NCBI GenBank assembly: GCA_021324115.1
Contig: JAJPJS010000008.1
Location: 84,160 to 148,159 of the forward strand
DNA: 64,000 bases
Direction: 5' to 3'
From: Nitrososphaerota archaeon
Lineage (GTDB): Archaea > Thermoproteota > Nitrososphaeria > Conexivisphaerales > DTJL01
Shown: positions 1 through 64,000 of the stretch, piece by piece
Position numbering within the stretch: the stretch's first letter is position 1
How the letters are laid out: each line of letters begins with the position of its first letter
Translations under genes and position numbers: made by a program
The notes under the pieces: generated by a model
What the model was told of the DNA's origin: nothing
The model's database searches: none
Seen by the model: the letters and a program-made list of their open reading frames with translations, nothing else

Positions 1-704
1 CCGCAGGCGCGATAATAGAGACCTTGGGAACAAGGAACATGAATGCTATGGGCGGGCTTTGGAAATCCATGAAGTTGACATATTTAGGTTTCCTTTTGTC
101 TGTCCTCGCAATGTCCGGCCTGCCTCCTCTCGTCGGATTCTGGAGTAAGGAATCGATCCTATCCGCTGCGGGCGGAGGGGTTATCTCATATGTAATTATT
201 CTATCATCGGTCCTGACATCTCTATATTCGTTCCGAGCACTGATCAAGGTTTTTCATGGCAAACCAAATTTCTCCTCTACTCCTCACGACCCTCATCTCA
301 GCATGGCTCTACCGATACTCATTTTAGCCATATCTGTTGTGATTGGTTCAGCATTTCTATCCTCCCAGCATTTGGTCAATTTTGTCTCTTTTCTGCCTTA
401 CACAGCCTACATCATTTCATTTGGAATAGTGGTCTTGGGCATCCTACCCGACTGGTTGGCCTTTCAACTGTATCCGTTACGATTTGCTAGTGCAGTTACG
501 AACAATTCGGTACTGAAATCATTCAAGAACTTTCTGCTGGGAGGACTGGGTTTTGATGGTATTTACAGGTCAATCGGCAATGCTTTCAACTCATTTTCAA
601 ACCTTGTTGCTAGAATTCAAACTGGAATTCTTGGATACAATGTCGGTCTCCTCTTTGCCGCCCTGTTGTTAATACTTCTGCTGACTGCGGTGGGAGTGCT
701 TTGA
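1..704 (+). CDS. nuoL: NADH-quinone oxidoreductase subunit L (partial, 5' end outside window)
   Basis: C-terminal part of the NuoL antiporter-like subunit of complex I, a proton-pumping membrane protein. The frame is open to the window edge (first full codon at 3), so the in-frame TTG at 24 is internal. The segment around residues TRNMNAMGG followed by a membrane helix and GLPPLVGFWSKE is typical of the late NuoL/Nqo12 core. Several hydrophobic helices follow, and the last one ends in the stop codon. It overlaps nuoN by 4 bases (TTGA), so the two are translationally coupled as the end of a nuo operon. An Mrp or hydrogenase-type antiporter subunit is the alternative, but the nuoN partner favours complex I. 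Confidence 0.88.
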   Translation, partial: AGAIIETLGTRNMNAMGGLWKSMKLTYLGFLLSVLAMSGLPPLVGFWSKESILSAAGGGVISYVIILSSVLTSLYSFRALIKVFHGKPNFSSTPHDPHLSMALPILILAISVVIGSAFLSSQHLVNFVSFLPYTAYIISFGIVVLGILPDWLAFQLYPLRFASAVTNNSVLKSFKNFLLGGLGFDGIYRSIGNAFNSFSNLVARIQTGILGYNVGLLFAALLLILLLTAVGVL

Positions 705-2143
705 CCATCTTCGTTGTCACCCTGACGGAGATACTCTTCACTTCCTCGGCATTATGTCTCGCCGCGGACTTTCTAGCGAAGAAGGTCGGAATATACAGGC
801 AGTACCTTGTAGGCCTCATTGCTTCACTGGGGGTCATGATCTCCCTGGTTACGATGCTCTCAAACTGGAAGGATTATTTAGGAAGGTCGATGATATCTCA
901 GCCCGTTTCATCCCCTTTTTCTAGCCTCTATATCTCCAATAATTTTACACTTTTCGTTATCTTTCTTGTTCTCGTGATATCTTTCACGGTTTCTATCTAT
1001 TCGACCTTCTGGCTCAGGTCTGACAGTAACGTAGGACCATTTTATGCACTCTTGCTTCTGCTCACATGCTCTCTAGTTGGAGTAGCCTCCGCTGGAGACT
1101 TTCTGACACTTTTTCTTTTCTGGGAAGGCATGAGCCTCTCTTCCTATGGTCTAGTGAGCTTCAGAAAATCATTCGACATAACGCTTGAGGCGTCGTTGAA
1201 ATACTTCTTTATCGTGGGGCTAGGAAGCCTCATAGCGCTCTTCGGAATATCTCTAATGTATTCTCTTGTGGGCAGTCTAGAGCTCGACTCTCTGAAAAAT
1301 CTCCCGCTGGGGGATCCTATAGCCATATTGGGTCTCACGATGACATTTCTGGGATTCGGTGCGGAGGCGGCATTGGCTCCACTCCACACCTGGCTTCCTG
1401 ATGTCTACTCTGCTGCCTCTACTCCCGTGGCTGCGATGATATCAGGCGCAGTAACAGGCATGGGTGTCTTTGGGCCGATCAAAATCCTTCAACCGATAAT
1501 TTCATCGGACGCATCAGGTGTGCCAGTTAACTTCAAGCTGCTCCTTGCTATCATCGGACTAGCTACAATGTTGATAGGTAATCTGGGGGGACTTTACCAG
1601 ACAAATCTAAGGAGAATGCTCGGTTACAGTACGATCGCTCAAACGGGATATTTTGTTTCTGCGCTGTCCACGTTCAGTTTATTGGGTCTGGTTGCTGCGG
1701 TTTTCGCAATTTGGAACCATGGTATACTGAAATCTAACTTCTTCGCACTCACAGGCTCCGTGGAGGAAGGCTATGAGGGTGGAGAGCTCAACAGGTTGAG
1801 AGGAGCAGGGAGGAAGAACAAGGGTCTAGGTGTTCTATTCGTACTCTCCTCGCTTGGGATGATGGGTTCTCCTCCTTTTGGTCTGTTCTGGAGTGAGATT
1901 CTCATAGTGGAATCGCTTGTTATGGCTGGTGGTTTGTTCATAGCACTCGGAGCAGCTGTAGCCTTCAATATGGTGATATCGATCGGCTATTACTACAGAG
2001 TGATAAACACGGTTGTCTTCGAAGAGCCTCAGAACGAAGTATCAACATTAAAATTGAGACAGCTCTCAGCTTCGGTGGCGTTGCTTACGATCAGTTTAAT
2101 TGCCGGGATACTACCACAGCTCTTTCTGAACCTAATTACCTAG
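701..2143 (+). CDS. nuoN: NADH-quinone oxidoreductase subunit N
   Basis: Polytopic 480-residue protein, about 14 hydrophobic helices, near the usual NuoN length. The proton-translocating core motif is visible: the segment DFLTLFLFWEGMSLSSYGLV carries the conserved membrane glutamate, followed by ALKYFFIVG and later LPDVYSAASTPVAAMISGA. It pumps protons in complex I together with NuoL and NuoM. The TTG start overlaps the nuoL stop as TTGA. No other start fits as closely. The stop at 2143 is followed by a TATA-like stretch belonging to the next gene, so this is probably the last nuo gene. Confidence 0.88.
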   Translation: MTIFVVTLTEILFTSSALCLAADFLAKKVGIYRQYLVGLIASLGVMISLVTMLSNWKDYLGRSMISQPVSSPFSSLYISNNFTLFVIFLVLVISFTVSIYSTFWLRSDSNVGPFYALLLLLTCSLVGVASAGDFLTLFLFWEGMSLSSYGLVSFRKSFDITLEASLKYFFIVGLGSLIALFGISLMYSLVGSLELDSLKNLPLGDPIAILGLTMTFLGFGAEAALAPLHTWLPDVYSAASTPVAAMISGAVTGMGVFGPIKILQPIISSDASGVPVNFKLLLAIIGLATMLIGNLGGLYQTNLRRMLGYSTIAQTGYFVSALSTFSLLGLVAAVFAIWNHGILKSNFFALTGSVEEGYEGGELNRLRGAGRKNKGLGVLFVLSSLGMMGSPPFGLFWSEILIVESLVMAGGLFIALGAAVAFNMVISIGYYYRVINTVVFEEPQNEVSTLKLRQLSASVALLTISLIAGILPQLFLNLIT

Positions 2144-2144
2144 G

Positions 2145-2157
2145 CTTAAATTTAATA
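2145..2157 (+). promoter_or_regulatory. Putative TATA box for the small gene at 2194
   Basis: The stretch TTAAATTTAATAG lies between the nuoN stop and the TTG at 2194, about 40 bases upstream of that start. It is the only A/T-rich box in the gap and suggests the small gene has its own promoter. Confidence 0.4.
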
Positions 2158-2193
2158 GCTAGCAAACCGTATTGTGAACCATCGGTGTTGTGA

Positions 2194-2511
2194 TTGAAAA
2201 GGCCCAGGTTGATAGCCGACATAAATAATCTGGAACAGGCTGAGAGAGTTGAAACAACGATCAAGACAGGTTACTCAGAGCCCATACTGGCCTATTTAAC
2301 TCAATGGATAGCTGTCGAAGAAGACCTTGCCAACAGCTACGAGAAGATGGGAAGCACTCTAGCATCCTCGGAATCGGGAGAGGTCGCAAAGAAGCTGGCC
2401 GAAGACTCGAAGAGCCTCATCCTGAAGCTAGAGGAATTACAGGAAAGGTTTGTCGCTCTCGATAACATTCAGGAAGAAAGGATCAGAAACATTGGCAAAA
2501 ACATAAAGTGA
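2194..2511 (+). CDS. Small helical protein of unknown function
   Basis: 105-residue, charged, strongly alpha-helical protein without Cys, signal peptide or membrane helix. The amphipathic heptad-like pattern and regularly spaced Glu residues (WIAVEEDLANSYEKM, later LKLEELQERF) recall four-helix-bundle proteins, but I cannot assign it to ferritins or any other family. The TTG start directly follows an in-frame TGA, so no longer start is possible in this frame. It follows nuoN by 50 bases with a possible promoter of its own, and converges on the gene ending at 2516. Confidence 0.6.
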   Translation: MKRPRLIADINNLEQAERVETTIKTGYSEPILAYLTQWIAVEEDLANSYEKMGSTLASSESGEVAKKLAEDSKSLILKLEELQERFVALDNIQEERIRNIGKNIK

Positions 2512-2515
2512 AAGC

Positions 2516-3235
2516 CTAGAATGTCTTCCTCAATTTTGCAGTCAAGGTATTCATTGTAACCAGGTCGGAGAGTGTGTACTTCTCGATATTCCTAACCTGA
2601 GCACGGCTGAGCTTTTCGCACGCAAAATTCCAGTGTATTGACACATAGTCCCCAGCTTTTATTGCTTTGAAAGCGTCGATATTCGAATCATATTTGATCT
2701 TCGAAGCGACCTGTTCCCCTGTCGATATCACATCTTCGCGTCTCACCAGAGGTCTTTTCAACACGACAAGTTCATTCTTGCCCACCTCTTTCACTTTCCC
2801 CCAGGATACCCTGCATGCCTCCATCTGTTCGATGAGTTTATCTTCGTTATTCAGGTTTGGTCCTCCTTTTACCAGGGGTAGTTCGAGAGTCATCAATACG
2901 TACAAAGTGTGATGAGGGATAACCCTTACTTGGGGAGTCCTGAAGACCTCTCTTGTTACACTTTTATCTCTTCCTTTTAGAGTGGAATGAGAGAAGGCGT
3001 AAAAATCTTTCATTTCCACCTGGTTGAGCAACTCGTTTCCTATCCAGTAAGCCTCGGGTACTCTGTAATCAAAAATGTCATTCCCTGTGGATTTGGCTAT
3101 CATATGGATGAAGGGATATGCGGCTTCAAATTTCATCAGTTCAGAAACCAGCTGCTCTGATACGGACCCTTCATGCAAATGTTCAAGGATCTTGCCACCT
3201 TCGTCGGGACCACAGAATCCCAGACTGTTCGGCAT
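2516..3235 (-). CDS. Uncharacterised hydrogenase-maturation-associated protein
   Basis: 239-residue soluble protein starting MPNSLGFCGPDEGGKILEHL. A N-terminal FCGPDE motif with one Cys, and SIHWNFACEKLSR near residue 205 with another, are the most conserved-looking parts. It lies 23 bases downstream of hypC on the same strand, so it is almost certainly co-transcribed. From memory this resembles the DUF6390 family, which I associate with hypC neighbourhoods; I could not check that. The role is probably in NiFe-hydrogenase maturation or a linked oxidoreductase, inferred from context only. Confidence 0.65.
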   Translation of the reverse strand: MPNSLGFCGPDEGGKILEHLHEGSVSEQLVSELMKFEAAYPFIHMIAKSTGNDIFDYRVPEAYWIGNELLNQVEMKDFYAFSHSTLKGRDKSVTREVFRTPQVRVIPHHTLYVLMTLELPLVKGGPNLNNEDKLIEQMEACRVSWGKVKEVGKNELVVLKRPLVRREDVISTGEQVASKIKYDSNIDAFKAIKAGDYVSIHWNFACEKLSRAQVRNIEKYTLSDLVTMNTLTAKLRKTF

Positions 3236-3258
3236 GTACGCATGCTTCGCATGCAGAA

Positions 3259-3534
3259 TTATACCATTCTTGTTTTCTCTGATAGGCGTTCCGCATCAAC
3301 CACCAAGTCAGCAGAAAGAAGCCTTCCCAATTCATTCCATGCAGCGAATCGCTTCCTGGCTTCTATGCCCGTCAGTTCTTTAAGTGCGAGATTGCCAAAA
3401 ACCTCTATAAAAGCACCCTTCCTGACCTTCAACATAGAGACTTCGACCGAGTCGGATGTTCTGCCGTCAAAAAACTTCACAGTTGCCAGGTTCCCTTGGA
3501 CTGACAGAACTCTGCCGACGCGAGAAATGCACAT
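3259..3534 (-). CDS. hypC: Hydrogenase maturation factor HypC/HupF family
   Basis: Small beta-barrel chaperone that, with HypD, carries the Fe(CN)2CO group to the NiFe-hydrogenase large subunit. The N-terminus reads M-M-C-I-S-R-V-G-R-V. HypC needs Cys at position 2 after initiation, so I start at the second Met. The central AFIEVFGNLALKELT matches the conserved HypC V-x-V-H-x-G-F-A-I-x-K-L block, but with F-G-N in place of the usual H-x-G. The C-terminus is about 15 residues longer than in short HypC proteins. It heads a two-gene unit with the unknown at 2516-3235. No hydrogenase structural gene is in the window. Confidence 0.82.
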   Translation of the reverse strand: MCISRVGRVLSVQGNLATVKFFDGRTSDSVEVSMLKVRKGAFIEVFGNLALKELTGIEARKRFAAWNELGRLLSADLVVDAERLSEKTRMV

Positions 3535-3647
3535 CATTATTTATTTTTGATCGTTCGTATAAAAACTCTTCCGACTTACCGCGAAGGAAGCGGCGAGCAA
3601 AGATCAAACAAAGGAGCTTTTGATGTGTTGGACGTGGAGCGCCATAT

Positions 3648-4814
3648 TTAACCGATCCTTCTAATCAATAGGAAAGATGCAACACAAACCATCAACGCTG
3701 ACGGTATGATCGCGTCCAGAGCAAGGGCTCTTCCGACGCCAAGGTAAAACAGATATCCCGAAATGGCAGGAGCCAACACAGTCGCCACAGACTGGGAAGA
3801 GGTGGTCATGCCGAGGGATGTTCCCGGGGCACCCTTCGCGTACTCTGCGGCCAAAGCTTGCATAACGGGAAAGACGGAAGAGCCGAAGAACCCCATCATC
3901 AGAGCACCTGCGAATGATACTTCGAAGTTCGATACAAAAAAGAAGATCAAGAAGGATGAGACCACCAAGAGTGAAGATATCAACAATACCTTTTCTCTCC
4001 CTATCGTGTCAGATACCCTTCCCATTACAACCTTACCAACTGCCCCCGATAGAAGAACCAGAGAGCTAAGTAGTGCTGAAGGCAAGACGCCGAAATGCAT
4101 CACCTTGTAGAAATAATATGGTAAGAAAACCACCTGCCATACAGACGCCCATGTTGCCAAGAATGCAAAGAGCATCACCGCCTGGATTTCATTCTTCTTA
4201 ATGACAATCCTTGCACCTGATATCATTTTGTTTCCAGTTTCAAGATTGTTACGGGAAAGCAAAATGCCGATGATAACCGGGATGCCTGCTAGGGGGGTCA
4301 AAAGAAACGTGTACCTCCAACTTTCGAAAATCGTATAGACAAACGCTCCCGCTGCCAATCCTGCGACGGAACCGACATCAAAGCCAACGTAAAAGATGCC
4401 AAGAGAAACACCCTTCCTGCCAGAGAAGGTTTCTGCGACTGCCGCCATCGCCACGGGCCAGAATAATCCTTCACCGATTCCGCTTAAGAATCTGAAAAGA
4501 AATGCCCAAAAGAAATTCTGCGCTATTGCTATCGTCCATGTAAAAGTTGTAAACATAATTACCCCAGCCAAGATGATTTTTTTTCTGCCGAACCGGTCAG
4601 AGAAATATCCCGAGAGGAATACAACACCCAACACCCCTAGGTACTGGGCAGAGCCGAGCAAACCGACTTCGGGTTTGGTGAGGTTCAATTCTGTCTCCAT
4701 GACTGAAAGTACAGATGAGAGGATGCTCCTGTCAACTGCGTAGATGACATAACCAAAAGAAAGAGTTAGCAGAAGAAGGAGACCCTGTCTCTGTCGGAGA
4801 GACTCCGAGGACAC
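3648..4814 (-). CDS. Major facilitator superfamily transporter
   Basis: 388 residues with about 12 membrane helices. The MFS loop motif A is clear between helices 2 and 3 (GYFSDRFGRKKI), and a second copy appears in the C-terminal half (GRVSDTIGREKV). This is the usual MFS length, so it looks complete. The substrate cannot be read from the sequence; metabolite:H+ symport or drug/organic-acid efflux are both possible. It sits between hypC and hypA and is divergent from hypA, so the intergenic region 4815-4928 carries both promoters. A second MFS lies at 26620-27780. Confidence 0.85.
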   Translation of the reverse strand: MSSESLRQRQGLLLLLTLSFGYVIYAVDRSILSSVLSVMETELNLTKPEVGLLGSAQYLGVLGVVFLSGYFSDRFGRKKIILAGVIMFTTFTWTIAIAQNFFWAFLFRFLSGIGEGLFWPVAMAAVAETFSGRKGVSLGIFYVGFDVGSVAGLAAGAFVYTIFESWRYTFLLTPLAGIPVIIGILLSRNNLETGNKMISGARIVIKKNEIQAVMLFAFLATWASVWQVVFLPYYFYKVMHFGVLPSALLSSLVLLSGAVGKVVMGRVSDTIGREKVLLISSLLVVSSFLIFFFVSNFEVSFAGALMMGFFGSSVFPVMQALAAEYAKGAPGTSLGMTTSSQSVATVLAPAISGYLFYLGVGRALALDAIIPSALMVCVASFLLIRRIG

Positions 4815-4928
4815 AGAAAGCTTATCATGTATTACGATTAAAATCTTTGTATCAATCTCGGTGCAGTACCTTAATACCTACTGAATATTTGCTGTATGCA
4901 TATTACTGCGCCGACCTTCCTTCCTCGC

Positions 4929-5282
4929 ATGCATGAGTATGTATATGCAGATAGAATACTGCAATCAATCATTGATTTTATGAAAAAAGAAGGGAAAGAG
5001 CAGGTTTCGTTGGTACATGTGAAGGTGGGAGAGCTTCTTGATCTGAGTAGCGAGTCCCTTAACCTAGCTTATAGAAATCTATCTTCAGATACGATAGCTA
5101 GTGGTTCAAAACTCAGAGTAACGATAGAAAGGAGCGCAGTATCATGCAGGAAATGTGGATTCGAAGGCAGGCTCAGTGTCCATGGTTCACACACAATCGA
5201 TCCAGCTTATGCGTGCCCCAGGTGCGGGTCGCCTCTAAGAATATCCAAAGGAAACAGTGTCGAAATTGTTAAAGTGGAATAA
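4929..5282 (+). CDS. hypA: Hydrogenase nickel-insertion protein HypA
   Basis: HypA binds nickel through its N-terminal M-H-E and a structural zinc through two Cys pairs, and delivers Ni to the hydrogenase large subunit with HypB. I chose the ATG at 4929 because it gives M-H-E-Y with the essential His2; an in-frame ATG 33 bases upstream would bury it. The zinc site is C-R-K-C near residue 78 and C-P-R-C near residue 98. The length of 117 residues is typical. An upstream A/T box near 4870 may be the promoter. Confidence 0.9.
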   Translation: MHEYVYADRILQSIIDFMKKEGKEQVSLVHVKVGELLDLSSESLNLAYRNLSSDTIASGSKLRVTIERSAVSCRKCGFEGRLSVHGSHTIDPAYACPRCGSPLRISKGNSVEIVKVE

Positions 5283-5571
5283 TTGAGCAAATGGATGGCG
5301 TGCATGCCAGCGTTAAGGTACATCCTGCTGTAACAATCTCGGGGACGACCGTTTGGTGTATTAGCTGGCTATTATTTTTACTGGCCGGCCGATATCAAAA
5401 TATAAAATCATCAAATAGCATTTCAGTCCAGAGTACTTCACGATGCCGATTTGGCCAAGCTTGCCACCTTAGCGTTACGCCCGATGTAAAATGGAAAAAA
5501 TGCTTCATGGTCTTTCATTAAGACGGTCAAAGGTTTAATTCTGGGTTCATCTGATAGCGGTTCGAACATAG
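5283..5571. other. Intergenic region before the surface protein
   Basis: No convincing gene. A 76-codon open frame here has no family resemblance and an unnatural composition. A TATA-like box, GGTTTAATTC, lies at about 5531-5540, some 35 bases upstream of the ATG at 5572, and is the likely promoter of the surface protein. Confidence 0.5.
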
Positions 5572-8133
5572 ATGAGCAGGGTAGTATCGCTTCTGGTCCT
5601 AGGATTATTTTGCCTGGTCCTACTGAATATTTTGTCCGCTTCGCCTGTTCAGGCATCATCGGGTACTACGACCCTCTTCGTCACCAACAACCAAACATCC
5701 ATATCCGCAGGTAACTTTCAGGACTCTTCGTCAAGTATATCAATTCAGGGCGGTTCATCTTTGGCCAGCTATGTCGATGGTGCGACCCCCACCGTGACCC
5801 CCGCATACTTTGCCGTGAACCTGACTGGTGTAAGCTTTTCAGGAGCGCAATTCTTCCTTTACCTTTCGAGAAACGGGCTTTCACAAATATCTTCAAACGA
5901 CATTCAGTTCGCTGGACCATTCAATGTGGCCGATTTATCCACCTCACCGAAATTGGTCGGTGGATATTACATCGGTAAATCTGGGTCAACAGAGTATGTT
6001 TCTGGGAGGGTATCTTCAGGAGAGGCGGGTGGAACCTACTACATCAAGGTGTATGATGGAAGTTCTACAAGCATTTCCGTTTCGCAGCAAACCGTGACCA
6101 TTCTACCTTCTGTGCAGATTTCCCCGACTTCAGGACCGGCAGGCATGCCAGTTGTTTTGACGGGATATGGTTTTACACCAAACGGTGTCGTAAATATTAC
6201 CATACAGAACTCCACCTCGTCTCCGATCAAGCTTCTTTACACCCATAACATAACAGCAAGTTCTGCCGGTAATTTTACATGGTCATCTTCGAATAGCAGC
6301 TTGTTTGTGGCTCCGGACCTGGGGAAGCTGTTCAATGGCAACCCTGTTGTCCAGCCGGAGGGTAACCTTTACTACACAGCCTACGACTGGACGGCCAAGT
6401 TCAGGGCTGTTGCACCAGCATACAGCGAATATTACAGGGAATTCATATCGATTCGTTCATATGACCCTGCAACAAAAACATACCTTATACCCTCAGGATC
6501 ATCCCCATGGGGGAATGGAACACACATTGTAGCGTACACTTATCAGCCATTCAACGTTACGGGAAATTTCTTCAATCCAGCATCCGGCTTGACGTTCACA
6601 TTTGCCGGAAAACCGATAACACCACTTTACATGAAATCTGAGAATGGTACGGGATACTTCGTCGCCAATTTCACCACGCCCGACCTTACCGCGGGATACT
6701 ACCCGTTCAAGGTGATCGATGCTTCAGGGTCGATGACCGTGGTAGTTCAGGTTGTACCGACCAGTTTGGTCATACCTCAGGTCACAATGACGCTTAGTTA
6801 TACCATCACAGGAGGCGGAAGCGGCTACTCTCCACCGATCTTCACATACTATGTCAATGGTTCACTTCACACAGTATCTCTCACGGCCACCCCGACGCCG
6901 TATAAGGTGGACCAAGGAACCGGCTGGAGCATAACCAACCCGCTTACCGGTTCTTCGGCAAACGAGGTGTGGAAGCTCAACCAGCCCTCCTCTGGCTCCG
7001 CGAGTTCCAATGTGACAATAAGCTTCAATTACTATCACCAGTACCTTGTGACCTTCTCGTATGGGATCGGTCCATCCCTTACGCAGCTACCTCCTGGAGG
7101 GGGTCCGATCAACCCCATAATCACGTATGTTTCCTTCGGCGTTCAGGTCAATACAACTGTGGGTAACAATGTCTGGGCGGACGCATCAAGTGCCTACAGA
7201 TATCAGAATCCGATATCCGGTTCGTCTGCGGGTGAAAGATACTCCACACAGACACCCACCGGCACCATATCCTCTTACGGTCTCGTTCAGAACACCTACT
7301 ACCATCAGTTTCAGGTCTACTTTGGTTATATAGTCAACCTCGGCGGATCGTATACACCACCTTCAATACAGTACCTCTACTATAACCAGAACGTCACCAC
7401 CTCAGGAAACACAGAGGTCTGGGTCGACAGCGGCTCTTACTACTCATACCCCCTAACCCTTGCCGGTTCAACGTCAACCGAACGCTGGTATGCGACCGGA
7501 GGCGTTCAGATTTCAGGCACAGTTTCTGCATCCCAAACACTTTCGGTCATTTACAGCCACCAGTATTACCTCACAATGGTCAACTCCGTTCAGGCTGGTG
7601 GGACAATATCACCCCTCAGTGGATGGTATGATGCCAATTCAATCGTGCAAATTTCTGCTACTCCTTCATCGGGCTGGCAGTTCGGCGCCTGGTCCGGTTC
7701 TGGCGCATCTTCGATCAGTGGCTCGCTTGCCACGACGAGTTTGGCGTTGAGCTCACCCGTGACCGAGACCGCAACATTCAACCCCGGACTCACCATATCT
7801 GCCTCGAACGGTGGTTCGGTACTTTACAGCTACGGCTCGGTTTCAGGTACAGTGTATTCGGGTCAATCCAGGACGCTGTACGTACCTCTCGGAACGGTTG
7901 TCTCGGTCACAGCCCAACCCTCATCCCTCCTTCAGTCATTCAGGGGGTGGAGTGGAGTATCACAATCGACTGCAGGGTCGGTTCAGGTGACTGTGCAGGC
8001 GCCGTCGACGGTGTCGGCGTCGTTTGGAACGAATTACATAGCAATATCGATAATTGTAGTAGTGGCAGCATTGATCATAATTGTTCTGATATTCGTCGCG
8101 CTCCGACTGAGAAGACCTAGGTCACCTGTTTAG
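5572..8133 (+). CDS. Large secreted, membrane-anchored repeat surface protein
   Basis: 853 residues. A signal peptide is clear (MSRVVSLLVLGLFCLVLLNI, then S-A-S-P-V-Q-A-S-S). An IPT/TIG-like Ig fold follows near residue 180 (ISPTSGPAGMPVVLTGYGF). About residues 403-660 hold three diverged ~85-residue repeats marked by Y-H-Q-(Y/F)-x-V-x-F-x-Y and NPLTGSSANE-type segments, the pattern found in archaeal thermopsin-like surface proteins. Two InlB-B-like modules follow (GGTISPLSGWYDANS, then W-x-G and A-S-F). The protein ends in one membrane helix near 823-845 and a short Arg-rich tail. The rich Asn-x-Ser/Thr content suggests N-glycosylation. It is probably an S-layer or adhesin-like protein facing outside. 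Its end overlaps the convergent thioesterase by 17 bases. Confidence 0.8.
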   Translation: MSRVVSLLVLGLFCLVLLNILSASPVQASSGTTTLFVTNNQTSISAGNFQDSSSSISIQGGSSLASYVDGATPTVTPAYFAVNLTGVSFSGAQFFLYLSRNGLSQISSNDIQFAGPFNVADLSTSPKLVGGYYIGKSGSTEYVSGRVSSGEAGGTYYIKVYDGSSTSISVSQQTVTILPSVQISPTSGPAGMPVVLTGYGFTPNGVVNITIQNSTSSPIKLLYTHNITASSAGNFTWSSSNSSLFVAPDLGKLFNGNPVVQPEGNLYYTAYDWTAKFRAVAPAYSEYYREFISIRSYDPATKTYLIPSGSSPWGNGTHIVAYTYQPFNVTGNFFNPASGLTFTFAGKPITPLYMKSENGTGYFVANFTTPDLTAGYYPFKVIDASGSMTVVVQVVPTSLVIPQVTMTLSYTITGGGSGYSPPIFTYYVNGSLHTVSLTATPTPYKVDQGTGWSITNPLTGSSANEVWKLNQPSSGSASSNVTISFNYYHQYLVTFSYGIGPSLTQLPPGGGPINPIITYVSFGVQVNTTVGNNVWADASSAYRYQNPISGSSAGERYSTQTPTGTISSYGLVQNTYYHQFQVYFGYIVNLGGSYTPPSIQYLYYNQNVTTSGNTEVWVDSGSYYSYPLTLAGSTSTERWYATGGVQISGTVSASQTLSVIYSHQYYLTMVNSVQAGGTISPLSGWYDANSIVQISATPSSGWQFGAWSGSGASSISGSLATTSLALSSPVTETATFNPGLTISASNGGSVLYSYGSVSGTVYSGQSRTLYVPLGTVVSVTAQPSSLLQSFRGWSGVSQSTAGSVQVTVQAPSTVSASFGTNYIAISIIVVVAALIIIVLIFVALRLRRPRSPV

Positions 8134-8533
8134 GTCCTTCCTTATTTTCTCCTCTTATTATCAGAAGCGTGGATACAGCATGGGCCACCAGCGCGCCTTT
8201 TTCGTCTCTCACGTCAGCGCTTGCCAGAATTACGGTCCGGCCTCTTTTCAAAAGGGTTGCATTCGCTTCCAAGGTACCTGTTTTGACTGATTTCAACAGA
8301 TTTATCTTGATCTCTAGGGTGGTTATGGACTCACCTTCCTGAAGAGAGCTCCAGGCGGCCCCGAACATACAGGTATCGGCCAAAAATGTGGTAAAACCCG
8401 CGTGTAGAGTGCCGATCACATTCATGAAACTCGGCTTTACCACCAGACGCATTCTGCACCTTCCTCCGGCTATTTCCAGAGGCTGTACTCCAACCAGAGC
8501 TATCGATGGCGCGGACTCGAATAACCTTTCCAT
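8117..8533 (-). CDS. PaaI-type hotdog-fold thioesterase
   Basis: 138 residues of the hotdog thioesterase family that hydrolyses aryl- or acyl-CoA. The hallmark GTLHAGFTTFLADTCMFGAA (near residue 42-61) supplies the H-A-G oxyanion helix and the Asp of the PaaI group. The usual ITTLEIKINLL and LVAHAVSTLL strands follow. The cytosolic tetramer is typical for the family. It lies 34 bases downstream of the 46-residue zinc-ribbon gene on the same strand and may share its promoter. Confidence 0.85.
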   Translation of the reverse strand: MERLFESAPSIALVGVQPLEIAGGRCRMRLVVKPSFMNVIGTLHAGFTTFLADTCMFGAAWSSLQEGESITTLEIKINLLKSVKTGTLEANATLLKRGRTVILASADVRDEKGALVAHAVSTLLIIRGENKEGPKQVT

Positions 8534-8567
8534 ATCTTGGCTTCCTGCACAGTGGGTAGGGGGGTCT

Positions 8568-8708
8568 TTAATCCGTTCCGAACGGCATATCGGCTTCCTT
8601 AAGCATCGTTAATCTTCCACAGTTGGAACATCTGTAGAACTCTCCGTCGTCATCTATAAAGGAAGCTGCCCCGCAATTCAGACAGTAAATCTGCGAGACC
8701 ACCTGCAT
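8568..8708 (-). CDS. 46-residue zinc-ribbon microprotein
   Basis: Short gene, ATG at 8706-8708, TAA at 8568-8570. The product contains Y-C-L-N-C-G-A-A and, after a DDDGEFYRC turn, C-S-N-C-G-R: two C-x2-C knuckles 15 residues apart that form a treble-clef or rubredoxin-like zinc site, as in archaeal transcription or ribosome-associated ribbons. A textbook TATA box (TTTATAAA, 8732-8739) is centred 27 bases upstream of the ATG, so the transcript should be leaderless. That promoter plus perfect Cys spacing makes it a real gene despite its size. It precedes the thioesterase in a likely operon. Confidence 0.75.
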   Translation of the reverse strand: MQVVSQIYCLNCGAASFIDDDGEFYRCSNCGRLTMLKEADMPFGTD

Positions 8709-8731
8709 AAACCCGGCTCGGAGAGGTCCCA

Positions 8732-8739
8732 TTTATAAA
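8732..8739 (-). promoter_or_regulatory. TATA box of the zinc-ribbon/thioesterase unit
   Basis: TTTATAAA, centred about 27 bases upstream of the ATG at 8708 on the minus strand; an ideal spacing for leaderless archaeal transcription. Confidence 0.65.
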
Positions 8740-8953
8740 CACTCTTAATGTCGGAGTTTTTATCGACAGAAGACGAATCGTCAGAGTCATGTGATGGGCG
8801 GCAAAGGCGATTCGTAGCTCTGCATTTTGGCTCACTCATAACAGAGAAACGAGTGGCTTAGCAGACATTCAAAGTTGCGATTTCTCGGACTCGGTGCATT
8901 TCAGAGAGAATCGTAGAACAGAATATAAAACAGATTTATGAAGCGAAGACGGA

Positions 8954-9535
8954 TTGGCTACAAAGATCACGACACGTGAATCGGAACTCAAGGCCCTGGG
9001 TAGCTGCTCAAGATGTGGGATCGCGTTGAACAAGTCAGCAGAAATTCACTTCGTATCATTCAACAAGAAGGCCAAGTGGGATTACCCGGCTATTGAAAGT
9101 AGGGAGTTTCCCCTTCCCTGGAAAATAGCGGTTGGCGTTCTCTGCGATACCTGTTTTGCAGCGAAACTCTCCCCCTATTTCGCGGTTGAGCTTAGGCCGG
9201 GCACCTTCCTACAGTACACGAAGGTCGAACTGCAGGATACATTTACTCCAACCCCTGAACTCGTAAACTTTGTGCGGTCACACCCATATCCATTCAACTG
9301 GAGCAATGCACCTGAGCAGCTGCAGAAAGCGGTAAGAGCCTTTATGAGTGAAGATGAGGTCTCCGAGGAGGACCTCTCGCTTGTTCAGTGGTACGTCTGG
9401 CAGTGGGGACTAAAGCGCGACCTCCCGGAAGACTTCGCTCGAAGGATTGCGCATTCCGACCTCGTCTCATTTAGAAGATACGTATTGAACGAGATGAAGG
9501 GGAAAAGACAGCTGGATCCATTCAAGAGCGATTAG
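8954..9535 (+). CDS. Uncharacterised Cys-pair protein
   Basis: 193-residue soluble protein of no family I recognise. Residues 17-21 give S-C-S-R-C-G and a second pair, L-C-D-T-C-F, lies near residue 63, so an N-terminal zinc ribbon with an unusually long ~40-residue insert is likely. The rest is aromatic-rich and helical (LVQWYVWQWGLKRDLPEDF). No membrane helix. The TTG start is supported by a TATA-like AATATAAAAC at 8920-8929, about 29 bases upstream; no closer ATG preserves the Cys pair. Confidence 0.6.
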   Translation: MATKITTRESELKALGSCSRCGIALNKSAEIHFVSFNKKAKWDYPAIESREFPLPWKIAVGVLCDTCFAAKLSPYFAVELRPGTFLQYTKVELQDTFTPTPELVNFVRSHPYPFNWSNAPEQLQKAVRAFMSEDEVSEEDLSLVQWYVWQWGLKRDLPEDFARRIAHSDLVSFRRYVLNEMKGKRQLDPFKSD

Positions 9536-9656
9536 GATAAAGGTTGAGGGTGGAACCTCTTAACATGGAGTTGGCTGCACGCCTTATCTGAGGAAGATCC
9601 AAGCCGTAATAAAGCAAGAAAGTATTATAGAATCCATATAGTCCTTACTACCTGAT

Positions 9657-10925
9657 TTGAGGTCAACCATCCTCATTGTATCCTTATTCTGCCTTCTCTT
9701 CCTTATTCAGGCTACTGCAATAAGAGCGGCCTCCCCTTCTGTGGTGGTCGTTAAGTTCAATGCAGAGGTGGACCCTGGAACACAGCAGCTCATTACAGAC
9801 GCGGTTTCGACCGCGAAAAGCACTGGAAGCGTAGCCATACTGATCGATATGAATACTCCGGGGGGCCTGCTCTCCAACATGCAGTCCATAATATCAGAAA
9901 TACAATCTGCAGAGAACAGCAGTATCAAAGTGTACACTTTCGTGGAACCGTTGGGCTGGGCCGCTTCGGCGGGTAGCTACATAGCGATGTCGACTGATGG
10001 TATCTACATGGGGAACGGTTCTGCAATAGGCTCTTCTACACCAATAGTTGTGGGTGGGACTGCCCTAGAGCAGAATCACACGGAGTCATTCATGCTGTCT
10101 TTCATGATGTCACTTGCGCAGAGCCATGGCAGAAATATAACCGCCGCGGCTCTAATGGTCACCTCTGACAAGGCATACACCGCAGATGAGGCCATAAATG
10201 TCGGCCTTGCGAATGGTAAGTCCAATTCGGTCTCTCAGACTCTGGAGATTCTGGGTCTTGGAAACGATGAAGTGATTCAGGTAAATCCAACCGCATATGA
10301 CCAGTTGCTGAGTACGCTGAGTAACCCGACCGTGGACGGATTACTCATGCTCATTGGCGTTGTAGCTATTTTGCTTGACATATATCACGGCTCCGTGATC
10401 CTAACGATTGTGGGCGCGATCGCCATCGCACTGGGTTTCTTCGGCTCTCAGCTGATTGGAGCCCCTATAGTCGCCCTTGTAGTATTCGCAGCCGCTGGAG
10501 CACTGATTCTATTGGAGGCGAAGACCGGGCACGGATTTTCAATGCTTGCAGGAATCATTCTTGCTCTTTTCGGTATATGGTTGCTGGCAGGCAACAGCAC
10601 CGGATACTCTCCATATCCTTTCGGCATTCTGCAGTATTCGATATGGGGAGTAGTGGGAGGGCTTGCTTTCGTCGGTTCGCTTTATCTTATAAAGCTGCGC
10701 GAGGCCGCGATGAAAAGACCGAAATTTGTAAGCGTAGAGAGGGTGGTTGGGCAGGTGGGCTACCTAACCTCGGACGTGGGCCCCAATCTGCAGGGTACCG
10801 CCAATATCGCATCCGAAGACTGGACAGTCGTGTGTGATGAATCTTTGAAAGCAGGGACGAAGGTAAAAGCGGTCCGGGTGGAAGGTACGGTTGTCACGGT
10901 GGTGAAGGCCCAAGATGTCAGTTAG
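9657..10925 (+). CDS. NfeD-family membrane serine protease (ClpP-class, 1510-N type)
   Basis: 422 residues. Signal peptide MRSTILIVSLFCLLFLIQAT, then a ClpP-like protease domain with NTPGGLLSNM near residue 67 and the nucleophile serine in WAASAGSYIA near residue 104. A catalytic-type lysine lies in the TSDKAYTADEA stretch near residue 172. Four to five membrane helices follow (about 225-345), and an OB-fold NfeD domain closes the protein. Characterised archaeal relatives cleave the C-terminal part of the partner stomatin. Here the partner is two genes downstream. TTG start; a TATA-like TATTATAG lies 30 bases upstream. It overlaps the next gene by 11 bases. Confidence 0.85.
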   Translation: MRSTILIVSLFCLLFLIQATAIRAASPSVVVVKFNAEVDPGTQQLITDAVSTAKSTGSVAILIDMNTPGGLLSNMQSIISEIQSAENSSIKVYTFVEPLGWAASAGSYIAMSTDGIYMGNGSAIGSSTPIVVGGTALEQNHTESFMLSFMMSLAQSHGRNITAAALMVTSDKAYTADEAINVGLANGKSNSVSQTLEILGLGNDEVIQVNPTAYDQLLSTLSNPTVDGLLMLIGVVAILLDIYHGSVILTIVGAIAIALGFFGSQLIGAPIVALVVFAAAGALILLEAKTGHGFSMLAGIILALFGIWLLAGNSTGYSPYPFGILQYSIWGVVGGLAFVGSLYLIKLREAAMKRPKFVSVERVVGQVGYLTSDVGPNLQGTANIASEDWTVVCDESLKAGTKVKAVRVEGTVVTVVKAQDVS

Positions 10926-11334
10926 CTACAGGCGAATGGTCAGATTTGGGCCTGGAACCATCTCAATCCTGCTTGTCCTTACTCTGATGGGGGCTGTATT
11001 AGCCTTCTTTGGAGTAACCCGTATGCTGGCAAACATCGAGGGTGGCGGGACGCTTCTTCTATTAGGCGTGATCATACTCTTGGCTGATGTATTCCTAATT
11101 GTGGGAATCGCTACCACGAGAATCACGCGGGTCGAGAAGAAATACCATCACCTTCCGTCGTTGATAGGAAAGAGGGGAGTGGTAAAGAGCAGCATAGCAG
11201 AGGGTGGACGTGGCGTAGTGCTGGTTGACAATGAATTATGGACCGCCACCTCCAACGAAGAGCTGGCGGAAGGGACCGTGGTTAAAATCATTAATATACA
11301 GGGAGTAGTTCTCAGCGTATCAAGAGATGTTTGA
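10915..11334 (+). CDS. Short NfeD-family membrane protein
   Basis: 139 residues with two membrane helices (about 13-33 and 43-66) and a C-terminal OB-fold of the NfeD type (IGKRGVVKSS through EGTVVKIINIQGVVL). It lacks the protease domain, so it corresponds to the short NfeD form that binds stomatin. It overlaps the protease gene by 11 bases and the stomatin gene by a TTGA junction, a tight three-gene operon. Several Met codons near the start (residues 1 and 8) make the exact start uncertain. Confidence 0.8.
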   Translation: MSVSYRRMVRFGPGTISILLVLTLMGAVLAFFGVTRMLANIEGGGTLLLLGVIILLADVFLIVGIATTRITRVEKKYHHLPSLIGKRGVVKSSIAEGGRGVVLVDNELWTATSNEELAEGTVVKIINIQGVVLSVSRDV

Positions 11335-12272
11335 TCTTGCTCGGACCGGTTTTCCAGGTGTTGTCTGACCAGATACCCACACTTGTTGGCGTAATCCTGG
11401 CATTCATCATAATAATCGTGTTCCTGAGCAAGGCGGTAAAGATTGTAAAAGAGTATGAGAGAATAGTGGTTTTCAGATTTGGAAGGGTTCTGGCCGAGAA
11501 GGGGCCAGGACTCGTATTGATCTACCCATTTATCGACCAACCGAAGAAAGTTGACCTTCGAGAACGTTTTATCACAATTCCGCATCAGACATGCATAACG
11601 AAGGATAACGCACCTGTGGATGTGGACTTCATTGTGTACTTCAAGGTATTTAATGCGGCGGATTCCGTGATTCAGGTTCAGAACTTCGAGGGCGCCGCTA
11701 CCGGGATTGCCACGACCACCCTCAGGGCGGTGGTTGGCGATATAATACTTGATGAGGTACTAGCGAAGAGAGAAAACATAAACGCCATTCTTCGCACTAA
11801 GCTTGATGAAGTGACTTCAAGATGGGGTGTAAAGATCGCAAACGTGGAGATAAGGGAAATCCTGCCACCCAAGAACGTGTCTGATGCCATGATTCTGCAG
11901 ATGTCAGCAGAACGGAGCAGGAGGGCTCTTGTTACTGAAGCAGATGGAAAGAAGACGGCATCAATCACTGTTGCGGAAGGCGAGAAGCAATCCAATATAC
12001 TGAGGGCCGAGGGTGACAGGCAGGCGGCGATACTGAGGGCAGAGGGATACGCCACGGCGCTTCAGACGATCTTCGGTGCTGCAAAAGGAATAGACCAGAA
12101 GACAATGGTGCTGCAGTACCTGGACGCTTTAAAGACAGTTGGGTCCAGCCCATCAACTAAATTCATCTTCCCAATGGAGCTCACCAATCTGATGACACCA
12201 ATTCAGAAATTTCTAAGGGACTCCGGGAAGGAGAAGTCGGTTTCTGACGATGACGAAGAAGAAAGAAGGTAA
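11331..12272 (+). CDS. Stomatin/slipin-type SPFH protein
   Basis: 313 residues: N-terminal membrane helix (about 13-33), then an SPFH domain opening with VKEYERIVVFRFGRVL and containing VDLRERF and VDVDFIVYFKV. An Ala/Glu-rich coiled coil (AERSRRALVTEADGKKTA to AEGYATAL) drives oligomer formation. The hydrophobic C-terminal region (FIFPMELTNLM) is the kind of segment cut by NfeD-class proteases. Operon with both NfeD proteins, TTGA overlap at the start. Role: membrane microdomain scaffold or protease-regulated quality control. Confidence 0.88.
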   Translation: MILLGPVFQVLSDQIPTLVGVILAFIIIIVFLSKAVKIVKEYERIVVFRFGRVLAEKGPGLVLIYPFIDQPKKVDLRERFITIPHQTCITKDNAPVDVDFIVYFKVFNAADSVIQVQNFEGAATGIATTTLRAVVGDIILDEVLAKRENINAILRTKLDEVTSRWGVKIANVEIREILPPKNVSDAMILQMSAERSRRALVTEADGKKTASITVAEGEKQSNILRAEGDRQAAILRAEGYATALQTIFGAAKGIDQKTMVLQYLDALKTVGSSPSTKFIFPMELTNLMTPIQKFLRDSGKEKSVSDDDEEERR

Positions 12273-12285
12273 AAGCTGAAGCTAG

Positions 12286-12927
12286 TCACTTATCCGGTTC
12301 AGAGGCTGGCGTTGCGTCAGGACTTTCAATAGATCCATTCGATCTCGCTTCATCCTGTTTCAGACCGCCTTCGGCCGAGTCCTGGATGGGAGCATCAGGC
12401 TTCCTGCCCTGAATCATGTCACCCATTCTGTCCAGGTAGTCGGAAAGGGCGTAGCTAGCTCCACAGTACTCGCATTTCATGGTGTGGTCCGAAGACAGCT
12501 TTAGTTCGGCCCCACAGTTGGAGCACTTGAGTTGCTGGATTACAAAATGAGAACCGGTCGTCGCGGGAGAAGTGCCTGAGGAGAATCTCGACTTCAGTTC
12601 CTCCACCACTTCCTTCGTCACATTCTGGATCTGACTTTCAAGCATTTTGTGGAGTTCATTCAGCTGATCAAGGTATGTGGACAGTTGTTTGTCCTGTTCC
12701 CCGGTGATGGCCCTCTTCAGGCGTGCACTAGGCCTCATAGCATCCTTGCGTTCAACGAGCAACAACTCCCGAATGACGGTCAACTGCTTGTAAGTCTGAG
12801 CCATCGACACGATCGATTCCCTGACGGTGGGGGAAAGCTCTTCCTCCTTCACTTCATATCCACAGGCTGAACTTATCTTCCTCATTATTTCAGCCTTGGC
12901 ATCCTGCAACATCAACGCCGGGACCAC
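12286..12927 (-). CDS. Coiled-coil protein with C-terminal zinc ribbon
   Basis: 213 residues. Residues 1-110 are charged and helical with coiled-coil character (LSTYLDQLNELHKMLESQIQ). A zinc ribbon follows at about 135-160 (C-S-N-C-G-A-E and C-E-Y-C-G-A-S, 17 residues apart), then an acidic, Ser/Pro-rich disordered tail. It starts with GTG immediately after the stop of the PH-domain gene, so the two form an operon. No known function; the ribbon-tail layout resembles archaeal membrane-trafficking or stress proteins only in general form. Confidence 0.65.
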   Translation of the reverse strand: MVPALMLQDAKAEIMRKISSACGYEVKEEELSPTVRESIVSMAQTYKQLTVIRELLLVERKDAMRPSARLKRAITGEQDKQLSTYLDQLNELHKMLESQIQNVTKEVVEELKSRFSSGTSPATTGSHFVIQQLKCSNCGAELKLSSDHTMKCEYCGASYALSDYLDRMGDMIQGRKPDAPIQDSAEGGLKQDEARSNGSIESPDATPASEPDK

Positions 12928-13245
12928 CTAAATGAACTGCATTATCTGCTGGTATATTGCCTTTGCATCCCTCGGTGGGCCATACATCTGCACGAGAGTC
13001 TTCCCCTCAAATTCTATTATGCCGGATCTGTTGATCAGGCCTTCTTCCCTGTATTTCACATTATGGAATTCTTCAAGGGGTATCGAAACAAGGTCGTCAC
13101 TCTTCATCAGTGTCCCCCTCCTGGCATACATAATCAGTCGCTTGTTGGTTATGAATACCTGATAGCGTTTTTCCCCATATCTCATCTTCGTTGTGCTGCT
13201 GAATCTGATCTCCTCGCCTGGAGTTAGGAAATCATCTATCGGCAT
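12928..13245 (-). CDS. Small PH-like domain protein
   Basis: 105 residues that match the prokaryotic short PH-domain pattern: LTPGEEIRFSSTTKMRYGEKRYQVFITNKRLIMY is the typical strand pair ending in T-N-x-R-L, followed by a mid-domain loop and a C-terminal helix (AKAIYQQIMQFI). No membrane helix. The stop abuts the GTG of the zinc-ribbon gene, suggesting a functional pair. The TATA-like CTATATAC near 13276-13283 (minus strand) lies about 34 bases upstream of the ATG. Confidence 0.7.
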   Translation of the reverse strand: MPIDDFLTPGEEIRFSSTTKMRYGEKRYQVFITNKRLIMYARRGTLMKSDDLVSIPLEEFHNVKYREEGLINRSGIIEFEGKTLVQMYGPPRDAKAIYQQIMQFI

Positions 13246-13441
13246 GCCGTAAATTCGACATCTGCTCCGATTGCAATGTATATAGACTTTAGCGGTTATT
13301 TCAGCAGGCGCGCTTACACATTGGACCTAAACGCCCGGAACTTGTTTTTCCTAGACCGAGTAGTTGACATTATTGTCAAAAAAAGTGGCAAAGGGTTCTT
13401 AAAACATCATCCTCTATTTGTGGGGCATCCGGAGGGGAAGA

Positions 13442-13717
13442 ATGAAAACAGAATCATATCATTTGGTCATTGGGGTGATTCTCCTTGTGGTGGGTCAATC
13501 CTCGATGATACAGGGCATCGTGAGCATAAGCACTTCCTTCCTAAGTGGACTGCCATGGATGCAGCTTTTCGGTGCAAGCTCGGGTGTTTTGGCGATGGGG
13601 GCGTTCTTCATTGTGGCAGGACTTTCTGCGCAGATCGTCGGGTTAGTGGCGATATTCCTTATTAAAAGCAGGCGCAACCGCTTCAAGACGGCCGAAAGGA
13701 TTCCACAAACCGCCTGA
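13442..13717 (+). CDS. Small two-to-three-helix membrane protein
   Basis: 91 residues with hydrophobic segments at about 8-25, 32-50 and 56-76 followed by a basic tail (KSRRNRFKTAERI). The ATG at 13442 is chosen over the earlier GTG/TTG-type starts because a strong Shine-Dalgarno-like GGAGGGG sits 5-11 bases upstream, and a TATA-like TTCTTAAAA is near 13396. Function unknown. No neighbour in the same operon. Confidence 0.55.
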   Translation: MKTESYHLVIGVILLVVGQSSMIQGIVSISTSFLSGLPWMQLFGASSGVLAMGAFFIVAGLSAQIVGLVAIFLIKSRRNRFKTAERIPQTA

Positions 13718-13789
13718 TCCATGATCCAACACGATGTTCCAATTTCATGGAACAGTCGAATCATAACGCAACACGGCGTTCAAAAGCGC

Positions 13790-13800
13790 TTGTTTAAATC
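13790..13800 (+). promoter_or_regulatory. TATA box for the membrane protein at 13831
   Basis: TTGTTTAAATC centred about 35 bases upstream of the ATG at 13831; the expected transcript start at ~13822 would leave a leader of only a few bases. Confidence 0.45.
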
Positions 13801-13830
13801 ATCTTATTACCGCACTTAGGATGATTGGCA

Positions 13831-14403
13831 ATGATTGAACAATTGGCGCACTTTCTTCCAAGAGCGATTCCGAACTCCGTCGGACTGCTTTTTGTCCTGC
13901 TTCTCGTAGCTCTTTCGTTCGTTCTGATGTTCTCGGGCAAGAGTGTGATAAAGGCCGTTGTATTTCTGGTCGCAGGTATCGCCGGAGCACTGGCCGGACT
14001 CGCGGTAGGAGGCTTACTACTTGGGCCGATAGGAGCAGTACTTGGAGCGATTCTCGGCTTCGTTGTTGTGGGCTTCATCGGTTACTCCTTGATATACCTG
14101 GGCGTTGGGCTTGCGCTCGGTTACTTCGCCTACGAACTGGCGAAATCATTCACCACATCATTTACGCTTGCAGCAATTATAGGAATCATATTCTTCGTGG
14201 TGGGTTTGATCCTGACCAACAAGATCCTTGAACTAGTCACGGCATTCCTGGGAGCCCTGCTTCTCTATGACGCGCTGATATACCTGACCGTACCACAACC
14301 AATCGCATTGGTTGTTGCAGTCGTATTGGGCTTGATGGGGTTGGTCGTACAGATGAGAGGGAGACAAAGGCACCAGGCGGTGAAACCGCCCGGAGTCGTG
14401 TAG
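13831..14403 (+). CDS. Polytopic Gly/Ala-rich membrane protein
   Basis: 190 residues almost wholly hydrophobic, with about six membrane helices. Glycine-rich helices (AGIAGALAGLAVGGLLLGPIG) resemble TMEM198-like or DUF4203-type membrane proteins, but the assignment is tentative. A TTG two codons upstream is an alternative start. The tail is short and basic. It stands alone between a convergent gene at 14594 and the small membrane protein upstream. Confidence 0.6.
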   Translation: MIEQLAHFLPRAIPNSVGLLFVLLLVALSFVLMFSGKSVIKAVVFLVAGIAGALAGLAVGGLLLGPIGAVLGAILGFVVVGFIGYSLIYLGVGLALGYFAYELAKSFTTSFTLAAIIGIIFFVVGLILTNKILELVTAFLGALLLYDALIYLTVPQPIALVVAVVLGLMGLVVQMRGRQRHQAVKPPGVV

Positions 14404-14593
14404 CACCGGCAAGCTTACTCCACAGGTTAACCACCTGAATTCAGGAGAATAATTATTTTGTCTTCGTCTTCCCACACAACTTCAGTTAATCAGAAACCAG
14501 TGCATCGACGCAAGTTTACCTTCTATGGATGAGACAAAACCAAGTTGCCAAGGAAAAAGATCAAAACTTCACGTCATAGAAGTCTTTGCTGAG

Positions 14594-15796
14594 TCATTCA
14601 ATTATGAGTGAATCCGTATCCCTCGGGTAGTCGGTGAGCCATTCGGCACCATCCTGTGAGATGATTATGGTATCGGAATGCCTGAAACCTCCCAGGCCCG
14701 GCAGATAGAGGCCTGGCTCAAGACTCATGACCATACCAGCCTTCAGATGAACTTCTTCGCCGACATCCAGAAAAGGAGACTCATGTCCTTCGAGACCCAT
14801 TCCATGTCCGGTGTGATGTAAGACGTAATCAGTCAGACCGTACTCCTGTGCCACTTTAAACGATGCTTTATCAGGTTCAGAACAGGGGTTTCCTGGTCTC
14901 ATGGCAGAGAATGCCGCATCTTGCATTTTCAGTACAATCTTGTGATAATATCTCATCTTGTCATCCGGTTTACCCAAGAAAAGGTTCCTTTCAAGTTCGC
15001 TGTGATATCCCCCAACATCCGCAGAAGCACCCGTACCGAGCATATCTCCTTGTTTCATCGGCCGTCCTATGCCCAGGGAATGTGGGTAAACCGAGTGTTC
15101 GCCCACCTGCCCTCGAAAACCTGCATGAGCGAATAGCGGGCTGGCAGAAGTCGAGACGTAGTCCTCCCCAAGAGCCTTCTTCATATCTCTTGAAGCATTT
15201 AGTGAGGCGATCACAGAAGCCTCCCAGTCAAAGAGACCAGGCTTCGTCTCACTCTGAAGGTATTCGTGCGCCACCCTCCCCCATCTTACGGATTCCCTTA
15301 CCAAAGAAAGTTCATTTTCCGACTTGGTGATTCTCATGTCGTAGATTTCAGCTCCTATGTTGACGAACTTTGTTTCCGGCATAAGCTCCCCCAAATTGAG
15401 ACCTTTGTACCCCCAGGGGCTGGAGTAGAACGAAGGATTGTCGGTGCCGATCTTCTTTCCATTCATCTTCATTTCGACGAGCCATTTCGCGAATTTTTTC
15501 ATCGGATGCACATCCCCCGGGTAATCAAGATATGTGAAAGTGCGGGTGATAAATTTCGACTGTTTTAGAATATGGTCTCTTTCCATTACGGGACCAAAAA
15601 ATGATACATCACGACCAGACCTTATCAAGAGTGCAGCCGGCCTTTCCGTGGGGAGGTATCTGTATCCAACAAAGTATGCAAAAGAAGTTCCCCCGCTAAT
15701 ATAAGTTGCGTCAACACCCTTAGTCTTCATGAGCTGTTCAAGCGCATCCAACCTCTTCTCGTATTCTGAGTCTGGCAGTCTGTGCATGATTCGCAT
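14594..15796 (-). CDS. M24-fold hydrolase, creatinase-like (metal ligands lost)
   Basis: 400 residues with the two-domain layout of M24 proteins: N-terminal creatinase domain, then the pita-bread catalytic domain from about residue 165. The metallopeptidase ligand pattern D, D, H, E, E is not kept. The first Asp is Gly (DMLGTGAS), the second is Glu in G-Y-H-S-E-L-E-R-N, and the last Glu is Ser in GGFRHSDTIII. His in HHTGHGMGL and Glu in SLEPGLY remain. The G-Y-x-x-x-L-E-R and GGFR...GAEWLTDYP patterns match creatinase, the metal-free C-N amidinohydrolase branch, better than Xaa-Pro peptidases. Substrate unknown. Confidence 0.75.
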   Translation of the reverse strand: MRIMHRLPDSEYEKRLDALEQLMKTKGVDATYISGGTSFAYFVGYRYLPTERPAALLIRSGRDVSFFGPVMERDHILKQSKFITRTFTYLDYPGDVHPMKKFAKWLVEMKMNGKKIGTDNPSFYSSPWGYKGLNLGELMPETKFVNIGAEIYDMRITKSENELSLVRESVRWGRVAHEYLQSETKPGLFDWEASVIASLNASRDMKKALGEDYVSTSASPLFAHAGFRGQVGEHSVYPHSLGIGRPMKQGDMLGTGASADVGGYHSELERNLFLGKPDDKMRYYHKIVLKMQDAAFSAMRPGNPCSEPDKASFKVAQEYGLTDYVLHHTGHGMGLEGHESPFLDVGEEVHLKAGMVMSLEPGLYLPGLGGFRHSDTIIISQDGAEWLTDYPRDTDSLIIE

Positions 15797-15828
15797 TTTT
15801 CGGTTGAATATTTAAAATCTTCTAATAG

Positions 15829-16275
15829 GTGAAGCAACAGCATCTGAACTTTAATAAAACAGTACGAACTCTACCTAGTCTGTCGTTGAAGTCGGAGCAG
15901 GACGAACGAACCCTGAAGTCTTCGGCAGTGCACATGCTTCTTGAGAGAATGTTAAAGCAAGAGCAGGGCATTCGTTTTGCAGCGCTGTATGAAGGGGAGC
16001 GTCTGATAGAAGGTGGGATGAGAGAGGGAGTTCATTCCTATGACCCAGAAGCTGTATCCAAGGAGATCGATATCGAAATAGCAATTTTGGGAAATGTAGC
16101 TAAAAGGTGGGAGTCCTGGTTCGGCCGCCTAAGATATGTAGCATTGAGATTCGAGAAACTCAATATGATATTCGTACCAATCACTCCCAAGACACGCTTC
16201 CTTGTGATAAGTACCGAACCATCGGTGGATCCAGGCCGAATAATAGACATGATCAAACAGACTGTGGAAGGGTAG
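15829..16275 (+). CDS. Small archaeal protein, roadblock/profilin-like
   Basis: 148 residues; GTG start at the edge of an A/T-rich gap. The core IRFAALYEGERLIEGGMREGV, a two-stranded turn and the C-terminal LNMIFVPITPKTRFLVIST suggest a roadblock/LC7-like or DUF6659-like fold known in archaea; I cannot be more precise. The first ~20 residues look poorly conserved, so the true start may be the TTG near 15886 (before KSEQDER). It is divergent from the M24 gene, with a short shared promoter region. Confidence 0.55.
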   Translation: MKQQHLNFNKTVRTLPSLSLKSEQDERTLKSSAVHMLLERMLKQEQGIRFAALYEGERLIEGGMREGVHSYDPEAVSKEIDIEIAILGNVAKRWESWFGRLRYVALRFEKLNMIFVPITPKTRFLVISTEPSVDPGRIIDMIKQTVEG

Positions 16276-16396
16276 CGAACTGACTGATACTTCGTTAAGT
16301 GTTCAGACAGCCCCCTGAACATCAGTTCGTGGATTCAGTTATCGTGATTTGCGCGAAATCGTTAAAGCACCCCAAACTTCTCTACCTATGTAACCG

Positions 16397-16906
16397 ATGA
16401 GTGAATCTTCAGAGGATGCCAGAAAGGAGTTTGCCCGAAGGGTAGAGAGGGCAGAAGACTATGACCAGATATTTGACCTAGTAAAGAGAGCCATTGAAAA
16501 CACTCTCCACGAACACAGGGCGGGATTGAGCCTTGTTTTGACAGATATGCCAAACAGCATCGGAGCCTTTTATCCTGCATGGTCGAACTATATTGTGGTA
16601 AACAGGGCGTTAATCGAAGAAATGAAGAGAGTGGTCAAGGACCTCAGGGAGCTAAATGCGTTTGTGTTTGTGATATTGATGCATGAATACCTTCACAGTC
16701 TGGGGCATCTTGATGATGACGAGGTAAGAAGGATTTCGAAGTCGGTCTGCTCTGAGACGGTGGGACCAGAACACCCAGCGACGAAATATGCTGATAGTAA
16801 CTGGCTTGAAATGTTTCCACAGCTCAGTCAGACCGGAAGGCCGTTTTCCAAATTCTACAGAACCGTCGAAAAATTCGATTCTTCCAGCACGCCATATCTA
16901 GGCTGA
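16397..16906 (+). CDS. Small zincin-type metalloprotein (HExxH)
   Basis: 169 residues. M-H-E-Y-L-H-S-L-G-H near residue 95-104 is an H-E-x-x-H-x-x-G-H zinc site preceded by a hydrophobic helix (LNAFVFVILMHEYLH), as in minimal zincins. A conserved-looking NYIVVNRALIEEM strand-helix precedes it. No signal peptide, so cytosolic. The third ligand could be the final His of the motif or a downstream Glu/Asp (HLDDDE). Substrate unknown; archaeal orphan proteins of this build exist but I cannot name a family. Confidence 0.7.
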   Translation: MSESSEDARKEFARRVERAEDYDQIFDLVKRAIENTLHEHRAGLSLVLTDMPNSIGAFYPAWSNYIVVNRALIEEMKRVVKDLRELNAFVFVILMHEYLHSLGHLDDDEVRRISKSVCSETVGPEHPATKYADSNWLEMFPQLSQTGRPFSKFYRTVEKFDSSSTPYLG

Positions 16907-17385
16907 GCAGCTGCAAGTCAACTTGGGTTGAATACAACCTTGCTTGAACGAGTGGCAAACTCCACATTTTTCAGAACATAAGACAGATGTTCAAGTCAAA
17001 TCCTCAATCCAGTTTTTAATCTATTCTGATCCGCTGCCATTGGATGCTATTCATCAACAATGGACTTGCCTTCTCATTGCGGACTATGGGAAGCAGGCTA
17101 AAATTTAACACTTAACCATACCCCGCCGCATTTTCAAAAGTATGGTAAATATTCTACGTCACCTTTTCAAACATTTGGCCAATGGCAACCTACAGATCAT
17201 CAGGTAAGGCTAGTGTCGACCGCTTGCATTACAATACATAAAATTCGTTCTTCCTTGAAAGAATCTGAAACGGTTGACGGTCTTGTGCTTCATCTGCTGC
17301 TGGCTTGGTCATAGACACATAACAATTCAAATCGATTCTTTAGCCTAAATGACAAGACATTAGGCAGAAACACGAGATGAGAACG
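16907..17385. other. Gene-free stretch with small inverted repeats
   Basis: No open frame worth calling on either strand. Two small inverted repeats are visible: GGTTG-AATA-CAACC at about 16926-16939, just after the zincin gene (possible RNA hairpin), and GCCTAA with TTAGGC at about 17343-17366, just past the stop of the minus-strand gene at 17386 (possible 3'-end hairpin). The rest shows no structure I can support. Confidence 0.4.
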
Positions 17386-18081
17386 TCAATTGCTCCTGGG
17401 GGCAACAATAAGTTGTTCCGGTTCATGCGTCTTAGCCGGTTCATCCACTTCGGACTGTGTCTTTGTAGGAGCTTCATTACCCTCAGTATTCTGTTCGGCG
17501 TCAGATTTAGGGTACACCTCAGAGAGTGGCTTCATATGGACTTCTATTGATGATATGACATAACCAGCCTTCAGGTTTTTTATCAGCGCTTCTCTTAAGC
17601 TTGCTAATATCTCATCCACCTTCTGGTTAATCGCTGTTTCCTCGTTTGCATTTGTAGCTCCCGAATTTTTTGACCTGAATAGCCTAAAGACCCCCCTTAC
17701 AGAAAGGCTACCCAGAGGAAGCGGTTCCGGAACTCCCCCTTCCGGAATCGCCTCTGGGTTTTCTGGAGCCGGCTCAGACTGAGGATATGGTACAGGCTCA
17801 TCACCCGGCTCAGGCTGTCCTGCCAAACCCCCAGCCTCGTGCTTCCCTTTGCCTAGCTTTAGGTACACCATGGAGGCTCCTGTAGCTCCCAACCACGTAA
17901 GGAGCGCCACGGAGGTGACCGTGTAAGAGTCCAGCGTGAGATTTCTTGCTGAATCCGCTAAAACATATGCAGGCATGATAACGGCACCTGCCATCAGAGC
18001 AGGGAGTGCAAACATCAGAGCCCGCTTATCTAGTAGCAGGCTTCTGTTTGTCGGCTCTGGTAACATAGGGTGAACTGCCAT
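17386..18081 (-). CDS. Membrane protein with Pro/Glu-rich linker
   Basis: 231 residues. Two N-terminal helices (about 21-42 and 53-74), then a Pro/Glu/Gly-rich linker (about 80-125). A compact soluble domain follows (INQKVDEILASLREALIKNLKAGYVISSIEVHM), then an acidic Thr/Glu-rich tail. No recognisable family. It probably stays at the cytoplasmic face as an anchored helical domain. The repeated low-complexity blocks make length conservation unlikely. It lies 109 bases downstream of the minus-strand DUF457-like gene, separated by an A/T-rich stretch that may hold its own promoter. Confidence 0.55.
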   Translation of the reverse strand: MAVHPMLPEPTNRSLLLDKRALMFALPALMAGAVIMPAYVLADSARNLTLDSYTVTSVALLTWLGATGASMVYLKLGKGKHEAGGLAGQPEPGDEPVPYPQSEPAPENPEAIPEGGVPEPLPLGSLSVRGVFRLFRSKNSGATNANEETAINQKVDEILASLREALIKNLKAGYVISSIEVHMKPLSEVYPKSDAEQNTEGNEAPTKTQSEVDEPAKTHEPEQLIVAPRSN

Positions 18082-18190
18082 GTCTTAATTATTAAACTTA
18101 TTGAACATCATCTAATCTTTAACCAATATAATTGGCCTCTGTGCTTGGCGAAAAGCAAATGATAACATTCTATTATTGCTGAAAAAGCCA

Positions 18191-18808
18191 TTAATGATTC
18201 ATCCTGGCGCTCAGTTCAACTGATCCCTTGCGTGCGGCGAAAAAAGCAGCAAAACCCAGTACGATTCCTGAAACCTCCAAAGGTAACCAGCTCCAGGAAG
18301 GGAGGACGATTGAAGAAAAATTGAATGGAAGGAACAGAGGAAACTGGTTCCCCGGACCCGGTTCGATGTAGGTGGCTGCAAATACATCATACGAAAGGTG
18401 GGCAACAAGAACCATTGGTCCCAGCGCAACCAGTTTTATCAAAGCCGACCGGGTGAAGCTCAGTCTCCTTCCAGCATAATACATGACGGCGGAGACCAGG
18501 GCAGCAAAAAGGAGGCTGTGGTCGGGTCGTCCGCTTGATTCTATATTCAATATTCCAAGCAGATGGTCGACATCAATAAGGACCGCCATCGAACCGGCTA
18601 GAAGCGCGAACCCGAGTTCACCCAATGCAATGCCACAAGCAAAGCCGAAAACAAAATGCCCCGATACTTCCTTTGCGAGGTTGCCCAACGAGTATTCATG
18701 TAGATGCTGGCTCGGTTGAGGATGCAACAGTGCCAGAAGACTGTAAGCCAGTGCAAAGATCACGAACACAAGAAGAACTCCAAAGTATGATCTGTATCTT
18801 TCAGGCAA
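18191..18808 (-). CDS. DUF457/YdjM-type membrane protein
   Basis: 205 residues with about five membrane helices. The conserved pattern of the family appears as VLIDVDHLLGIL (D-x-D-H) and, 15-20 residues later, RPDHSLLFA, supporting the family's predicted metal-dependent hydrolase fold in the membrane; VAHLSYDVFA supplies another His/Asp pair. Function in archaea is not established. The start is a TTG at the edge of the divergent region with the glycosyltransferase gene at 18905, so it is the least certain part. Confidence 0.7.
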   Translation of the reverse strand: MPERYRSYFGVLLVFVIFALAYSLLALLHPQPSQHLHEYSLGNLAKEVSGHFVFGFACGIALGELGFALLAGSMAVLIDVDHLLGILNIESSGRPDHSLLFAALVSAVMYYAGRRLSFTRSALIKLVALGPMVLVAHLSYDVFAATYIEPGPGNQFPLFLPFNFSSIVLPSWSWLPLEVSGIVLGFAAFFAARKGSVELSARMNH

Positions 18809-18904
18809 ATGTCCGCCACACCATCAAGTGCTTGGAATTTAACCTATTCATCATTCAGAATTCAAAAAATGTTTTTGTGTGAGCCCATAATCATACCGTT
18901 CACC

Positions 18905-19633
18905 ATGGGAATCGTGGTCGTCGTCCCCACGTACAAGGAAGAAGGGAATGTAGGTCCCCTGATTTCCAGAATCAAATCGTTCGCGGATGAGCTTGGAGAC
19001 AAGATCACGATCCTTATCATCAACGACACGGATTCGCTGCATCAGAATAAGGGGGATGTAGTAGCAGAATACGATATTGGAAACGGAAACTCTGTACTGC
19101 TATTACATTCAAGAGGACGCAGAGGATTGGGTTGTGCCTACAAATCAGGATTCAGATACGCCCTGAACAACCCGGATTCAACTACATTCATTCAGATGGA
19201 TGGAGACCTCCAGCATCCTCCCGAGAAGATCCCTGAACTGCTGCGACTTCTTCGTCAGGGATACGATGTGGTGATCGCATCCAGGTACATAAAGGGAAGC
19301 GTTCGCGATGGACTGGACAAGAAACGCGAATTACTCAGCAGGTCGACCAACTACTTCATAAGCAGGTTTCTTGGGTTGGGAGTAAACGACGCAACATCAG
19401 GCTTTAGAGCGATGAGCAGAAAGGCGGCCGAATCGGTCGCATGTGATGGGATAGCTGCGAACGGTTTCGCTTTCCAGGTCGAAGCACTAAACGTCCTCAA
19501 GAAGAGGGGCATGAAGATCGAGGAGACTTCATTTTGCTTTGGCCCCCGCATGAAAGGAAGGTCGAAGTTATTTCCAATGAACCCTTTTGATTTCATCAGA
19601 AGCGTAGTTCTTTCAAAGCTTAGACATTTTTAG
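18905..19633 (+). CDS. Dolichyl-phosphate hexosyltransferase (GT2, DPM1-like)
   Basis: About 242 residues of the GT-A fold: MGIVVVVPTYKEEGNV (nucleotide-binding start), MDGDLQHPPEKI (the D-x-D with the Q-H-P-P of DPM1-type enzymes), and SGFRAMSRKA. These are typical of enzymes that transfer mannose or glucose from GDP/UDP-sugar to dolichyl phosphate, without C-terminal membrane helices. I start at the ATG giving MGIVVVV. An ATG 36 bases upstream (18869) is also compatible with a promoter at ~18840. The acidic loop reads N-D-T-D rather than the usual D-D-x-S. It ends overlapping the flippase tail. Confidence 0.82.
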   Translation: MGIVVVVPTYKEEGNVGPLISRIKSFADELGDKITILIINDTDSLHQNKGDVVAEYDIGNGNSVLLLHSRGRRGLGCAYKSGFRYALNNPDSTTFIQMDGDLQHPPEKIPELLRLLRQGYDVVIASRYIKGSVRDGLDKKRELLSRSTNYFISRFLGLGVNDATSGFRAMSRKAAESVACDGIAANGFAFQVEALNVLKKRGMKIEETSFCFGPRMKGRSKLFPMNPFDFIRSVVLSKLRHF

Positions 19634-21185
19634 AAGCAGTACCAGTTCTGGCGAACACCTCGTAGTACTTTCTGGTTATCTTAAAGAACAGGTAGATCAA
19701 TTTTATGTTTTTGAAATAACCATCGAGTCTCTGAACATCGTCCGGAGAAACAGCTTTCGTGTAGACGAACAGAGGTATGAGCAGAGCCAGATACAGGACA
19801 AGACCCAGCACCGACACAATTATGGGATGCAGGGGGAGATATACGAGAGGATAAACCAAAATGGCAGAAATGGCCGAAGCGAGATATATCTTCCAGAGGG
19901 TCCTGAGTTCAATGTTTCCTCCCAGAATTTTGCCGATGAAGAACCAGAGGACCACGCTGGCTGTTATGTTCCCGAATAGGCTACCAAGGAGTACGGAGTA
20001 CACACCAAGTTCTCTTATGAAGGCAGCCGATATAACAGCCGTCATTGACGATCCAAGGAGGCTAGTCAGCATCCAAGCCTTTCTCCTTCTTATAGAATTC
20101 AAAACTGCTGATTGGGCGATGATCCCGAGTCCGGTGAACAGGTAAATGACAACAATTATTCTCAGATAAGGTCCCGTGCCAGGGTAAAAGTGACCTAGCG
20201 CAGCAGGCGCCACCACCGTTGCGAGAGATATTATGAAAAACGTAATCGGCACAATTATCATGGTTGAATATCTTGCCGTCAACCTGTAAACATCGAGCAG
20301 CCTTTTCTTGTCACCCGCGTAGGAAGTAAAGAGGGGGAAGAGAACTGTCGAGATGGGATACGAGAAGACAGTTACAAGCGTCGAGAGGTTCGTGGCTCCA
20401 TTGTACCATCCAATCACAGTATTGCTTACAAAATTGGCCAGAAGTGTGCTTTGAAAGGGTGGAATCAGTCCCCCAATAAGGGAAGCCACATAAATCGGAG
20501 TTCCATAGGCAAGTGAAAGTTTCGCGTCGCTCAGCATTCGGCGTGGCACCACCTTTCCATGTACCATCATGACGATTATCACCCCCAAGCCTCCGGAGAC
20601 AGCGAATCCCAGTAGATTGCCTAGCACAGCGCCAAGAACTCCAAATCCAACCAGTATCAAGCCTGCAGATGAAGTCAACCTGACGATGGCGAGAAGGACC
20701 TGCAAGCCGGCCGACCTATCCATCCTAGAGAGCCCCTGCAAACCTGCGGTGCTGGTGTAGTATGCAACATGCCCCAGCACTGTAAGAAGCGCTATCGGAA
20801 CAATCGCATCAAGAACCGGCCTGTCGAGCAGCTTCGCTGTAATCAGCGAAGACAGCGGCATCAGCGCTGCTACCGCTACAAGTGCAAGGATCAGCTGGAA
20901 CAAGGTAACAGAGTATATGAATTCGTGTGCCCTCTCTAGATTTCCCTCAGCCCTGTATTTGGCCGCGAAGTACGTGGCCGATGAGGAGATGCCCAGCTGC
21001 AGAATTGTATACAGATACGTGGGCAGAACTAAGGCCAGCGAATAGAGGCCATAGCCTGCAGGACCGAGCAGTCTTGCGATTATAAATGATGAGATGGCGA
21101 CAAGTACTGTAAACGTAAAGTTACCAATAAAGAGGTGGTAGACTCCCCTCGCAGGGCTGTCAGCCTCATCCTCAGAAGATGACAA
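19620..21185 (-). CDS. Wzx-type polysaccharide flippase
   Basis: 521 residues with 12-14 helices and the MATE/MOP-like start LFIGNFTFTVLVAISSFIIARLLGPAGYGLYSLAL, where R-L-L-G-P-A-G-Y-G is the hallmark of the Wzx/RfbX group. It flips lipid-linked sugars across the membrane. It converges on the dolichyl-phosphate sugar transferase with a 14-base overlap, suggesting a shared role in protein glycosylation or surface glycans. Complete at both ends. Confidence 0.85.
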   Translation of the reverse strand: MSSSEDEADSPARGVYHLFIGNFTFTVLVAISSFIIARLLGPAGYGLYSLALVLPTYLYTILQLGISSSATYFAAKYRAEGNLERAHEFIYSVTLFQLILALVAVAALMPLSSLITAKLLDRPVLDAIVPIALLTVLGHVAYYTSTAGLQGLSRMDRSAGLQVLLAIVRLTSSAGLILVGFGVLGAVLGNLLGFAVSGGLGVIIVMMVHGKVVPRRMLSDAKLSLAYGTPIYVASLIGGLIPPFQSTLLANFVSNTVIGWYNGATNLSTLVTVFSYPISTVLFPLFTSYAGDKKRLLDVYRLTARYSTMIIVPITFFIISLATVVAPAALGHFYPGTGPYLRIIVVIYLFTGLGIIAQSAVLNSIRRRKAWMLTSLLGSSMTAVISAAFIRELGVYSVLLGSLFGNITASVVLWFFIGKILGGNIELRTLWKIYLASAISAILVYPLVYLPLHPIIVSVLGLVLYLALLIPLFVYTKAVSPDDVQRLDGYFKNIKLIYLFFKITRKYYEVFARTGTASKNV

Positions 21186-21469
21186 CGCTTCGGCTCACCA
21201 ATTCAAATTACTTAAGGCACTCCCCGGCTTGCAGCACCTGATCCATTCACATCTTTCGCTGACATTCAGTCTCCATTCGCTCTAATTGGCTCAGTACTCA
21301 AGATCCAGATCATCCTAGCGTCACTTGGGCTAGAGTCTTCATCGCCTTGCCTCCGGCAAACCTCCCGAGATTTCATGTTTTCCTATCCAGGATAACTCTA
21401 ACCTCGAACAGTAGGAAAAGATTTATCACGAGTCATCCGAAGGCCAACGTTGGACCAAGTGCCCGGAAA
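21186..21469. other. Intergenic region
   Basis: No gene supported; the open frame reading through it from 21347 is poor in composition until the ATG at 21470. A TATA-like GATTTATCA at 21420-21428 points to a plus-strand transcript starting near 21450. Confidence 0.4.
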
Positions 21470-21901
21470 ATGGCTAACATAGATGTCGAAGCTTCCCTTG
21501 AAGAATTCAGAAGGTTCCTGATTTACAGTACATGTGTTTCATTCATTCCGGAATCTTACTTTGAAGATCCCGAAGTTTTCCCCGAGCGAGAGGGAGCTCA
21601 GGGATCAATTTACGTCGAGGCAGAAGACAAGGCGACGATCAAGAAGATTCGTGACATAACATTCGTAAACGTGAAGGAGGTTCTGGGCGTTCTATACGAA
21701 TCCAAGAGTGGCAATACGCGGCTTAAATGGCGGTCTACTTCGGGAACGCATGGAAGGGTGACGGGGGTCGCATCCGCCAACGCCCTGACTAATTTAATCA
21801 ATGCAGGAGTGATCACACAGGATTACGTCCAGGAAGTCGTAACTAAGGCCTTTTCTAAGGAAGAGAAGGGTAACGAAGAACCGCCTACGGAAGATATGTG
21901 A
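21470..21901 (+). CDS. Small acidic protein of unknown function
   Basis: 143 residues, soluble, acidic tail (EEKGNEEPPTEDM). The N-terminal MANIDVEASLEEFRRFLIYS is helical; the middle has short strands (GSIYVEAEDKATIKKIRDIT) and a K-W-R-S-T-S-G-T-H-G-R motif near residue 84. No Cys, no membrane helix. I do not recognise the family. I start at the ATG at 21470; the preceding 41 codons look like non-coding sequence. A TATA-like box near 21424 fits a short leader. Confidence 0.5.
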   Translation: MANIDVEASLEEFRRFLIYSTCVSFIPESYFEDPEVFPEREGAQGSIYVEAEDKATIKKIRDITFVNVKEVLGVLYESKSGNTRLKWRSTSGTHGRVTGVASANALTNLINAGVITQDYVQEVVTKAFSKEEKGNEEPPTEDM

Positions 21902-21957
21902 CGTTCGTTTACATATTGGGGTAACTGCATCGACTACTTGAGATGGACCTAGCTGTT

Positions 21958-21967
21958 TTGTTTAAAT
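21958..21967 (+). promoter_or_regulatory. TATA box of tRNA-Gly
   Basis: TTGTTTAAAT about 30 bases upstream of the tRNA 5' end, the normal archaeal spacing. Confidence 0.6.
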
Positions 21968-21992
21968 CTGGCTCAACAAGGAGGAGATATGT

Positions 21993-22067
21993 GCGAGGTT
22001 CGTCTAGTCTGGTCTAGGACGTCGTCCTCCCAAGGCGGCGACGCGGCTCCAAATCCCGCACCTCGCA
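21993..22067 (+). tRNA. tRNA-Gly (anticodon CCC)
   Basis: 75-base cloverleaf, no intron. Acceptor GCGAGGT pairs with ACCTCGC (22060-22066), discriminator A. D arm GTCT/GGAC with the G-G of the D loop. Anticodon arm TCGTC/GGCGG closes a seven-base loop CTCCCAA, so position 33 is T, the anticodon is CCC and 37-38 are AA. The T arm is odd: GCGGC/CCCGC has a C-C clash at 53:61, and the T loop reads TCCAAAT instead of TTCAAAT. A normal arm would read GCGGG-TTCAAAT-CCCGC. CCA is not encoded. It probably decodes GGG. Confidence 0.85.
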
Positions 22068-22318
22068 AACCTATCCTTCATCAGGTTTGACCTGTTCTAC
22101 GGCTATAGGATCGTGCAGAAAGAAGTGATATTCAGTAGCTTGGAGCGAATTCATTGTACAAGTGGGCTGCAGAGCCTTTCCTGAACCATGAAATGGCTTC
22201 GAGTTTCATCGGCATTTTTTTGCCTCGTTTCTTGGAAATTGTCAAACATGCAATACCATTGATTTCCAACATACGACATCGAAGACTTGGCCTGGCTCGA
22301 TTCCCGATGCAACGGCAA
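22068..22318. other. Region after tRNA-Gly
   Basis: No gene or repeat supported. The open frame at 22154-22363 overlaps the end of a real gene on the other strand and has no coding character. Confidence 0.4.
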
Positions 22319-22684
22319 CTACGCCGTTATTATGAGATATACCACCAACAGCACAGATATTAACAGTATCAACGAGGAAGTCACATTCTCCATTCCTGTC
22401 TCCGATTCAAAACTGCCCTGAATTATTCTGGCTCTGTTCCGCCTGAATCTCCTGAATGCCAAACCTTGCAGAACCGCGCCTATCAGTACAAGAATGACTC
22501 CGACCGCGGAGGAAACATGTGTCGGTACCGTAACCGATGAAGGTGACAATTCGCGTATTATCAAACCAAACTTGGCGACCACGAAACCCAGCGCCATTAT
22601 GGTCACGCTCGTCCTGACCCACGCGAGATAGGTACGTTCGTTTGCTAAATGGTCCGTTGCCCTGCCGCCATCCGACTGATCCAT
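22319..22684 (-). CDS. DUF202/YidH-type membrane protein
   Basis: 121 residues. T-D-H-L-A-N-E-R-T-Y-L-A-W-V-R-T-S-V near residue 9 is the family signature, followed by three membrane helices. An Arg-rich loop (FRRFRRNRAR) lies between helices 2 and 3. The ATG at 22684 is chosen because the family motif begins close to the N-terminus and a TATA-like TTGATAAATG lies about 30 bases upstream on the minus strand. An in-frame extension to 22816 adds 44 residues without family similarity. Function unknown; membrane located. Confidence 0.75.
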   Translation of the reverse strand: MDQSDGGRATDHLANERTYLAWVRTSVTIMALGFVVAKFGLIIRELSPSSVTVPTHVSSAVGVILVLIGAVLQGLAFRRFRRNRARIIQGSFESETGMENVTSSLILLISVLLVVYLIITA

Positions 22685-22857
22685 TTTATCTTTCGGCTGT
22701 CCACGTAGAGTCACATTTATCAACCTCACTATGCTAGGAAATACACGATCAGAATCCGGAATCTCATAATATCTGTTCTGTCCGTTTGGAAAAGAATGTC
22801 TTCGTCTCCCTTTCAAAAGTATTCGGGGGTACTTGGCGAGCTATGAGGCGAAGTACT

Positions 22858-24021
22858 TTAGTATGAAACTTTTGATCTTTGCTTCGAACGCCGAACCACT
22901 GCTTTGCTCGGAATTGCCATCTTCTCCATCTCTCTGTAGAATCCAAGAGTCCTAAATATCGGCTGGTCTGAATATGAAAACAGGATCAGCGGTTTGGTAC
23001 CATTGTTGCTGATTCTGTATGTTTGCCACGTTGGCACGCTCAGCACATCAAACGGCTCGGTATCGAATCTCTTGTCACCCACATTGAATGTTCCGTTCCC
23101 TTCGAATGTGATAAAGACGGCGTTTTCTGTTCTGCAAACAGGTTCGAGTTCCTTCCCTGGTTTTACCAGATGCATTCTAAGCATCATTGTTGGAAAAGCC
23201 GGACCGCCAGTTGTCGGATTTACGTACTCTATCACGATGCCTTCATGTGGCGAGCCATCACTTTTAGCTGCCATTCTAAACAAAGAGTTCCTTACTTCAT
23301 CATATGGATAGTACAACAGTGGATTGTTGGTTGCAGGGAGGTGTGGTGGTGGAGACTCGGAAAGGGGCTTCAATCCCATTGCGTACCGTGCAAGCACATC
23401 TTCAGCTTCGGAAGTCGCAGCCTGTGCTTTTCCGATTCCAGCCTCCTCAAAATCCTGATAGAAACCTGCGCCTATCCAAAATGCGATGGTAGCATCCAAT
23501 CCATCGAACCAGATAGCATTCTTGTTTCCTTCGTTACCATGGTCATGCCAGACCCAACTGGGGGTAAGTATCAGGTCACCCGGATGCATGGGAACCTTAT
23601 GACCTTCCACCACAGTATATGCACCCTGCGAAGGCGCTTCGAGGACAAATCTGAACGCGTTAACCGTATGTCTGTGGGTGTACTCCCTTTCGTCGGGCTT
23701 CAATAGCTGGATACCACCCCTCAAAGTTGGAAGAATTGCACCTGGAACAACATCTTTAAGACCTGGATTGATGAAATTTACATTTCTCCGTTCTGCTTCC
23801 TCTGGTGTTAATATTTCACCAAGCTCCAGCAGCATTTTCTTCGCTTTCTTGTACTCCCATTTGTGTGTCATCGAGAGCGGCACAGGAGCAGGTGTAAACC
23901 GGAAGTTCTTGGATTTGGCATACTTCGGATGAGTGATTACGAAGAAGGAGGAAAGGTCATTCTCCAGAAGTTTTTCAACGAACTTTTCTCTTCTCTTTTG
24001 CAGCGCCTGATTCAGTGGCAC
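22858..24021 (-). CDS. Gentisate 1,2-dioxygenase-like bicupin
   Basis: 387 residues of the gentisate/1-hydroxy-2-naphthoate dioxygenase type, Fe(II) enzymes that cleave the ring between adjacent carboxyl and hydroxyl carbons. The N-terminal cupin carries H-R-H (residues ~116-118) in YTHRHTVNAFRFVLE, and the third ligand in W-V-W-H-D-H-G-N-E-G. The family also has D-G-L-D after that. The C-terminal cupin lacks its His ligands, as in many family members. GTG start; TATA-like TTTATAAG near 24062-24069. A mini-ORF ATG-AAT-TAG with an AGGAGAGG lies in the leader. Divergent from the Mo-hydroxylase gene, so co-regulation is likely. The exact substrate is unproven. Confidence 0.8.
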   Translation of the reverse strand: MPLNQALQKRREKFVEKLLENDLSSFFVITHPKYAKSKNFRFTPAPVPLSMTHKWEYKKAKKMLLELGEILTPEEAERRNVNFINPGLKDVVPGAILPTLRGGIQLLKPDEREYTHRHTVNAFRFVLEAPSQGAYTVVEGHKVPMHPGDLILTPSWVWHDHGNEGNKNAIWFDGLDATIAFWIGAGFYQDFEEAGIGKAQAATSEAEDVLARYAMGLKPLSESPPPHLPATNNPLLYYPYDEVRNSLFRMAAKSDGSPHEGIVIEYVNPTTGGPAFPTMMLRMHLVKPGKELEPVCRTENAVFITFEGNGTFNVGDKRFDTEPFDVLSVPTWQTYRISNNGTKPLILFSYSDQPIFRTLGFYREMEKMAIPSKAVVRRSKQRSKVSY

Positions 24022-24132
24022 AGTCTAATTCATCCTCTCCTTACTGTAAGCAGTTAACCACTTATAAATTTCGCTGTTTCGTTTCCTGTTACAAATCCCG
24101 TACCCGACAAGGATAAAACCAGGTAAATCAAG
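24022..24132. promoter_or_regulatory. Divergent control region of dioxygenase and Mo hydroxylase
   Basis: 111 bases. Minus-strand TATA-like TTTATAAG at about 24062-24069; the plus-strand TATA-like ATAAAACC near 24113-24120 is close to the ATG at 24133 and may be off. No operator repeat is obvious. Confidence 0.4.
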
Positions 24133-26577
24133 ATGCGTCCCATGTCTCAGCAAAGTCAGCAGGAGATGGAATCGACAAAGACCAGGTGGCTTGGAAGGTC
24201 TGTCAGACGTTTCGAAGATCGCCGTCTCTTGACTGCCGACACCTCATTTGTGGACGACCTAGTATTTCCTGACCTGCTGCATGTAGCCGTACTGAGGAGC
24301 CCCCATGCGCATGCCAAGCTTCTCAGGGTCGATATCTCAAAGGCACTAAAGCACCCGGGTGTCGTGGCTGTGGTGACTGGCGAAGATGCAAGAAAATTAA
24401 CAAAACCTATTCCCGCATATGCAGTTTCAAAATTCAAGTCCGAGGAATACTGCCTAGCCGTCGGGAAGGTTCGGTATGTTGGGGACCCGATTGCAGCTGT
24501 AGCAGCAATCGATAGAGAAACTGCAGAGGATGCACTTGAAGACATAGATGTGGAGTACGAGGTTCTGCCTGCTGTTATCGACCCCCTGAAAGCGATGGCT
24601 CAAGATGCCCCTCTTGTCTTTGAATCATTCGGCACTAACATCGTCGCCCAATATTCGGCAGACTGGGGCCAAGTCGACAAGGCGTTCCAGGAGGCCGATG
24701 TTGTCATCAAGGAGAGGCTGTACCTGCACAGATACAGTTCGACTCCTCTCGAAACTGTGTCCGTGGTCGCAAAGTATGAACCCGGGGAGGGCCAGTTCAC
24801 ATACTGGGCAAACGTGCAAATGCCGGGCCACGTCATGATGGCCATGTCAGACCTTCTGGGCGTATCGACAAATAAAATTCATCTCGTGGTTCGTGACATA
24901 GGGGGAGGGTTTGGAATCAAGACAAGGCCATGGCGGGTTCTCCTTATCGTAAGCCTGCTTGCTATGAAGGTCAAGGGCAGGCATGTGAAGTACTGGGAGG
25001 ACAGAAGCGAGCATCTGGCATCTTCCGGCCAGACAGCCGGCATGGTTGTGGATATCGAGGCGGCGGCGAAGAAGGATGGGAAAATACTGGGGTTTAAATT
25101 CAGTGATATCAACGATGACGGCGCTTCAATACAGTACGCTGGCACGTACGCATCAATGCACGCCACGCTCATAAGCGGTTGTTACGATATAAGAAACATA
25201 AAATGGGAGTCAAGGACAGTTCTTACGAACACCTGTCCATCGATGCCCAACCGGGGCGTTGGAAAGCCCGGGATAGTCTACATTGTAGAGAGGATGGCGG
25301 AGTTCGTAAGTCAGAAACTTGGCCTGGACCCCGCTCAGGTAAGAATGAGGAACTTCATACCTCCTGACAGGTTTCCGTACGCCACGGTGAGCGGAAGAGT
25401 ATATGATTCCGGGAACTATCCGCTTCTGCTGAAGAAGGCACTGGATGTCTTTGGCTATGAAGATTGGCGGAGGAAGCAGCAGGAATACCTGAAACAGGGG
25501 AGGTTCGTTGGAATCGGAATCTGCTCCTACGTTCACGGCGCTTCAGCCACCGCTAAGGAGATCGAGGGGGCTACGATCAAGGTCGATTCCAAGGGGAACG
25601 TCGTGGTGACTACCGGTTCACCAGATATGGGTACCTCACATACAACTGCCATATGCCAGATTCTTGCTGAAATTGTCGGTGTCAAGCCTGAAACAGTCAA
25701 GGTTCTTCCCTTTGATTCGGATTACAGCCCATGGACCCCATATTCCGGTACGCATGCGAACAAATTTTCGGGGCCGGATGTCGAAGCGATAGTCGGCGCA
25801 GCAAGAAAAATAAGGGAAAAGCTGGTTCGCCTGGCTGCAAGCAAATTTCAGGTGGACCCTTCGAGAGTGGAAATCTCTGATGGTAATGCATGGGTAACAG
25901 GCTCCCCCGAGCATACGCTAACGATTCAGGAGCTGGCGAAGGCGATCTACCAGAATCCTGGACTGCTGCCCGAAGGTCTGGAAGCCGGGCTCGAAGCCAC
26001 ATTCATCGGGAACAGTCCAAGCGCCATTGACGCCTTCAAGTATGGTCATCAGTTCGAGGTTGGTGCCCTTCACCAGCTGGTAACCGGAAGCGGCTCCCCT
26101 ACAGGGTACATGACCTACCCGAGCAGCGTACACGTTGTCGCGGTCGAAGTCGACGCGGAAACTGGGGAAACGACGATACTCAGATACGTCATAGTTCATG
26201 ATGTGGGTCGGGAAATCAACCCCATGATTGTTCAGGGGCAGCTTCATGGTGGTGCTTCCCATGGAATCTCGGTTGCGATGAGGGAGGGGTTCGTCTATGA
26301 TGACAACGGGCAGCTCTTGACAAGCACCTTCATGGATTACCTCAAGCCCACGATGATGGAAATGCCAGACATAATAGATGATAAGATAGAAACCCCTTCA
26401 CCAAGATCCTCCCTGGGAATCAAAGGGATGGGAGAAGGTGAAACGTTGGGCCCCTTGGCCGCAATTCCCAACGCTGTGGAGGATGCGCTCAGACCGCTTA
26501 GAATCCGGATTAACAGAATTCCTCTCCGAAGTGAGATGATCTATCAGCTAATTAAGGGCGCGAAGTCAGAAGGGTAG
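24133..26577 (+). CDS. Molybdenum hydroxylase large subunit (xanthine dehydrogenase/CoxL type)
   Basis: 814 residues of the xanthine oxidase family large subunit, which binds Mo-molybdopterin cytosine dinucleotide and hydroxylates an activated C-H. Present: N-terminal GRSVRRFEDRRLLTADTSFVDDL, the D-I-G-G-G-F-G loop (~256), and the catalytic-type Glu in GMGEGETLGPLAAIP (~765). The active-site loop that is usually A-Y-R-G-A-G-R-P-E reads P-N-R-G-V-G-K-P-G, so this is not form I CO dehydrogenase; an aromatic, N-heterocyclic or aldehyde substrate is likelier. The 2Fe-2S partner lies at 27922, separated by a reversed MFS gene. No FAD subunit is present. Confidence 0.88.
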   Translation: MRPMSQQSQQEMESTKTRWLGRSVRRFEDRRLLTADTSFVDDLVFPDLLHVAVLRSPHAHAKLLRVDISKALKHPGVVAVVTGEDARKLTKPIPAYAVSKFKSEEYCLAVGKVRYVGDPIAAVAAIDRETAEDALEDIDVEYEVLPAVIDPLKAMAQDAPLVFESFGTNIVAQYSADWGQVDKAFQEADVVIKERLYLHRYSSTPLETVSVVAKYEPGEGQFTYWANVQMPGHVMMAMSDLLGVSTNKIHLVVRDIGGGFGIKTRPWRVLLIVSLLAMKVKGRHVKYWEDRSEHLASSGQTAGMVVDIEAAAKKDGKILGFKFSDINDDGASIQYAGTYASMHATLISGCYDIRNIKWESRTVLTNTCPSMPNRGVGKPGIVYIVERMAEFVSQKLGLDPAQVRMRNFIPPDRFPYATVSGRVYDSGNYPLLLKKALDVFGYEDWRRKQQEYLKQGRFVGIGICSYVHGASATAKEIEGATIKVDSKGNVVVTTGSPDMGTSHTTAICQILAEIVGVKPETVKVLPFDSDYSPWTPYSGTHANKFSGPDVEAIVGAARKIREKLVRLAASKFQVDPSRVEISDGNAWVTGSPEHTLTIQELAKAIYQNPGLLPEGLEAGLEATFIGNSPSAIDAFKYGHQFEVGALHQLVTGSGSPTGYMTYPSSVHVVAVEVDAETGETTILRYVIVHDVGREINPMIVQGQLHGGASHGISVAMREGFVYDDNGQLLTSTFMDYLKPTMMEMPDIIDDKIETPSPRSSLGIKGMGEGETLGPLAAIPNAVEDALRPLRIRINRIPLRSEMIYQLIKGAKSEG

Positions 26578-26619
26578 AATAACACACAGGTCTGAATGAA
26601 AAATTCCCAGAAGTGATCT

Positions 26620-27780
26620 TCACAACTCTCTGACTTCCTTCACTGTTGAATAAACGACTGCCGGAGGTATGTAAGTTGCCGCTATCAGCTCAAAGGCAGG
26701 GACAAATCCGTAAATGCCAATGATATATGCTATAAGGAATCCCCAGAATGCCCCTCCTACGTAAGACACAACAAAATACATGCTGAATGCACCATCCCTA
26801 TTTTCCTTGGTGGTTGAGTCTGACAGGAGAGCCTGGGAGAGTGGTCCTTCATTGAAAACGGCCAGTCCAAGCCCAAAAAGTGCAACACCAACAAGGAGCG
26901 GAGAGGCTCTGGCCATGACCAGCCCCACAGTTGCCAGTGAAGAGAACAACAAAGATACGATAATCACCCTCTTCCTACCAACCCATCTGTCGGCCACCGT
27001 ACCTCCTATCACAGGCGAAAACACGCTCCCCGCAGCAAGTACCGTGAAAAAGAAGCCAACCTCTATCACTCCATAATGCAGAGATTGGGCCAGATACAGT
27101 GGAACATAGACCGTGATCACCCCAAGTCCTCTGCCAGCCGCCGTCATCGCCCGTGCAGAGATCAGTTTGACCACATTGCGGTTTTTGAATGCCCCGAAGT
27201 AAGATGGCTTCCTGTTTTCCTCCGGCCTGCCAGCGGCCATCGGAGGACGGTCATCCTTCAGGTAACGCCAAACCAGTGCTCCAATGATAAGGCCGGGTAT
27301 TCCGAACAGAATCAATGTCCTCTGCCACCCAACGAGCGCGATCAAGAAGGCGCCGACCAGCGGGGTAAGCACCGTACCCACATTTCCACCGGAGAAGTGG
27401 AGCGAAAGGGCCGTGGCTCTCCTCTTCGACGGATACCAGTCGGAAATTAGGGAAGCGGCCATCGGATGCTGGGGGCTCGCCGCAACCCCGCTTGCAACTC
27501 TTCCCGCGGTGAAGATTCCTAGCCCGTTCGATATTCCGGAAAGCATCAATGATAGTCCAAGGAAGATGTTGCCCCCTCCTACCAGCGCCTTTCTCCTCAC
27601 CCAGCGAGACAGCCAGCCATGAATCCCCTGCAAAAGTCCGGATACAAGCGTGGCGGCTCCGACAATAGCGCCAAGTTCGGGGTATCCGAAGCCAAGCGAG
27701 ATCATCGCATATGGGTATACAAGCGGGTATATTGCGGATTGAACATGTGTTTCGGCGTGGGCGGCAGCTATGAGTGCCAA
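26620..27780 (-). CDS. MFS transporter, organic-acid type
   Basis: 386 residues, 12 helices, with motif A at GTVADRWVGRKRVII in the C-terminal half and a PSKRRATALSLHFSGGNVGTVLTPLVG helix in the first half, as in MFS acid symporters. It lies reversed between the two Mo-hydroxylase genes and probably carries a substrate or product of the island. The first clean start is TTG at 27780; the frame stays open upstream to a TAA without ATG, GTG or TTG, so the TTG is reasonable. A TATA-like TTTAAAT lies near 27863. Confidence 0.82.
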   Translation of the reverse strand: MALIAAAHAETHVQSAIYPLVYPYAMISLGFGYPELGAIVGAATLVSGLLQGIHGWLSRWVRRKALVGGGNIFLGLSLMLSGISNGLGIFTAGRVASGVAASPQHPMAASLISDWYPSKRRATALSLHFSGGNVGTVLTPLVGAFLIALVGWQRTLILFGIPGLIIGALVWRYLKDDRPPMAAGRPEENRKPSYFGAFKNRNVVKLISARAMTAAGRGLGVITVYVPLYLAQSLHYGVIEVGFFFTVLAAGSVFSPVIGGTVADRWVGRKRVIIVSLLFSSLATVGLVMARASPLLVGVALFGLGLAVFNEGPLSQALLSDSTTKENRDGAFSMYFVVSYVGGAFWGFLIAYIIGIYGFVPAFELIAATYIPPAVVYSTVKEVREL

Positions 27781-27921
27781 GTCACGCCCTTTGGATACAT
27801 TTTCTTGCCTTTCTTCCGGAGTGTCCAGCAGCGGTCCCGAATGGAGTCGCGCCTCGGTCCGTTATTTAAAATCTATCTTCAAGAAAACTAAATTATCCCC
27901 GTCGTAGGTGCCTCAATCGTC

Positions 27922-28416
27922 TTGAAAAAGCAGATAACAGTTCAGGTCAACGGCGAAGCAAGGTCTGCCGAGGTGGAACCAAGGACACTTCTCGTGAACT
28001 TCCTTCGAGGACTTGGACTGAGGGGGCCCAAGATCGGGTGCAACACGACGAACTGTGGGGCCTGTACTGTTCTGTACAACGGAAGGGCGATAAAATCATG
28101 CACTATTTTTGCCATTCAGGCGGATGGTGCGGAGATCGTCACAGTGGAAGGATTAAGCAATTCAGGCGAGCTGCATCCGCTCCAGAAAGCATTTTCGGAG
28201 TTACACGCCCTGCAGTGCGGTTACTGTACGCCTGGATTTCTGATGGCGTCTGTGGGACTGCTGCGCTGGAATCCAAAGCCGAGCGAGGCAGAGATTCGAG
28301 CTGGGCTGAACGGGAATCTCTGCATGTGTACAGGTTACCTCAACATAATCAAGGCTGTGAAGCTGGCTTCAGAAAGAATGGCAGGAAACGAATCCGACCA
28401 GAGTGTGGAAGTATAG
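27922..28416 (+). CDS. Molybdenum hydroxylase 2Fe-2S subunit (CoxS type)
   Basis: 164 residues with both iron-sulfur sites: plant-ferredoxin type Cys40, 45, 48 and 60 (G-C-N-T-T-N-C-G-A-C) and the helical domain C-G-Y-C near 98-101 and C-M-C-T-G near 130. It passes electrons from the Mo subunit. TTG start; the nearby GTG is out of frame. Usually followed or preceded by the FAD subunit (CoxM); none is in this window, so electrons may go directly to another carrier, or the FAD subunit is elsewhere. Confidence 0.9.
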   Translation: MKKQITVQVNGEARSAEVEPRTLLVNFLRGLGLRGPKIGCNTTNCGACTVLYNGRAIKSCTIFAIQADGAEIVTVEGLSNSGELHPLQKAFSELHALQCGYCTPGFLMASVGLLRWNPKPSEAEIRAGLNGNLCMCTGYLNIIKAVKLASERMAGNESDQSVEV

Positions 28417-28424
28417 CCTTTAAA
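28416..28424 (+). promoter_or_regulatory. TATA box of ABC transporter ATPase gene
   Basis: CCTTTAAAG centred about 27 bases before the GTG at 28448, predicting a leaderless message and supporting that start over the TTG at 28439. Confidence 0.55.
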
Positions 28425-28447
28425 GCCAACCCCTCCTATTGCACTGC

Positions 28448-29254
28448 GTGCCGCCGGTAATCAGGGTGGTCGATGTATCAAAGGAGTACATGGCTTCCAA
28501 GGGCGCACTCAAGGTTGTTGATGATGCCAACCTCGATGTGGAGAAGGGGGCCTTCGTCACCCTGATCGGTCCGAGTGGCTGCGGTAAATCCACCCTTCTA
28601 AATATGATAGGTGGTCTGATATCACCCACAACCGGCACCATATATATTGATGATGAAGAAGTAAAAGGCCCCAAACCGGATAAAATTGCCATGGTCTTTC
28701 AGGACCCCAGTCTGTACCCATGGCGGACGGTTCAGAAAAATGTTGAATTTGGGCTTGAAGTAAGGGGCGTTCCCCAGAGCGAAAGGAAGTCGAGGGCATC
28801 AAAATATCTCAAGCTGGTCGGCTTGGAGGCATTCTCACACTATTATCCCACACAGATTTCGGGGGGGATGCAGCAGAGAGTGAGCGTGGCCAGAGCCCTT
28901 GCCCTCGAGCCCGAAGTTCTGCTTATGGATGAACCGTTTGGCGCACTGGATGAACAGAGTCGCATCTCTCTGGGGGCCGAGCTCACCGAAATATGGAGAA
29001 AAACAGGAAAGACGATAGTATTCGTCACGCACAGCCTGCTCGAGGCAGCGAATCTTGCAACACACGTTGCTGTAATGTCTGCTAGACCGGGTTCGATAAT
29101 CGACTTTTTCTCAATAGAAGCAGAATGGCCGAGGTTTCCTGAAGACCCGGAAATCGTGGAGGCCAGAAAGCGAATGTGGTCACACATCAACCTTCAGTCA
29201 ATCAAACAGGCAGAAACTTTGAGCACAGCGGATAATGATAATGTACCGAGATAG
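28448..29254 (+). CDS. ABC transporter ATPase (SsuB/TauB/NrtD family)
   Basis: 268 residues with all ABC motifs: Walker A GPSGCGKST, Q-loop V-F-Q-D, signature SGGMQQRVS, Walker B VLLMDEPFGALD and H-loop FVTHS. The nitrate/sulfonate/taurine family is the best match. It drives uptake by the two permeases downstream. The gene order ATPase, permease, permease is followed by a reversed substrate-binding protein gene. The TTG at 28439 would add three residues (MHC) and is less likely given the promoter position. Confidence 0.9.
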   Translation: MPPVIRVVDVSKEYMASKGALKVVDDANLDVEKGAFVTLIGPSGCGKSTLLNMIGGLISPTTGTIYIDDEEVKGPKPDKIAMVFQDPSLYPWRTVQKNVEFGLEVRGVPQSERKSRASKYLKLVGLEAFSHYYPTQISGGMQQRVSVARALALEPEVLLMDEPFGALDEQSRISLGAELTEIWRKTGKTIVFVTHSLLEAANLATHVAVMSARPGSIIDFFSIEAEWPRFPEDPEIVEARKRMWSHINLQSIKQAETLSTADNDNVPR

Positions 29255-29282
29255 TCGATGCCCGAATCTGTTTGATTCAGAA

Positions 29283-29292
29283 TCACTTAAAA
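29283..29292 (+). promoter_or_regulatory. TATA box of the permease genes
   Basis: CACTTAAAAA centred about 30 bases upstream of the ATG at 29318; the two permeases may be transcribed apart from the ATPase. Confidence 0.5.
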
Positions 29293-29317
29293 ACATCAAA
29301 GCCTTCTATCTTCAAGG

Positions 29318-30082
29318 ATGGAAATTAAGGTCAGGCTATCCCAGGTGGGCGTTGTTGCGGCATTCATTCTTCTGTGGCAACTGCTTCCGACCTACAACAT
29401 TGTGAATCGATACATACTTGTACCATTCACACAGGTGATAGCCTCATATCCAGAGCTGATGAATCCGGCTAACCCTGTTGTGCCCGGAGGTTTGCTCTTT
29501 CAGCTTCAGGCGACGCTTTTTGAAGTTGCGGTAGCTTTCGGACTGAGTGCCACCATAGGAGTGGTGGTGGGGTTCCTCCTTGGACATTACAGACTCGTAG
29601 GCTCGATTTATGAACCTCTGCTGTATCTATTTTATGCCGTTCCAGGTGCTGTGCTGTACCCCCCCATCTTCCTGCTTTTCGGAGTGGGCGTACAGTCGAA
29701 GATAGCAATTGCTCTCATTCTGGGACTCTTCCCCATGATAATCAACACGGCGACTGGAGTCAGAAATGTGAAGCATTCATACATCAAGCTGGCGAATTCG
29801 CTTGGTGTAAAGGGCAGTCAGATGATGACCAAGGTGGTCATTCCGGCCGCCGCACCATACATCATGAGCGGCCTGAGGTTGAGTCTTTCCTTTGTTCTCG
29901 TGGGCGTCATATTCGGCGAGCTGATAGCTTCAACACAGGGACTCGGCTGGGCAATTGAAAGTGCGAGCAACACCTTCCATATCGACATGATGTATGCCCT
30001 GATTCTTGTCGTGGTTCTTGTTGCTTTGTTACTTCTATTGATTCTAACTGCGGTTGAGCGGAGGCTTATAAGATATGCCTGA
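29318..30082 (+). CDS. ABC transporter permease (SsuC family)
   Basis: 254 residues, about six helices. The EAA-like loop L-G-V-K-G-S-Q-M-M-T-K-V-V-I-P-A-A-A-P-Y (near residue 165-185) contacts the ATPase. It is the inner membrane channel of a nitrate/sulfonate/taurine-type importer. It overlaps the second permease by 8 bases, so the two are coupled and probably form a heterodimer. Confidence 0.88.
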   Translation: MEIKVRLSQVGVVAAFILLWQLLPTYNIVNRYILVPFTQVIASYPELMNPANPVVPGGLLFQLQATLFEVAVAFGLSATIGVVVGFLLGHYRLVGSIYEPLLYLFYAVPGAVLYPPIFLLFGVGVQSKIAIALILGLFPMIINTATGVRNVKHSYIKLANSLGVKGSQMMTKVVIPAAAPYIMSGLRLSLSFVLVGVIFGELIASTQGLGWAIESASNTFHIDMMYALILVVVLVALLLLLILTAVERRLIRYA

Positions 30083-30848
30083 AAGGCGAAGGTACGCCAA
30101 GATAATCTTTGCACAGGCAGCGAGCATCGCGCTATTTCTTGCTGTATGGGAGTATGCGGTAAGAAGTGGCGCGATTCCGAGCATATTTCTCAGCCCGCCA
30201 TCGGAAATAGCAAGGAATTTCTTTTCGGTACTTTCCATCCCCCTGGTAAGGCAGAAGCTTCCCTACGGACTCGCGGTTACTGTTCTGACATTTGGGGGCG
30301 TGCTAGCCGGCGGGGTCGTGACGGGGCTGTTGATAGGGTCTAACAGGTTCGTGAACGCCGTGTTTCAGCCATTTCTGGTACTCATCTACTCTGTCCCCAG
30401 AAGTGTACTTGTGGTGGTGTTCTGGGTGTTCTTTGGACTCGGTTTCTTCTATCAGTTCTGGTTCGGCTTCCTGAGTGGTATGCTGCCCATAGCTCTCAAC
30501 ACGATATACGCACTTCATGATATAGATCCCTCATATCTCAGAGTGGCCCATTCCATGGGCGCATCAGAATCTCACATATTCACAAAAATTGTTCTCCCTT
30601 CCGTAGTCCCTTCAATACTGTCTGGCGCGAGAATCGCCTTTAATCTGACATTTGGCGCGATACTGATAGCCCAGGAATTCGTTGGAACATCAGGCATCGG
30701 GTACCTCGTAATACATTATACGGACCTTTTTGCGAGCACCCAGCTCGATGTCATAGTGGTGGTCACCGCACTCTTTGGAATGGCATTCAACATGTTCCTT
30801 CTGCTTCTGGAAAGGCGTCTGACACGTTGGAACATCAAACCATACTGA
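30075..30848 (+). CDS. ABC transporter permease (SsuC family), second subunit
   Basis: 257 residues, six helices, EAA-like loop A-H-S-M-G-A-S-E-S-H-I-F-T-K-I-V-L-P-S-V-V-P. A paralogue of the preceding permease, giving a heterodimeric channel instead of the usual homodimer of SsuC. ATG chosen inside the previous gene. It ends facing the substrate-binding protein gene with a 55-base gap. Confidence 0.88.
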   Translation: MPERRRYAKIIFAQAASIALFLAVWEYAVRSGAIPSIFLSPPSEIARNFFSVLSIPLVRQKLPYGLAVTVLTFGGVLAGGVVTGLLIGSNRFVNAVFQPFLVLIYSVPRSVLVVVFWVFFGLGFFYQFWFGFLSGMLPIALNTIYALHDIDPSYLRVAHSMGASESHIFTKIVLPSVVPSILSGARIAFNLTFGAILIAQEFVGTSGIGYLVIHYTDLFASTQLDVIVVVTALFGMAFNMFLLLLERRLTRWNIKPY

Positions 30849-30903
30849 TACCTTACGGTAATACACCTATATCAAAAAAATTGGGGAGATGGAGCTTGAG
30901 GTA

Positions 30904-31926
30904 CTACCCTACCGGCGCGTATCCAGGTGTGTAAAGCGAACCGGGTGTAATGGTGGTCTTGTTCCCTGTTATCGCGTTTGCGGTGTAAAGCACATTGATG
31001 GCATTCTGTAGCTGCGAAGTCACTATTTCGCCGTTGGTCGAATAGGATATGAGAGACATAAAGAGATTTGCTTCAGCCTGAGTAAAGTTTTCCCTGTTGA
31101 TCAGGAAGTTCACGGTTGCGGAGTTCGTATTCGCATTGAATGCGGCGTCTGCCTTCCACAGCATTTCGAGGGTTGCTTTAACCGCATTCGGACTGGATTT
31201 AAGGAACGTTGTACTCGCTAGAACGACGAAGCCTGGCCAGGTTTCGTTGATGTATCCGATCACCCTCAGCTTACCTTGGGCAACAAGCGGATACACATCG
31301 AACGGATTACCGTTGCTGGTGGCTGCTGTACCGGTGAGCACGGATGCCACCTGTGCCTGGAATGATCCCACGAACGTCTCATGTATGGCGGAGGCAAAAG
31401 TCCATCCCATATCGGAAGCAAGCAGATGGTTGGTTACTTCATCAAGGCTGCCGGGTTTGCTATCCGCGAAGGTCTTGCCGTACAACTGGCTTAGGGCTGT
31501 GTATGAGGAATTAGCCGCCACATAGTAGGCCCTGTCGTTGGGCGATCTGTATGCTGCGACAATGGTAATTGGTGCGCCTGATACAAGTGCAGGTATCGCA
31601 GAATCGGTCGCCGCTATGCCCATCTGGATACTCCCGCTCACCAGAGCCTTCAGCACATCACCACTTCCACCTGGAAACTGTTCGATCTTCATGTTGGGAA
31701 CGTAACTTGAAGTGTAGTTATTCATCCTCATGTAGGCGAAGCCGAAGAGGTCTGGATGGTCATCCGAAACTACGCCAAAGGAGAAGGATGTCGTATCTGG
31801 AAGGGCGGCCCCAGAAGAGGATGGGGAGCTCGGCCGTGTAGCATAGTATATACCGACCGCTGCTACTATGATCACGACGACGATGACGACTGCGACTACA
31901 GCCATTGAAACGGAGCGATGCTTCAT
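30904..31926 (-). CDS. NMT1/SsuA-type substrate-binding protein, membrane anchored
   Basis: 340 residues. An uncleaved-looking N-terminal anchor (MAVVAVVIVVVIIVAAVGIYYA) and a Ser/Pro linker hold the receptor outside the membrane. The body (FPGGSGDVLKALVSGSIQMGIAATDSAI) is the NMT1/THI5-SsuA fold that binds small anions, sulfonates or aromatic carboxylates. It serves the ABC importer although reversed relative to it. TATA-like ACTTATACG near 31951-31959. The substrate is unknown; an aromatic acid fits the island. Confidence 0.85.
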   Translation of the reverse strand: MKHRSVSMAVVAVVIVVVIIVAAVGIYYATRPSSPSSSGAALPDTTSFSFGVVSDDHPDLFGFAYMRMNNYTSSYVPNMKIEQFPGGSGDVLKALVSGSIQMGIAATDSAIPALVSGAPITIVAAYRSPNDRAYYVAANSSYTALSQLYGKTFADSKPGSLDEVTNHLLASDMGWTFASAIHETFVGSFQAQVASVLTGTAATSNGNPFDVYPLVAQGKLRVIGYINETWPGFVVLASTTFLKSSPNAVKATLEMLWKADAAFNANTNSATVNFLINRENFTQAEANLFMSLISYSTNGEIVTSQLQNAINVLYTANAITGNKTTITPGSLYTPGYAPVG

Positions 31927-32043
31927 TTCGACGATGTCCGGAACAACTCACGTATAAGTCTTTTTTTGCATGCAAAGTCTATATCAAAAACCCGACGCAA
32001 AATGAAAATAGTCATTTTTTATTGTCCATTTGATAACAATTTT

Positions 32044-33612
32044 TCAGCCTGCTGGGTCACCAGTTTTGTCATGTCCGGTACCGAAGATCAGAGACTTGAC
32101 CGTCACCGGGAGGGTGGAGGAGTCCGTGAGAGGGTGGCCTATGTCGACATAGTCAAAGTCCTGCAGCTCAAGACCATCCAGTGTAACGACCGGACTGACC
32201 ACTCCCAACTCCTCCTTCAGAATCGCACCTATGTTCTGTGACACATCCTGATCTGAGATGAGTATTAGAGGTGTACCTGTGTCCTTCATTGCAGTTGACA
32301 AACCAACCGCCACGCTTCTGAGCTTCTGGTAAGATGGTTCACCTTCCCACTTGATGTAGTAAACAACTGGATCGCCTCCATTCACCTCGTTAAGGGCTCT
32401 GTTTGCCCTGCGAACGCTCCTTACCACTTCCTGTGCGGACATTTGATCAGTCACCTTCAACTCAAGCTCCGCCACCCGCGCATTCTTGATGGGCAGGATC
32501 CCTTCGTCGGAGACATACACAGTTTCACCGCTGAGCTGTATGGTGAATTGAGAGACGCCAGTTACGGTTGCCCTTATTCTCTGCTTTCCGCGAACCACCG
32601 GTGCCCCGAACTCCTTCCTTTGGATCATCATGCCCAGCCTTTCGCCGAGCGGTTTTCCGAGGTCATGGAAATCCCTCTTCTCTTTGCCGTAAACATATTC
32701 AGACACCCCACCCGAAAATACAATAGCGTCAATACCAGACGGGACGATCGGTCTCGAAAGAAGTAGCCAGTCCCAGTCGCTTCCTAAATTTCTCCCGGTA
32801 ATGAAATTCTTTATTGCAAAAGCCATCCAGTCGCAAACGATTTGACGTTCCTTATCAGAAAAGACTTCTCCAGCCTTGACGTCTAATCCGAGATGTTCAC
32901 AAATACGGGTGGCAATCGGTTCGACCCTTACAACTCTGCGGTCCTTATCCGTAACGATCAGCCTTCCCCCAACATGCAACGCGGATGTAGCAACAACCCT
33001 GCCCCGCTTTGCTATCGCAACTTTGGTGGTGCCACCACCTATATCCACATTCATGACCTGCTTTCCATATTGCCTCGATAGGGTTACTGCGCCAGAACCA
33101 TGCGCAGCCAGCATTGCTTCGAGCCGGTTCCCTGCTGTCACGCACACAAATTTACCGAGCTCAGCGGAGAGTGAGTCCGCTATCACCCTCGAGTTGCGCC
33201 GCCTTACCGCTTCCCCTGTCAGTATCAATGCCCCCGTGTCTACTTCGGAGCGCCTGATACCAGCCAACCCGTAAGCCCTCTCGACGATCCTGTACACTCC
33301 TTTGCCATCGATCAGGTGCCGACCAATATATGGGGTAAATGAAACTTCAGATGCAAAAATCGTTTTCCTAGAAACCACTGCATACCTGCTTGAAAGTGCG
33401 TAACCCAGTCTCCTCATCGTCAGCCTTGAAAAAAGCACCTGAGTTCCAGAAGAACCCACATCGATTCCCACAGTAAGTAAATTCTTTTTTTCGAATGTAT
33501 CCGTGCCTGTCAATCGCTCTTCGTGGTGATGGTGGTGAGTCTCTTGAGTCTGCTTCTGCATCTCATTTTCATTTATCTCAGGATATCTTCTAGAATCATG
33601 CAAATCGCGCAA
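32044..33612 (-). CDS. EutA-family reactivase (ethanolamine ammonia-lyase reactivating factor like)
   Basis: 522 residues. Actin-like ATPase: phosphate-1 VGIDVGSSGTQVLFSRL, phosphate-2 NVDIGGGTTKVAI, and the EutA-specific end (FDYVDIGHPLTDSSTLPVTVKSL). In enterobacteria EutA releases inactive cobalamin from the B12 enzyme EutBC; no EutBC, no other B12 enzyme and no ethanolamine gene is in this window. It begins six bases after the bicupin stop, so the two are one operon. An unusual His-rich stretch (five His in a row) lies near residue 26, followed by E-E. The TTG start is one of several possible; the first ~40 residues are variable. Confidence 0.85.
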   Translation of the reverse strand: MRDLHDSRRYPEINENEMQKQTQETHHHHHEERLTGTDTFEKKNLLTVGIDVGSSGTQVLFSRLTMRRLGYALSSRYAVVSRKTIFASEVSFTPYIGRHLIDGKGVYRIVERAYGLAGIRRSEVDTGALILTGEAVRRRNSRVIADSLSAELGKFVCVTAGNRLEAMLAAHGSGAVTLSRQYGKQVMNVDIGGGTTKVAIAKRGRVVATSALHVGGRLIVTDKDRRVVRVEPIATRICEHLGLDVKAGEVFSDKERQIVCDWMAFAIKNFITGRNLGSDWDWLLLSRPIVPSGIDAIVFSGGVSEYVYGKEKRDFHDLGKPLGERLGMMIQRKEFGAPVVRGKQRIRATVTGVSQFTIQLSGETVYVSDEGILPIKNARVAELELKVTDQMSAQEVVRSVRRANRALNEVNGGDPVVYYIKWEGEPSYQKLRSVAVGLSTAMKDTGTPLILISDQDVSQNIGAILKEELGVVSPVVTLDGLELQDFDYVDIGHPLTDSSTLPVTVKSLIFGTGHDKTGDPAG

Positions 33613-33618
33613 AGTCGG

Positions 33619-34713
33619 TCAACGTCGCAGTTTGGCAGCTTCGGCCTCGTAATACTTCTGCATTCTTGACTGGACGCCACTCTTTGCCAGCTCTTCAAGA
33701 AACGTCTTTCTTATCAACTCGTCTTCATCAGCGTAATCAATCTGGTCTCCACCCTCCCGGGAGCTGATCCACGCCTTGGGTATTCCTTCTTCGTTTCTTA
33801 TCGTCGTCCCTTCATATTTCAGGGCGATGTATCTTGCAGGCATATTGCCTGTATTGAAATGCTGGTGGAACCACATGTTTGGCGGAACCACCATAGAACC
33901 TTCCTGCCAGTCATACCTCTGGGGCTTCTTTCCTTCGGGCCACATGAAGGTGTATCCTTTACCACTCACAATTATTACATGAGCGCCCGGGCCATGCCTA
34001 TGTGCTTTCTTGTACGTTCCAACCGGGAATTCAGAAATGTGACTGTTCATCGTTCCCTTGGCAAGGTTAAACCTGATATGACCTCCGTCGGCTCCCCGTT
34101 CCTTGGCCTCCACCAGCTTTAGTCTTCTCGTATCTGGCACAAAATTCGTATCAGAAAAGAATCCGTTCAGCCGAGGGCTTGGCGCAAAATACTCTGGCTC
34201 CCCCCCAAACCTTGCGACGAAGTCATGCTTCGTGTTGAATATGAATTCTGCATCCTGGAAAACATTCATTATCAGGGGGGCGTTTGTTACACCTACGTAC
34301 CTGGCGGGTTTTACACCTGATGCGTTATAATGAATATACCATGCATTCAATGGAATGGCAAAGAGTGAACCGGTCTGCCATTCGAAAGAAACCTTATCGC
34401 CTCTATCATTCCATACTACAGTCGAGCCCCGACCATCCAGAATGTACACCATCTCTTCATACATTTGTCTTTGCTGGTTCAGATTTCCCCCAGGCGGAAT
34501 TTCGCACACGTAACAGTCATTGCTTCTGTTCGACTCCTCATGGTTTATGAAGACTGCAGAGCCTCTTCTTCGTTCCCATTTCTTCAATTCAAGCTTTCTG
34601 AGGTCAGGAATATAGTGAGCGGGTATTATTTCCAGACCTTCATTTCTCACCCAACTTCTGTAGAAGTCTTCCTTGATTTCTGCGGTGAATTTTCCTGCTA
34701 GGGCAGAACTCAA
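33619..34713 (-). CDS. Bicupin of the local cupin subfamily
   Basis: 364 residues, two cupin domains. The C-terminal one is metal-ready: A-H-R-H-G-P-G-A-H ... F-H-Q-H-F-N. The N-terminal one has lost its H-x-H (it reads Q-Q-R-Q-M-Y-E-E) but keeps E and a late His (Y-I-H-Y-N). Both end in N-A-x-x-K-P-A-R-like segments, shared with the two single cupins across the divergent promoter. It is the first gene of a minus-strand operon with the EutA-like gene. TATA-like CTTAAATAAT about 27 bases from the TTG start. Likely an Fe-dependent oxygenase or isomerase; substrate unknown. Confidence 0.75.
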   Translation of the reverse strand: MSSALAGKFTAEIKEDFYRSWVRNEGLEIIPAHYIPDLRKLELKKWERRRGSAVFINHEESNRSNDCYVCEIPPGGNLNQQRQMYEEMVYILDGRGSTVVWNDRGDKVSFEWQTGSLFAIPLNAWYIHYNASGVKPARYVGVTNAPLIMNVFQDAEFIFNTKHDFVARFGGEPEYFAPSPRLNGFFSDTNFVPDTRRLKLVEAKERGADGGHIRFNLAKGTMNSHISEFPVGTYKKAHRHGPGAHVIIVSGKGYTFMWPEGKKPQRYDWQEGSMVVPPNMWFHQHFNTGNMPARYIALKYEGTTIRNEEGIPKAWISSREGGDQIDYADEDELIRKTFLEELAKSGVQSRMQKYYEAEAAKLRR

Positions 34714-34817
34714 ACCGTTTCAGTGGATGAGTAGAATTATTTAAGCTGAATGGGTATAATTTCGCTTGTGTATCCTAGGATTGGGAAGCGTTTAAATCGG
34801 TCACCTTCCCGTCTGGT
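34714..34817. promoter_or_regulatory. Divergent promoter of cupin operons
   Basis: 104 bases with a minus-strand TATA (CTTAAATAAT, about 34735-34744) and a plus-strand TATA (GTTTAAATC, about 34789-34797). Each is about 25 bases from its start codon, so both transcripts should be leaderless. The two operons are therefore likely co-regulated. Confidence 0.65.
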
Positions 34818-35372
34818 ATGAAAATGAGTAAGAAATCTCATTATGCGGAGCAGGAGGATAGGGTTTTCGTAAGGGGGATTCAGGGGGACTACAGCCTTAA
34901 AGAGGAGTTGAAGAGGCTCAGGTCTCTGCCGAGGGTGAAAAAGGCGGAGAATGTACCCTTTTGGGATGGTCCCCAGGTGTACAGCAAGCACTACCTAGAA
35001 CCGGCCGATGGGCTTGGACAGACGATTCACATTCACGTCGAGGAGTATGGACCTGGTGGTGTATCTCAGAAGCACGGTCATGTGAACGAAGCCATGTTCT
35101 ACATACTGGATGGCAAGGGTTACGAAATCCATGATAATGTAAGGTACGACTGGGAAGCAGGCGACGTGGCTATCGTCCACAACAACTGTGTGCATCAGCA
35201 CCATAACGCAGACCCGAAGAAGCCGGCACGGGCTCTGGTGATCAAGACAAAGCCGATGTACATGTTCATGAATATGCTTTTCCAGAAAACCGTCATACCC
35301 AGACCAAAGGAGCCCACGGAATACGGCAAAGACTTCGTTCCCAGGCAGGAAAGGAAGAAGGAGGTCACTTAG
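34818..35372 (+). CDS. Single-domain cupin (1)
   Basis: 184 residues with a full metal site: K-H-G-H-V-N-E-A-M (H, H, E) and V-H-Q-H-H-N, the typical mono-cupin Fe/Mn ligand set. It starts with ATG at a leaderless promoter. An N-terminal strand-rich section (residues 1-60) precedes the cupin. Its stop abuts the next cupin (TAG then ATG), so it is translationally linked to it. Paralogous to the bicupin C-terminal half. Probably one half of a two-protein oxygenase or isomerase. Confidence 0.75.
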   Translation: MKMSKKSHYAEQEDRVFVRGIQGDYSLKEELKRLRSLPRVKKAENVPFWDGPQVYSKHYLEPADGLGQTIHIHVEEYGPGGVSQKHGHVNEAMFYILDGKGYEIHDNVRYDWEAGDVAIVHNNCVHQHHNADPKKPARALVIKTKPMYMFMNMLFQKTVIPRPKEPTEYGKDFVPRQERKKEVT

Positions 35373-35993
35373 ATGAGCTGGGGAGAGTCGCAGGTATGGC
35401 TGCAGGGAGACTCGAATGCCAAATACTATCAGGACCTTCTTGAGGATGCCAGGACAAAACCCGCAAGGGACTCAAAAAGAAAGAAGATCATAAAGCCAAA
35501 CGAGATGCCTTGGGAACTTTCGCCACACGGAATATTGAAGCATATGGTAAACGAAAGCATGAACACCAGACTCGAAACTTTGGACGTCTACATGCAGATC
35601 ATACCGCCGGGAAGCAGGTCAGGCAGGCATCGGCACCTGGCCGAGGAGGCGCTTTACATTCTTGAAGGCGAGGGTTACGACATTCACGTCGACTGTGATG
35701 TCGAGATAACGGATACGTATCACTGGATACCTCAGAAGGAGTCCAAGAGATTCGATTGGCAGGAGGGCGACGTTGTATACATACCTCCGAACACCATACA
35801 TCAACACTTTAACGCCTCAAAGGACAAGCCGGCAAGGTTGATATCCGCCACCAACAGAATATACAAACACTCCGGGTTGAATGACCTTGAACAGCTTGAG
35901 AACGCACCCGAGTACACTCCCAATACACAGCTCGACGCCAAGCGGGTTGACGAAATGATAAGGAAGGCCATTCAGGTCGCCGCCCGCAGTTGA
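35373..35993 (+). CDS. Single-domain cupin (2)
   Basis: 206 residues, complete metal ligand set in R-H-R-H-L-A-E-E and H-Q-H-F-N, with an acidic insert between them (DIHVDCDVEITDTYHW). Extra N-terminal helix and a C-terminal helical tail. Same N-A-S-x-x-K-P-A-R tail motif as the other cupins. Directly after cupin 1 without spacing, and a TTGA overlap links it to the decarboxylase-like gene. Confidence 0.75.
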   Translation: MSWGESQVWLQGDSNAKYYQDLLEDARTKPARDSKRKKIIKPNEMPWELSPHGILKHMVNESMNTRLETLDVYMQIIPPGSRSGRHRHLAEEALYILEGEGYDIHVDCDVEITDTYHWIPQKESKRFDWQEGDVVYIPPNTIHQHFNASKDKPARLISATNRIYKHSGLNDLEQLENAPEYTPNTQLDAKRVDEMIRKAIQVAARS

Positions 35994-37069
35994 GTCGCAA
36001 TATTCATTTAGTCCTTGCCCAAATCGCTTCACGACAGGATTTGTCAAAACTCAGACTTACGCTCGCATGCTGGGATTATGATAGGACGAGGCCGCTCATG
36101 GATGGAGTTGTTAAGCCAGAAGGAATAGACCTGAATTACATCCCCATGTGGGTGGAGGAAACATTCTACAGGATGCTGAACAATAAGGAGTTCGATGCTT
36201 CAGAGATGTCTCTTTCCGCCTACACATCCCTTGTGTCAAGGGGCGTTGATACCTTCACTGCGATACCTGTCTTTCCTTCTAGAACGTTCAGGCACAGATC
36301 CATCTATGTGAGCAAGAAGAGCGGGATCAGGGAACCCAAAGAGCTTGCAGGCAAAAAGGTTGGAGTACAGAGGTACAGGCAGACTGCTGGTGTGTGGATC
36401 CGTGGAATTCTGGAAGAATACTACAATCTTCCTGTAGAAAGTGTAACCTACATTGCCGGGGGGCTCGAACTACCCGAAAGGGAGTCGAGGTTCTGGGGGC
36501 TTTCAGACAGAGGAGAAAAGATATTCAACCCCAACATAAAGCTGGTGGATATTGGTAATGCGGGTAACCTGTCCGCGATGCTTGAAAGGGGAGAAATAGA
36601 TGCCCTTTACAGCGCGAGGATGCCATCCAGCTTTGTGAAAGGTGAAGGTGTCGAGCGCCTCTTTCCTAACTATGAAGAAGAGGAAAAACAGTACTTCCGC
36701 AAATCAGGCATATTCCCGATCATGCATACGATAGTCATCAGGCGTGACGTTTATCAGTCAAACAGGTGGGTTGCACTTTCATTACTCAAGGCGTTTCAGC
36801 GCTCGAAGGAGGTCGCATATCGGGAAAATTATCAAACCGGGGCGCTGAGGTACATGCTACCCTGGATGAACAGGGAAATAGAAGAGGCCACTGCACTCAT
36901 GGGCGAAGACTACTGGCCGTACGGGTTCGAAGAGAACAAGAAGCTTCTGAAAACATTTCTGGACTATTCTTATTCTCAAGGTTTGCTCGAGAGAAAGGTG
37001 GAACCCAAGGAGCTGTTTGCCGAAGAAACGCTCGAACCTTTCAAAAAGGATGCTCATTCACCCATGTAA
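35990..37069 (+). CDS. 4,5-dihydroxyphthalate-decarboxylase-like protein (periplasmic-binding fold)
   Basis: 359 residues. LTLACWDYDRTRPLMDGVVKPEGIDLNYIP is the recognisable start of the Pht5 family, which shares the type-II substrate-binding fold (NMT1-like) but is cytosolic here, with no signal peptide. Pht5 decarboxylates 4,5-dihydroxyphthalate to protocatechuate. Some relatives are annotated as ABC receptors, so function is uncertain. The TTG start overlaps the cupin stop; a TTG at 36041 would give the usual S-K-L-R-L-T-L start and is an alternative. Confidence 0.75.
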   Translation: MSRNIHLVLAQIASRQDLSKLRLTLACWDYDRTRPLMDGVVKPEGIDLNYIPMWVEETFYRMLNNKEFDASEMSLSAYTSLVSRGVDTFTAIPVFPSRTFRHRSIYVSKKSGIREPKELAGKKVGVQRYRQTAGVWIRGILEEYYNLPVESVTYIAGGLELPERESRFWGLSDRGEKIFNPNIKLVDIGNAGNLSAMLERGEIDALYSARMPSSFVKGEGVERLFPNYEEEEKQYFRKSGIFPIMHTIVIRRDVYQSNRWVALSLLKAFQRSKEVAYRENYQTGALRYMLPWMNREIEEATALMGEDYWPYGFEENKKLLKTFLDYSYSQGLLERKVEPKELFAEETLEPFKKDAHSPM

Positions 37070-37088
37070 GGAAACCATTTTGTAATGG

Positions 37089-38108
37089 ATGCCATTCTTA
37101 TATGATGTGCGAATAATAGATGCTTCGACCCACATAACGCCAATCGAATACACAAGACGACTCTCCACCTCCAAGAACAAACCTGCAAGGGATGCGGCTC
37201 GCACCGTAATTCGGCTCTCTGAACGTTACCGTCATTTTTCGGACGTGAATGAGAGGCTGGCCGCGATGGACAGGTATGGCTACAGTTCAGAGGTCACGAT
37301 GGTTCACAGCATAATCGAGCCCAATATATTCGATTTCACATCACAAGAAAAGTTCGATTTGTGTCAGGGACTGAACAGTGAACTTTCGTCTCTATCACGT
37401 GACTCCGGCAGGCGCCTATTTGCTCTGGCTTCTGTACCGCTGGAAAGTCCAGAAATGTGTGAGAATGAGATGGAAAGATCGATGAAAAAACTGGGATTGA
37501 AAGGTTTCATGGTACCCACGAATGTGATGGGTAAGCCTCTCGACTCCTTCGAACACTTCTGGTCAAAGGCTGAATCTCTGGATGCGACTGTATACGTACA
37601 CCCGGTCGACCCGTCCGGTATGGAACATAGGACATATGAAAGGGAGTACGACCTTGCGCACGTCTTTGGTTGGCCCTATGAGACAACGCTTACCCTCACA
37701 AGGTTGGCTTTGGCTGGCATTCTAAAAAGGCATCCAAACCTGAAGGTAGTGGCCCATCATATGGGAGGCATGATACCTTTTTTCATGGGCAGGATAAAGG
37801 AATCCTACAGCAAGGCAGGGTCAGCTGTAAACGACGCCGGTGAAAGGCTGCTGGGGTCTTCTCCTCAGGAGTATTTGATGAAACTCTATTATGATACAGC
37901 TGTCGGCGGCAGTGAGCCGAGCCTGAAATGTGGCCTCCAGACCTTTGGGGCGGAACGGATAATTTTTGCCACGGATTTCCCCTGGGGACCCAAAGGAGGA
38001 ATCGACAGGATATCGTCATATCCTGAGCACATGTATCGCCTCGATCTATCCGCCGAGGAGCTGAACAGGATATTCTATGTGAATGTTGAGAAGCTGATTC
38101 TGACATGA
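37089..38108 (+). CDS. ACMSD-like amidohydrolase (decarboxylase type)
   Basis: 339 residues of the amidohydrolase-2 group that decarboxylates or hydrolyses aromatic acids. Ligands: the first-strand D-A-S-T-H has Ser instead of the first His of H-x-H; the later H in VHPVDP, HHMGG and the Asp in ATDFPWG are kept. Related enzymes include 2-amino-3-carboxymuconate 6-semialdehyde decarboxylase and gamma-resorcylate decarboxylase. It lies 19 bases after the Pht5-like gene in the same operon. Confidence 0.75.
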   Translation: MPFLYDVRIIDASTHITPIEYTRRLSTSKNKPARDAARTVIRLSERYRHFSDVNERLAAMDRYGYSSEVTMVHSIIEPNIFDFTSQEKFDLCQGLNSELSSLSRDSGRRLFALASVPLESPEMCENEMERSMKKLGLKGFMVPTNVMGKPLDSFEHFWSKAESLDATVYVHPVDPSGMEHRTYEREYDLAHVFGWPYETTLTLTRLALAGILKRHPNLKVVAHHMGGMIPFFMGRIKESYSKAGSAVNDAGERLLGSSPQEYLMKLYYDTAVGGSEPSLKCGLQTFGAERIIFATDFPWGPKGGIDRISSYPEHMYRLDLSAEELNRIFYVNVEKLILT

Positions 38109-38171
38109 TTCGGAGAAATCGGACCGAGAAAGACTCAAAAGCCCGGTTCATTAAATGGAACGTGACCTGAG

Positions 38172-38984
38172 TTGAACTCCGTTACTGTGGGCGGAAGGAC
38201 GTTCACATTCTATGATGCAGGCAAGGGTCCCGCCATCGTTTTCCTTCACAGCTTCGGACACAACAAGCTCATGTGGCTCCCTCAGCTCGATGCTCTAACT
38301 TCTCAAGGTTACCGTGTGTTGGCAGCAGATTTCGAGGGGCATGGGGGAACGTATTTCGACCCCCACGGATACTCCATTGACAGGCTGGCTGATGATACCA
38401 TACAACTGCTGAGCCATCTGGGTGTATCTTCGGCAGTTTTTGCTGGCATCTCCATGGGCGGCTATGTGGCCCTCAAGATCTGGAAAAAGCAACCCAGTCT
38501 TTTCAGAGGGCTGATTCTGAGCAATACCAAGGCGGAGCCGGACACTCCAGAAATCATGGAAAGAAGGGACAGGCAGATAGACTTCATAAAGAAACATGGA
38601 ACGTCCGCCTTCGTGAATGAATATGCGCCGAAGCGTCTTTCGCCTCTAACAATTTCTTCAAAGCCATGGGTGCTCGATTTCATATCGTACCTCAATCGCA
38701 GCATACCATCCGATGTTCTAATAGCAACCCTGTGGGCCATGAAAGAGCGGACGGATGATACGCCTCTCTTGGATCATATAACCGTCCCAACACTGATAAT
38801 TGTCGGCGGAGATGACAGGCATATACCAGTCAATGCGAGTCAAACCCTCAGCAGTAGAATAAAAAAATCAACCCTTGTTACGCTTGATGGAACGTCGCAT
38901 GTAAGCAACCTTGAGGACCCAGATCGATACAATTCACATATTCTGAATTATCTAAAAGCTCTTGACACCAAGGAATCTTTTTAA
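38172..38984 (+). CDS. Alpha/beta hydrolase
   Basis: 270 residues. The oxyanion strand (VFLHSFGHNKLMW), the nucleophile in G-I-S-M-G-G (S near 97), the acid in G-G-D-D-R-H-I-P and the His in G-T-S-H-V are in the right order for a serine hydrolase. Typical roles in such operons are enol-lactone hydrolysis or meta-cleavage product hydrolysis. TTG start, 63 bases after the amidohydrolase gene. Confidence 0.82.
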   Translation: MNSVTVGGRTFTFYDAGKGPAIVFLHSFGHNKLMWLPQLDALTSQGYRVLAADFEGHGGTYFDPHGYSIDRLADDTIQLLSHLGVSSAVFAGISMGGYVALKIWKKQPSLFRGLILSNTKAEPDTPEIMERRDRQIDFIKKHGTSAFVNEYAPKRLSPLTISSKPWVLDFISYLNRSIPSDVLIATLWAMKERTDDTPLLDHITVPTLIIVGGDDRHIPVNASQTLSSRIKKSTLVTLDGTSHVSNLEDPDRYNSHILNYLKALDTKESF

Positions 38985-39007
38985 GCGAATTTTGGTTCAT
39001 CCAATGC

Positions 39008-39922
39008 ATGAAGTTAGTCACCTTCTCGTTGGGACAAAACGCCCAAACCAGTCTGGGAGTTGTTCAGGGGGACAGGATAGTGGACCTGAAAAACTTGTAT
39101 CGTAACTTGTATTCGGGTGAACCTCCTAACTGGTTTTCCGATGTCGGGTCACTGTTGAACGGGGGAGAGGCTGCCATGGAACTTGCCAGAGATGTAGCAA
39201 GGCTAGCGAACACTCAGCGGTCGGGGGATGTACTGCTTGGCTTGGATTCCGTGTACTACCATCCTCCGGTACCCAGACCTGGCAAGATATTGTGCATAGC
39301 AGCAAATTATGCAGAGCATTCGAAAGAAGTGGGTGGAACCGTCTCGGAAGAACCCTACATCTTCACCAAACTTCAGACCTGCTTGGTCGGACATAGGTGG
39401 CCGATCACAATGCCACGTGTTACGAAACAGTTTGACCATGAAATTGAACTTGCGGTTGTAATAGGAAAACGGGGGAAGTACATTTCTCGAGAGAATGCAC
39501 TTGATCACGTCGCCGGTTACACAGTCTTCAACGATGTGAGTTCAAGGGATTTCAGATTCCATAAAGTCGAGCGATACAAGATGAACTGGCTGAGGTTGAA
39601 AAGTATGGACGGCGCCGCCCCGAATGGCCCCTGGCTTGTTACAAAGGACGAGGTGGATGATCCTCACAACCTGAGGCTGGTTCAGAGGGTGAATGGTGAG
39701 GTAAGACAGGACGGCTCAACGAGTAAAATGACCTTCAAGATTCAGGAGATAATAGAGTATACATCGGTCGGTATCACACTTTTACCGGGCGATATAATAT
39801 CCACAGGAACTCCTCCCGGCGTGGGCCTTGCTACGGGTAAATTCCTGAAAGCTGGAGACGTCCTAGAATCCGAAATTGAGAAGATTGGCACCCTTGTAAA
39901 CCCAGTCGAATCAGAACCCTAG
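39008..39922 (+). CDS. Fumarylacetoacetate hydrolase family protein
   Basis: 304 residues with the FAH C-terminal catalytic domain: F-D-H-E-I-E-L-A-V-V-I-G-K (metal ligand Glu residues), D-V-S-S-R-D, K-S-M-D-G-A-A-P-N-G-P and S-T-G-T-P-P-G-V-G. Such enzymes cleave fumarylpyruvate or acylpyruvates after gentisate-type ring opening, or act as decarboxylases. Together with the gentisate-dioxygenase-like gene this supports ring degradation. Last gene of the plus operon. Confidence 0.88.
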   Translation: MKLVTFSLGQNAQTSLGVVQGDRIVDLKNLYRNLYSGEPPNWFSDVGSLLNGGEAAMELARDVARLANTQRSGDVLLGLDSVYYHPPVPRPGKILCIAANYAEHSKEVGGTVSEEPYIFTKLQTCLVGHRWPITMPRVTKQFDHEIELAVVIGKRGKYISRENALDHVAGYTVFNDVSSRDFRFHKVERYKMNWLRLKSMDGAAPNGPWLVTKDEVDDPHNLRLVQRVNGEVRQDGSTSKMTFKIQEIIEYTSVGITLLPGDIISTGTPPGVGLATGKFLKAGDVLESEIEKIGTLVNPVESEP

Positions 39923-39946
39923 TTGCATGATTTCCAAGACAAGATA

Positions 39947-40219
39947 TCACTTTCGATCTGGTAGACTGTATTTTCTTTTGGCGAAATAATTGGGGCAGTT
40001 CGATGGGCTGCACGGCTTGATGTATTTATCATCAAACCCACCCACATTCTTCCAATCTTCTAGGAATTTGTCCATCGTCATGGTGTTACGCAAAACGCCC
40101 ATCAAGGAGGCGGCACAAAACAGAGAGCCATCTTCGTCTATTCTGAGATACTTACATTCTGGAGCCTTCATCCAGCCCGCCTCCCGTACAGCCAGATGAA
40201 GCATTTTGCTCTGGCTCAT
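39947..40219 (-). CDS. Small four-Cys protein
   Basis: 90 residues with four Cys: E-C-K-Y-L and F-C-A-A-S in the first half, P-C-S-P-S-N-C-P near residue 69-74. The arrangement suggests a zinc or iron-sulfur site. No membrane helix. Unknown family. It converges on the FAH gene, so it is not part of that operon. Confidence 0.6.
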   Translation of the reverse strand: MSQSKMLHLAVREAGWMKAPECKYLRIDEDGSLFCAASLMGVLRNTMTMDKFLEDWKNVGGFDDKYIKPCSPSNCPNYFAKRKYSLPDRK

Positions 40220-40351
40220 TCCCTCATTTAGACCACTCTGGTATTATTTACGTCGATGTATACAGTTGTATACATTTGAGCCCTCTTTTCTCCCCGAACC
40301 AAGCATACAGAATCAGAAGGATTTTTATTCCCTTGTAGCATTCACCGGTCT

Positions 40352-41143
40352 ATGGAACTGGGAATAAGAGGCAAGGTAGCGCTTGTTACAGCCGCCAGCA
40401 AGGGAATAGGGTACGGCGTAGCCAAGGTACTCCTGCAGGAGGGGGCAAGGGTGGTTATAACTTCGAGAAGCATGGACAATCTGAGGGCGGCGGAGAGCAG
40501 CCTGAAAGCAGATAGCAGTTTTGACGTAACTTCATTTCAGGCAGACCTTACACTCGAAGACGACCTGGTGAAACTGAATGATTTCATATCAAAGCAATAC
40601 GACGGTGTCGATATACTTGCGTACAATACAGGACCTCCGAAGATTGGGAGATTTGCCGACCTTGACCTACAGGACTGGGAGTATGCGACGAAACTGCTGC
40701 TGATGAGCGCCGTTTCATTATGTCACAAGCTTACACCCAGTATGGTGACGAAGAGGTGGGGTAGACTGATATTCATTACATCGCTCACACTGCGCGAACC
40801 TAGGCCAAACTTGGTACTTTCAAACACAGTGAGGCTGGCCGTGGCAGGCCTTATGAAGTCACTCTCTGTAGAATTCGGTCCATATGGTATCACTTCAAAT
40901 GGAATAGCGCAGGGCCACATCATGACGGACAGAACCAAGCAGACATCGGAGTTTGAAGCCAAGAGGTCGGGTCGTTCGGTTGAGGAAGTGATAGCCGATT
41001 CTGTAAAGCAGGTACCTTCTGGAAGACTTGGTACACCGGAAGAGATCGGTAATCTGGTTGCCTTCCTAGCAAGCGATAAGGCTTCATATGTAAATGGGGT
41101 AATGATAGGTATCGATGGCGGCCTTGTAAGATCATTATTCTGA
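40352..41143 (+). CDS. SDR-family oxidoreductase lacking the classical YxxxK
   Basis: 263 residues with the Rossmann start K-V-A-L-V-T-A-A-S-K-G-I-G (NAD(P) binding). The classical catalytic Tyr and Lys are replaced: the helix reads L-S-N-T-V-R-L-A-V-A-G-L-M-K-S, putting Ser and Arg at the Tyr and Lys places. From memory a 3-oxoacyl reductase-like SDR subgroup shows the same change (TTHB020-like); not checked. A TATA-like TTTTTATTC is near 40321-40329. It may belong to the island or be separate. Confidence 0.75.
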   Translation: MELGIRGKVALVTAASKGIGYGVAKVLLQEGARVVITSRSMDNLRAAESSLKADSSFDVTSFQADLTLEDDLVKLNDFISKQYDGVDILAYNTGPPKIGRFADLDLQDWEYATKLLLMSAVSLCHKLTPSMVTKRWGRLIFITSLTLREPRPNLVLSNTVRLAVAGLMKSLSVEFGPYGITSNGIAQGHIMTDRTKQTSEFEAKRSGRSVEEVIADSVKQVPSGRLGTPEEIGNLVAFLASDKASYVNGVMIGIDGGLVRSLF

Positions 41144-41147
41144 TCAT

Positions 41148-42476
41148 TTAAGCAACTACTCGTCGTGAGAAGACCGGCCTGTACTTGGGGATTCGGAAAT
41201 CTTGATTCCAAACCTCACAACTGATTGGTACCCCTTCACCCAGAAATCCTTTCAGGATATGTACAATATCCGATTTAATGACCTCAAAACCGTGGCAAGG
41301 CGGAAGTCTCACCCGAATGTCACCTGCTTCATTTTGCTCTATCTGAAAATCCGTGACACCTACCTGCCTCTCAATCGTTCGGATTATCTCCCGTGAATAC
41401 ACCCTTGTGCCTGCCGGAGTTACAAGAACTTCCTGAGGTCTGCCAACCACCTGAGATAATCTCGCCAACCTGGATCCGCATTCACATCCGTCGCTGGGGC
41501 CGACGACAGCAATGTCTCCCAGCTTGTACCGTATGAAGGGCATTAGCGTGTTTTCAAGATTCGTTATGACGACTTCGCCAGATTCTCCTGGACCAACCTT
41601 ATGACCATCCTTCAACACTTCCACAATAAGATGGGGTTGCAAGTGTAGGCCATCATGAGCTGCACATTCAAGGCCAATAGAACCAAACTCCATCGCACCA
41701 TAAGTTTCGAATACCTCCGACCCGAGAGAAGCATGAATATCTTTCTTGCAGCTTTCAGTAATGATCTCTCCTGTAATAAGGACCTTATTAATTTCCGGTC
41801 GTGGCGCATAGGACTCCAAAGCCTTCCCGAGTTTTCTCAAGTAGGACGCTCTAGAAAAAACCCCAGCAGGCTTGAATCGAATTACTTCTTCCACCATTTC
41901 TTCGACACTTCTTTGAAAACCCAATTTCTTCCATCTGAATGACATCAAACCAGGCGCTACCCAAGGACCAATCGTGGCTTTTTTTACTTCTCTAAGTGGA
42001 TTCGGAACTCGGTAACCTTTTGACGGCGCGATTTTCTGTGGCCCATAGAATTCTATGTTCATGACTTTTTGATTCAGACCTATTCCAAGTCTCCAAGTGT
42101 TTACAAATCTAAGAGCCGTAACATAATCGGCATATGCGTTACTCCAAAATATTTTAGAAGGTTTACCCGTCGTGCCTGTCGTATGCCTGATTAATACATT
42201 CCAAAGATGCATGTTATGCGCAAGAACTTCGGACTTCGGTTGGGACATAAGTTCAGATTTTGGAATTATTGGCAACTTTGCGAGGTCGTCTAGGGAGTGA
42301 ATTTCATCGGGTGTCAAGCCTGCTTGCCTCATCTTTCTCGAATAGAAAGGTACGTTTAGCCAGGCATATCGTACGAGTCGTTTGAGTTTCCACAGGGACT
42401 CCTGTTCAAGTTCCTTGACAGTAAATGTATGACGTCTGCGAATCTTGATATAATTATACAAAATTCTATTTAACAT
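41148..42476 (-). CDS. CapK/PaaK-family adenylate-forming protein
   Basis: About 442 residues related to phenylacetate-CoA ligase and CapK of capsule loci. The nucleotide motif H-T-T-G-T-T-G-K-P-S and the acidic motif E-T-Y-G-A-M-E-F-G are clear; R-Y-K-L-G-D and the late C-E-C-G also fit. The ATG at 42476 follows a strong AGGAGG five bases upstream. An earlier ATG (42509) lies before the Shine-Dalgarno and is less likely. It sits at the border between catabolic and glycan regions; either CoA ligation of an acid or capsule-type modification is possible. Confidence 0.78.
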   Translation of the reverse strand: MLNRILYNYIKIRRRHTFTVKELEQESLWKLKRLVRYAWLNVPFYSRKMRQAGLTPDEIHSLDDLAKLPIIPKSELMSQPKSEVLAHNMHLWNVLIRHTTGTTGKPSKIFWSNAYADYVTALRFVNTWRLGIGLNQKVMNIEFYGPQKIAPSKGYRVPNPLREVKKATIGPWVAPGLMSFRWKKLGFQRSVEEMVEEVIRFKPAGVFSRASYLRKLGKALESYAPRPEINKVLITGEIITESCKKDIHASLGSEVFETYGAMEFGSIGLECAAHDGLHLQPHLIVEVLKDGHKVGPGESGEVVITNLENTLMPFIRYKLGDIAVVGPSDGCECGSRLARLSQVVGRPQEVLVTPAGTRVYSREIIRTIERQVGVTDFQIEQNEAGDIRVRLPPCHGFEVIKSDIVHILKGFLGEGVPISCEVWNQDFRIPKYRPVFSRRVVA

Positions 42477-43162
42477 CTTGGCCTCCTGCAGAAAACACAC
42501 CGGGAACACCGCCAGAGGTGTTAGTAAAGTTTTCTTTTTTCTAGTCGGCTTCTAAATTTGTTTAGATTTTTGATTGCATATATGCGATATATGATGCATT
42601 ATCATATGTCGATAGTGTGTCGCGGTTACCATTCCCAGAGAGAGTAATGATGTATCACGATGCATCATATTAAAGGAAATATTGCTATAACAGAGAATTG
42701 CCTAGATGTCTTTGAGCAGTCTTCGAATTCGAAACTTCTTTTGAAAAACCCAAATTTGTTTTTAGAATCCTGCTGTTGATTCGCAAAGGATGATTCCGGT
42801 CGTTTAGCCCAAAAGATAACTGTGAACTAAATCTCATCGATGCAGACTTGATCGGATTTGCAGCCATTCCCCATTTGCCGCCCAAGGACGGTGGTTGAGA
42901 TTGATAAATCACCACCACCCTGCGGATATACAGTTTTTTCTCACAAGTTGCAGAAAACGTAGAATCGTCTAAAATCCACTAGTCCATAAACTGGCTCTTG
43001 CTATTTTTTCTCTCAAATTCCTGATTACTTCACTCAGTTTACATTCAAATCAAGCCACTTGAAACAGGACCCCTCAATTTGGAAATTTTGGTCTGGCATG
43101 TAAAGTGTGGGCAATGAACTTTGTCATATAAATTCATGCAGCTTGGTGGGGGAGTCGCGTCT
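42477..43162. other. A/T-rich intergenic region with palindromes
   Basis: About 690 bases without a supported gene. Around 42577-42670 three ATGATGCAT-like motifs occur: ATGATGCATTATCAT (42591-42605), ATGATGTATCA (~42647) and GATGCATCAT (~42659). Further on, GGTGGTTGA and TCACCACC (42889-42917) form a hairpin. The stretch is poorer in G/C than its surroundings and has no family similarity, so it may be a degraded or regulatory segment. Confidence 0.45.
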
Positions 43163-44560
43163 TCAACTTATAGCCGCACTCTCGAACGGGATTATTGTTC
43201 TTATTTTCGCTCTTGGTTCCTCTTGAACGAATTGAACATTGAATTTCATCTGTCCTTTTGTTATTTCTTGGAGCCTGGAAAGCACGTTCGATATCAGCAG
43301 CTCATCCACCTTTCTTTCAAATATCTTGATAATCGCTTCATCAGCAGACATACAAACGAGCTGGTAAGGGGGTATATCACGCACTCCGTCGAGCGAATTT
43401 ATTATCGATCTGGGAGAGACAATGGAGCCGTCAGCCAAATGAAGGAATTCAATGTTCCTCCCTTCGATTGACTTGATTGTTGGCAGGGATCTCCCGCAAG
43501 CACAATCGTTGTCCCCTAATACAACTGTATCTCCCACCTCGTATCTTATTAGGGGCATGGTATAATTTATCAAACTGGTAACCAAAAGACTTCCTCTTTC
43601 GCCGGGGGAACATGGATTCCCATCTCGCACAAATTCGAAGAAAAAAGTGTCCGAATTCAAATGGTATTCGTTTCTTTCATTGCACTGCCAGGCTAAAAGC
43701 CCAAATTCTCTGCTTCCATAGAAATCGTAAACTGGAGCACCAAAGAAAGACTCGAGTTCCCGTTTGACAGGTTTTGAAAGCAGGCTACCGTTGGAAATTA
43801 GAGCCTTAGGTGTAATCTTACTGTTTTGGCCGAGATCATTTTTCAGGCTCACCAAATACGCTGGTTGAGCTTCTATCACATCTGGTTCGAATCTCTGAAG
43901 CTCATTTATTATTTCACTACAGCTGTAGGTGATGTAGAAGGCCCGAGTGTAATGTTGTCTGACCTTCGATAAACTTAGCTTTATTCTATCAACCAGTTTC
44001 ATTTGGTTTGAAACAGGCTTTGGGTAAGTGAAAAATATCTTAGCGATTTTGTCCCACAACTCAATCCTGATTGCCTCGTTAGCACGCCGTCTGATCAGGA
44101 ATCTGTACCTTGCTGTCTTCTCATCTTCGTAAACCTTTGATGGGAACCCCGTCGTTCCCGAAGTGCTTATTTCTCTGATACTGTTACGTCGTTTTCTACC
44201 ACTCGGAAAGATTTGTCTGCCCAACATATCGAGATCCTCTTTGGACATCGGGGAAAGCTTCACCAATTCCCTCTGATTCTTGATTTCATCCGGCGAAATA
44301 CCCATTCTGCCAAAATTATAATGATGAAATGGTATGTTTTTAAAAGCGAATAGGAGCAAAGCTTTGAGACGTCTAAATTGGATATCATTGAGTTCCTCTT
44401 TTTTTATCCATTGATTCCTTCGGAGCGATTGCATATCAAGTTGATTAAATTCCATTACATTCCTCTTCAGTATCCTGCTCCTATTGACGTTATGAAGGCT
44501 TCGTTTAGAGCCCCAAAGTACCAAAGCCGTAGCAATCCCAGCAATCCAAGATTTTTTCAC
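43163..44560 (-). CDS. Second CapK/PaaK-like protein
   Basis: 465 residues. Adenylate-forming motifs I-S-T-S-G-T-T-G-F-P-S and Y-D-F-Y-G-S-R-E-F-G are present, with R-Y-E-V-G-D and C-A-C-G-R-S. A hydrophobic N-terminal segment (IAGIATALVLWG) precedes the family domain and may be an anchor or an over-long start; an internal ATG at residue 36 is an alternative. Codon and base composition is more A/T-rich than nearby catabolic genes. Homologues occur in capsule and archaeal glycan loci. Confidence 0.75.
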   Translation of the reverse strand: MKKSWIAGIATALVLWGSKRSLHNVNRSRILKRNVMEFNQLDMQSLRRNQWIKKEELNDIQFRRLKALLLFAFKNIPFHHYNFGRMGISPDEIKNQRELVKLSPMSKEDLDMLGRQIFPSGRKRRNSIREISTSGTTGFPSKVYEDEKTARYRFLIRRRANEAIRIELWDKIAKIFFTYPKPVSNQMKLVDRIKLSLSKVRQHYTRAFYITYSCSEIINELQRFEPDVIEAQPAYLVSLKNDLGQNSKITPKALISNGSLLSKPVKRELESFFGAPVYDFYGSREFGLLAWQCNERNEYHLNSDTFFFEFVRDGNPCSPGERGSLLVTSLINYTMPLIRYEVGDTVVLGDNDCACGRSLPTIKSIEGRNIEFLHLADGSIVSPRSIINSLDGVRDIPPYQLVCMSADEAIIKIFERKVDELLISNVLSRLQEITKGQMKFNVQFVQEEPRAKIRTIIPFESAAIS

Positions 44561-45008
44561 CAGAATACCAGATTCTTTTTCAGCGCTAGGTTACAACCCG
44601 CTGATTTGCAGTATGGACACTAGGTGGATTGATAATTCACAAGCATGAATTCAGCATTAACAAAAGTTATATATCCTTCAAGAGTCCTATTGTTCGATCT
44701 TGCCAAAGATAATAAAAGAACTTCTTGCGGCGATATGGTATTCCATTCCAATAGGTGAAGCAACAGTCGGCATATCTGATGTATAGTAAGTTGACGTCTT
44801 ATTTATTTTTGAAACTCAACCGCTGCCTATATTCTAATAAGTTCTGCCATGTAGTATAACGTAGAACAAGAGTTAGACGCCTGGAAATCAATGAATAGAT
44901 GATCCGAACAGGATATAATGAATAAGTGAAGAAACACACCATGGTTAGTCACTTTAATGGCAGTTCAATTTTTAAGTTGGACAAAAATACCGATCTGTAT
45001 CAGCGGGT
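44561..45008. other. Intergenic region with possible micro-ORF
   Basis: TATA-like GTTATATAT at 44666-44674 is followed 26 bases later by a TTG at 44700 opening a 28-codon frame (MPKIIKELLAAIWYSIPIGE and eight more) that ends at 44786. The promoter spacing is good, but the peptide has no family, so I do not call a gene with confidence. A second A/T box is near 44968, before the M48 gene. Confidence 0.3.
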
Positions 45009-45632
45009 TTGGATCTCTTTTATCTTGGCATTGCATTGCCGGTTTTTGGTTCATTTATGTTATTTATTCGACTCATTTACCTACTAAGACAAAGACGAAA
45101 CTCATACTGGGAACTATTTCCTGAATTCGATCAGCTCGCCTCGAGCATGAACGTGAAAATGGCGATAGAGAGCAGAAGGTGGGAAATGACTCGGATTCCT
45201 GGGATAGCACAAACCAATCCAGTGAGGCGTAGCATTATGATTGATAGCAAAGTCTTTTCAAAACTTGATGCAAATACGAAAAAAGCGGTCATTGCTCATG
45301 AACTAGCACATCTTAAGCTGAGGCATTCAACCAAATCGTATTCCCTATTGATAGGCGGGACAGTTATTTCCTTGGTTACTTCGATTACTGGTTCTTTAAT
45401 ATTGCCATCTTTCATTTGGTTAATTTTTTTCTTCGCTACACTGGTATTGAGACGAAATTACGAATATCAGGCGGATTTCTTCTCTGTTAAGTTTGTAGAT
45501 GCGCGCTACCTCGTAGAGCTGCTTAAACGAGCTAGAGATTCCTCGGGGGACACTGTAGCTTCTAGGATAACCCATCCTTCTGCTGAGTCTAGAATCGAAA
45601 AATTGGAGACCTATACCTCATCTCATTCTTGA
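45009..45632 (+). CDS. M48-family membrane metalloprotease (HtpX-like)
   Basis: 207 residues. H-E-L-A-H-L-K (residues ~97-103) with E-Y-Q-A-D near residue 153 form the zinc site, and H-P-S-A-E-S-R-I near the end is typical of M48. A first membrane helix (4-24) and two more follow the catalytic helix. The protein is shorter than HtpX (about 280-300), missing the long loop, so it is a reduced family member. TTG start. Function: membrane protein quality control or precursor processing, inferred. Confidence 0.8.
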   Translation: MDLFYLGIALPVFGSFMLFIRLIYLLRQRRNSYWELFPEFDQLASSMNVKMAIESRRWEMTRIPGIAQTNPVRRSIMIDSKVFSKLDANTKKAVIAHELAHLKLRHSTKSYSLLIGGTVISLVTSITGSLILPSFIWLIFFFATLVLRRNYEYQADFFSVKFVDARYLVELLKRARDSSGDTVASRITHPSAESRIEKLETYTSSHS

Positions 45633-45968
45633 TCAAGTGTAAATTACCTGAAAAACCGAGCAGATCAAGGCTCGAATTTCCAGGTAGCGACTCCGTGGAA
45701 TGGGGTCTATATCAACGCTAACGGTTGTCTTTTGAGCAGATGAATTTCTAAATTTACCCCCATATACTTTGAAGCCCATCATGGTGCTATAATCACAGCA
45801 TGGAACATAGTATCATTCATAAGCTAAGAAGTTTGTATGCCAACTCGCAGGAAGACATAGAACTAACTGACCTATGTAGCGTATCAGTCGATTGCGACGT
45901 ATAGTTAGGTTTCGGGTTATTTTCCATGGGTCCTTATATAATATAAAGATATTGGCCACAGTTGACCC
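45633..45968. other. Intergenic region with possible micro-ORF
   Basis: A 34-codon ATG frame at 45800-45904 has no family and no well placed TATA box, so it is not called. The strong TATATAATATAAAG box at about 45935-45948 is the promoter for the gene at 45969. Confidence 0.35.
45935..45948 (+). promoter_or_regulatory. TATA box for the gene at 45969
   Basis: TATATAATATAAAG, centred about 27 bases upstream of the TTG at 45969, giving an almost leaderless transcript. Confidence 0.6.
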
Positions 45969-46340
45969 TTGGCAGACACACAACCCGACGAAGGTGGGGA
46001 CATGCCTTCTGATAGTATAAGAAAAATGCTCATCAAATCGATGACCAAGTCCAAACGCCAGGGGTTATGGTTCAGACTTTCAAGACAAGAGAGATCCCTC
46101 TACACACTGGCGCTGAATTTGAAGGTAAAGTTCGAGAGCATTCCGCTCATGAGGGCCCTAGTCTCCATCCTAAAGAGACTGGGAGAGCTAGGTAATGGTA
46201 ACTATAACAGTATGCTGAGAGGAACCCAGATCGCCTGGGTATTTGCATCGGTCGCAGAAGAATGGGGTAATGTAGGCGCAAGAATTTGGAGGAATGACAG
46301 AAATTATGCCTTCTATTTGGGTCATCTCTTTGCAAAGTAG
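45969..46340 (+). CDS. Small basic protein of unknown function
   Basis: 123 residues, soluble, basic (KSMTKSKRQGLWFRLSRQERSLY). The segment LNLKVKFESIPLMRALVSILKRL looks helical, and an aromatic C-terminus follows (IAWVFASVAEEWGNVGARIW). No recognised family. Promoter directly upstream. The next gene on the strand is the winged-helix gene 110 bases on; no operon signal between them. Confidence 0.5.
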   Translation: MADTQPDEGGDMPSDSIRKMLIKSMTKSKRQGLWFRLSRQERSLYTLALNLKVKFESIPLMRALVSILKRLGELGNGNYNSMLRGTQIAWVFASVAEEWGNVGARIWRNDRNYAFYLGHLFAK

Positions 46341-46450
46341 GTGGAATGTGAACGTCACACAATCAGGATCATTCATCTCAAGAGGTCGGTTTAACTGAAA
46401 CCGGCAATTATTCCAGCTCCGAGGCCGCCCCTGCAGGAGTTGGTGGCAAG

Positions 46451-46753
46451 GTGAAGAGAACGGAAACCGAGCTAATAGCAATCCTGCTTGAAGCTGCGAA
46501 GTCCGGTTCAACCAAAAATGATATTGCACGAATGATGAAACTCAGCGCAAAATCCGTTGATAGGTACTTGACTAGGTCTGTGAATAGGGGAATGCTCTTC
46601 GAAGAGGACGGCAACTTGAGGATCAGCAGTAAGGGTGAAAGATTTCTTGCAGAGTATGGCCGATTTCAGGTATACCGAAAGGAGTACCTGAGACGGCTCA
46701 AGTTACTCAAGGAAATGCTACCAACTACAAGATCAAAAAAGGCCCTCAATTAA
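46451..46753 (+). CDS. Winged helix-turn-helix regulator
   Basis: 100 residues of the archaeal small wHTH type (HTH_45/ArnR-like). T-K-N-D-I-A-R-M-M-K-L-S-A-K-S-V-D-R-Y-L is the helix-turn-helix; the wing follows (GNLRISSKGERFLAEYG), with a C-terminal helix. GTG start. It overlaps the nucleotidyltransferase gene by one base and heads the glycan cluster, so it may regulate it. Confidence 0.8.
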   Translation: MKRTETELIAILLEAAKSGSTKNDIARMMKLSAKSVDRYLTRSVNRGMLFEEDGNLRISSKGERFLAEYGRFQVYRKEYLRRLKLLKEMLPTTRSKKALN

Positions 46754-47478
46754 TGAAAGCTGTCATCTTGGCCGGCGGCGCTGGTACAAGACTCCGGCCT
46801 CTTACGTACGTCATGCCCAAGTGTATGTTACCCGTGGCAGGCAAACCGCTGCTTGAGAGGACGATTAAATATCTAGGAGAATATGGAATAACAGAGTTCG
46901 TTGTTTGTGTTGCTTACCTCAAGGATCAGATAATCAACACCTTTGGTGACGGGTCTAAACTAGGCGTTTCAATAGAGTATGCAGAAGCGGACACACCTCT
47001 TGGAACAGCGGGCCAGCTAAAGACTGCCGAACCATATCTCGACGGACGTTTTCTGGCTATGAACGGAGACATAGTAACTTCGCTTAACATTCACAAGCTT
47101 GTGGCGACTCATGAGTTAAAGGGCGGTATAGCTACACTAGCAGTCAAAAGATTCGAAGTAAAGATACCTTATGGCCAGATATCGATAGGACCGGACGGAA
47201 GCGTAGAAAAATTCACAGAAAAGCCCACACTCTATTTCACCGCGAACGCCGGGGTATACATATTCGAGCCGAAAATCTTGTCATACATTCAAAGCGGGAG
47301 AGTTTGCAGCCTGGAAAGGGAAACGTTTCCCAAATTAATCGAGTCTGGCGAGAAGATCAATTCATACTTCGAAGACACCCAATGGGCCGATGTCGGATCG
47401 ATGGTTGACTTCGAAAGGGTCAATGATGAATATCTCTCAAAAGAGTCCAACACTGTTTCTGAGGTAGTTCATGGTTGA
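46753..47478 (+). CDS. Sugar-phosphate nucleotidyltransferase (RmlA/ManC-like)
   Basis: 241 residues: L-A-G-G-A-G-T-R-L-R-P-L-T (pyrophosphorylase signature), K-C-M-L-P-V-A-G-K-P-L-L, the D of M-N-G-D-I-V and E-K-P. It makes NDP-hexose (GDP-mannose or dTDP/UDP-glucose) from sugar-1-phosphate, short form without a C-terminal left-handed helix domain. First biosynthetic step of the cluster. Start ATG overlaps the regulator stop. Confidence 0.88.
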   Translation: MKAVILAGGAGTRLRPLTYVMPKCMLPVAGKPLLERTIKYLGEYGITEFVVCVAYLKDQIINTFGDGSKLGVSIEYAEADTPLGTAGQLKTAEPYLDGRFLAMNGDIVTSLNIHKLVATHELKGGIATLAVKRFEVKIPYGQISIGPDGSVEKFTEKPTLYFTANAGVYIFEPKILSYIQSGRVCSLERETFPKLIESGEKINSYFEDTQWADVGSMVDFERVNDEYLSKESNTVSEVVHG

Positions 47479-47687
47479 CGATGAGGCAAACGCTCGTTCC
47501 TCTGCTGAGTCTCGGTGTGATGGCGTTCTCGGCGCATGTAATGTATACGGTATGGATATTCACTTCAGCTCTATCTCCCTTCTGGCACGGAATGGTTTCA
47601 CTTTTTGCATGGATCGCTGCCTTCGGGATCGCCACCGCATACTTCTGGAGGGTTGTTGAATCATTATCGGAGGCTAAAAAAGCTTGA
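47475..47687 (+). CDS. Small membrane protein
   Basis: 70 residues with two helices (about 8-28 and 35-58) and a charged tail. TTG start in a TTGA overlap with the nucleotidyltransferase stop; ATG at 47481 is an alternative. It ends in a TTGA overlap with the next gene. Function unknown; strict coupling suggests partnership with the transferase downstream. Confidence 0.6.
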   Translation: MTMRQTLVPLLSLGVMAFSAHVMYTVWIFTSALSPFWHGMVSLFAWIAAFGIATAYFWRVVESLSEAKKA

Positions 47688-48655
47688 TTGACTTGATAGC
47701 GTTAATCATTGGCGTATCAATAACTGGCGTTGTAGCCTACCTGCTGACGGGTTTCCTTGCACCTTGGCTCGTCAGCAAGGGGATCTATGGAGTGGATATA
47801 CACAAGCCGGATAAGCCTGTTCGTGCAGAAATGGGTGGAGTTTCGGTGCTGATAGCTCTCTCCCTCGGAGCTACTATTGTGTTTCTACTCCTAGATCCCC
47901 TCTCCACTTTATTCCTGGCTGGCCTGGTCACGCTGATATTGGTCGGATCAGTCGGGATTCTGGATGATGTCGTCGGACTGAGGCAGAGGTATAAACCATT
48001 CATGGTGGCAGCTTCCAGCATTCCCCTTGCAGTCGCCCTTCTGTCAAGAAGCTCCATATATTTCCCCCTGCTCGGTTCAGTTTCTTTTGGGATCCTTTAC
48101 CCACTTCTCGTCGTGCCACTGGCCATTACGACTTCGGCAAATTTCAGCAACATGCTTGCAGGCTTTAACGGGTTGGAGGCCGGAAACGCATGCATCGCGC
48201 TTGGTACGCTTACCTTGCTTGCCTTCTACTTCGGTCAATTTGAGGGCGCAGCTCTCGGATTGATGCTTTTCGTGGGTTACCTTGGATTTCTCAAGTTCAA
48301 CTGGTTCCCGGCAAAGGTGTTTCCAGGTGACACCGGCACTCTGCTTGCGGGCGCGGGGATAGCAGTCATAGGGTTGATGTCCAGGTTAGAATTCGCCGCG
48401 ATCGTCGTCAGTATGCCGGCCGCAATGGATTTCACATTGAAGATGTTCTCAAAGAGGCCCTTTGCTCAAAGGATAGAGTATGGTAATAGTCAGGTAGATT
48501 CGAAAGGTCACCTTGTTCCGGCTACATATCCTGCGCTCGCACATGCATTCATGAGAATTACCCCAACAACGGAGAAGGGACTAGTGAAGTCACTTTTGTC
48601 GATGGAATTGGTCTACGCATTGCTCGCTGCGGCTTTGACCATAATCAAACTATAG
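47684..48655 (+). CDS. UDP-HexNAc:polyprenyl-phosphate transferase (WecA/Alg7 family, GT4-PNPT)
   Basis: 323 residues, about ten helices. V-G-I-L-D-D-V-V-G-L-R-Q-R-Y-K (Mg-binding D-D), N-F-S-N-M-L-A-G-F-N-G-L-E-A-G and V-F-P-G-D-T-G-T-L are the canonical motifs. It loads the first sugar phosphate on dolichyl phosphate, beginning the lipid-linked glycan. Archaeal relatives start N-glycosylation. TTG start via TTGA. Confidence 0.9.
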   Translation: MIDLIALIIGVSITGVVAYLLTGFLAPWLVSKGIYGVDIHKPDKPVRAEMGGVSVLIALSLGATIVFLLLDPLSTLFLAGLVTLILVGSVGILDDVVGLRQRYKPFMVAASSIPLAVALLSRSSIYFPLLGSVSFGILYPLLVVPLAITTSANFSNMLAGFNGLEAGNACIALGTLTLLAFYFGQFEGAALGLMLFVGYLGFLKFNWFPAKVFPGDTGTLLAGAGIAVIGLMSRLEFAAIVVSMPAAMDFTLKMFSKRPFAQRIEYGNSQVDSKGHLVPATYPALAHAFMRITPTTEKGLVKSLLSMELVYALLAAALTIIKL

Positions 48656-48666
48656 GAGGAAGTAGG

Positions 48667-49992
48667 TTGTCCACTCCAAGACAGGTCAAAAAGATATGGA
48701 TAGCCATGAGCACGCCTTTCCAGGCAAACTTCTTCGCTCCTTTGATCAAGGAGCTCGAAGCAGACTACGAATTTCTTGTCATGGCGAGGGACCACGACAG
48801 AATAGCTTCGATTCTCAAAGCGAAGAAGATCGATTACATGGTTGTGGGCAAACATGGTGGACGAGAACTGGTGAACAAGCTCGAGGCCTACGCAAAAGGG
48901 ATACAGGAAATATTGCCTATCGTTGAAAGGGAAAAACCAGATTTGCTTTTGACCGAAAGATGGCCCGAGGCTGTCAGGGTGGCATTTGGGCTTGACATAC
49001 CGGCATGGGCCCTCTTCTACGACGAAAGAGAAAGACATGTCAACCAGATGGTCTTTCCACTGGCCAGCAAGATCTTTGCGCCTAGGTTCTATACCTTCCA
49101 GGATCTTTACCAGAACGGAGTGACCGACCCGGAAAAGGTTACCCTTTTCAATGGATTCCACACCTGCTACCTGAAGGATGAACCGGTGCTGACAAACGAC
49201 CCATTCGGAGAGATGGGTTTGGAAAAGCCCATAGTGTTCGTAAGACCGGAGCCTGAATTTGCAAGTTTCTTCCCCAGGCATCAACCTATTCTGGAGAAGA
49301 CGGTTGAACTTCTGATCAATACCGAAAAGGCAGGCGTGGTGGTTCTTCCACGAACTGAATCACAGCGTTCGACCTATTCGAAGCTTGGCGCTACCATACT
49401 CGAAAACTCGCTTCAGGATAATCCGGTTGCACACGCGGATGTCGCGCTTGGTGCGGCGGAAACCATGCTAATGGAAGCATTCATTCTCGGAAAGCCTGTT
49501 GTCAGCTCGATTTACTGGACCCCTTCAAAACCTGTGATCGAACTCCACAGGCACATCAATCATTCAACCGAGCCCAGATTACTCGCAGGCTACGTCGATA
49601 AATTCATCGATGATGAGGATGAACGTAATGCGTTCAGGGAAAGGGCTTCTCTGCTGGTCAACAGTATGGATAACCCAGTCAAGATAATAATAAACGAAAT
49701 ACGGGCCCTGAACGAAAAGGGCGGCGAGCAGGAGTCACCCAAGAGAAGGTCTCAGATGGAAATTCTCATCGATATCATCCAGGCTGTCTCGTTCAGACCG
49801 CTGAGGCCCACTCATATTATGAGGTCGGCCAACATTTCCTACAATGAACTGAAGAAGATAATTGAGACTCTTGAAAAGAAGGGATTGATATCCACGGAGA
49901 GTACCGTCGGTGGAAAGTTCTACCAGGCCACGGAAGAGGGGCTGAAGGTTCTGGAGAACTATAAGGGAATCAGAGACAGACTTTTCAGGTAA
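48667..49992 (+). CDS. DUF354 glycosyltransferase-like protein fused to a winged helix
   Basis: 441 residues. Residues 1-350 are the DUF354 type (GT-B-like, unknown donor): MSTPFQANFFAPLIKELE, HGGRELVNKLEAY, VALGAAETMLMEAFILGKPVV. Residues ~360-440 are a winged helix close to the stand-alone regulator of this cluster: R-S-Q-M-E-I-L-I-D-I-I-Q, P-T-H-I-M-R-S-A-N-I-S-Y-N-E-L and wing VGGKFYQATEEGLKVLENY. I know DUF354 proteins without this tail; the fusion suggests DNA binding or protein contacts. Follows the transferase by 11 bases. Confidence 0.75.
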   Translation: MSTPRQVKKIWIAMSTPFQANFFAPLIKELEADYEFLVMARDHDRIASILKAKKIDYMVVGKHGGRELVNKLEAYAKGIQEILPIVEREKPDLLLTERWPEAVRVAFGLDIPAWALFYDERERHVNQMVFPLASKIFAPRFYTFQDLYQNGVTDPEKVTLFNGFHTCYLKDEPVLTNDPFGEMGLEKPIVFVRPEPEFASFFPRHQPILEKTVELLINTEKAGVVVLPRTESQRSTYSKLGATILENSLQDNPVAHADVALGAAETMLMEAFILGKPVVSSIYWTPSKPVIELHRHINHSTEPRLLAGYVDKFIDDEDERNAFRERASLLVNSMDNPVKIIINEIRALNEKGGEQESPKRRSQMEILIDIIQAVSFRPLRPTHIMRSANISYNELKKIIETLEKKGLISTESTVGGKFYQATEEGLKVLENYKGIRDRLFR

Positions 49993-50241
49993 CCACGTTA
50001 AATATTAAAAGTGTGATTAAAGCGGTTGTTACGGTCTACCTGCTTTGTTGGTCAAGGTTTAGGTGTGCGGGCATGACCCCTGAGAGCGTTAGCACACTGA
50101 CAGAGGGCATGCCCAACCGACCCCCGACAGACGCACACCCAATTTCGTTTAATATGGAATCAATATAAGACTTCTGAGTCCAGAGTTCATAACAATAATT
50201 TTCAAATTCATGTCCATATCGTGTAAGGTGAGCCATGCCAG
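49993..50241. other. Intergenic region carrying a structured RNA element
   Basis: Contains the TATA-like TTAAATATTA (49998-50007) and the hairpin at 50061-50140 described separately. After it, GTTTAATATG (50147-50156) is a possible second promoter for the deacetylase gene. No open frame of interest. Confidence 0.5.
50061..50140 (+). ncRNA. Candidate structured RNA (long hairpin, possible switch)
   Basis: Nested pairing: 50062-50069 (GGTGTGCG) with 50132-50139 (CGCACACC), then 50070-50075 (GGCATG) with 50108-50113, then 50077-50082 (CCCCTG) with 50101-50107 (CAG-A-GGG, one bulged A). The 5' side is almost fully paired, while an 18-base C-rich bulge (50114-50131) is left on the 3' side. GTGTGC can also pair with GCACAC at 50092-50097, an exclusive alternative. 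Upstream TATA at ~50002. It may be a free small RNA or a leader of the deacetylase gene. I match it to no known family. Strand inferred. Confidence 0.45.
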
Positions 50242-51120
50242 TTGCTGTCCCAAATTAAAAGGAACCTAAAATCAGCCGCTCTTGCAATTTCCTGTTCAGA
50301 TTCGACACTGGCGGAGAAACTGAGCAGGCCATTGTTCAGCAGAATGAATATAGCTTTCAATCCGCCTGGGGAAAAGGTAAACTTTGCAGGGACCTCATCT
50401 GCAGCCTGCATATCGATCGATTTTGATGTTACACGACCTGACCGGTTTGAACCGAACAGATCGGGTACCAAGAGACTGGTGGAGCTCGGCGAGAAATATC
50501 ACATCCCTATGACGTGGGCTATCTGCGGAATGACTGCCGAACAGGACCCTGAATCATACCAAGCCGTCCTCAGGTCAGAGGTTAGGCATGAGATAGGAGT
50601 GCATACGTATTCCCATATCGCGATACCCGATCATGACGATGAGACTATCAGGGCTGACATCGAACATTGTATTTCGGTTCTCCATTTGCCGTACAGGCCA
50701 ACAACCTTCGTCTTTCCTTGGAACAAAGAAGGTCGCTACTCGTTAATAAGGGAACTGGGCTTCAGGACCTTCAGGGGCAAATGGCGTGCAATCGGTGTTC
50801 CCGAACAGGTCGAGGGGATGCTGAAAATCTCTCCAGTGCAATATTTGGGCCCGAGTTCCTATGGCAGCACCAAGGTGATCAATAAACTGATGGATGTTTG
50901 TGTAAAATACAACTCGGTTTTTCACCTCTGGTTCCATCCATGGGACCTGGTTCATCCATCACTCGACAGGTTCTGCAGCACAACGCTTGAACCGGTGCTC
51001 TCACACATGTCACAGCTCAGAGAGACAGGAAAAATGAATATAATGACTCTGGGTCAGCTTTCTGAGAGTTACGCCAGTTCACAGTACAACATGTCAGAAA
51101 GCAGGGTTTCCACCCTTTGA
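50242..51120 (+). CDS. Polysaccharide deacetylase (NodB fold)
   Basis: 292 residues. S-I-D-F-D-V-T (catalytic and metal Asp) near residue 57, V-H-T-Y-S-H (metal His pair) near 118 and the F-H-P-W-D pattern late are the NodB motifs. It removes N-acetyl groups from a sugar, probably on a nascent glycan. The N-terminal 50 residues have a short hydrophobic run but no clear signal peptide. TTG start; it overlaps the epimerase start. Confidence 0.82.
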   Translation: MLSQIKRNLKSAALAISCSDSTLAEKLSRPLFSRMNIAFNPPGEKVNFAGTSSAACISIDFDVTRPDRFEPNRSGTKRLVELGEKYHIPMTWAICGMTAEQDPESYQAVLRSEVRHEIGVHTYSHIAIPDHDDETIRADIEHCISVLHLPYRPTTFVFPWNKEGRYSLIRELGFRTFRGKWRAIGVPEQVEGMLKISPVQYLGPSSYGSTKVINKLMDVCVKYNSVFHLWFHPWDLVHPSLDRFCSTTLEPVLSHMSQLRETGKMNIMTLGQLSESYASSQYNMSESRVSTL

Positions 51121-52106
51121 TGGAGTTAGTGAATAAATCCGTTCTTGTAACGGGTGGAGCTGGCTTCATTGGCTCTCACCTTGTCGACCAACTTTTGCTC
51201 CTTGGAAGCAAGGTGACGGTCCTAGATAATTTTGACAACTTTTACGTTGGAAAGGAGAGAAACATAGCACATCATGTGAATTCCCCCCGTTTCAGGCTTA
51301 TCCGCGCAAGCGTAACCGATTTTGATACTATGCTCGATGCAACCGATGGAGTTGACGTGGTATTCCACGAAGCGGGTCAGGCCGGGGTAAGGTACTGCAT
51401 AAAGCATCCTCAAAAAGCACACGAAGTCAACGTCACAGGCACACTCAACGTACTGCTCGCAGCCAAGCGGCAAAGGGTAAAGAAGGTGATTTATGCTTCA
51501 TCTTCATCTGTGTATGGCACTCCTGTCAGGTTCCCACTGGAGGAATCACTCCCCACGAATCCGACCAGTCCATATGCTGCAAGCAAGTTGGCGGCCGAGA
51601 AGTATTGCTTGGCGTTCGCGGAAACATACAAGATGCCTGTCACCTGCCTGCGCTACTTCTCAGTATACGGACCAAGGGGAAGGCCAGACCAGGTGATATT
51701 TGCATTCGCAGATAAAGCATCCAACAATGAACGTCCGGTGATATATGGCGATGGATCCCAAACAAGAGACTTTACATTCATTTCAGACGTTGTCTCCGCA
51801 ACCCTGCTGGCTTCACTGAGAGAAGAGTCTAACGGCCAGGTCATAAATGTGGGGTTCGGCAAAGAGACGAGAATAGACAAGGTCGCAAGGATGGTTCTTG
51901 AATACTATGGCTCAAACAAAGAGCCGGAGCTTCGGGAAGGTTACGACGGCGATTTTCCAAGAACACTGTGCAATAACAGCAAGGCACGAACCCTACTTGG
52001 ATGGCAGCCCAAGGTCTCCCTAGAGGACGGGTTGAAGGTAACGCTTCGTTGGTACGATGAAAGAAAGAATCAAGCAGTCGATGTAAGAAAGGCAGTAACA
52101 GAATAA
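51120..52106 (+). CDS. NAD-dependent sugar epimerase/dehydratase
   Basis: 328 residues of the extended SDR family: V-T-G-G-A-G-F-I-G-S-H-L, catalytic S-S-S-S-V-Y-G and Y-A-A-S-K (near residue 148-152). It resembles UDP-glucose or UDP-glucuronate 4-epimerase. The ATG overlaps the deacetylase stop as T-G-A-T-G; a TTG one codon earlier is an alternative. It ends overlapping the fusion oxidoreductase by one base. Confidence 0.85.
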   Translation: MELVNKSVLVTGGAGFIGSHLVDQLLLLGSKVTVLDNFDNFYVGKERNIAHHVNSPRFRLIRASVTDFDTMLDATDGVDVVFHEAGQAGVRYCIKHPQKAHEVNVTGTLNVLLAAKRQRVKKVIYASSSSVYGTPVRFPLEESLPTNPTSPYAASKLAAEKYCLAFAETYKMPVTCLRYFSVYGPRGRPDQVIFAFADKASNNERPVIYGDGSQTRDFTFISDVVSATLLASLREESNGQVINVGFGKETRIDKVARMVLEYYGSNKEPELREGYDGDFPRTLCNNSKARTLLGWQPKVSLEDGLKVTLRWYDERKNQAVDVRKAVTE

Positions 52107-54268
52107 TGAAACACGTAATTGCTATTGCCGGAAAAGTGTCTGTAGTGGATGTTCCTCCGCCTATATGTGGAGATGGGGATATACTTGTGGAAACAGCCTA
52201 CTCAGTCATAAGTACCGGTACGGAAACTTGGACCATTAATTCCACTGAACCAATTGGAGCACAGGATATACTGAAGGATGGGACCAAACTTGCCAAGGCC
52301 AAGGACCTCATTCAACATGTCTGGAAGACCGAAGGCCTCGAGGGGATCATAGATTACACCAAGATGGTCAGAAATCCACAGGTTCCGTTAGGATATAGCG
52401 TCTCTGGAGTGGTGAAGATGGTCGGAAGGAACATTCCGGATATCGTACCTGGCGAACGCGTTGCATGCGTTGGCGAAGGCAAAGCCACCCACGCAGAGAT
52501 GGTGGCTGTTCCCAGAAACCTTGTGGCAAAGATACCGGACAGAGTGGACCTTCAGGACGCTTCGTTCGCGGCGCTGGGTGCGATCGCATTGCAGGGCTTT
52601 AGGCGTTCGGGGTTGCAGGTCGGTGAAACCGTGGTCGTAATAGGCGTGGGACTTGTCGGTAATCTTGTTTCACAGATTGCGAGAGCCGCCGGTTGCCGAG
52701 TGGCAGCGATCGACATGAGAACGGAAAGGTTGAACCTTATCGCGAAACTCGGAGCGGAGCTGACAGTAAAGCTCGATGATCCTGACCTTGACAAGAAGCT
52801 AAATCATTTCACTAGGGGCAGAGGTGCAGATGCCGCAATCATTTGTGCAGCTACTACCAATAGTGATCCAGTGAATCTGGCGGCCAAGCTGGTGCGGGAT
52901 AGGGGCACACTGGTTGTGGTTGGCAGGGTGGGTCTAGATTTTGATCGCAAGGCATTATTCCAGAAGGAGTTGCAGGTGTTCATGTCCAGGTCTCTCGGTC
53001 CAGGAAGGTATGATCCAATCTATGAAGAAAGAGGAGTGGACTATCCGTTTTCGTATGTCAGATGGACGTTAAATCGTAATATCGAAGGTTTTCTGGATCT
53101 TGTTGCTGCGGGTGAAATACATCTTAAGGAACTTGTTGCCAACATATACCCCATAGACAAGGCGGAAGAAGCTTATCGCGAACTCTCGGTCACGCCGAAG
53201 GCGGCTGTCCTGTTAAGTTATGGGAAGCAATCTGAATTAAATCGGAAAGAAAGCACAGATTCAAGAGAAATCAAAACATATCAATCTGGAAGACCTAAAA
53301 TCGCAGTCGTCGGTCCCGGAAATTTTGCGAAGGAAACCCTGATACCCCTTCTCAAGGGAAGCGGTATCTTTCGGCTTGGATGGCTAGTTTCCTCCAATCC
53401 GGTTCATGCAAAACAACTTGCTCAGCGTTTTAGATTCGAAAGCGAAACAACCAACTTTGCAGACGTCTTGTCCGATGATGAAACAATTGGGGTCTTCATA
53501 ACCACACCAAACAATCTTCATCATCAGATGGTGGTAGCGGCCGCTAGGGCCGGTAAGGCAGTCTTCGTGGAAAAACCTCTTTGTCTGAACGAAGTAGAGC
53601 TGAGGGATATCCAGAAGGCACAAACCGAAACCGGTTCAAGAATAGTTGTGGGATTCAACAGAAGGTATTCTCCTCTCATTCTCAGGTTAAAGGCGGAATT
53701 GGACAGATTGAACGGACCATTTATGGTGACTTACAGAGTAATCCAAGATTTCACACCTCTTTCAAAGTGGGTGCAGGACCCACTGATTGGCGGTGGCCGT
53801 ATCATCGCCGAATGCGGGCACTTCTTCGATACATTCAACTTTCTGTTGGGACAATTCGAACCGAAAATAACTGTTAATTGTGCCAATATAAACGGCTCAA
53901 GTACTGTAGCTAGAGACAATTTTGTTGCGACATTGAACTACCCAGACGGCTCGGTCGCCACACTGATCTATACGGCACTCGGAAACAGAAGAGCTGACAG
54001 AGAACGCATCGAGGTATTCGCTCAGGGGAAGGTGATGGTATTGAACGACTTCCGAGATCTCACAATATATGACCAAGAAGGAAACACGACGGTAAAGGAG
54101 TCCGCACAGGACAAAGGTCATAGGAGGGAATTTGAGGCGTTCGCAGAGCTGCTTCAAGGTAAATCGACCTCTGTCATCACGCTTGAAGAAGCAGTGGCCG
54201 CTACAAGGATATCCTTCGAAGTCGAAAAACTGGCCCGGGGGGCAACTCCCGAAACCTCGACGGATTGA
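52106..54268 (+). CDS. MDR-Gfo/Idh fusion oxidoreductase
   Basis: 720 residues. Residues 1-370 are a zinc-less-looking MDR alcohol dehydrogenase (VVVIGVGLVGNLVSQIAR, NAD binding; no clear Cys/His catalytic zinc site seen). Residues ~395-715 are Gfo/Idh/MocA type (KIAVVGPGNFAKETLIP, V-E-K-P-L-C and VGFNRRYSP). Such bi-domain proteins are known in polysaccharide loci and are thought to oxidise or reduce sugar intermediates. Linker around residue 375-393. Start ATG one base inside the epimerase stop. Confidence 0.85.
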   Translation: MKHVIAIAGKVSVVDVPPPICGDGDILVETAYSVISTGTETWTINSTEPIGAQDILKDGTKLAKAKDLIQHVWKTEGLEGIIDYTKMVRNPQVPLGYSVSGVVKMVGRNIPDIVPGERVACVGEGKATHAEMVAVPRNLVAKIPDRVDLQDASFAALGAIALQGFRRSGLQVGETVVVIGVGLVGNLVSQIARAAGCRVAAIDMRTERLNLIAKLGAELTVKLDDPDLDKKLNHFTRGRGADAAIICAATTNSDPVNLAAKLVRDRGTLVVVGRVGLDFDRKALFQKELQVFMSRSLGPGRYDPIYEERGVDYPFSYVRWTLNRNIEGFLDLVAAGEIHLKELVANIYPIDKAEEAYRELSVTPKAAVLLSYGKQSELNRKESTDSREIKTYQSGRPKIAVVGPGNFAKETLIPLLKGSGIFRLGWLVSSNPVHAKQLAQRFRFESETTNFADVLSDDETIGVFITTPNNLHHQMVVAAARAGKAVFVEKPLCLNEVELRDIQKAQTETGSRIVVGFNRRYSPLILRLKAELDRLNGPFMVTYRVIQDFTPLSKWVQDPLIGGGRIIAECGHFFDTFNFLLGQFEPKITVNCANINGSSTVARDNFVATLNYPDGSVATLIYTALGNRRADRERIEVFAQGKVMVLNDFRDLTIYDQEGNTTVKESAQDKGHRREFEAFAELLQGKSTSVITLEEAVAATRISFEVEKLARGATPETSTD

Positions 54269-54274
54269 TAGTGG

Positions 54275-55252
54275 ATGTCGTTGGTCTCCATAGTCCTACC
54301 TGCATACAACGAAGAAAATGAAATACTTTCTGCACTTCATGATCTTGACTCACAGACGTATCAGGATAAGGAGATAATCGTTGTGGATGATGGTTCAACT
54401 GATTCCACAGCCAGCTTGGCAGAAAGCTTTGCCGCTCGTAATGATCATACAAAGGTGATTCGGGCAAAGCATGCTGGACCTTCTGCTGCAAGAAATTTGG
54501 GAATTAAATTCTCCTCTGGCGATGTAATATTCTTTGGCGAATGTGATTGTTCGTATGACAGCAGGTACGTGGAAAGGGCGATGAACGCGCTTCGAGCAAA
54601 TCCTGAAGCTGGAGCCGTTTGCCTGACCGGTGCGCCTTTGAAGGTCAGGTCAAATCTAGTCACAAATTCCATTGAACTAGAAAATTTAGCCCAGCATACA
54701 CTCCTGAAGCTGGGTCGCATCAAACCGTTTTATGCTTGGGTGTATAGGCGGAATGTGCTACATAAGACGGGGGGATTTGACGAATCGTTGTTTCAGGCAG
54801 AAGATAGAGACCTGTTTTTCAGGGTAACGTCTGCCGGATACAGAGTGGTACTCGTGCCAGGAGTAAATTGGTGGCATAAAAGGTCGCAGGGGGTAAAGGA
54901 GTTCGTGGCATCATCTTTTAGGAGAGGTAAAAACAGGATTGAGTACATTTTGAAACATGACCTCTTTGTTGAGCTGATTCGTTCAGTCGCTCCGCTTTGG
55001 ATGTTTCTTTTAGGCATAATTCTTTTGCCATTTTACAGTACATATGGAACATCCATTATCTTCATCGATATTGCTCTATTCTTGTTCAGGGCATATAGAA
55101 CAGAAAAGCTCACCGCTGGTTTGGTGCCAAGGATCAGAACCTATTTTGAATATCCACTGTTTGTCATGCTTCGTAATTTTTCGACTGCTCTAGGTTATAC
55201 TGTTGGCCTGCTTCTTATCCCAATTAGAGGCATAAGGAGGAGTTCAATTTGA
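54275..55252 (+). CDS. GT2 glycosyltransferase with membrane tail
   Basis: 325 residues. SIVLPAYNEENEIL start, V-V-D-D-G-S-T-D-S and the acid loop G-E-C-D-C (in place of D-x-D), then Q-A-E-D-R-D-L. Two to three membrane helices from about residue 240. It adds a sugar at the inner membrane face. The Cys in the metal loop is unusual. ATG start; end coupled by TTGA to the next gene. Confidence 0.85.
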   Translation: MSLVSIVLPAYNEENEILSALHDLDSQTYQDKEIIVVDDGSTDSTASLAESFAARNDHTKVIRAKHAGPSAARNLGIKFSSGDVIFFGECDCSYDSRYVERAMNALRANPEAGAVCLTGAPLKVRSNLVTNSIELENLAQHTLLKLGRIKPFYAWVYRRNVLHKTGGFDESLFQAEDRDLFFRVTSAGYRVVLVPGVNWWHKRSQGVKEFVASSFRRGKNRIEYILKHDLFVELIRSVAPLWMFLLGIILLPFYSTYGTSIIFIDIALFLFRAYRTEKLTAGLVPRIRTYFEYPLFVMLRNFSTALGYTVGLLLIPIRGIRRSSI

Positions 55253-56145
55253 AAATCGGCACCAGAACAAGACATTCAAAGATGCAGAAATCCTCACTCG
55301 TCTTAACGTCAGTCATCCCGACATGGCTACTCATAAAACGTGGTGAAGAGGCATCCAGCATAAGCACCAAATTGACACCTAGTTTGATGAGTGGCGTGCG
55401 GAAGAAAATAAAAAGAAATTCTTTGATAGGAGGAATAGCGATGGCAGCGCTTGCGATCTTCTTTGCCTTTCTTTCATACTTCACAAAATCATTCGTGTTC
55501 GAAGCCGATTCCGTTGTGTCATTCATAGCTGCCCTTTTGCTTTTCACTACCGAACAATCAGATACAGTGCAGAAGCGCGTGGTTGGCAAGGTGATTGGCT
55601 CATTTGACACTATCCTATCAGAATTAGCTCCCCCATCTCTTAGTGATGGTAACGTGATTTTCGTTCCCATGTCTTCCAGTGTTGAGAGTGTGGTTACACT
55701 TCTCGAACCGCCTGGGTCGAACGACGGTAGCGATATTGTAACCCCGTTAACTTTTACGCCTTTGGGCAGGGGTTTGGCCGAGTTGATACTTCGAGAAATG
55801 GGGCAAACCAACCCATCGGTGGACTCTCTTCTTGAGTCGCTGCCTCATCTTGTGACAGGAGAGCTCGCCCTTGCAACAGGCATTCAGATCCGTTCAACTT
55901 CGGTTGATGAATATGAATTCATCCTCGACCATCCTGTGATGATAAATGGAATCTCGGGTAATAAGACAAAACCTGTTACCTCAGTTATCGGCAGTTTGTT
56001 TGGTGTTCTTCTCGCATATTCGTCGCAGCGCAACGTTTCTATCGTTGATTACAACACCAATCCTGCTGAAGGAACGGAGAGAATTGTTATGAAAATAGAA
56101 GAACAGAAGGATCATTCAAAGATCAATGGTATACAACATGAATGA
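55249..56145 (+). CDS. Unknown membrane-anchored protein
   Basis: 298 residues. Two helices (about 62-80 and 87-105) and a long soluble domain (about 110-290) with strands and a helix pattern (LVTGELALATGIQIRSTSVDEYEFILDHPV). Several SDIV/VIV blocks resemble a ligand domain, but I recognise no family. It starts with TTG by TTGA. It overlaps the next gene by 20 bases. Position inside the glycan cluster suggests an accessory role. Confidence 0.55.
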   Translation: MKIGTRTRHSKMQKSSLVLTSVIPTWLLIKRGEEASSISTKLTPSLMSGVRKKIKRNSLIGGIAMAALAIFFAFLSYFTKSFVFEADSVVSFIAALLLFTTEQSDTVQKRVVGKVIGSFDTILSELAPPSLSDGNVIFVPMSSSVESVVTLLEPPGSNDGSDIVTPLTFTPLGRGLAELILREMGQTNPSVDSLLESLPHLVTGELALATGIQIRSTSVDEYEFILDHPVMINGISGNKTKPVTSVIGSLFGVLLAYSSQRNVSIVDYNTNPAEGTERIVMKIEEQKDHSKINGIQHE

Positions 56146-57874
56146 AACAGGAATCAGACTCCTTAGCGTTCTCAAACTACTACTACTACTCATAGCCTTG
56201 CTGATATTTTATCGAAATGACATCATCAACCTAAACGTATCTGCATTCGGTGTTTTTCTGGGATCGGGGTTGGGTTTCGGGCTTTCTGCGGTTTCACTAA
56301 TCGCCTCTGGACTGATCCTGAGAAGAAGGCTCTTTTCACAACTTATGTCTGTGTCGAAAAGAAATTACCTCTACGGAACAATTCTGCTGGTAGGTAGCAT
56401 ATCTCTATACGTGTATGGCTCTTATGGTTCGAGCGACAGCGGTCTTTTCCATTACGAATCTTTTATTTCTTTCATCCTCAGTTATGTTTTATTGCGTTTC
56501 GAGACGAAAACTGCTCAGGCGTTGTCCCCACTTTTTTTGATGGCCGCTTTCCTTCCCATTCCTTTCTCGTCCGCAGTTATGGGTTTCTCCATTGCGCTTT
56601 GGGCACCTTTCTTTGCCGCCACAGATTTGATAGTTTTCTACTCAGTGTACATGAGATTTTCGCGCAGTTCGATCGTGATTTCTTCCACGATGGCCGCTCT
56701 CTCCGTTTTTATCTGGTTCGTCCCCGTTCTGAGTCCATTTGCAGTTAGTGTGCTGTTCATTGCTGTAGTTCTGGGCCATGACAGAGTCAGAAGGGTTCTG
56801 GGCGAAGAATCCAAGAAGATCGTTACCACCTGCCATTACCATAATCAGGCTAGCAAAGACGGATTTTGCTATGTTTGCGGCCTGAAGATAGGTAATCATA
56901 CACGTCTATCTTGGAACATAGGAGGTCTTGTAATCATGCTTCTAATCGTTCTGGCAGTGGTACAGGTACACATTCCATTGCTTGCTCTGCAGAATGGCAA
57001 TGCTCAGATTTCTACACTCACATATTTTGGTTGGCAGAACGATACGATTCCGACAACACCCACAGGATGGCTTCGGTATTACGAGGCGCCTAACACAGTT
57101 TCAGGTGATATTTTTTCAAATACCGAAATATTGGTTCCCGCCTTTCATCCTGAATCCAAGAACTATACAATTACATACGAAGTATCATCAACCCAGCCGG
57201 TATACATGTCCAGTCTGAAATCGGCTCCTGGATTTAACTGGACTTCCCAGCTTTATAATATTGGAGGGACCCAAGGGCATATCATCGTAGGCCTCGGGCC
57301 TAGATTCAATGTTATAACCTTCACTACTAGCACTGGCCTGCTGTTCGTTAACTCATCTGATTTTGTGACCGAGACCACAGGATTGACCATTGAAAGACAG
57401 TTCTCTGAAGGTAATCTGACTCAGGAAATGTCTGGATTCGTTTCTGACGCATCTTCGATCTTGGCTTCGGCAGGTGCTCAGGCATCGGGGGGAAGATGGA
57501 CAGCTTGGGCGGAGTCCGTGCTCTATGCACTATTTACCGCAGCCAACTTCGTGCTTGCCTTGCTTACTGTGGGAGTTATCTCACTCGTTACATACGCACT
57601 TCTTTGGGTTAATAGGAAACATTTGAAAGCCATTCAGCAATCAAGCAATTTGGCCAAGACAGATTGGGCGCTTCTTTCGCTCATGTATATGCAGAAGAAG
57701 TCTCGTGCGGTGGGGGGCGAAATCGCGAAATTTGCAGGACCGACAGCCTACTCGTCGGAGTTCTTGGAGAGGGTAGCAAAATCCTTTGCTTCACTAGAAC
57801 ATCAGGGGCTTTTGAAGGGCGTTCTTCTTATGGATCGTGATGAACTCAGAATGACATGGAAGGTTTTTGCCTGA
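56126..57874 (+). CDS. Polytopic membrane protein with zinc ribbon and winged-helix-like C-terminus
   Basis: 582 residues. About seven helices (residues 10-215), then a short zinc motif C-H-Y-H-N and C-Y-V-C-G near residue 236-252, one helix (265-285), an outside beta domain, another helix (about 465-490) and a cytoplasmic tail of about 85 residues (TDWALLSLMYMQKKSRAVGGE, ASLEHQGLLKGV) that resembles a winged helix. A membrane-tethered regulator or sensor is plausible but unproven. It abuts the next gene without spacing. Confidence 0.6.
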   Translation: MVYNMNETGIRLLSVLKLLLLLIALLIFYRNDIINLNVSAFGVFLGSGLGFGLSAVSLIASGLILRRRLFSQLMSVSKRNYLYGTILLVGSISLYVYGSYGSSDSGLFHYESFISFILSYVLLRFETKTAQALSPLFLMAAFLPIPFSSAVMGFSIALWAPFFAATDLIVFYSVYMRFSRSSIVISSTMAALSVFIWFVPVLSPFAVSVLFIAVVLGHDRVRRVLGEESKKIVTTCHYHNQASKDGFCYVCGLKIGNHTRLSWNIGGLVIMLLIVLAVVQVHIPLLALQNGNAQISTLTYFGWQNDTIPTTPTGWLRYYEAPNTVSGDIFSNTEILVPAFHPESKNYTITYEVSSTQPVYMSSLKSAPGFNWTSQLYNIGGTQGHIIVGLGPRFNVITFTTSTGLLFVNSSDFVTETTGLTIERQFSEGNLTQEMSGFVSDASSILASAGAQASGGRWTAWAESVLYALFTAANFVLALLTVGVISLVTYALLWVNRKHLKAIQQSSNLAKTDWALLSLMYMQKKSRAVGGEIAKFAGPTAYSSEFLERVAKSFASLEHQGLLKGVLLMDRDELRMTWKVFA

Positions 57875-60094
57875 TTGAGTAATAGAATGTTTCTGTTTCT
57901 TGCCCTTCTGCTGATGTTCATACCTGCGATTGTGGTGTCTCCCGCAACAAGTAACGCGGCTTCACCATTACCTCAGGGTACATCCATTATTTACCTAAAC
58001 GCGACCACGACGATTCAACCAAACTATGATTTCATAAGCCTATCCCAGCCTGAAAGCATAGTGGGTACAATTTCAGCCACAAACATTTCTATCAGCAACG
58101 CAACAACCCTTTCAATTCTTACATCGTTCCACGCCATTTACCAAGTCATTGCCACCGTAGATTCAACAAGAGTCAATTCATTTCCGAATCAAACATTTTC
58201 CGGTGTCTACGCCACATTTTACAGAACGAACTTCCTCTTGCCGAGTGGAAACCTAACCTTTACGATCTACTTTGCCGGAATCCAGCGAGGCAGCAGTGTT
58301 CTGTATCGCTATGTTGCAGGCGTTCCCTCAGTAGGAGCGTCAGCAGGAAATATTATTGTCCAAAGCACATTTCAGCTCGTCCTACCTACCAGAACTGTGA
58401 TCTCAGGCGTCTTTGATCAATATGGCAACACGCTTCCGAAGCCCATACTGGTTGGACATCTGGGCTCAGGCTCTGAAGATGTCTATTCTCTCAATCAGAA
58501 CATTCAAAGTCTCATACTCGTCGATCCCTCGTTTGCCACTTACAGCTTGATGGTTTTGAGCGCCGGATTGGTGGTAATGGTACTCGGCATCATCAGTTTG
58601 TCCACTAGGATGAATCAGAGACTCTTTGATCCAATTGTAAGAAAGGCTTCTGGGATACTAACTCTGTCGGATTCCGGAAACATGTCGAAGGGAAGAGAGA
58701 AATCGTTGACTTACATAGGACGGATCAGGTCTTACCTGCGACAGACGGCAAAACCAAGAAATCTCCTTGTTCTTTTCATACTCACCGGTTTTTTGATGGC
58801 CTCATTAGGAGCCATGGCAGGGCCTGATCCACAGTATAGAGCCTACGTTATAGCAGATCCGTCCTTAGTGCCTCAAATAACCGGAAGCCTTCAGGGGGCA
58901 ATCGGACCCACCCAGGTAATTACTCCTGCGCAAGATTACTCTGATTTCGGTGTCATGTCGAGCGTAAACACATTCAACGTGGTCGTAGTTTCAAGATATT
59001 CTGCAACGTCACTGCCAGAGGTGGCCCAGTTTGTAACTCCTAACCTCCAGAACGTGCCGATTATTGTGATCGACAGTCTGGCGAGCCCCTCGTACGCTAG
59101 CCTTCTGGAATCATTGTACCCGAATCAGGTAATTTTCGTACAGAATGCGGCATCGTTAAACCAGAGTGAGACGATCACAATTCAACAATATATGAGTAGT
59201 TCTTCAAATCAGAGGCAGAACCCGCTTGGAGTCCAAATATCCGAGCATGACTTCAAAATCTTGGCAGTTATTGAAGCTGCACTCTCCTTCGTGCTGATAC
59301 TTTTTGGCTGGGCATTTCTCGGTTCAAGATTCGCAGAATCGAACTCCGAGCCCACCCTGACAAAATTTGCCACTTTAATTGGTTTAGGCGTGTTTGTATT
59401 TGTTTTCTCTGAAACAGTCTATGTAGTAACTTCGATTTTGCTTTCTTTTCCCCTTTCTCTACATGCGGTGATAAGCGGAGCGAGAAGCATCACAGCGACA
59501 GGCCTTCTCGGCGTTGCATTGCATCTACCGCTTGGCGGCGGGAGCACCCCGAGGCTTCTCGCCGGTTTCGTAGGTATCCTGATTGGAGCATCCTACTCCA
59601 ACTCAGCCTACAAATTCAGCAAGAAAAGTTTAGCAATCATCGTGGGTTTGGCTCTTTTCATTCTGGGTAGTCCTCTTGCGATCGGGAACTTCGCGTTCGA
59701 ATTCTTGCTTCTTTTCGTGGGTAATGTTTCCCTTGGTACCGCGTTCTCTGCTTCGCTCAGCATCAAGGGATTCATTTACGGGGTGGGGTCTGCTTTCGGA
59801 GGTAGCCCGAACCCGTTCTACCTGATGTCGGCGGGCAAGATGCTTTATTTTGCCGGCTTGGTGCCGATGGCATTCATAAAGAAGATGGGGCGGGTGACTT
59901 CTACAATCACACTGCTCGGAACCGCCCTATTCGTTGGCGATGGAGGCGTAAGGGTGGGAGAGATGACCCCCGAAAAGACGTTGATTGCAATAATGCCAGG
60001 AATAGCCACGGGAATCGCATTCACATTCGTACTTTTGCTAATAGCAGCGCTTGAGAAATATCTAAGCTCCAGATATATGAGGACAAGAACTTGA
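57875..60094 (+). CDS. Large secreted-domain/multi-helix membrane protein
   Basis: 739 residues. Signal peptide-like start (MFLFLALLLMFIPAIVVSPA), an exposed beta-rich domain (30-210), one helix (~222-245), a cytosolic loop, a helix (~300-320), a second exposed domain (325-455) and about eight helices to the end. Many Asn-x-Ser/Thr sites in exposed parts. Family unknown. TTG start directly after the previous stop; TTGA overlap at the end. It probably forms a complex with its neighbours. Confidence 0.55.
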   Translation: MSNRMFLFLALLLMFIPAIVVSPATSNAASPLPQGTSIIYLNATTTIQPNYDFISLSQPESIVGTISATNISISNATTLSILTSFHAIYQVIATVDSTRVNSFPNQTFSGVYATFYRTNFLLPSGNLTFTIYFAGIQRGSSVLYRYVAGVPSVGASAGNIIVQSTFQLVLPTRTVISGVFDQYGNTLPKPILVGHLGSGSEDVYSLNQNIQSLILVDPSFATYSLMVLSAGLVVMVLGIISLSTRMNQRLFDPIVRKASGILTLSDSGNMSKGREKSLTYIGRIRSYLRQTAKPRNLLVLFILTGFLMASLGAMAGPDPQYRAYVIADPSLVPQITGSLQGAIGPTQVITPAQDYSDFGVMSSVNTFNVVVVSRYSATSLPEVAQFVTPNLQNVPIIVIDSLASPSYASLLESLYPNQVIFVQNAASLNQSETITIQQYMSSSSNQRQNPLGVQISEHDFKILAVIEAALSFVLILFGWAFLGSRFAESNSEPTLTKFATLIGLGVFVFVFSETVYVVTSILLSFPLSLHAVISGARSITATGLLGVALHLPLGGGSTPRLLAGFVGILIGASYSNSAYKFSKKSLAIIVGLALFILGSPLAIGNFAFEFLLLFVGNVSLGTAFSASLSIKGFIYGVGSAFGGSPNPFYLMSAGKMLYFAGLVPMAFIKKMGRVTSTITLLGTALFVGDGGVRVGEMTPEKTLIAIMPGIATGIAFTFVLLLIAALEKYLSSRYMRTRT

Positions 60095-60465
60095 ACCTCA
60101 AGAAATTGGAAGGCCGCCAAGCGTCAAAAATACTTTACGTTATTACATTTCTTTATTCCGTGTTAGTATTTGCTTCGTCACTCCCTGTATTCTCGGACAG
60201 ATTTGCGCCATTGATAATCCTCTATTATCTATTCCTCCCTGGTTATTTTATACTGAGACTCTTCAATGAAGATTATCCTATACTCAACAGAGTGCTATAT
60301 TCGATTATTCTTGGGATGACATTTGTCGCGGCCATTTTGTCGATCTCGCAACTTCCTGGACTAAGTGTGATTCTCCCGCTCAACATAGTAGTACCAACCG
60401 TAACCTTGTTCCTTGTAGTGATAGACTATTTACGCGGGAGACAACCAGATATCGGGACGTACTGA
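60091..60465 (+). CDS. Small four-helix membrane protein
   Basis: 124 residues: helices at about 14-32, 40-57, 66-85 and 93-112. The L-F-L-P-G-Y-F-I-L-R-L-F pattern recalls the N-terminal part of DUF1616-type archaeal membrane proteins, but it is far shorter. TTG start by TTGA overlap. Eight bases before the next glycosyltransferase. Confidence 0.5.
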   Translation: MNLKKLEGRQASKILYVITFLYSVLVFASSLPVFSDRFAPLIILYYLFLPGYFILRLFNEDYPILNRVLYSIILGMTFVAAILSISQLPGLSVILPLNIVVPTVTLFLVVIDYLRGRQPDIGTY

Positions 60466-60473
60466 ATCTAACA

Positions 60474-61613
60474 ATGAGAATTCTAATCGTTTCTTCATCG
60501 TTCTTCCCCAAAGTTGATGGATCGACTCGGTGCGTGTACGATCATGCTAGGAAACTCGCCGAGAGGGGACACGATGTGTATTTGGTCACAAGGGGTATGG
60601 AGGGGGTACCGCGATTCCAGATATTCGAAGGAATCAAGATAGTTCGATCAGCAATCGCGTACCGGAGTAGCTCTCTTTTGAAGAGACTAAGTTTGATACT
60701 CGAACAGATAATAACTATCATGATTCTCCAGAGAACGTTAAGATTCGAGGTGATTCATGTTCATGGATACACGGCTGGACTTTCCGCGATTCCGGCAAAG
60801 CTGAGCTTTGGGGTTCCTTTGGTTATTACAACCCATGGTACGGAGCTTCTTTGGCCAAAGGAAGTGAGGTGGAAGAATGATGCTGAAATCAGGCTGACAC
60901 TTTTGTTCGAAAGATTCGTGTTGAATTTCTGTAACATAATAGTGGTTCAATCAGCAGGAGTCTATGATTATATGCTCAAGATTTACGGTACGAACATCTG
61001 GCAGAAAGCTAGACTCATTCACACGGGAGTTGACCACCTGAAATTTTCCTATTCTATGCCCAGCCAGGGAAACAGGGTTTTGTTTGTCGGCACTCTTTCT
61101 GAAATTAAGGGAGTTAGCAAGCTGATAAATGCGTTTGCAACGGTACACAGAGAGATTGCGGAGTCTGAACTTATTCTGGCTGGTGCTGGCCCGAACAGAG
61201 AACGATATGAGAAATTGACTAAATCACTACATTTAGATGGCTCGGTAACCTTTCTGGGAAGTATTCGGGATGATCAAAGACTCAAGGAATTATACGCGAA
61301 TTCGGACATTGTAGTACTGCCCTCGTTGGTTGGGGGACCTGTATCATGCACTATTCTTGAGGGACTGAGTTCGGGCAGAGCCGTCATCTCCACTAATGTA
61401 GTGGGTGGTATCCCAGACGTGCTTAAGGGGGTTGGTGTTTTGTTGCCTGTTTTGGATACCAAGATTTTGTCTGATGAAATAATTAATATGCTGAAGGATA
61501 GGAATCGTCTGAGAGTTATTCAGAAAAAGAGCAGGGAAACCATCGAACGAAACTACACATTGGACTCGATGATTGATAAGCTTGAACAGCTTTACAGCTC
61601 TATCAGGAACTGA
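60474..61613 (+). CDS. GT4 glycosyltransferase
   Basis: 379 residues, GT-B fold: S-S-S-F-F-P-K-V-D-G-S-T-R-C-V (acceptor loop), H-V-H-G-Y and the donor site with V-G-T-L-S-E-I-K-G and the E-x7-E-like G-G-P-V-S-C-T-I-L-E-G-L-S-S-G. No membrane helix; a peripheral retaining transferase. Complete; ATG start 8 bases after the previous stop. Confidence 0.87.
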   Translation: MRILIVSSSFFPKVDGSTRCVYDHARKLAERGHDVYLVTRGMEGVPRFQIFEGIKIVRSAIAYRSSSLLKRLSLILEQIITIMILQRTLRFEVIHVHGYTAGLSAIPAKLSFGVPLVITTHGTELLWPKEVRWKNDAEIRLTLLFERFVLNFCNIIVVQSAGVYDYMLKIYGTNIWQKARLIHTGVDHLKFSYSMPSQGNRVLFVGTLSEIKGVSKLINAFATVHREIAESELILAGAGPNRERYEKLTKSLHLDGSVTFLGSIRDDQRLKELYANSDIVVLPSLVGGPVSCTILEGLSSGRAVISTNVVGGIPDVLKGVGVLLPVLDTKILSDEIINMLKDRNRLRVIQKKSRETIERNYTLDSMIDKLEQLYSSIRN

Positions 61614-61620
61614 AGGCACC

Positions 61621-62571
61621 TTGTCACTGCATGATGATTTCAGGGGCAAGAAATTTGTTGTCACTGGCGGAGAAGGTTTCATAGGGTCACATATCGTCGA
61701 GGCGCTTCTTGAAAGAGAAGGCGAAGTCATAGTAATCGACGACCTGTCAAATGGAGCATCAAGGTTAAAACATCTCAATAGTGAAAAATTGAGCATATAT
61801 CACGAAGATATCAGGAGGTTCAATTTCGAAAGCCTCGGAAAGGTCGAATGCGTGTTCAACGAGGCTGCAAGAGCGCTGATTCCTTCCTTTCGGGACCCGA
61901 TAACCGATCTGGAAGTGAATGTCGGTGGCACAATAAAAGTACTAGACTACGCTAGAAAATTCAAGACAAAAGTGGTTCACGCATCTTCAGGAAGCGTGTA
62001 CGGTAATCCTGAGCGCATACCAATCACGGAAGAACATCCCTTGCGCCCTATTTCCCCCTATGGGACAAGCAAGCTCGCCGCAGAAAGCTATTGCGGATTC
62101 TATTATAGAACCTACGGGGTTGACGTTGTAATGCTGAGGTACTTCAATGTGTATGGGCCGCGTCAAAGCGTAAGTGAAGAAATGGGCGTGATTCCCATAT
62201 TTGTAGAAAGAGCCCTTACCCGGAATAGGCTGACTATTTTCGGCGACGGAAGTCAGACGCGTGATTTCCTCAACATTAAGGATGTGGTCCGCGCCAACTT
62301 GGAAGCGTACGTTGCACAAGGCGTATCCGGAAAAGCAGTCAATATTGGAGGCGGAGGACGGGAAATCAGTATCCTTGATCTGGCCAAACTGGTGATGCAG
62401 CTTTGCTCGTATGATTCAGAAGTTATTTTTAAACCGGCAAAGCCAGGAGACATTAGGAGATTAGTAGCGGACAATTCAATGGCTGCAAGTTTGCTCGGGT
62501 ACCACCCACAAGTAAATCTCGAAGAAGGTTTGGTTGAATATATCCAGTATGTCAAAGATAAACATTCCTGA
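61621..62571 (+). CDS. NAD-dependent UDP-sugar epimerase
   Basis: 316 residues of extended SDR: V-T-G-G-E-G-F-I-G-S-H, S-S-G-S-V-Y-G and Y-G-T-S-K. It is a second epimerase of the cluster, closest in feel to UDP-glucose/GlcNAc 4-epimerases. The TTG at 61621, 7 bases after the preceding stop, gives MSLHDDFRGKKFVVTGG; the in-frame longer start inside the preceding gene adds 16 residues without homology. It overlaps the next gene. Confidence 0.82.
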   Translation: MSLHDDFRGKKFVVTGGEGFIGSHIVEALLEREGEVIVIDDLSNGASRLKHLNSEKLSIYHEDIRRFNFESLGKVECVFNEAARALIPSFRDPITDLEVNVGGTIKVLDYARKFKTKVVHASSGSVYGNPERIPITEEHPLRPISPYGTSKLAAESYCGFYYRTYGVDVVMLRYFNVYGPRQSVSEEMGVIPIFVERALTRNRLTIFGDGSQTRDFLNIKDVVRANLEAYVAQGVSGKAVNIGGGGREISILDLAKLVMQLCSYDSEVIFKPAKPGDIRRLVADNSMAASLLGYHPQVNLEEGLVEYIQYVKDKHS

Positions 62572-63727
62572 TTCCGTCTGCTACGTCGCTCCAGATGTAC
62601 CCGTTCCTGGCCCAAGAGGTTCATCTGTTCATGTGCTCGAGTTGTCGAAGAGCCTAATGAAGATAGGTTACAGGGTTCATGTGGTAGCACGAAGGAATTC
62701 ACAACGAGACTCGGAAACGGAGTGTGTTCAGGGTATAACGATTCACAGAATATTCAGGAGGATGGCCATGAGGGAGAAAAAAGATGGTTCAGGGGGCAAA
62801 CCGACGGCGATCAGTAGGATATACTACTTGTATTTGAGGACTGTTTTCACCATGTATGCAGCCTTCAAGATAGTTGCGATCGTCAGACATTATCGAATAG
62901 GGTCGATTCTTGAAAGGGAAACGGCTTTTGGAGCAGGTGCAATAGCTTCTGCGATTACCCGTCGGCCCCTTGTTTTGGAGATAGTGGGGCCGAGATACTC
63001 AAGGCTTAGCGTTCGCATGTCGAGGAAGATCCTGTACTATACGGAAACCATGTTAAGGGGCTGGGTCCCTGTGTCCAAATGTGTAAAAGTACCTGCAGGA
63101 GTCGACACAGAATCCTTCAAGCCTGATGGAATTTATAGAACGGAAGTTCGAGACAGGCTGGGAATTCACCCAGAAGATTTTGTATTCGGTTACATTGGCA
63201 CCTTTCAAAAATGGCATGGACTAGAGACACTTCTGCATGCAACCAAGGCTTTGCATGAATCAGTCCCCCGCATGAAGGTTCTTCTCGTAGGACCTGACTA
63301 CTTCCATTACGGTTCACTCTCAAAAGCCATGGGGCTGTCAGAGGTGTGCATCTTTCCAGGTCCAGTTCCCCACGAAGACGTTCCTCGATACATAAACGCG
63401 TGCGACGTAATGGTTGCACTTTACGACCCGACCAAGGAGCCTCTTCGGAAAAAGTATGGAATAGGATTCCCAATCAAGATTCTTGAATACATTGCCTGCG
63501 GCAAGCCCGTAATATCCACAAGAATTGACCTCATAATCAATCTTGCGAAGGGTGCTGAGGGTGTGGTTATGACGGAGCCCGGAGATATAGAACAACTGAC
63601 TAGCGTAATGAAAGAAATGCTGTTGCACAAAGAAGACCGTAGAGCTAATGTTGATGTAGCTCTTAACTACAGCTGGGATGAGTTGGGTAAGACTGTATCA
63701 GAATGTTTGTCAACACGAGCGTCATGA
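62549..63727 (+). CDS. GT4 glycosyltransferase
   Basis: 392 residues, GT-B fold. V-P-V-P-G-P-R-G-S-S-V-H-V-L-E-L at the N-terminus is the acceptor glycine-rich loop, P-A-G-V-D-T-E-S-F-K the mid-hinge and Y-I-G-T-F-Q-K-W-H-G the donor lobe start. The usual late motif appears as GIGFPIKILEYIACGKPVI (E near 320). I start at ATG 62549 (a TTG 15 bases upstream is possible). It overlaps the epimerase by 23 bases and the next gene by ATGA. Confidence 0.85.
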   Translation: MSKINIPDSVCYVAPDVPVPGPRGSSVHVLELSKSLMKIGYRVHVVARRNSQRDSETECVQGITIHRIFRRMAMREKKDGSGGKPTAISRIYYLYLRTVFTMYAAFKIVAIVRHYRIGSILERETAFGAGAIASAITRRPLVLEIVGPRYSRLSVRMSRKILYYTETMLRGWVPVSKCVKVPAGVDTESFKPDGIYRTEVRDRLGIHPEDFVFGYIGTFQKWHGLETLLHATKALHESVPRMKVLLVGPDYFHYGSLSKAMGLSEVCIFPGPVPHEDVPRYINACDVMVALYDPTKEPLRKKYGIGFPIKILEYIACGKPVISTRIDLIINLAKGAEGVVMTEPGDIEQLTSVMKEMLLHKEDRRANVDVALNYSWDELGKTVSECLSTRAS

Positions 63728-64000
63728 AAACCAAAATCCAGTGCAAAATAATTCGTATAGTCGAGGACTATCCAGTGGGCGGCAATCCGTCCTATGGACT
63801 CCAGCCCGTATTCTACTACCTTTCAAAGGAGCAGTCTGCTCGAGGCCATGAGGTAAACATCGTTGCGAGACAACATGGCAACCAGCCTGCGGTCGAGGAC
63901 GATGGAGATGTCAGAATCTACCGCGTTAGTGAACCATTCAACCGAACTGCTTACAGAAAGGTGCTGAGCCTTGATGGAGAAAGAGAAAGCTCGATCATTC
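63724..64000 (+). CDS. Glycosyltransferase, GT-B type (partial, 3' end outside window)
   Basis: Open from ATG at 63724 to the window edge. N-terminal residues read KIIRIVEDYPVGGNPSYGLQ then P-V-F-Y-Y-L-S-K-E-Q-S-A-R-G-H-E-V-N-I-V-A-R. This is the characteristic GT4 start (G-G-x-x-x-Y-G-L-Q-P, then the R-G-H-E-V strand). It is coupled by ATGA to the gene before. Only the acceptor lobe is visible. Confidence 0.75.
   Translation, partial: MKTKIQCKIIRIVEDYPVGGNPSYGLQPVFYYLSKEQSARGHEVNIVARQHGNQPAVEDDGDVRIYRVSEPFNRTAYRKVLSLDGERESSII

Follow-up and report, generated by a model that had tools for sequence, protein, structure and literature searches.

A EutA-family ATPase gene and a bicupin gene form a pair that is real, is conserved across domains of life, and is undescribed in the literature we searched. 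EutA uses ATP to rid ethanolamine ammonia-lyase of damaged cobalamin (PMC5821096). The EutA-like protein investigated here is encoded in a 64,000-nucleotide stretch of an archaeal genome (the window), and its sequence places it on a branch distinct from that of the EutBC reactivases. In genomes that lack EutB, members of this branch adjoin bicupins; one variant adjoins UbiD and a single cupin instead. The adjacency of EutA and bicupin shows functional coupling, not contact. Searches of the literature for a link between EutA and cupins, for Pht5 with cupins, and for orphan EutA returned nothing on topic, most subscription journals being outside their scope.

The genes of the locus are given in Table 1. 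Sequence inspection, Pfam, and PDB sequence searches confirmed the genes named in the initial annotation, their strands and positions, and the 6-base gap between the bicupin and EutA-like genes (33613-33618). This gap assumes a TTG start, with an internal ATG (Met18) as the other candidate. The divergent region is also present as first described, with two TATA-like motifs. Of these, TTATTTAAG (34737-34745) is about 24-32 bases before the leftward start codon and TTTAAA (34791-34796), a sequence with 11 copies in the 64 kb, is about 22-27 bases before the rightward one. From this spacing we infer putative promoters positioned as in leaderless archaeal promoters.

Table 1. Features of the EutA-bicupin locus and of its surroundings in the window
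Feature	Position	Strand	Evidence and remarks
Gentisate-dioxygenase-like bicupin	22858..24021	-	TIGR02272 E=5.2e-77, 259 bits, under cut-off of 442
SsuA/NMT1-type substrate-binding protein	30904..31926	-	PF12974, PF09084; EutA direction; operon membership uncertain
EutA-family (PF06277) ASKHA ATPase, non-EutB branch	32044..33612	-	Pfam, tree, invariant nucleotide-site residues
His26-His30 run in N-terminal extension of EutA-like protein	33523..33537	-	Sequence, comparison with relatives; predicted disordered
Bicupin	33619..34713	-	Cupin_2 E=1.7e-11; C-terminal cupin retains H238, H240, H283, H285
Divergent region, putative promoters	34714..34817 (104 bases)	.	TTATTTAAG leftward, TTTAAA rightward; promoter function inferred
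Single cupin A	34818..35372	+	Cupin_2 E=4.9e-13
Single cupin B	35373..35993	+	Cupin_2 E=1.4e-13; gentisate dioxygenase 3bu7 E=3.8e-09
Pht5-like protein, 4,5-dihydroxyphthalate decarboxylase family	35990..37069	+	PDB 9jp7 E=1.2e-64
ACMSD-like amidohydrolase/decarboxylase	37089..38108	+	PF04909 (Amidohydro_2); closest PDB sequence ACMSD, E=2.8e-29
Alpha/beta hydrolase, PcaD-like	38172..38984	+	PF00561 E=1e-23; TIGR02427 E=1.5e-40, under cut-off
FAH-family hydrolase/isomerase	39008..39922	+	PF01557 (FAA_hydrolase) E=2.2e-71

Around the locus there are an SsuA/Tau-type ABC system, molybdenum-hydroxylase subunits and an MFS carrier. To judge by its genes, the region appears to serve the breakdown of an aromatic or related carboxylate. 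The original label of a catabolic system is therefore plausible from gene content, although that content names no substrate. The Pht5-like protein has no Pfam match and was recognized instead by PDB sequence search, which aligned it over its full length (residues 16-351) with a solved 4,5-dihydroxyphthalate decarboxylase; the difference from Pht5 is that other phthalate genes were not identified. The second bicupin, at 22858-24021, is a possible further enzyme of the region. An Rfam scan of the window found a tRNA and nothing else.

The EutA-like protein matches PF06277 over nearly the whole profile (positions 2-474 of 475; E=1.4e-112, 377 bits, cut-off 27) and is 29-34% identical to EutA over about 90% of its length. 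Its nucleotide-binding motifs are, at the sequence level, intact and are those of EutA: the nucleotide-site columns D51, G53, D190, G192-T195 and G301-G302 are invariant in the alignment. It differs from EutA in scoring under the NCBIfam equivalog cut-offs (best 313.5 bits versus 598), in its bicupin neighbour, in its tree position, and in a long N-terminal extension that is often His-rich in its branch. In addition, EutB, part of the client EutBC expected for a EutA, was found neither in the host genome nor in those alphaproteobacterial relatives that were searched.

In a tree of 61 EutA proteins, one branch separates 11 EutB-linked proteins from the other 50 (support 99/94; all of 200 bootstrap trees). 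The window protein is outside the EutBC-linked group, where a EutA proper would be expected, and clusters on a long branch with alphaproteobacterial type I proteins (99/98). A bicupin is present within 450 bp of 44 of the 50 non-EutB members; many of the 44 were drawn from bicupin-seeded loci. The root of the tree is arbitrary, so that the order in which the two roles arose is not given by it.

The two groups also differ ahead of the ASKHA core, where there are 26-109 residues in the non-EutB proteins versus 7-21 in the EutB-linked ones, lengths that are approximate because start codons were inferred. About half of the non-EutB branch has a His-rich extension, and none of the EutB-linked proteins has one. 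Type I extensions contain 6-8 His (for example GHTLEDHEYGDVFFHEHGPDADHDHD), His-rich extensions are also present in L003 and L041 and in the window protein (HHHHH), and type III extensions have a shorter His stretch such as HDLDFDHGHM. The His cluster is missing from type II extensions, which make up 23 of the 50 non-EutB proteins. In the AlphaFold model of the window protein (pLDDT 82.7) the extension is predicted to be disordered. Rows from plasmid records were left out of the structure-model alignments.

The host assembly is 2.1 Mb in 27 contigs. A search of it found no 16S rRNA, and its archaeal identity rests on RNA polymerase B (TIGR03670), A' and A'', the latter two in one frame of 1269 aa, and on a PheT of archaeal type. 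Among 349 sampled genomes of the phylum, PF06277 was over cut-off in the host only and a close cupin B was likewise present in the host only, while the bicupin was missing from the three other genomes of the host's family. Since EutA and cupin B are missing from the other 348 genomes, and the bicupin from these three, the cluster was probably acquired laterally. Vertical inheritance within the archaeal phylum is, by the same counts, unlikely. Could the eutA-like gene be no more than a functionless passenger of this transfer? It is single-copy, rare in the phylum and on a long tree branch. However, the full-length frame, all of the nucleotide-site residues and the bicupin motifs are intact at 38-42% identity to relatives, which argues for long purifying selection and makes a passenger highly improbable.

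Ethanolamine ammonia-lyase, noted initially as missing from the locus, is missing from the genome as a whole: a search for EutB found none, with a positive E. coli control. EutB is also missing from all 11 sampled Alphaproteobacteria that were searched and have relatives of the window EutA. Ethanolamine use was rejected on these absences. Does the EutA-like protein instead reactivate a B12-dependent enzyme whose gene lies at another locus of the host? This would be the established EutA role (PMC5821096), and two B12-binding genes are over cut-off in the host. These two are the only ones, and they encode small proteins of 160-175 aa. Their size is that of methylmalonyl-CoA-mutase small subunits, and methylmalonyl-CoA mutase is served elsewhere by its own G-protein chaperone. 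Moreover, EutA is confined to one of the 349 phylum genomes and travels with the cupin cluster; its relatives are beside cupins, never EutB; and no B12 enzyme was seen beside EutA-like members where neighbours were annotated. A B12 enzyme elsewhere, one of the clients first suggested, is thus disfavoured and very unlikely.

A contig scan with the window EutA found one relative, 38% identical; it belongs to an alphaproteobacterial MAG (L003) and lies immediately downstream of a bicupin that shares 40% identity with that of the window. A profile of these two EutA proteins, which favours their subfamily though not its neighbours, was then searched against 385 alphaproteobacterial genomes. Only EutA matches of more than 400 bits were counted, as most of the 131 genomes listed had weak MreB/FtsA-type matches, which were discarded. 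This gave 24 full-length relatives in 10 genomes, with two or three in most. A bicupin is present within 450 bp of 18 of these copies (16 on the same strand). Another four have UbiD upstream, a single 124-aa cupin just downstream and a Pht5-like gene nearby; in three of them NicO lies between, and in three there are RidA and ornithine-cyclodeaminase-like genes. The remaining two copies have neither arrangement. Either gene may come first in the pair, and its surroundings are unrelated between loci. Sinorhizobium and Phyllobacterium plasmids also carry it. On haloarchaeal plasmids, EutA is found together with EutBC.

The reverse search covered one order, where 22 of 27 genomes had bicupins, with up to seven in each. 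The ten bicupins of the closest type (87-100% identical to the L037 bicupin, which is 60% identical to that of the window) all adjoin EutA. Many of the more distant ones are without EutA, often beside ACMSD-type or alpha/beta hydrolases. The bicupin-seeded loci (L107-L166) are biased towards bicupins, and the headline adjacency count therefore comes from the EutA-seeded search only.

That solo bicupins adjoin hydrolases, in the manner of pathway enzymes, would fit a two-step catabolic enzyme, in which the EutA-like protein is a substrate-directed ATPase (for example kinase-like, or a lactamase/carboxylase-type ASKHA subunit) and the step that follows is catalysed by the bicupin. ASKHA proteins do include enzymes that act on substrates, and Foldseek with the EutA-like model returned general ASKHA relatives only, such as Ppx/GppA, PilM and 2-hydroxyacyl-CoA dehydratase activators. 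Full-length likeness is nevertheless to EutA, a reactivase that acts on a protein, and there is no match at family cut-off to HyuA/5-oxoprolinase, Ppx or sugar kinases. We consider a substrate-directed ATPase unlikely.

One bacterial genome (G732) has a stretch of about 30 kb (L175 and L049) in which a type I EutA is divergent from its bicupin, which is 62% identical to the window's. The stretch also contains NicO, a CobW/G3E GTPase, a Rieske oxygenase with its reductase and a Pht5-like protein, and in L049 cupin B (62%) and cupin A (69%) are divergent from a molybdenum hydroxylase, a type II bicupin and a type II EutA. A bacterium thus has, close together, the same four kinds of gene as the window: cupin A, cupin B, bicupin and EutA.

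Transporters of the tripartite tricarboxylate, MFS or ABC type are often found beside the pair. The pair may be a sensing or transport-control unit, with the bicupin binding a ligand or metal and the ATPase signalling to nearby transporters or regulators. The types of transporter vary, however, while the pair is constant, and Pfam finds neither a DNA-binding nor a membrane domain in either protein, so that such a unit is quite improbable. Metal genes are present near a few members elsewhere (NicO, CobW or TerC), and the window has none; the difference between six matches in 976 kb of EutA loci and none in 349 kb of bicupin loci lacking EutA does not reach significance.

The window bicupin can be placed in the cupin superfamily by two Cupin_2 stretches, by its model and Foldseek matches, and by the His ligands of its C-terminal barrel, where metal binding is putative. 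Its N-terminal cupin is without HxH. The model (pLDDT 87.6) has oxalate decarboxylase (OxdC) and the Mn-cupin MncA as nearest folds, yet at 12-14% identity and a TM-score of about 0.5; gentisate dioxygenase was also matched. Gentisate 1,2-dioxygenase and 5-aminosalicylate dioxygenase (MabB) similarly have two cupin domains, but are matched weakly (MabB model E=3.9e-09, 36 of 650 bits; 3bu7 E=9.2e-05; TIGR02272 16.4 bits against a cut-off of 442.1). Two motifs of the C-terminal cupin, HxH and HQH, are conserved; the exception is HxH in 10 of 44 paired bicupins, all of one kind, where YxP takes its place. For several YxP-type pairs there is a second bicupin about 4 kb away. With HxH lost in one clade, some paired bicupins are not intact metal enzymes.

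What, then, is the partner of this ATPase? The initial annotation proposed an enzyme other than EutBC, coupled to cupins, and two tests were set beforehand: a search for EutB, and a search for conserved EutA-bicupin adjacency. The proposal withstood both, EutB being absent as described and the pair being conserved across many bacterial genomes, beyond the host's own domain; its option of a B12 enzyme elsewhere is disfavoured. A cupin as partner is strongly suggested by the comparative data. It is favoured because EutB is absent though most such genomes hold two or three EutA copies, because four of the six copies not adjacent to a bicupin have a single cupin in the gene run, and because of the closest-type bicupins, the tree split and the G732 recurrence. 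The many bicupins without EutA weaken it. From these genomic data we infer an ATP-dependent activator or reactivase whose clients would be cupins and not a B12 enzyme.

Our preferred explanation, held tentatively and with somewhat less than even confidence, is a two-gene module of EutA-family ATPase and bicupin, in a laterally acquired catabolic cluster for an aromatic or similar carboxylate, in which the ATPase services a metal-dependent cupin. The ATPase would act like EutA, using ATP to open or remodel its partner enzyme and thereby let a spent or wrong cofactor be replaced by a fresh one. The partner would be the bicupin itself or a cupin enzyme that the bicupin accompanies, and the cofactor would be the metal ion of the cupin, with a wrong or oxidised metal exchanged for the right one. 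In the window protein and in some half of its relatives, the flexible His-rich N-terminus would bind or hand over the metal. A metal-dependent cupin, also among the initial suggestions, is a candidate that fits better than a B12 enzyme elsewhere. The metal reading is favoured by the His-rich extensions, the occasional NicO, CobW or TerC neighbours and the likeness to the Mn-cupin fold; it is weakened by type II proteins without a His cluster, by the HxH-less bicupin clade, and by metal genes that are too few.

The bicupin may be the client enzyme or, where HxH has been lost, an adaptor that resembles the client. The reactivases of diol and glycerol dehydratases (DdrAB, PduGH) consist of an ATPase and a small partner that resembles a client subunit. 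They may be analogous to the pairs of EutA with HxH-less bicupins, from which they differ in their families and in having B12 enzymes as clients, and the HxH-less bicupins suggest a variant in which the bicupin would be an adaptor, a role also ascribed to the small subunit of the diol dehydratase reactivase. A stronger form, which we regard as doubtful, is that the two proteins make up an ATP-driven machine that reactivates cupin enzymes or loads them with metal. In it the bicupin would be a client-mimicking adaptor, degenerate in one clade, and the machine would be both a cupin repair system and a non-B12 use of a B12 reactivase family, common to archaea and bacteria.

PF06277 proteins routinely receive the name ethanolamine ammonia-lyase reactivating factor, and public genome annotation gives it to members of this branch too. 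A whole EutA branch, often with two or three members per genome, cannot do that job because the enzyme is missing. In a family known only for the repair of a B12 enzyme, a separate branch that is almost always beside bicupins suggests what may be an undescribed helper, driven by ATP, of some other type of enzyme. If cupins are serviced, one of the largest superfamilies of enzymes would have an ATP-dependent upkeep system, and a reactivase of known type would be working on a metal centre rather than on cobalamin.

Pht5-like proteins, of the 4,5-dihydroxyphthalate decarboxylase family, are repeatedly found near EutA-bicupin pairs, to which they may be linked, and as many as three occur in a single 19-kb locus. 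In a UbiD-linked variant, present at four sampled loci, a prenyl-FMN-type decarboxylase gene is directly upstream of the EutA-family gene, and three of these four runs include a nickel/cobalt-type transporter. A divergent EutA (229 bits) is followed at locus L146 by a 750-aa frame matching EutB, which is possibly a EutB fusion.

Within one alphaproteobacterial order a genome may carry up to seven bicupin paralogues. Many bicupins of this order are without EutA and adjoin ACMSD-type or alpha/beta hydrolases.

Features in the window and the sampled loci (L-numbers)
Feature	Locus	Position	Remark
Pht5-like proteins	window	35990-37069
	L038	6026-7009, 12540-13478, 16667-17605
UbiD-EutA-(NicO)-cupin-RidA-OCD-Pht5 run	L053	6759-13962	also L051, L052, L055
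Divergent EutA, then EutB-matching frame	L146	6126-9837
Tandem bicupin genes	L056	5614-9162
	L121	6579-8923
	L120	2671-5075
Two PaaK-like AMP-dependent ligases	window	41148-44560	adjoin catabolic cluster
Zinc-type dehydrogenase joined to GFO/IDH/MocA oxidoreductase (720 aa)	window	52106-54268
RNA polymerase A' + A''	L172	13675-17484	window's own genome

The PaaK-like ligases had no Pfam match and NCBIfam scores under the cut-offs; the second is encoded by DNA with a reduced G+C content of about 41%. The dehydrogenase-oxidoreductase protein is contained in a surface-polysaccharide gene region. In the window's own genome RNA polymerase A' and A'' share one unsplit frame, a typical trait of Nitrososphaeria-type archaea.
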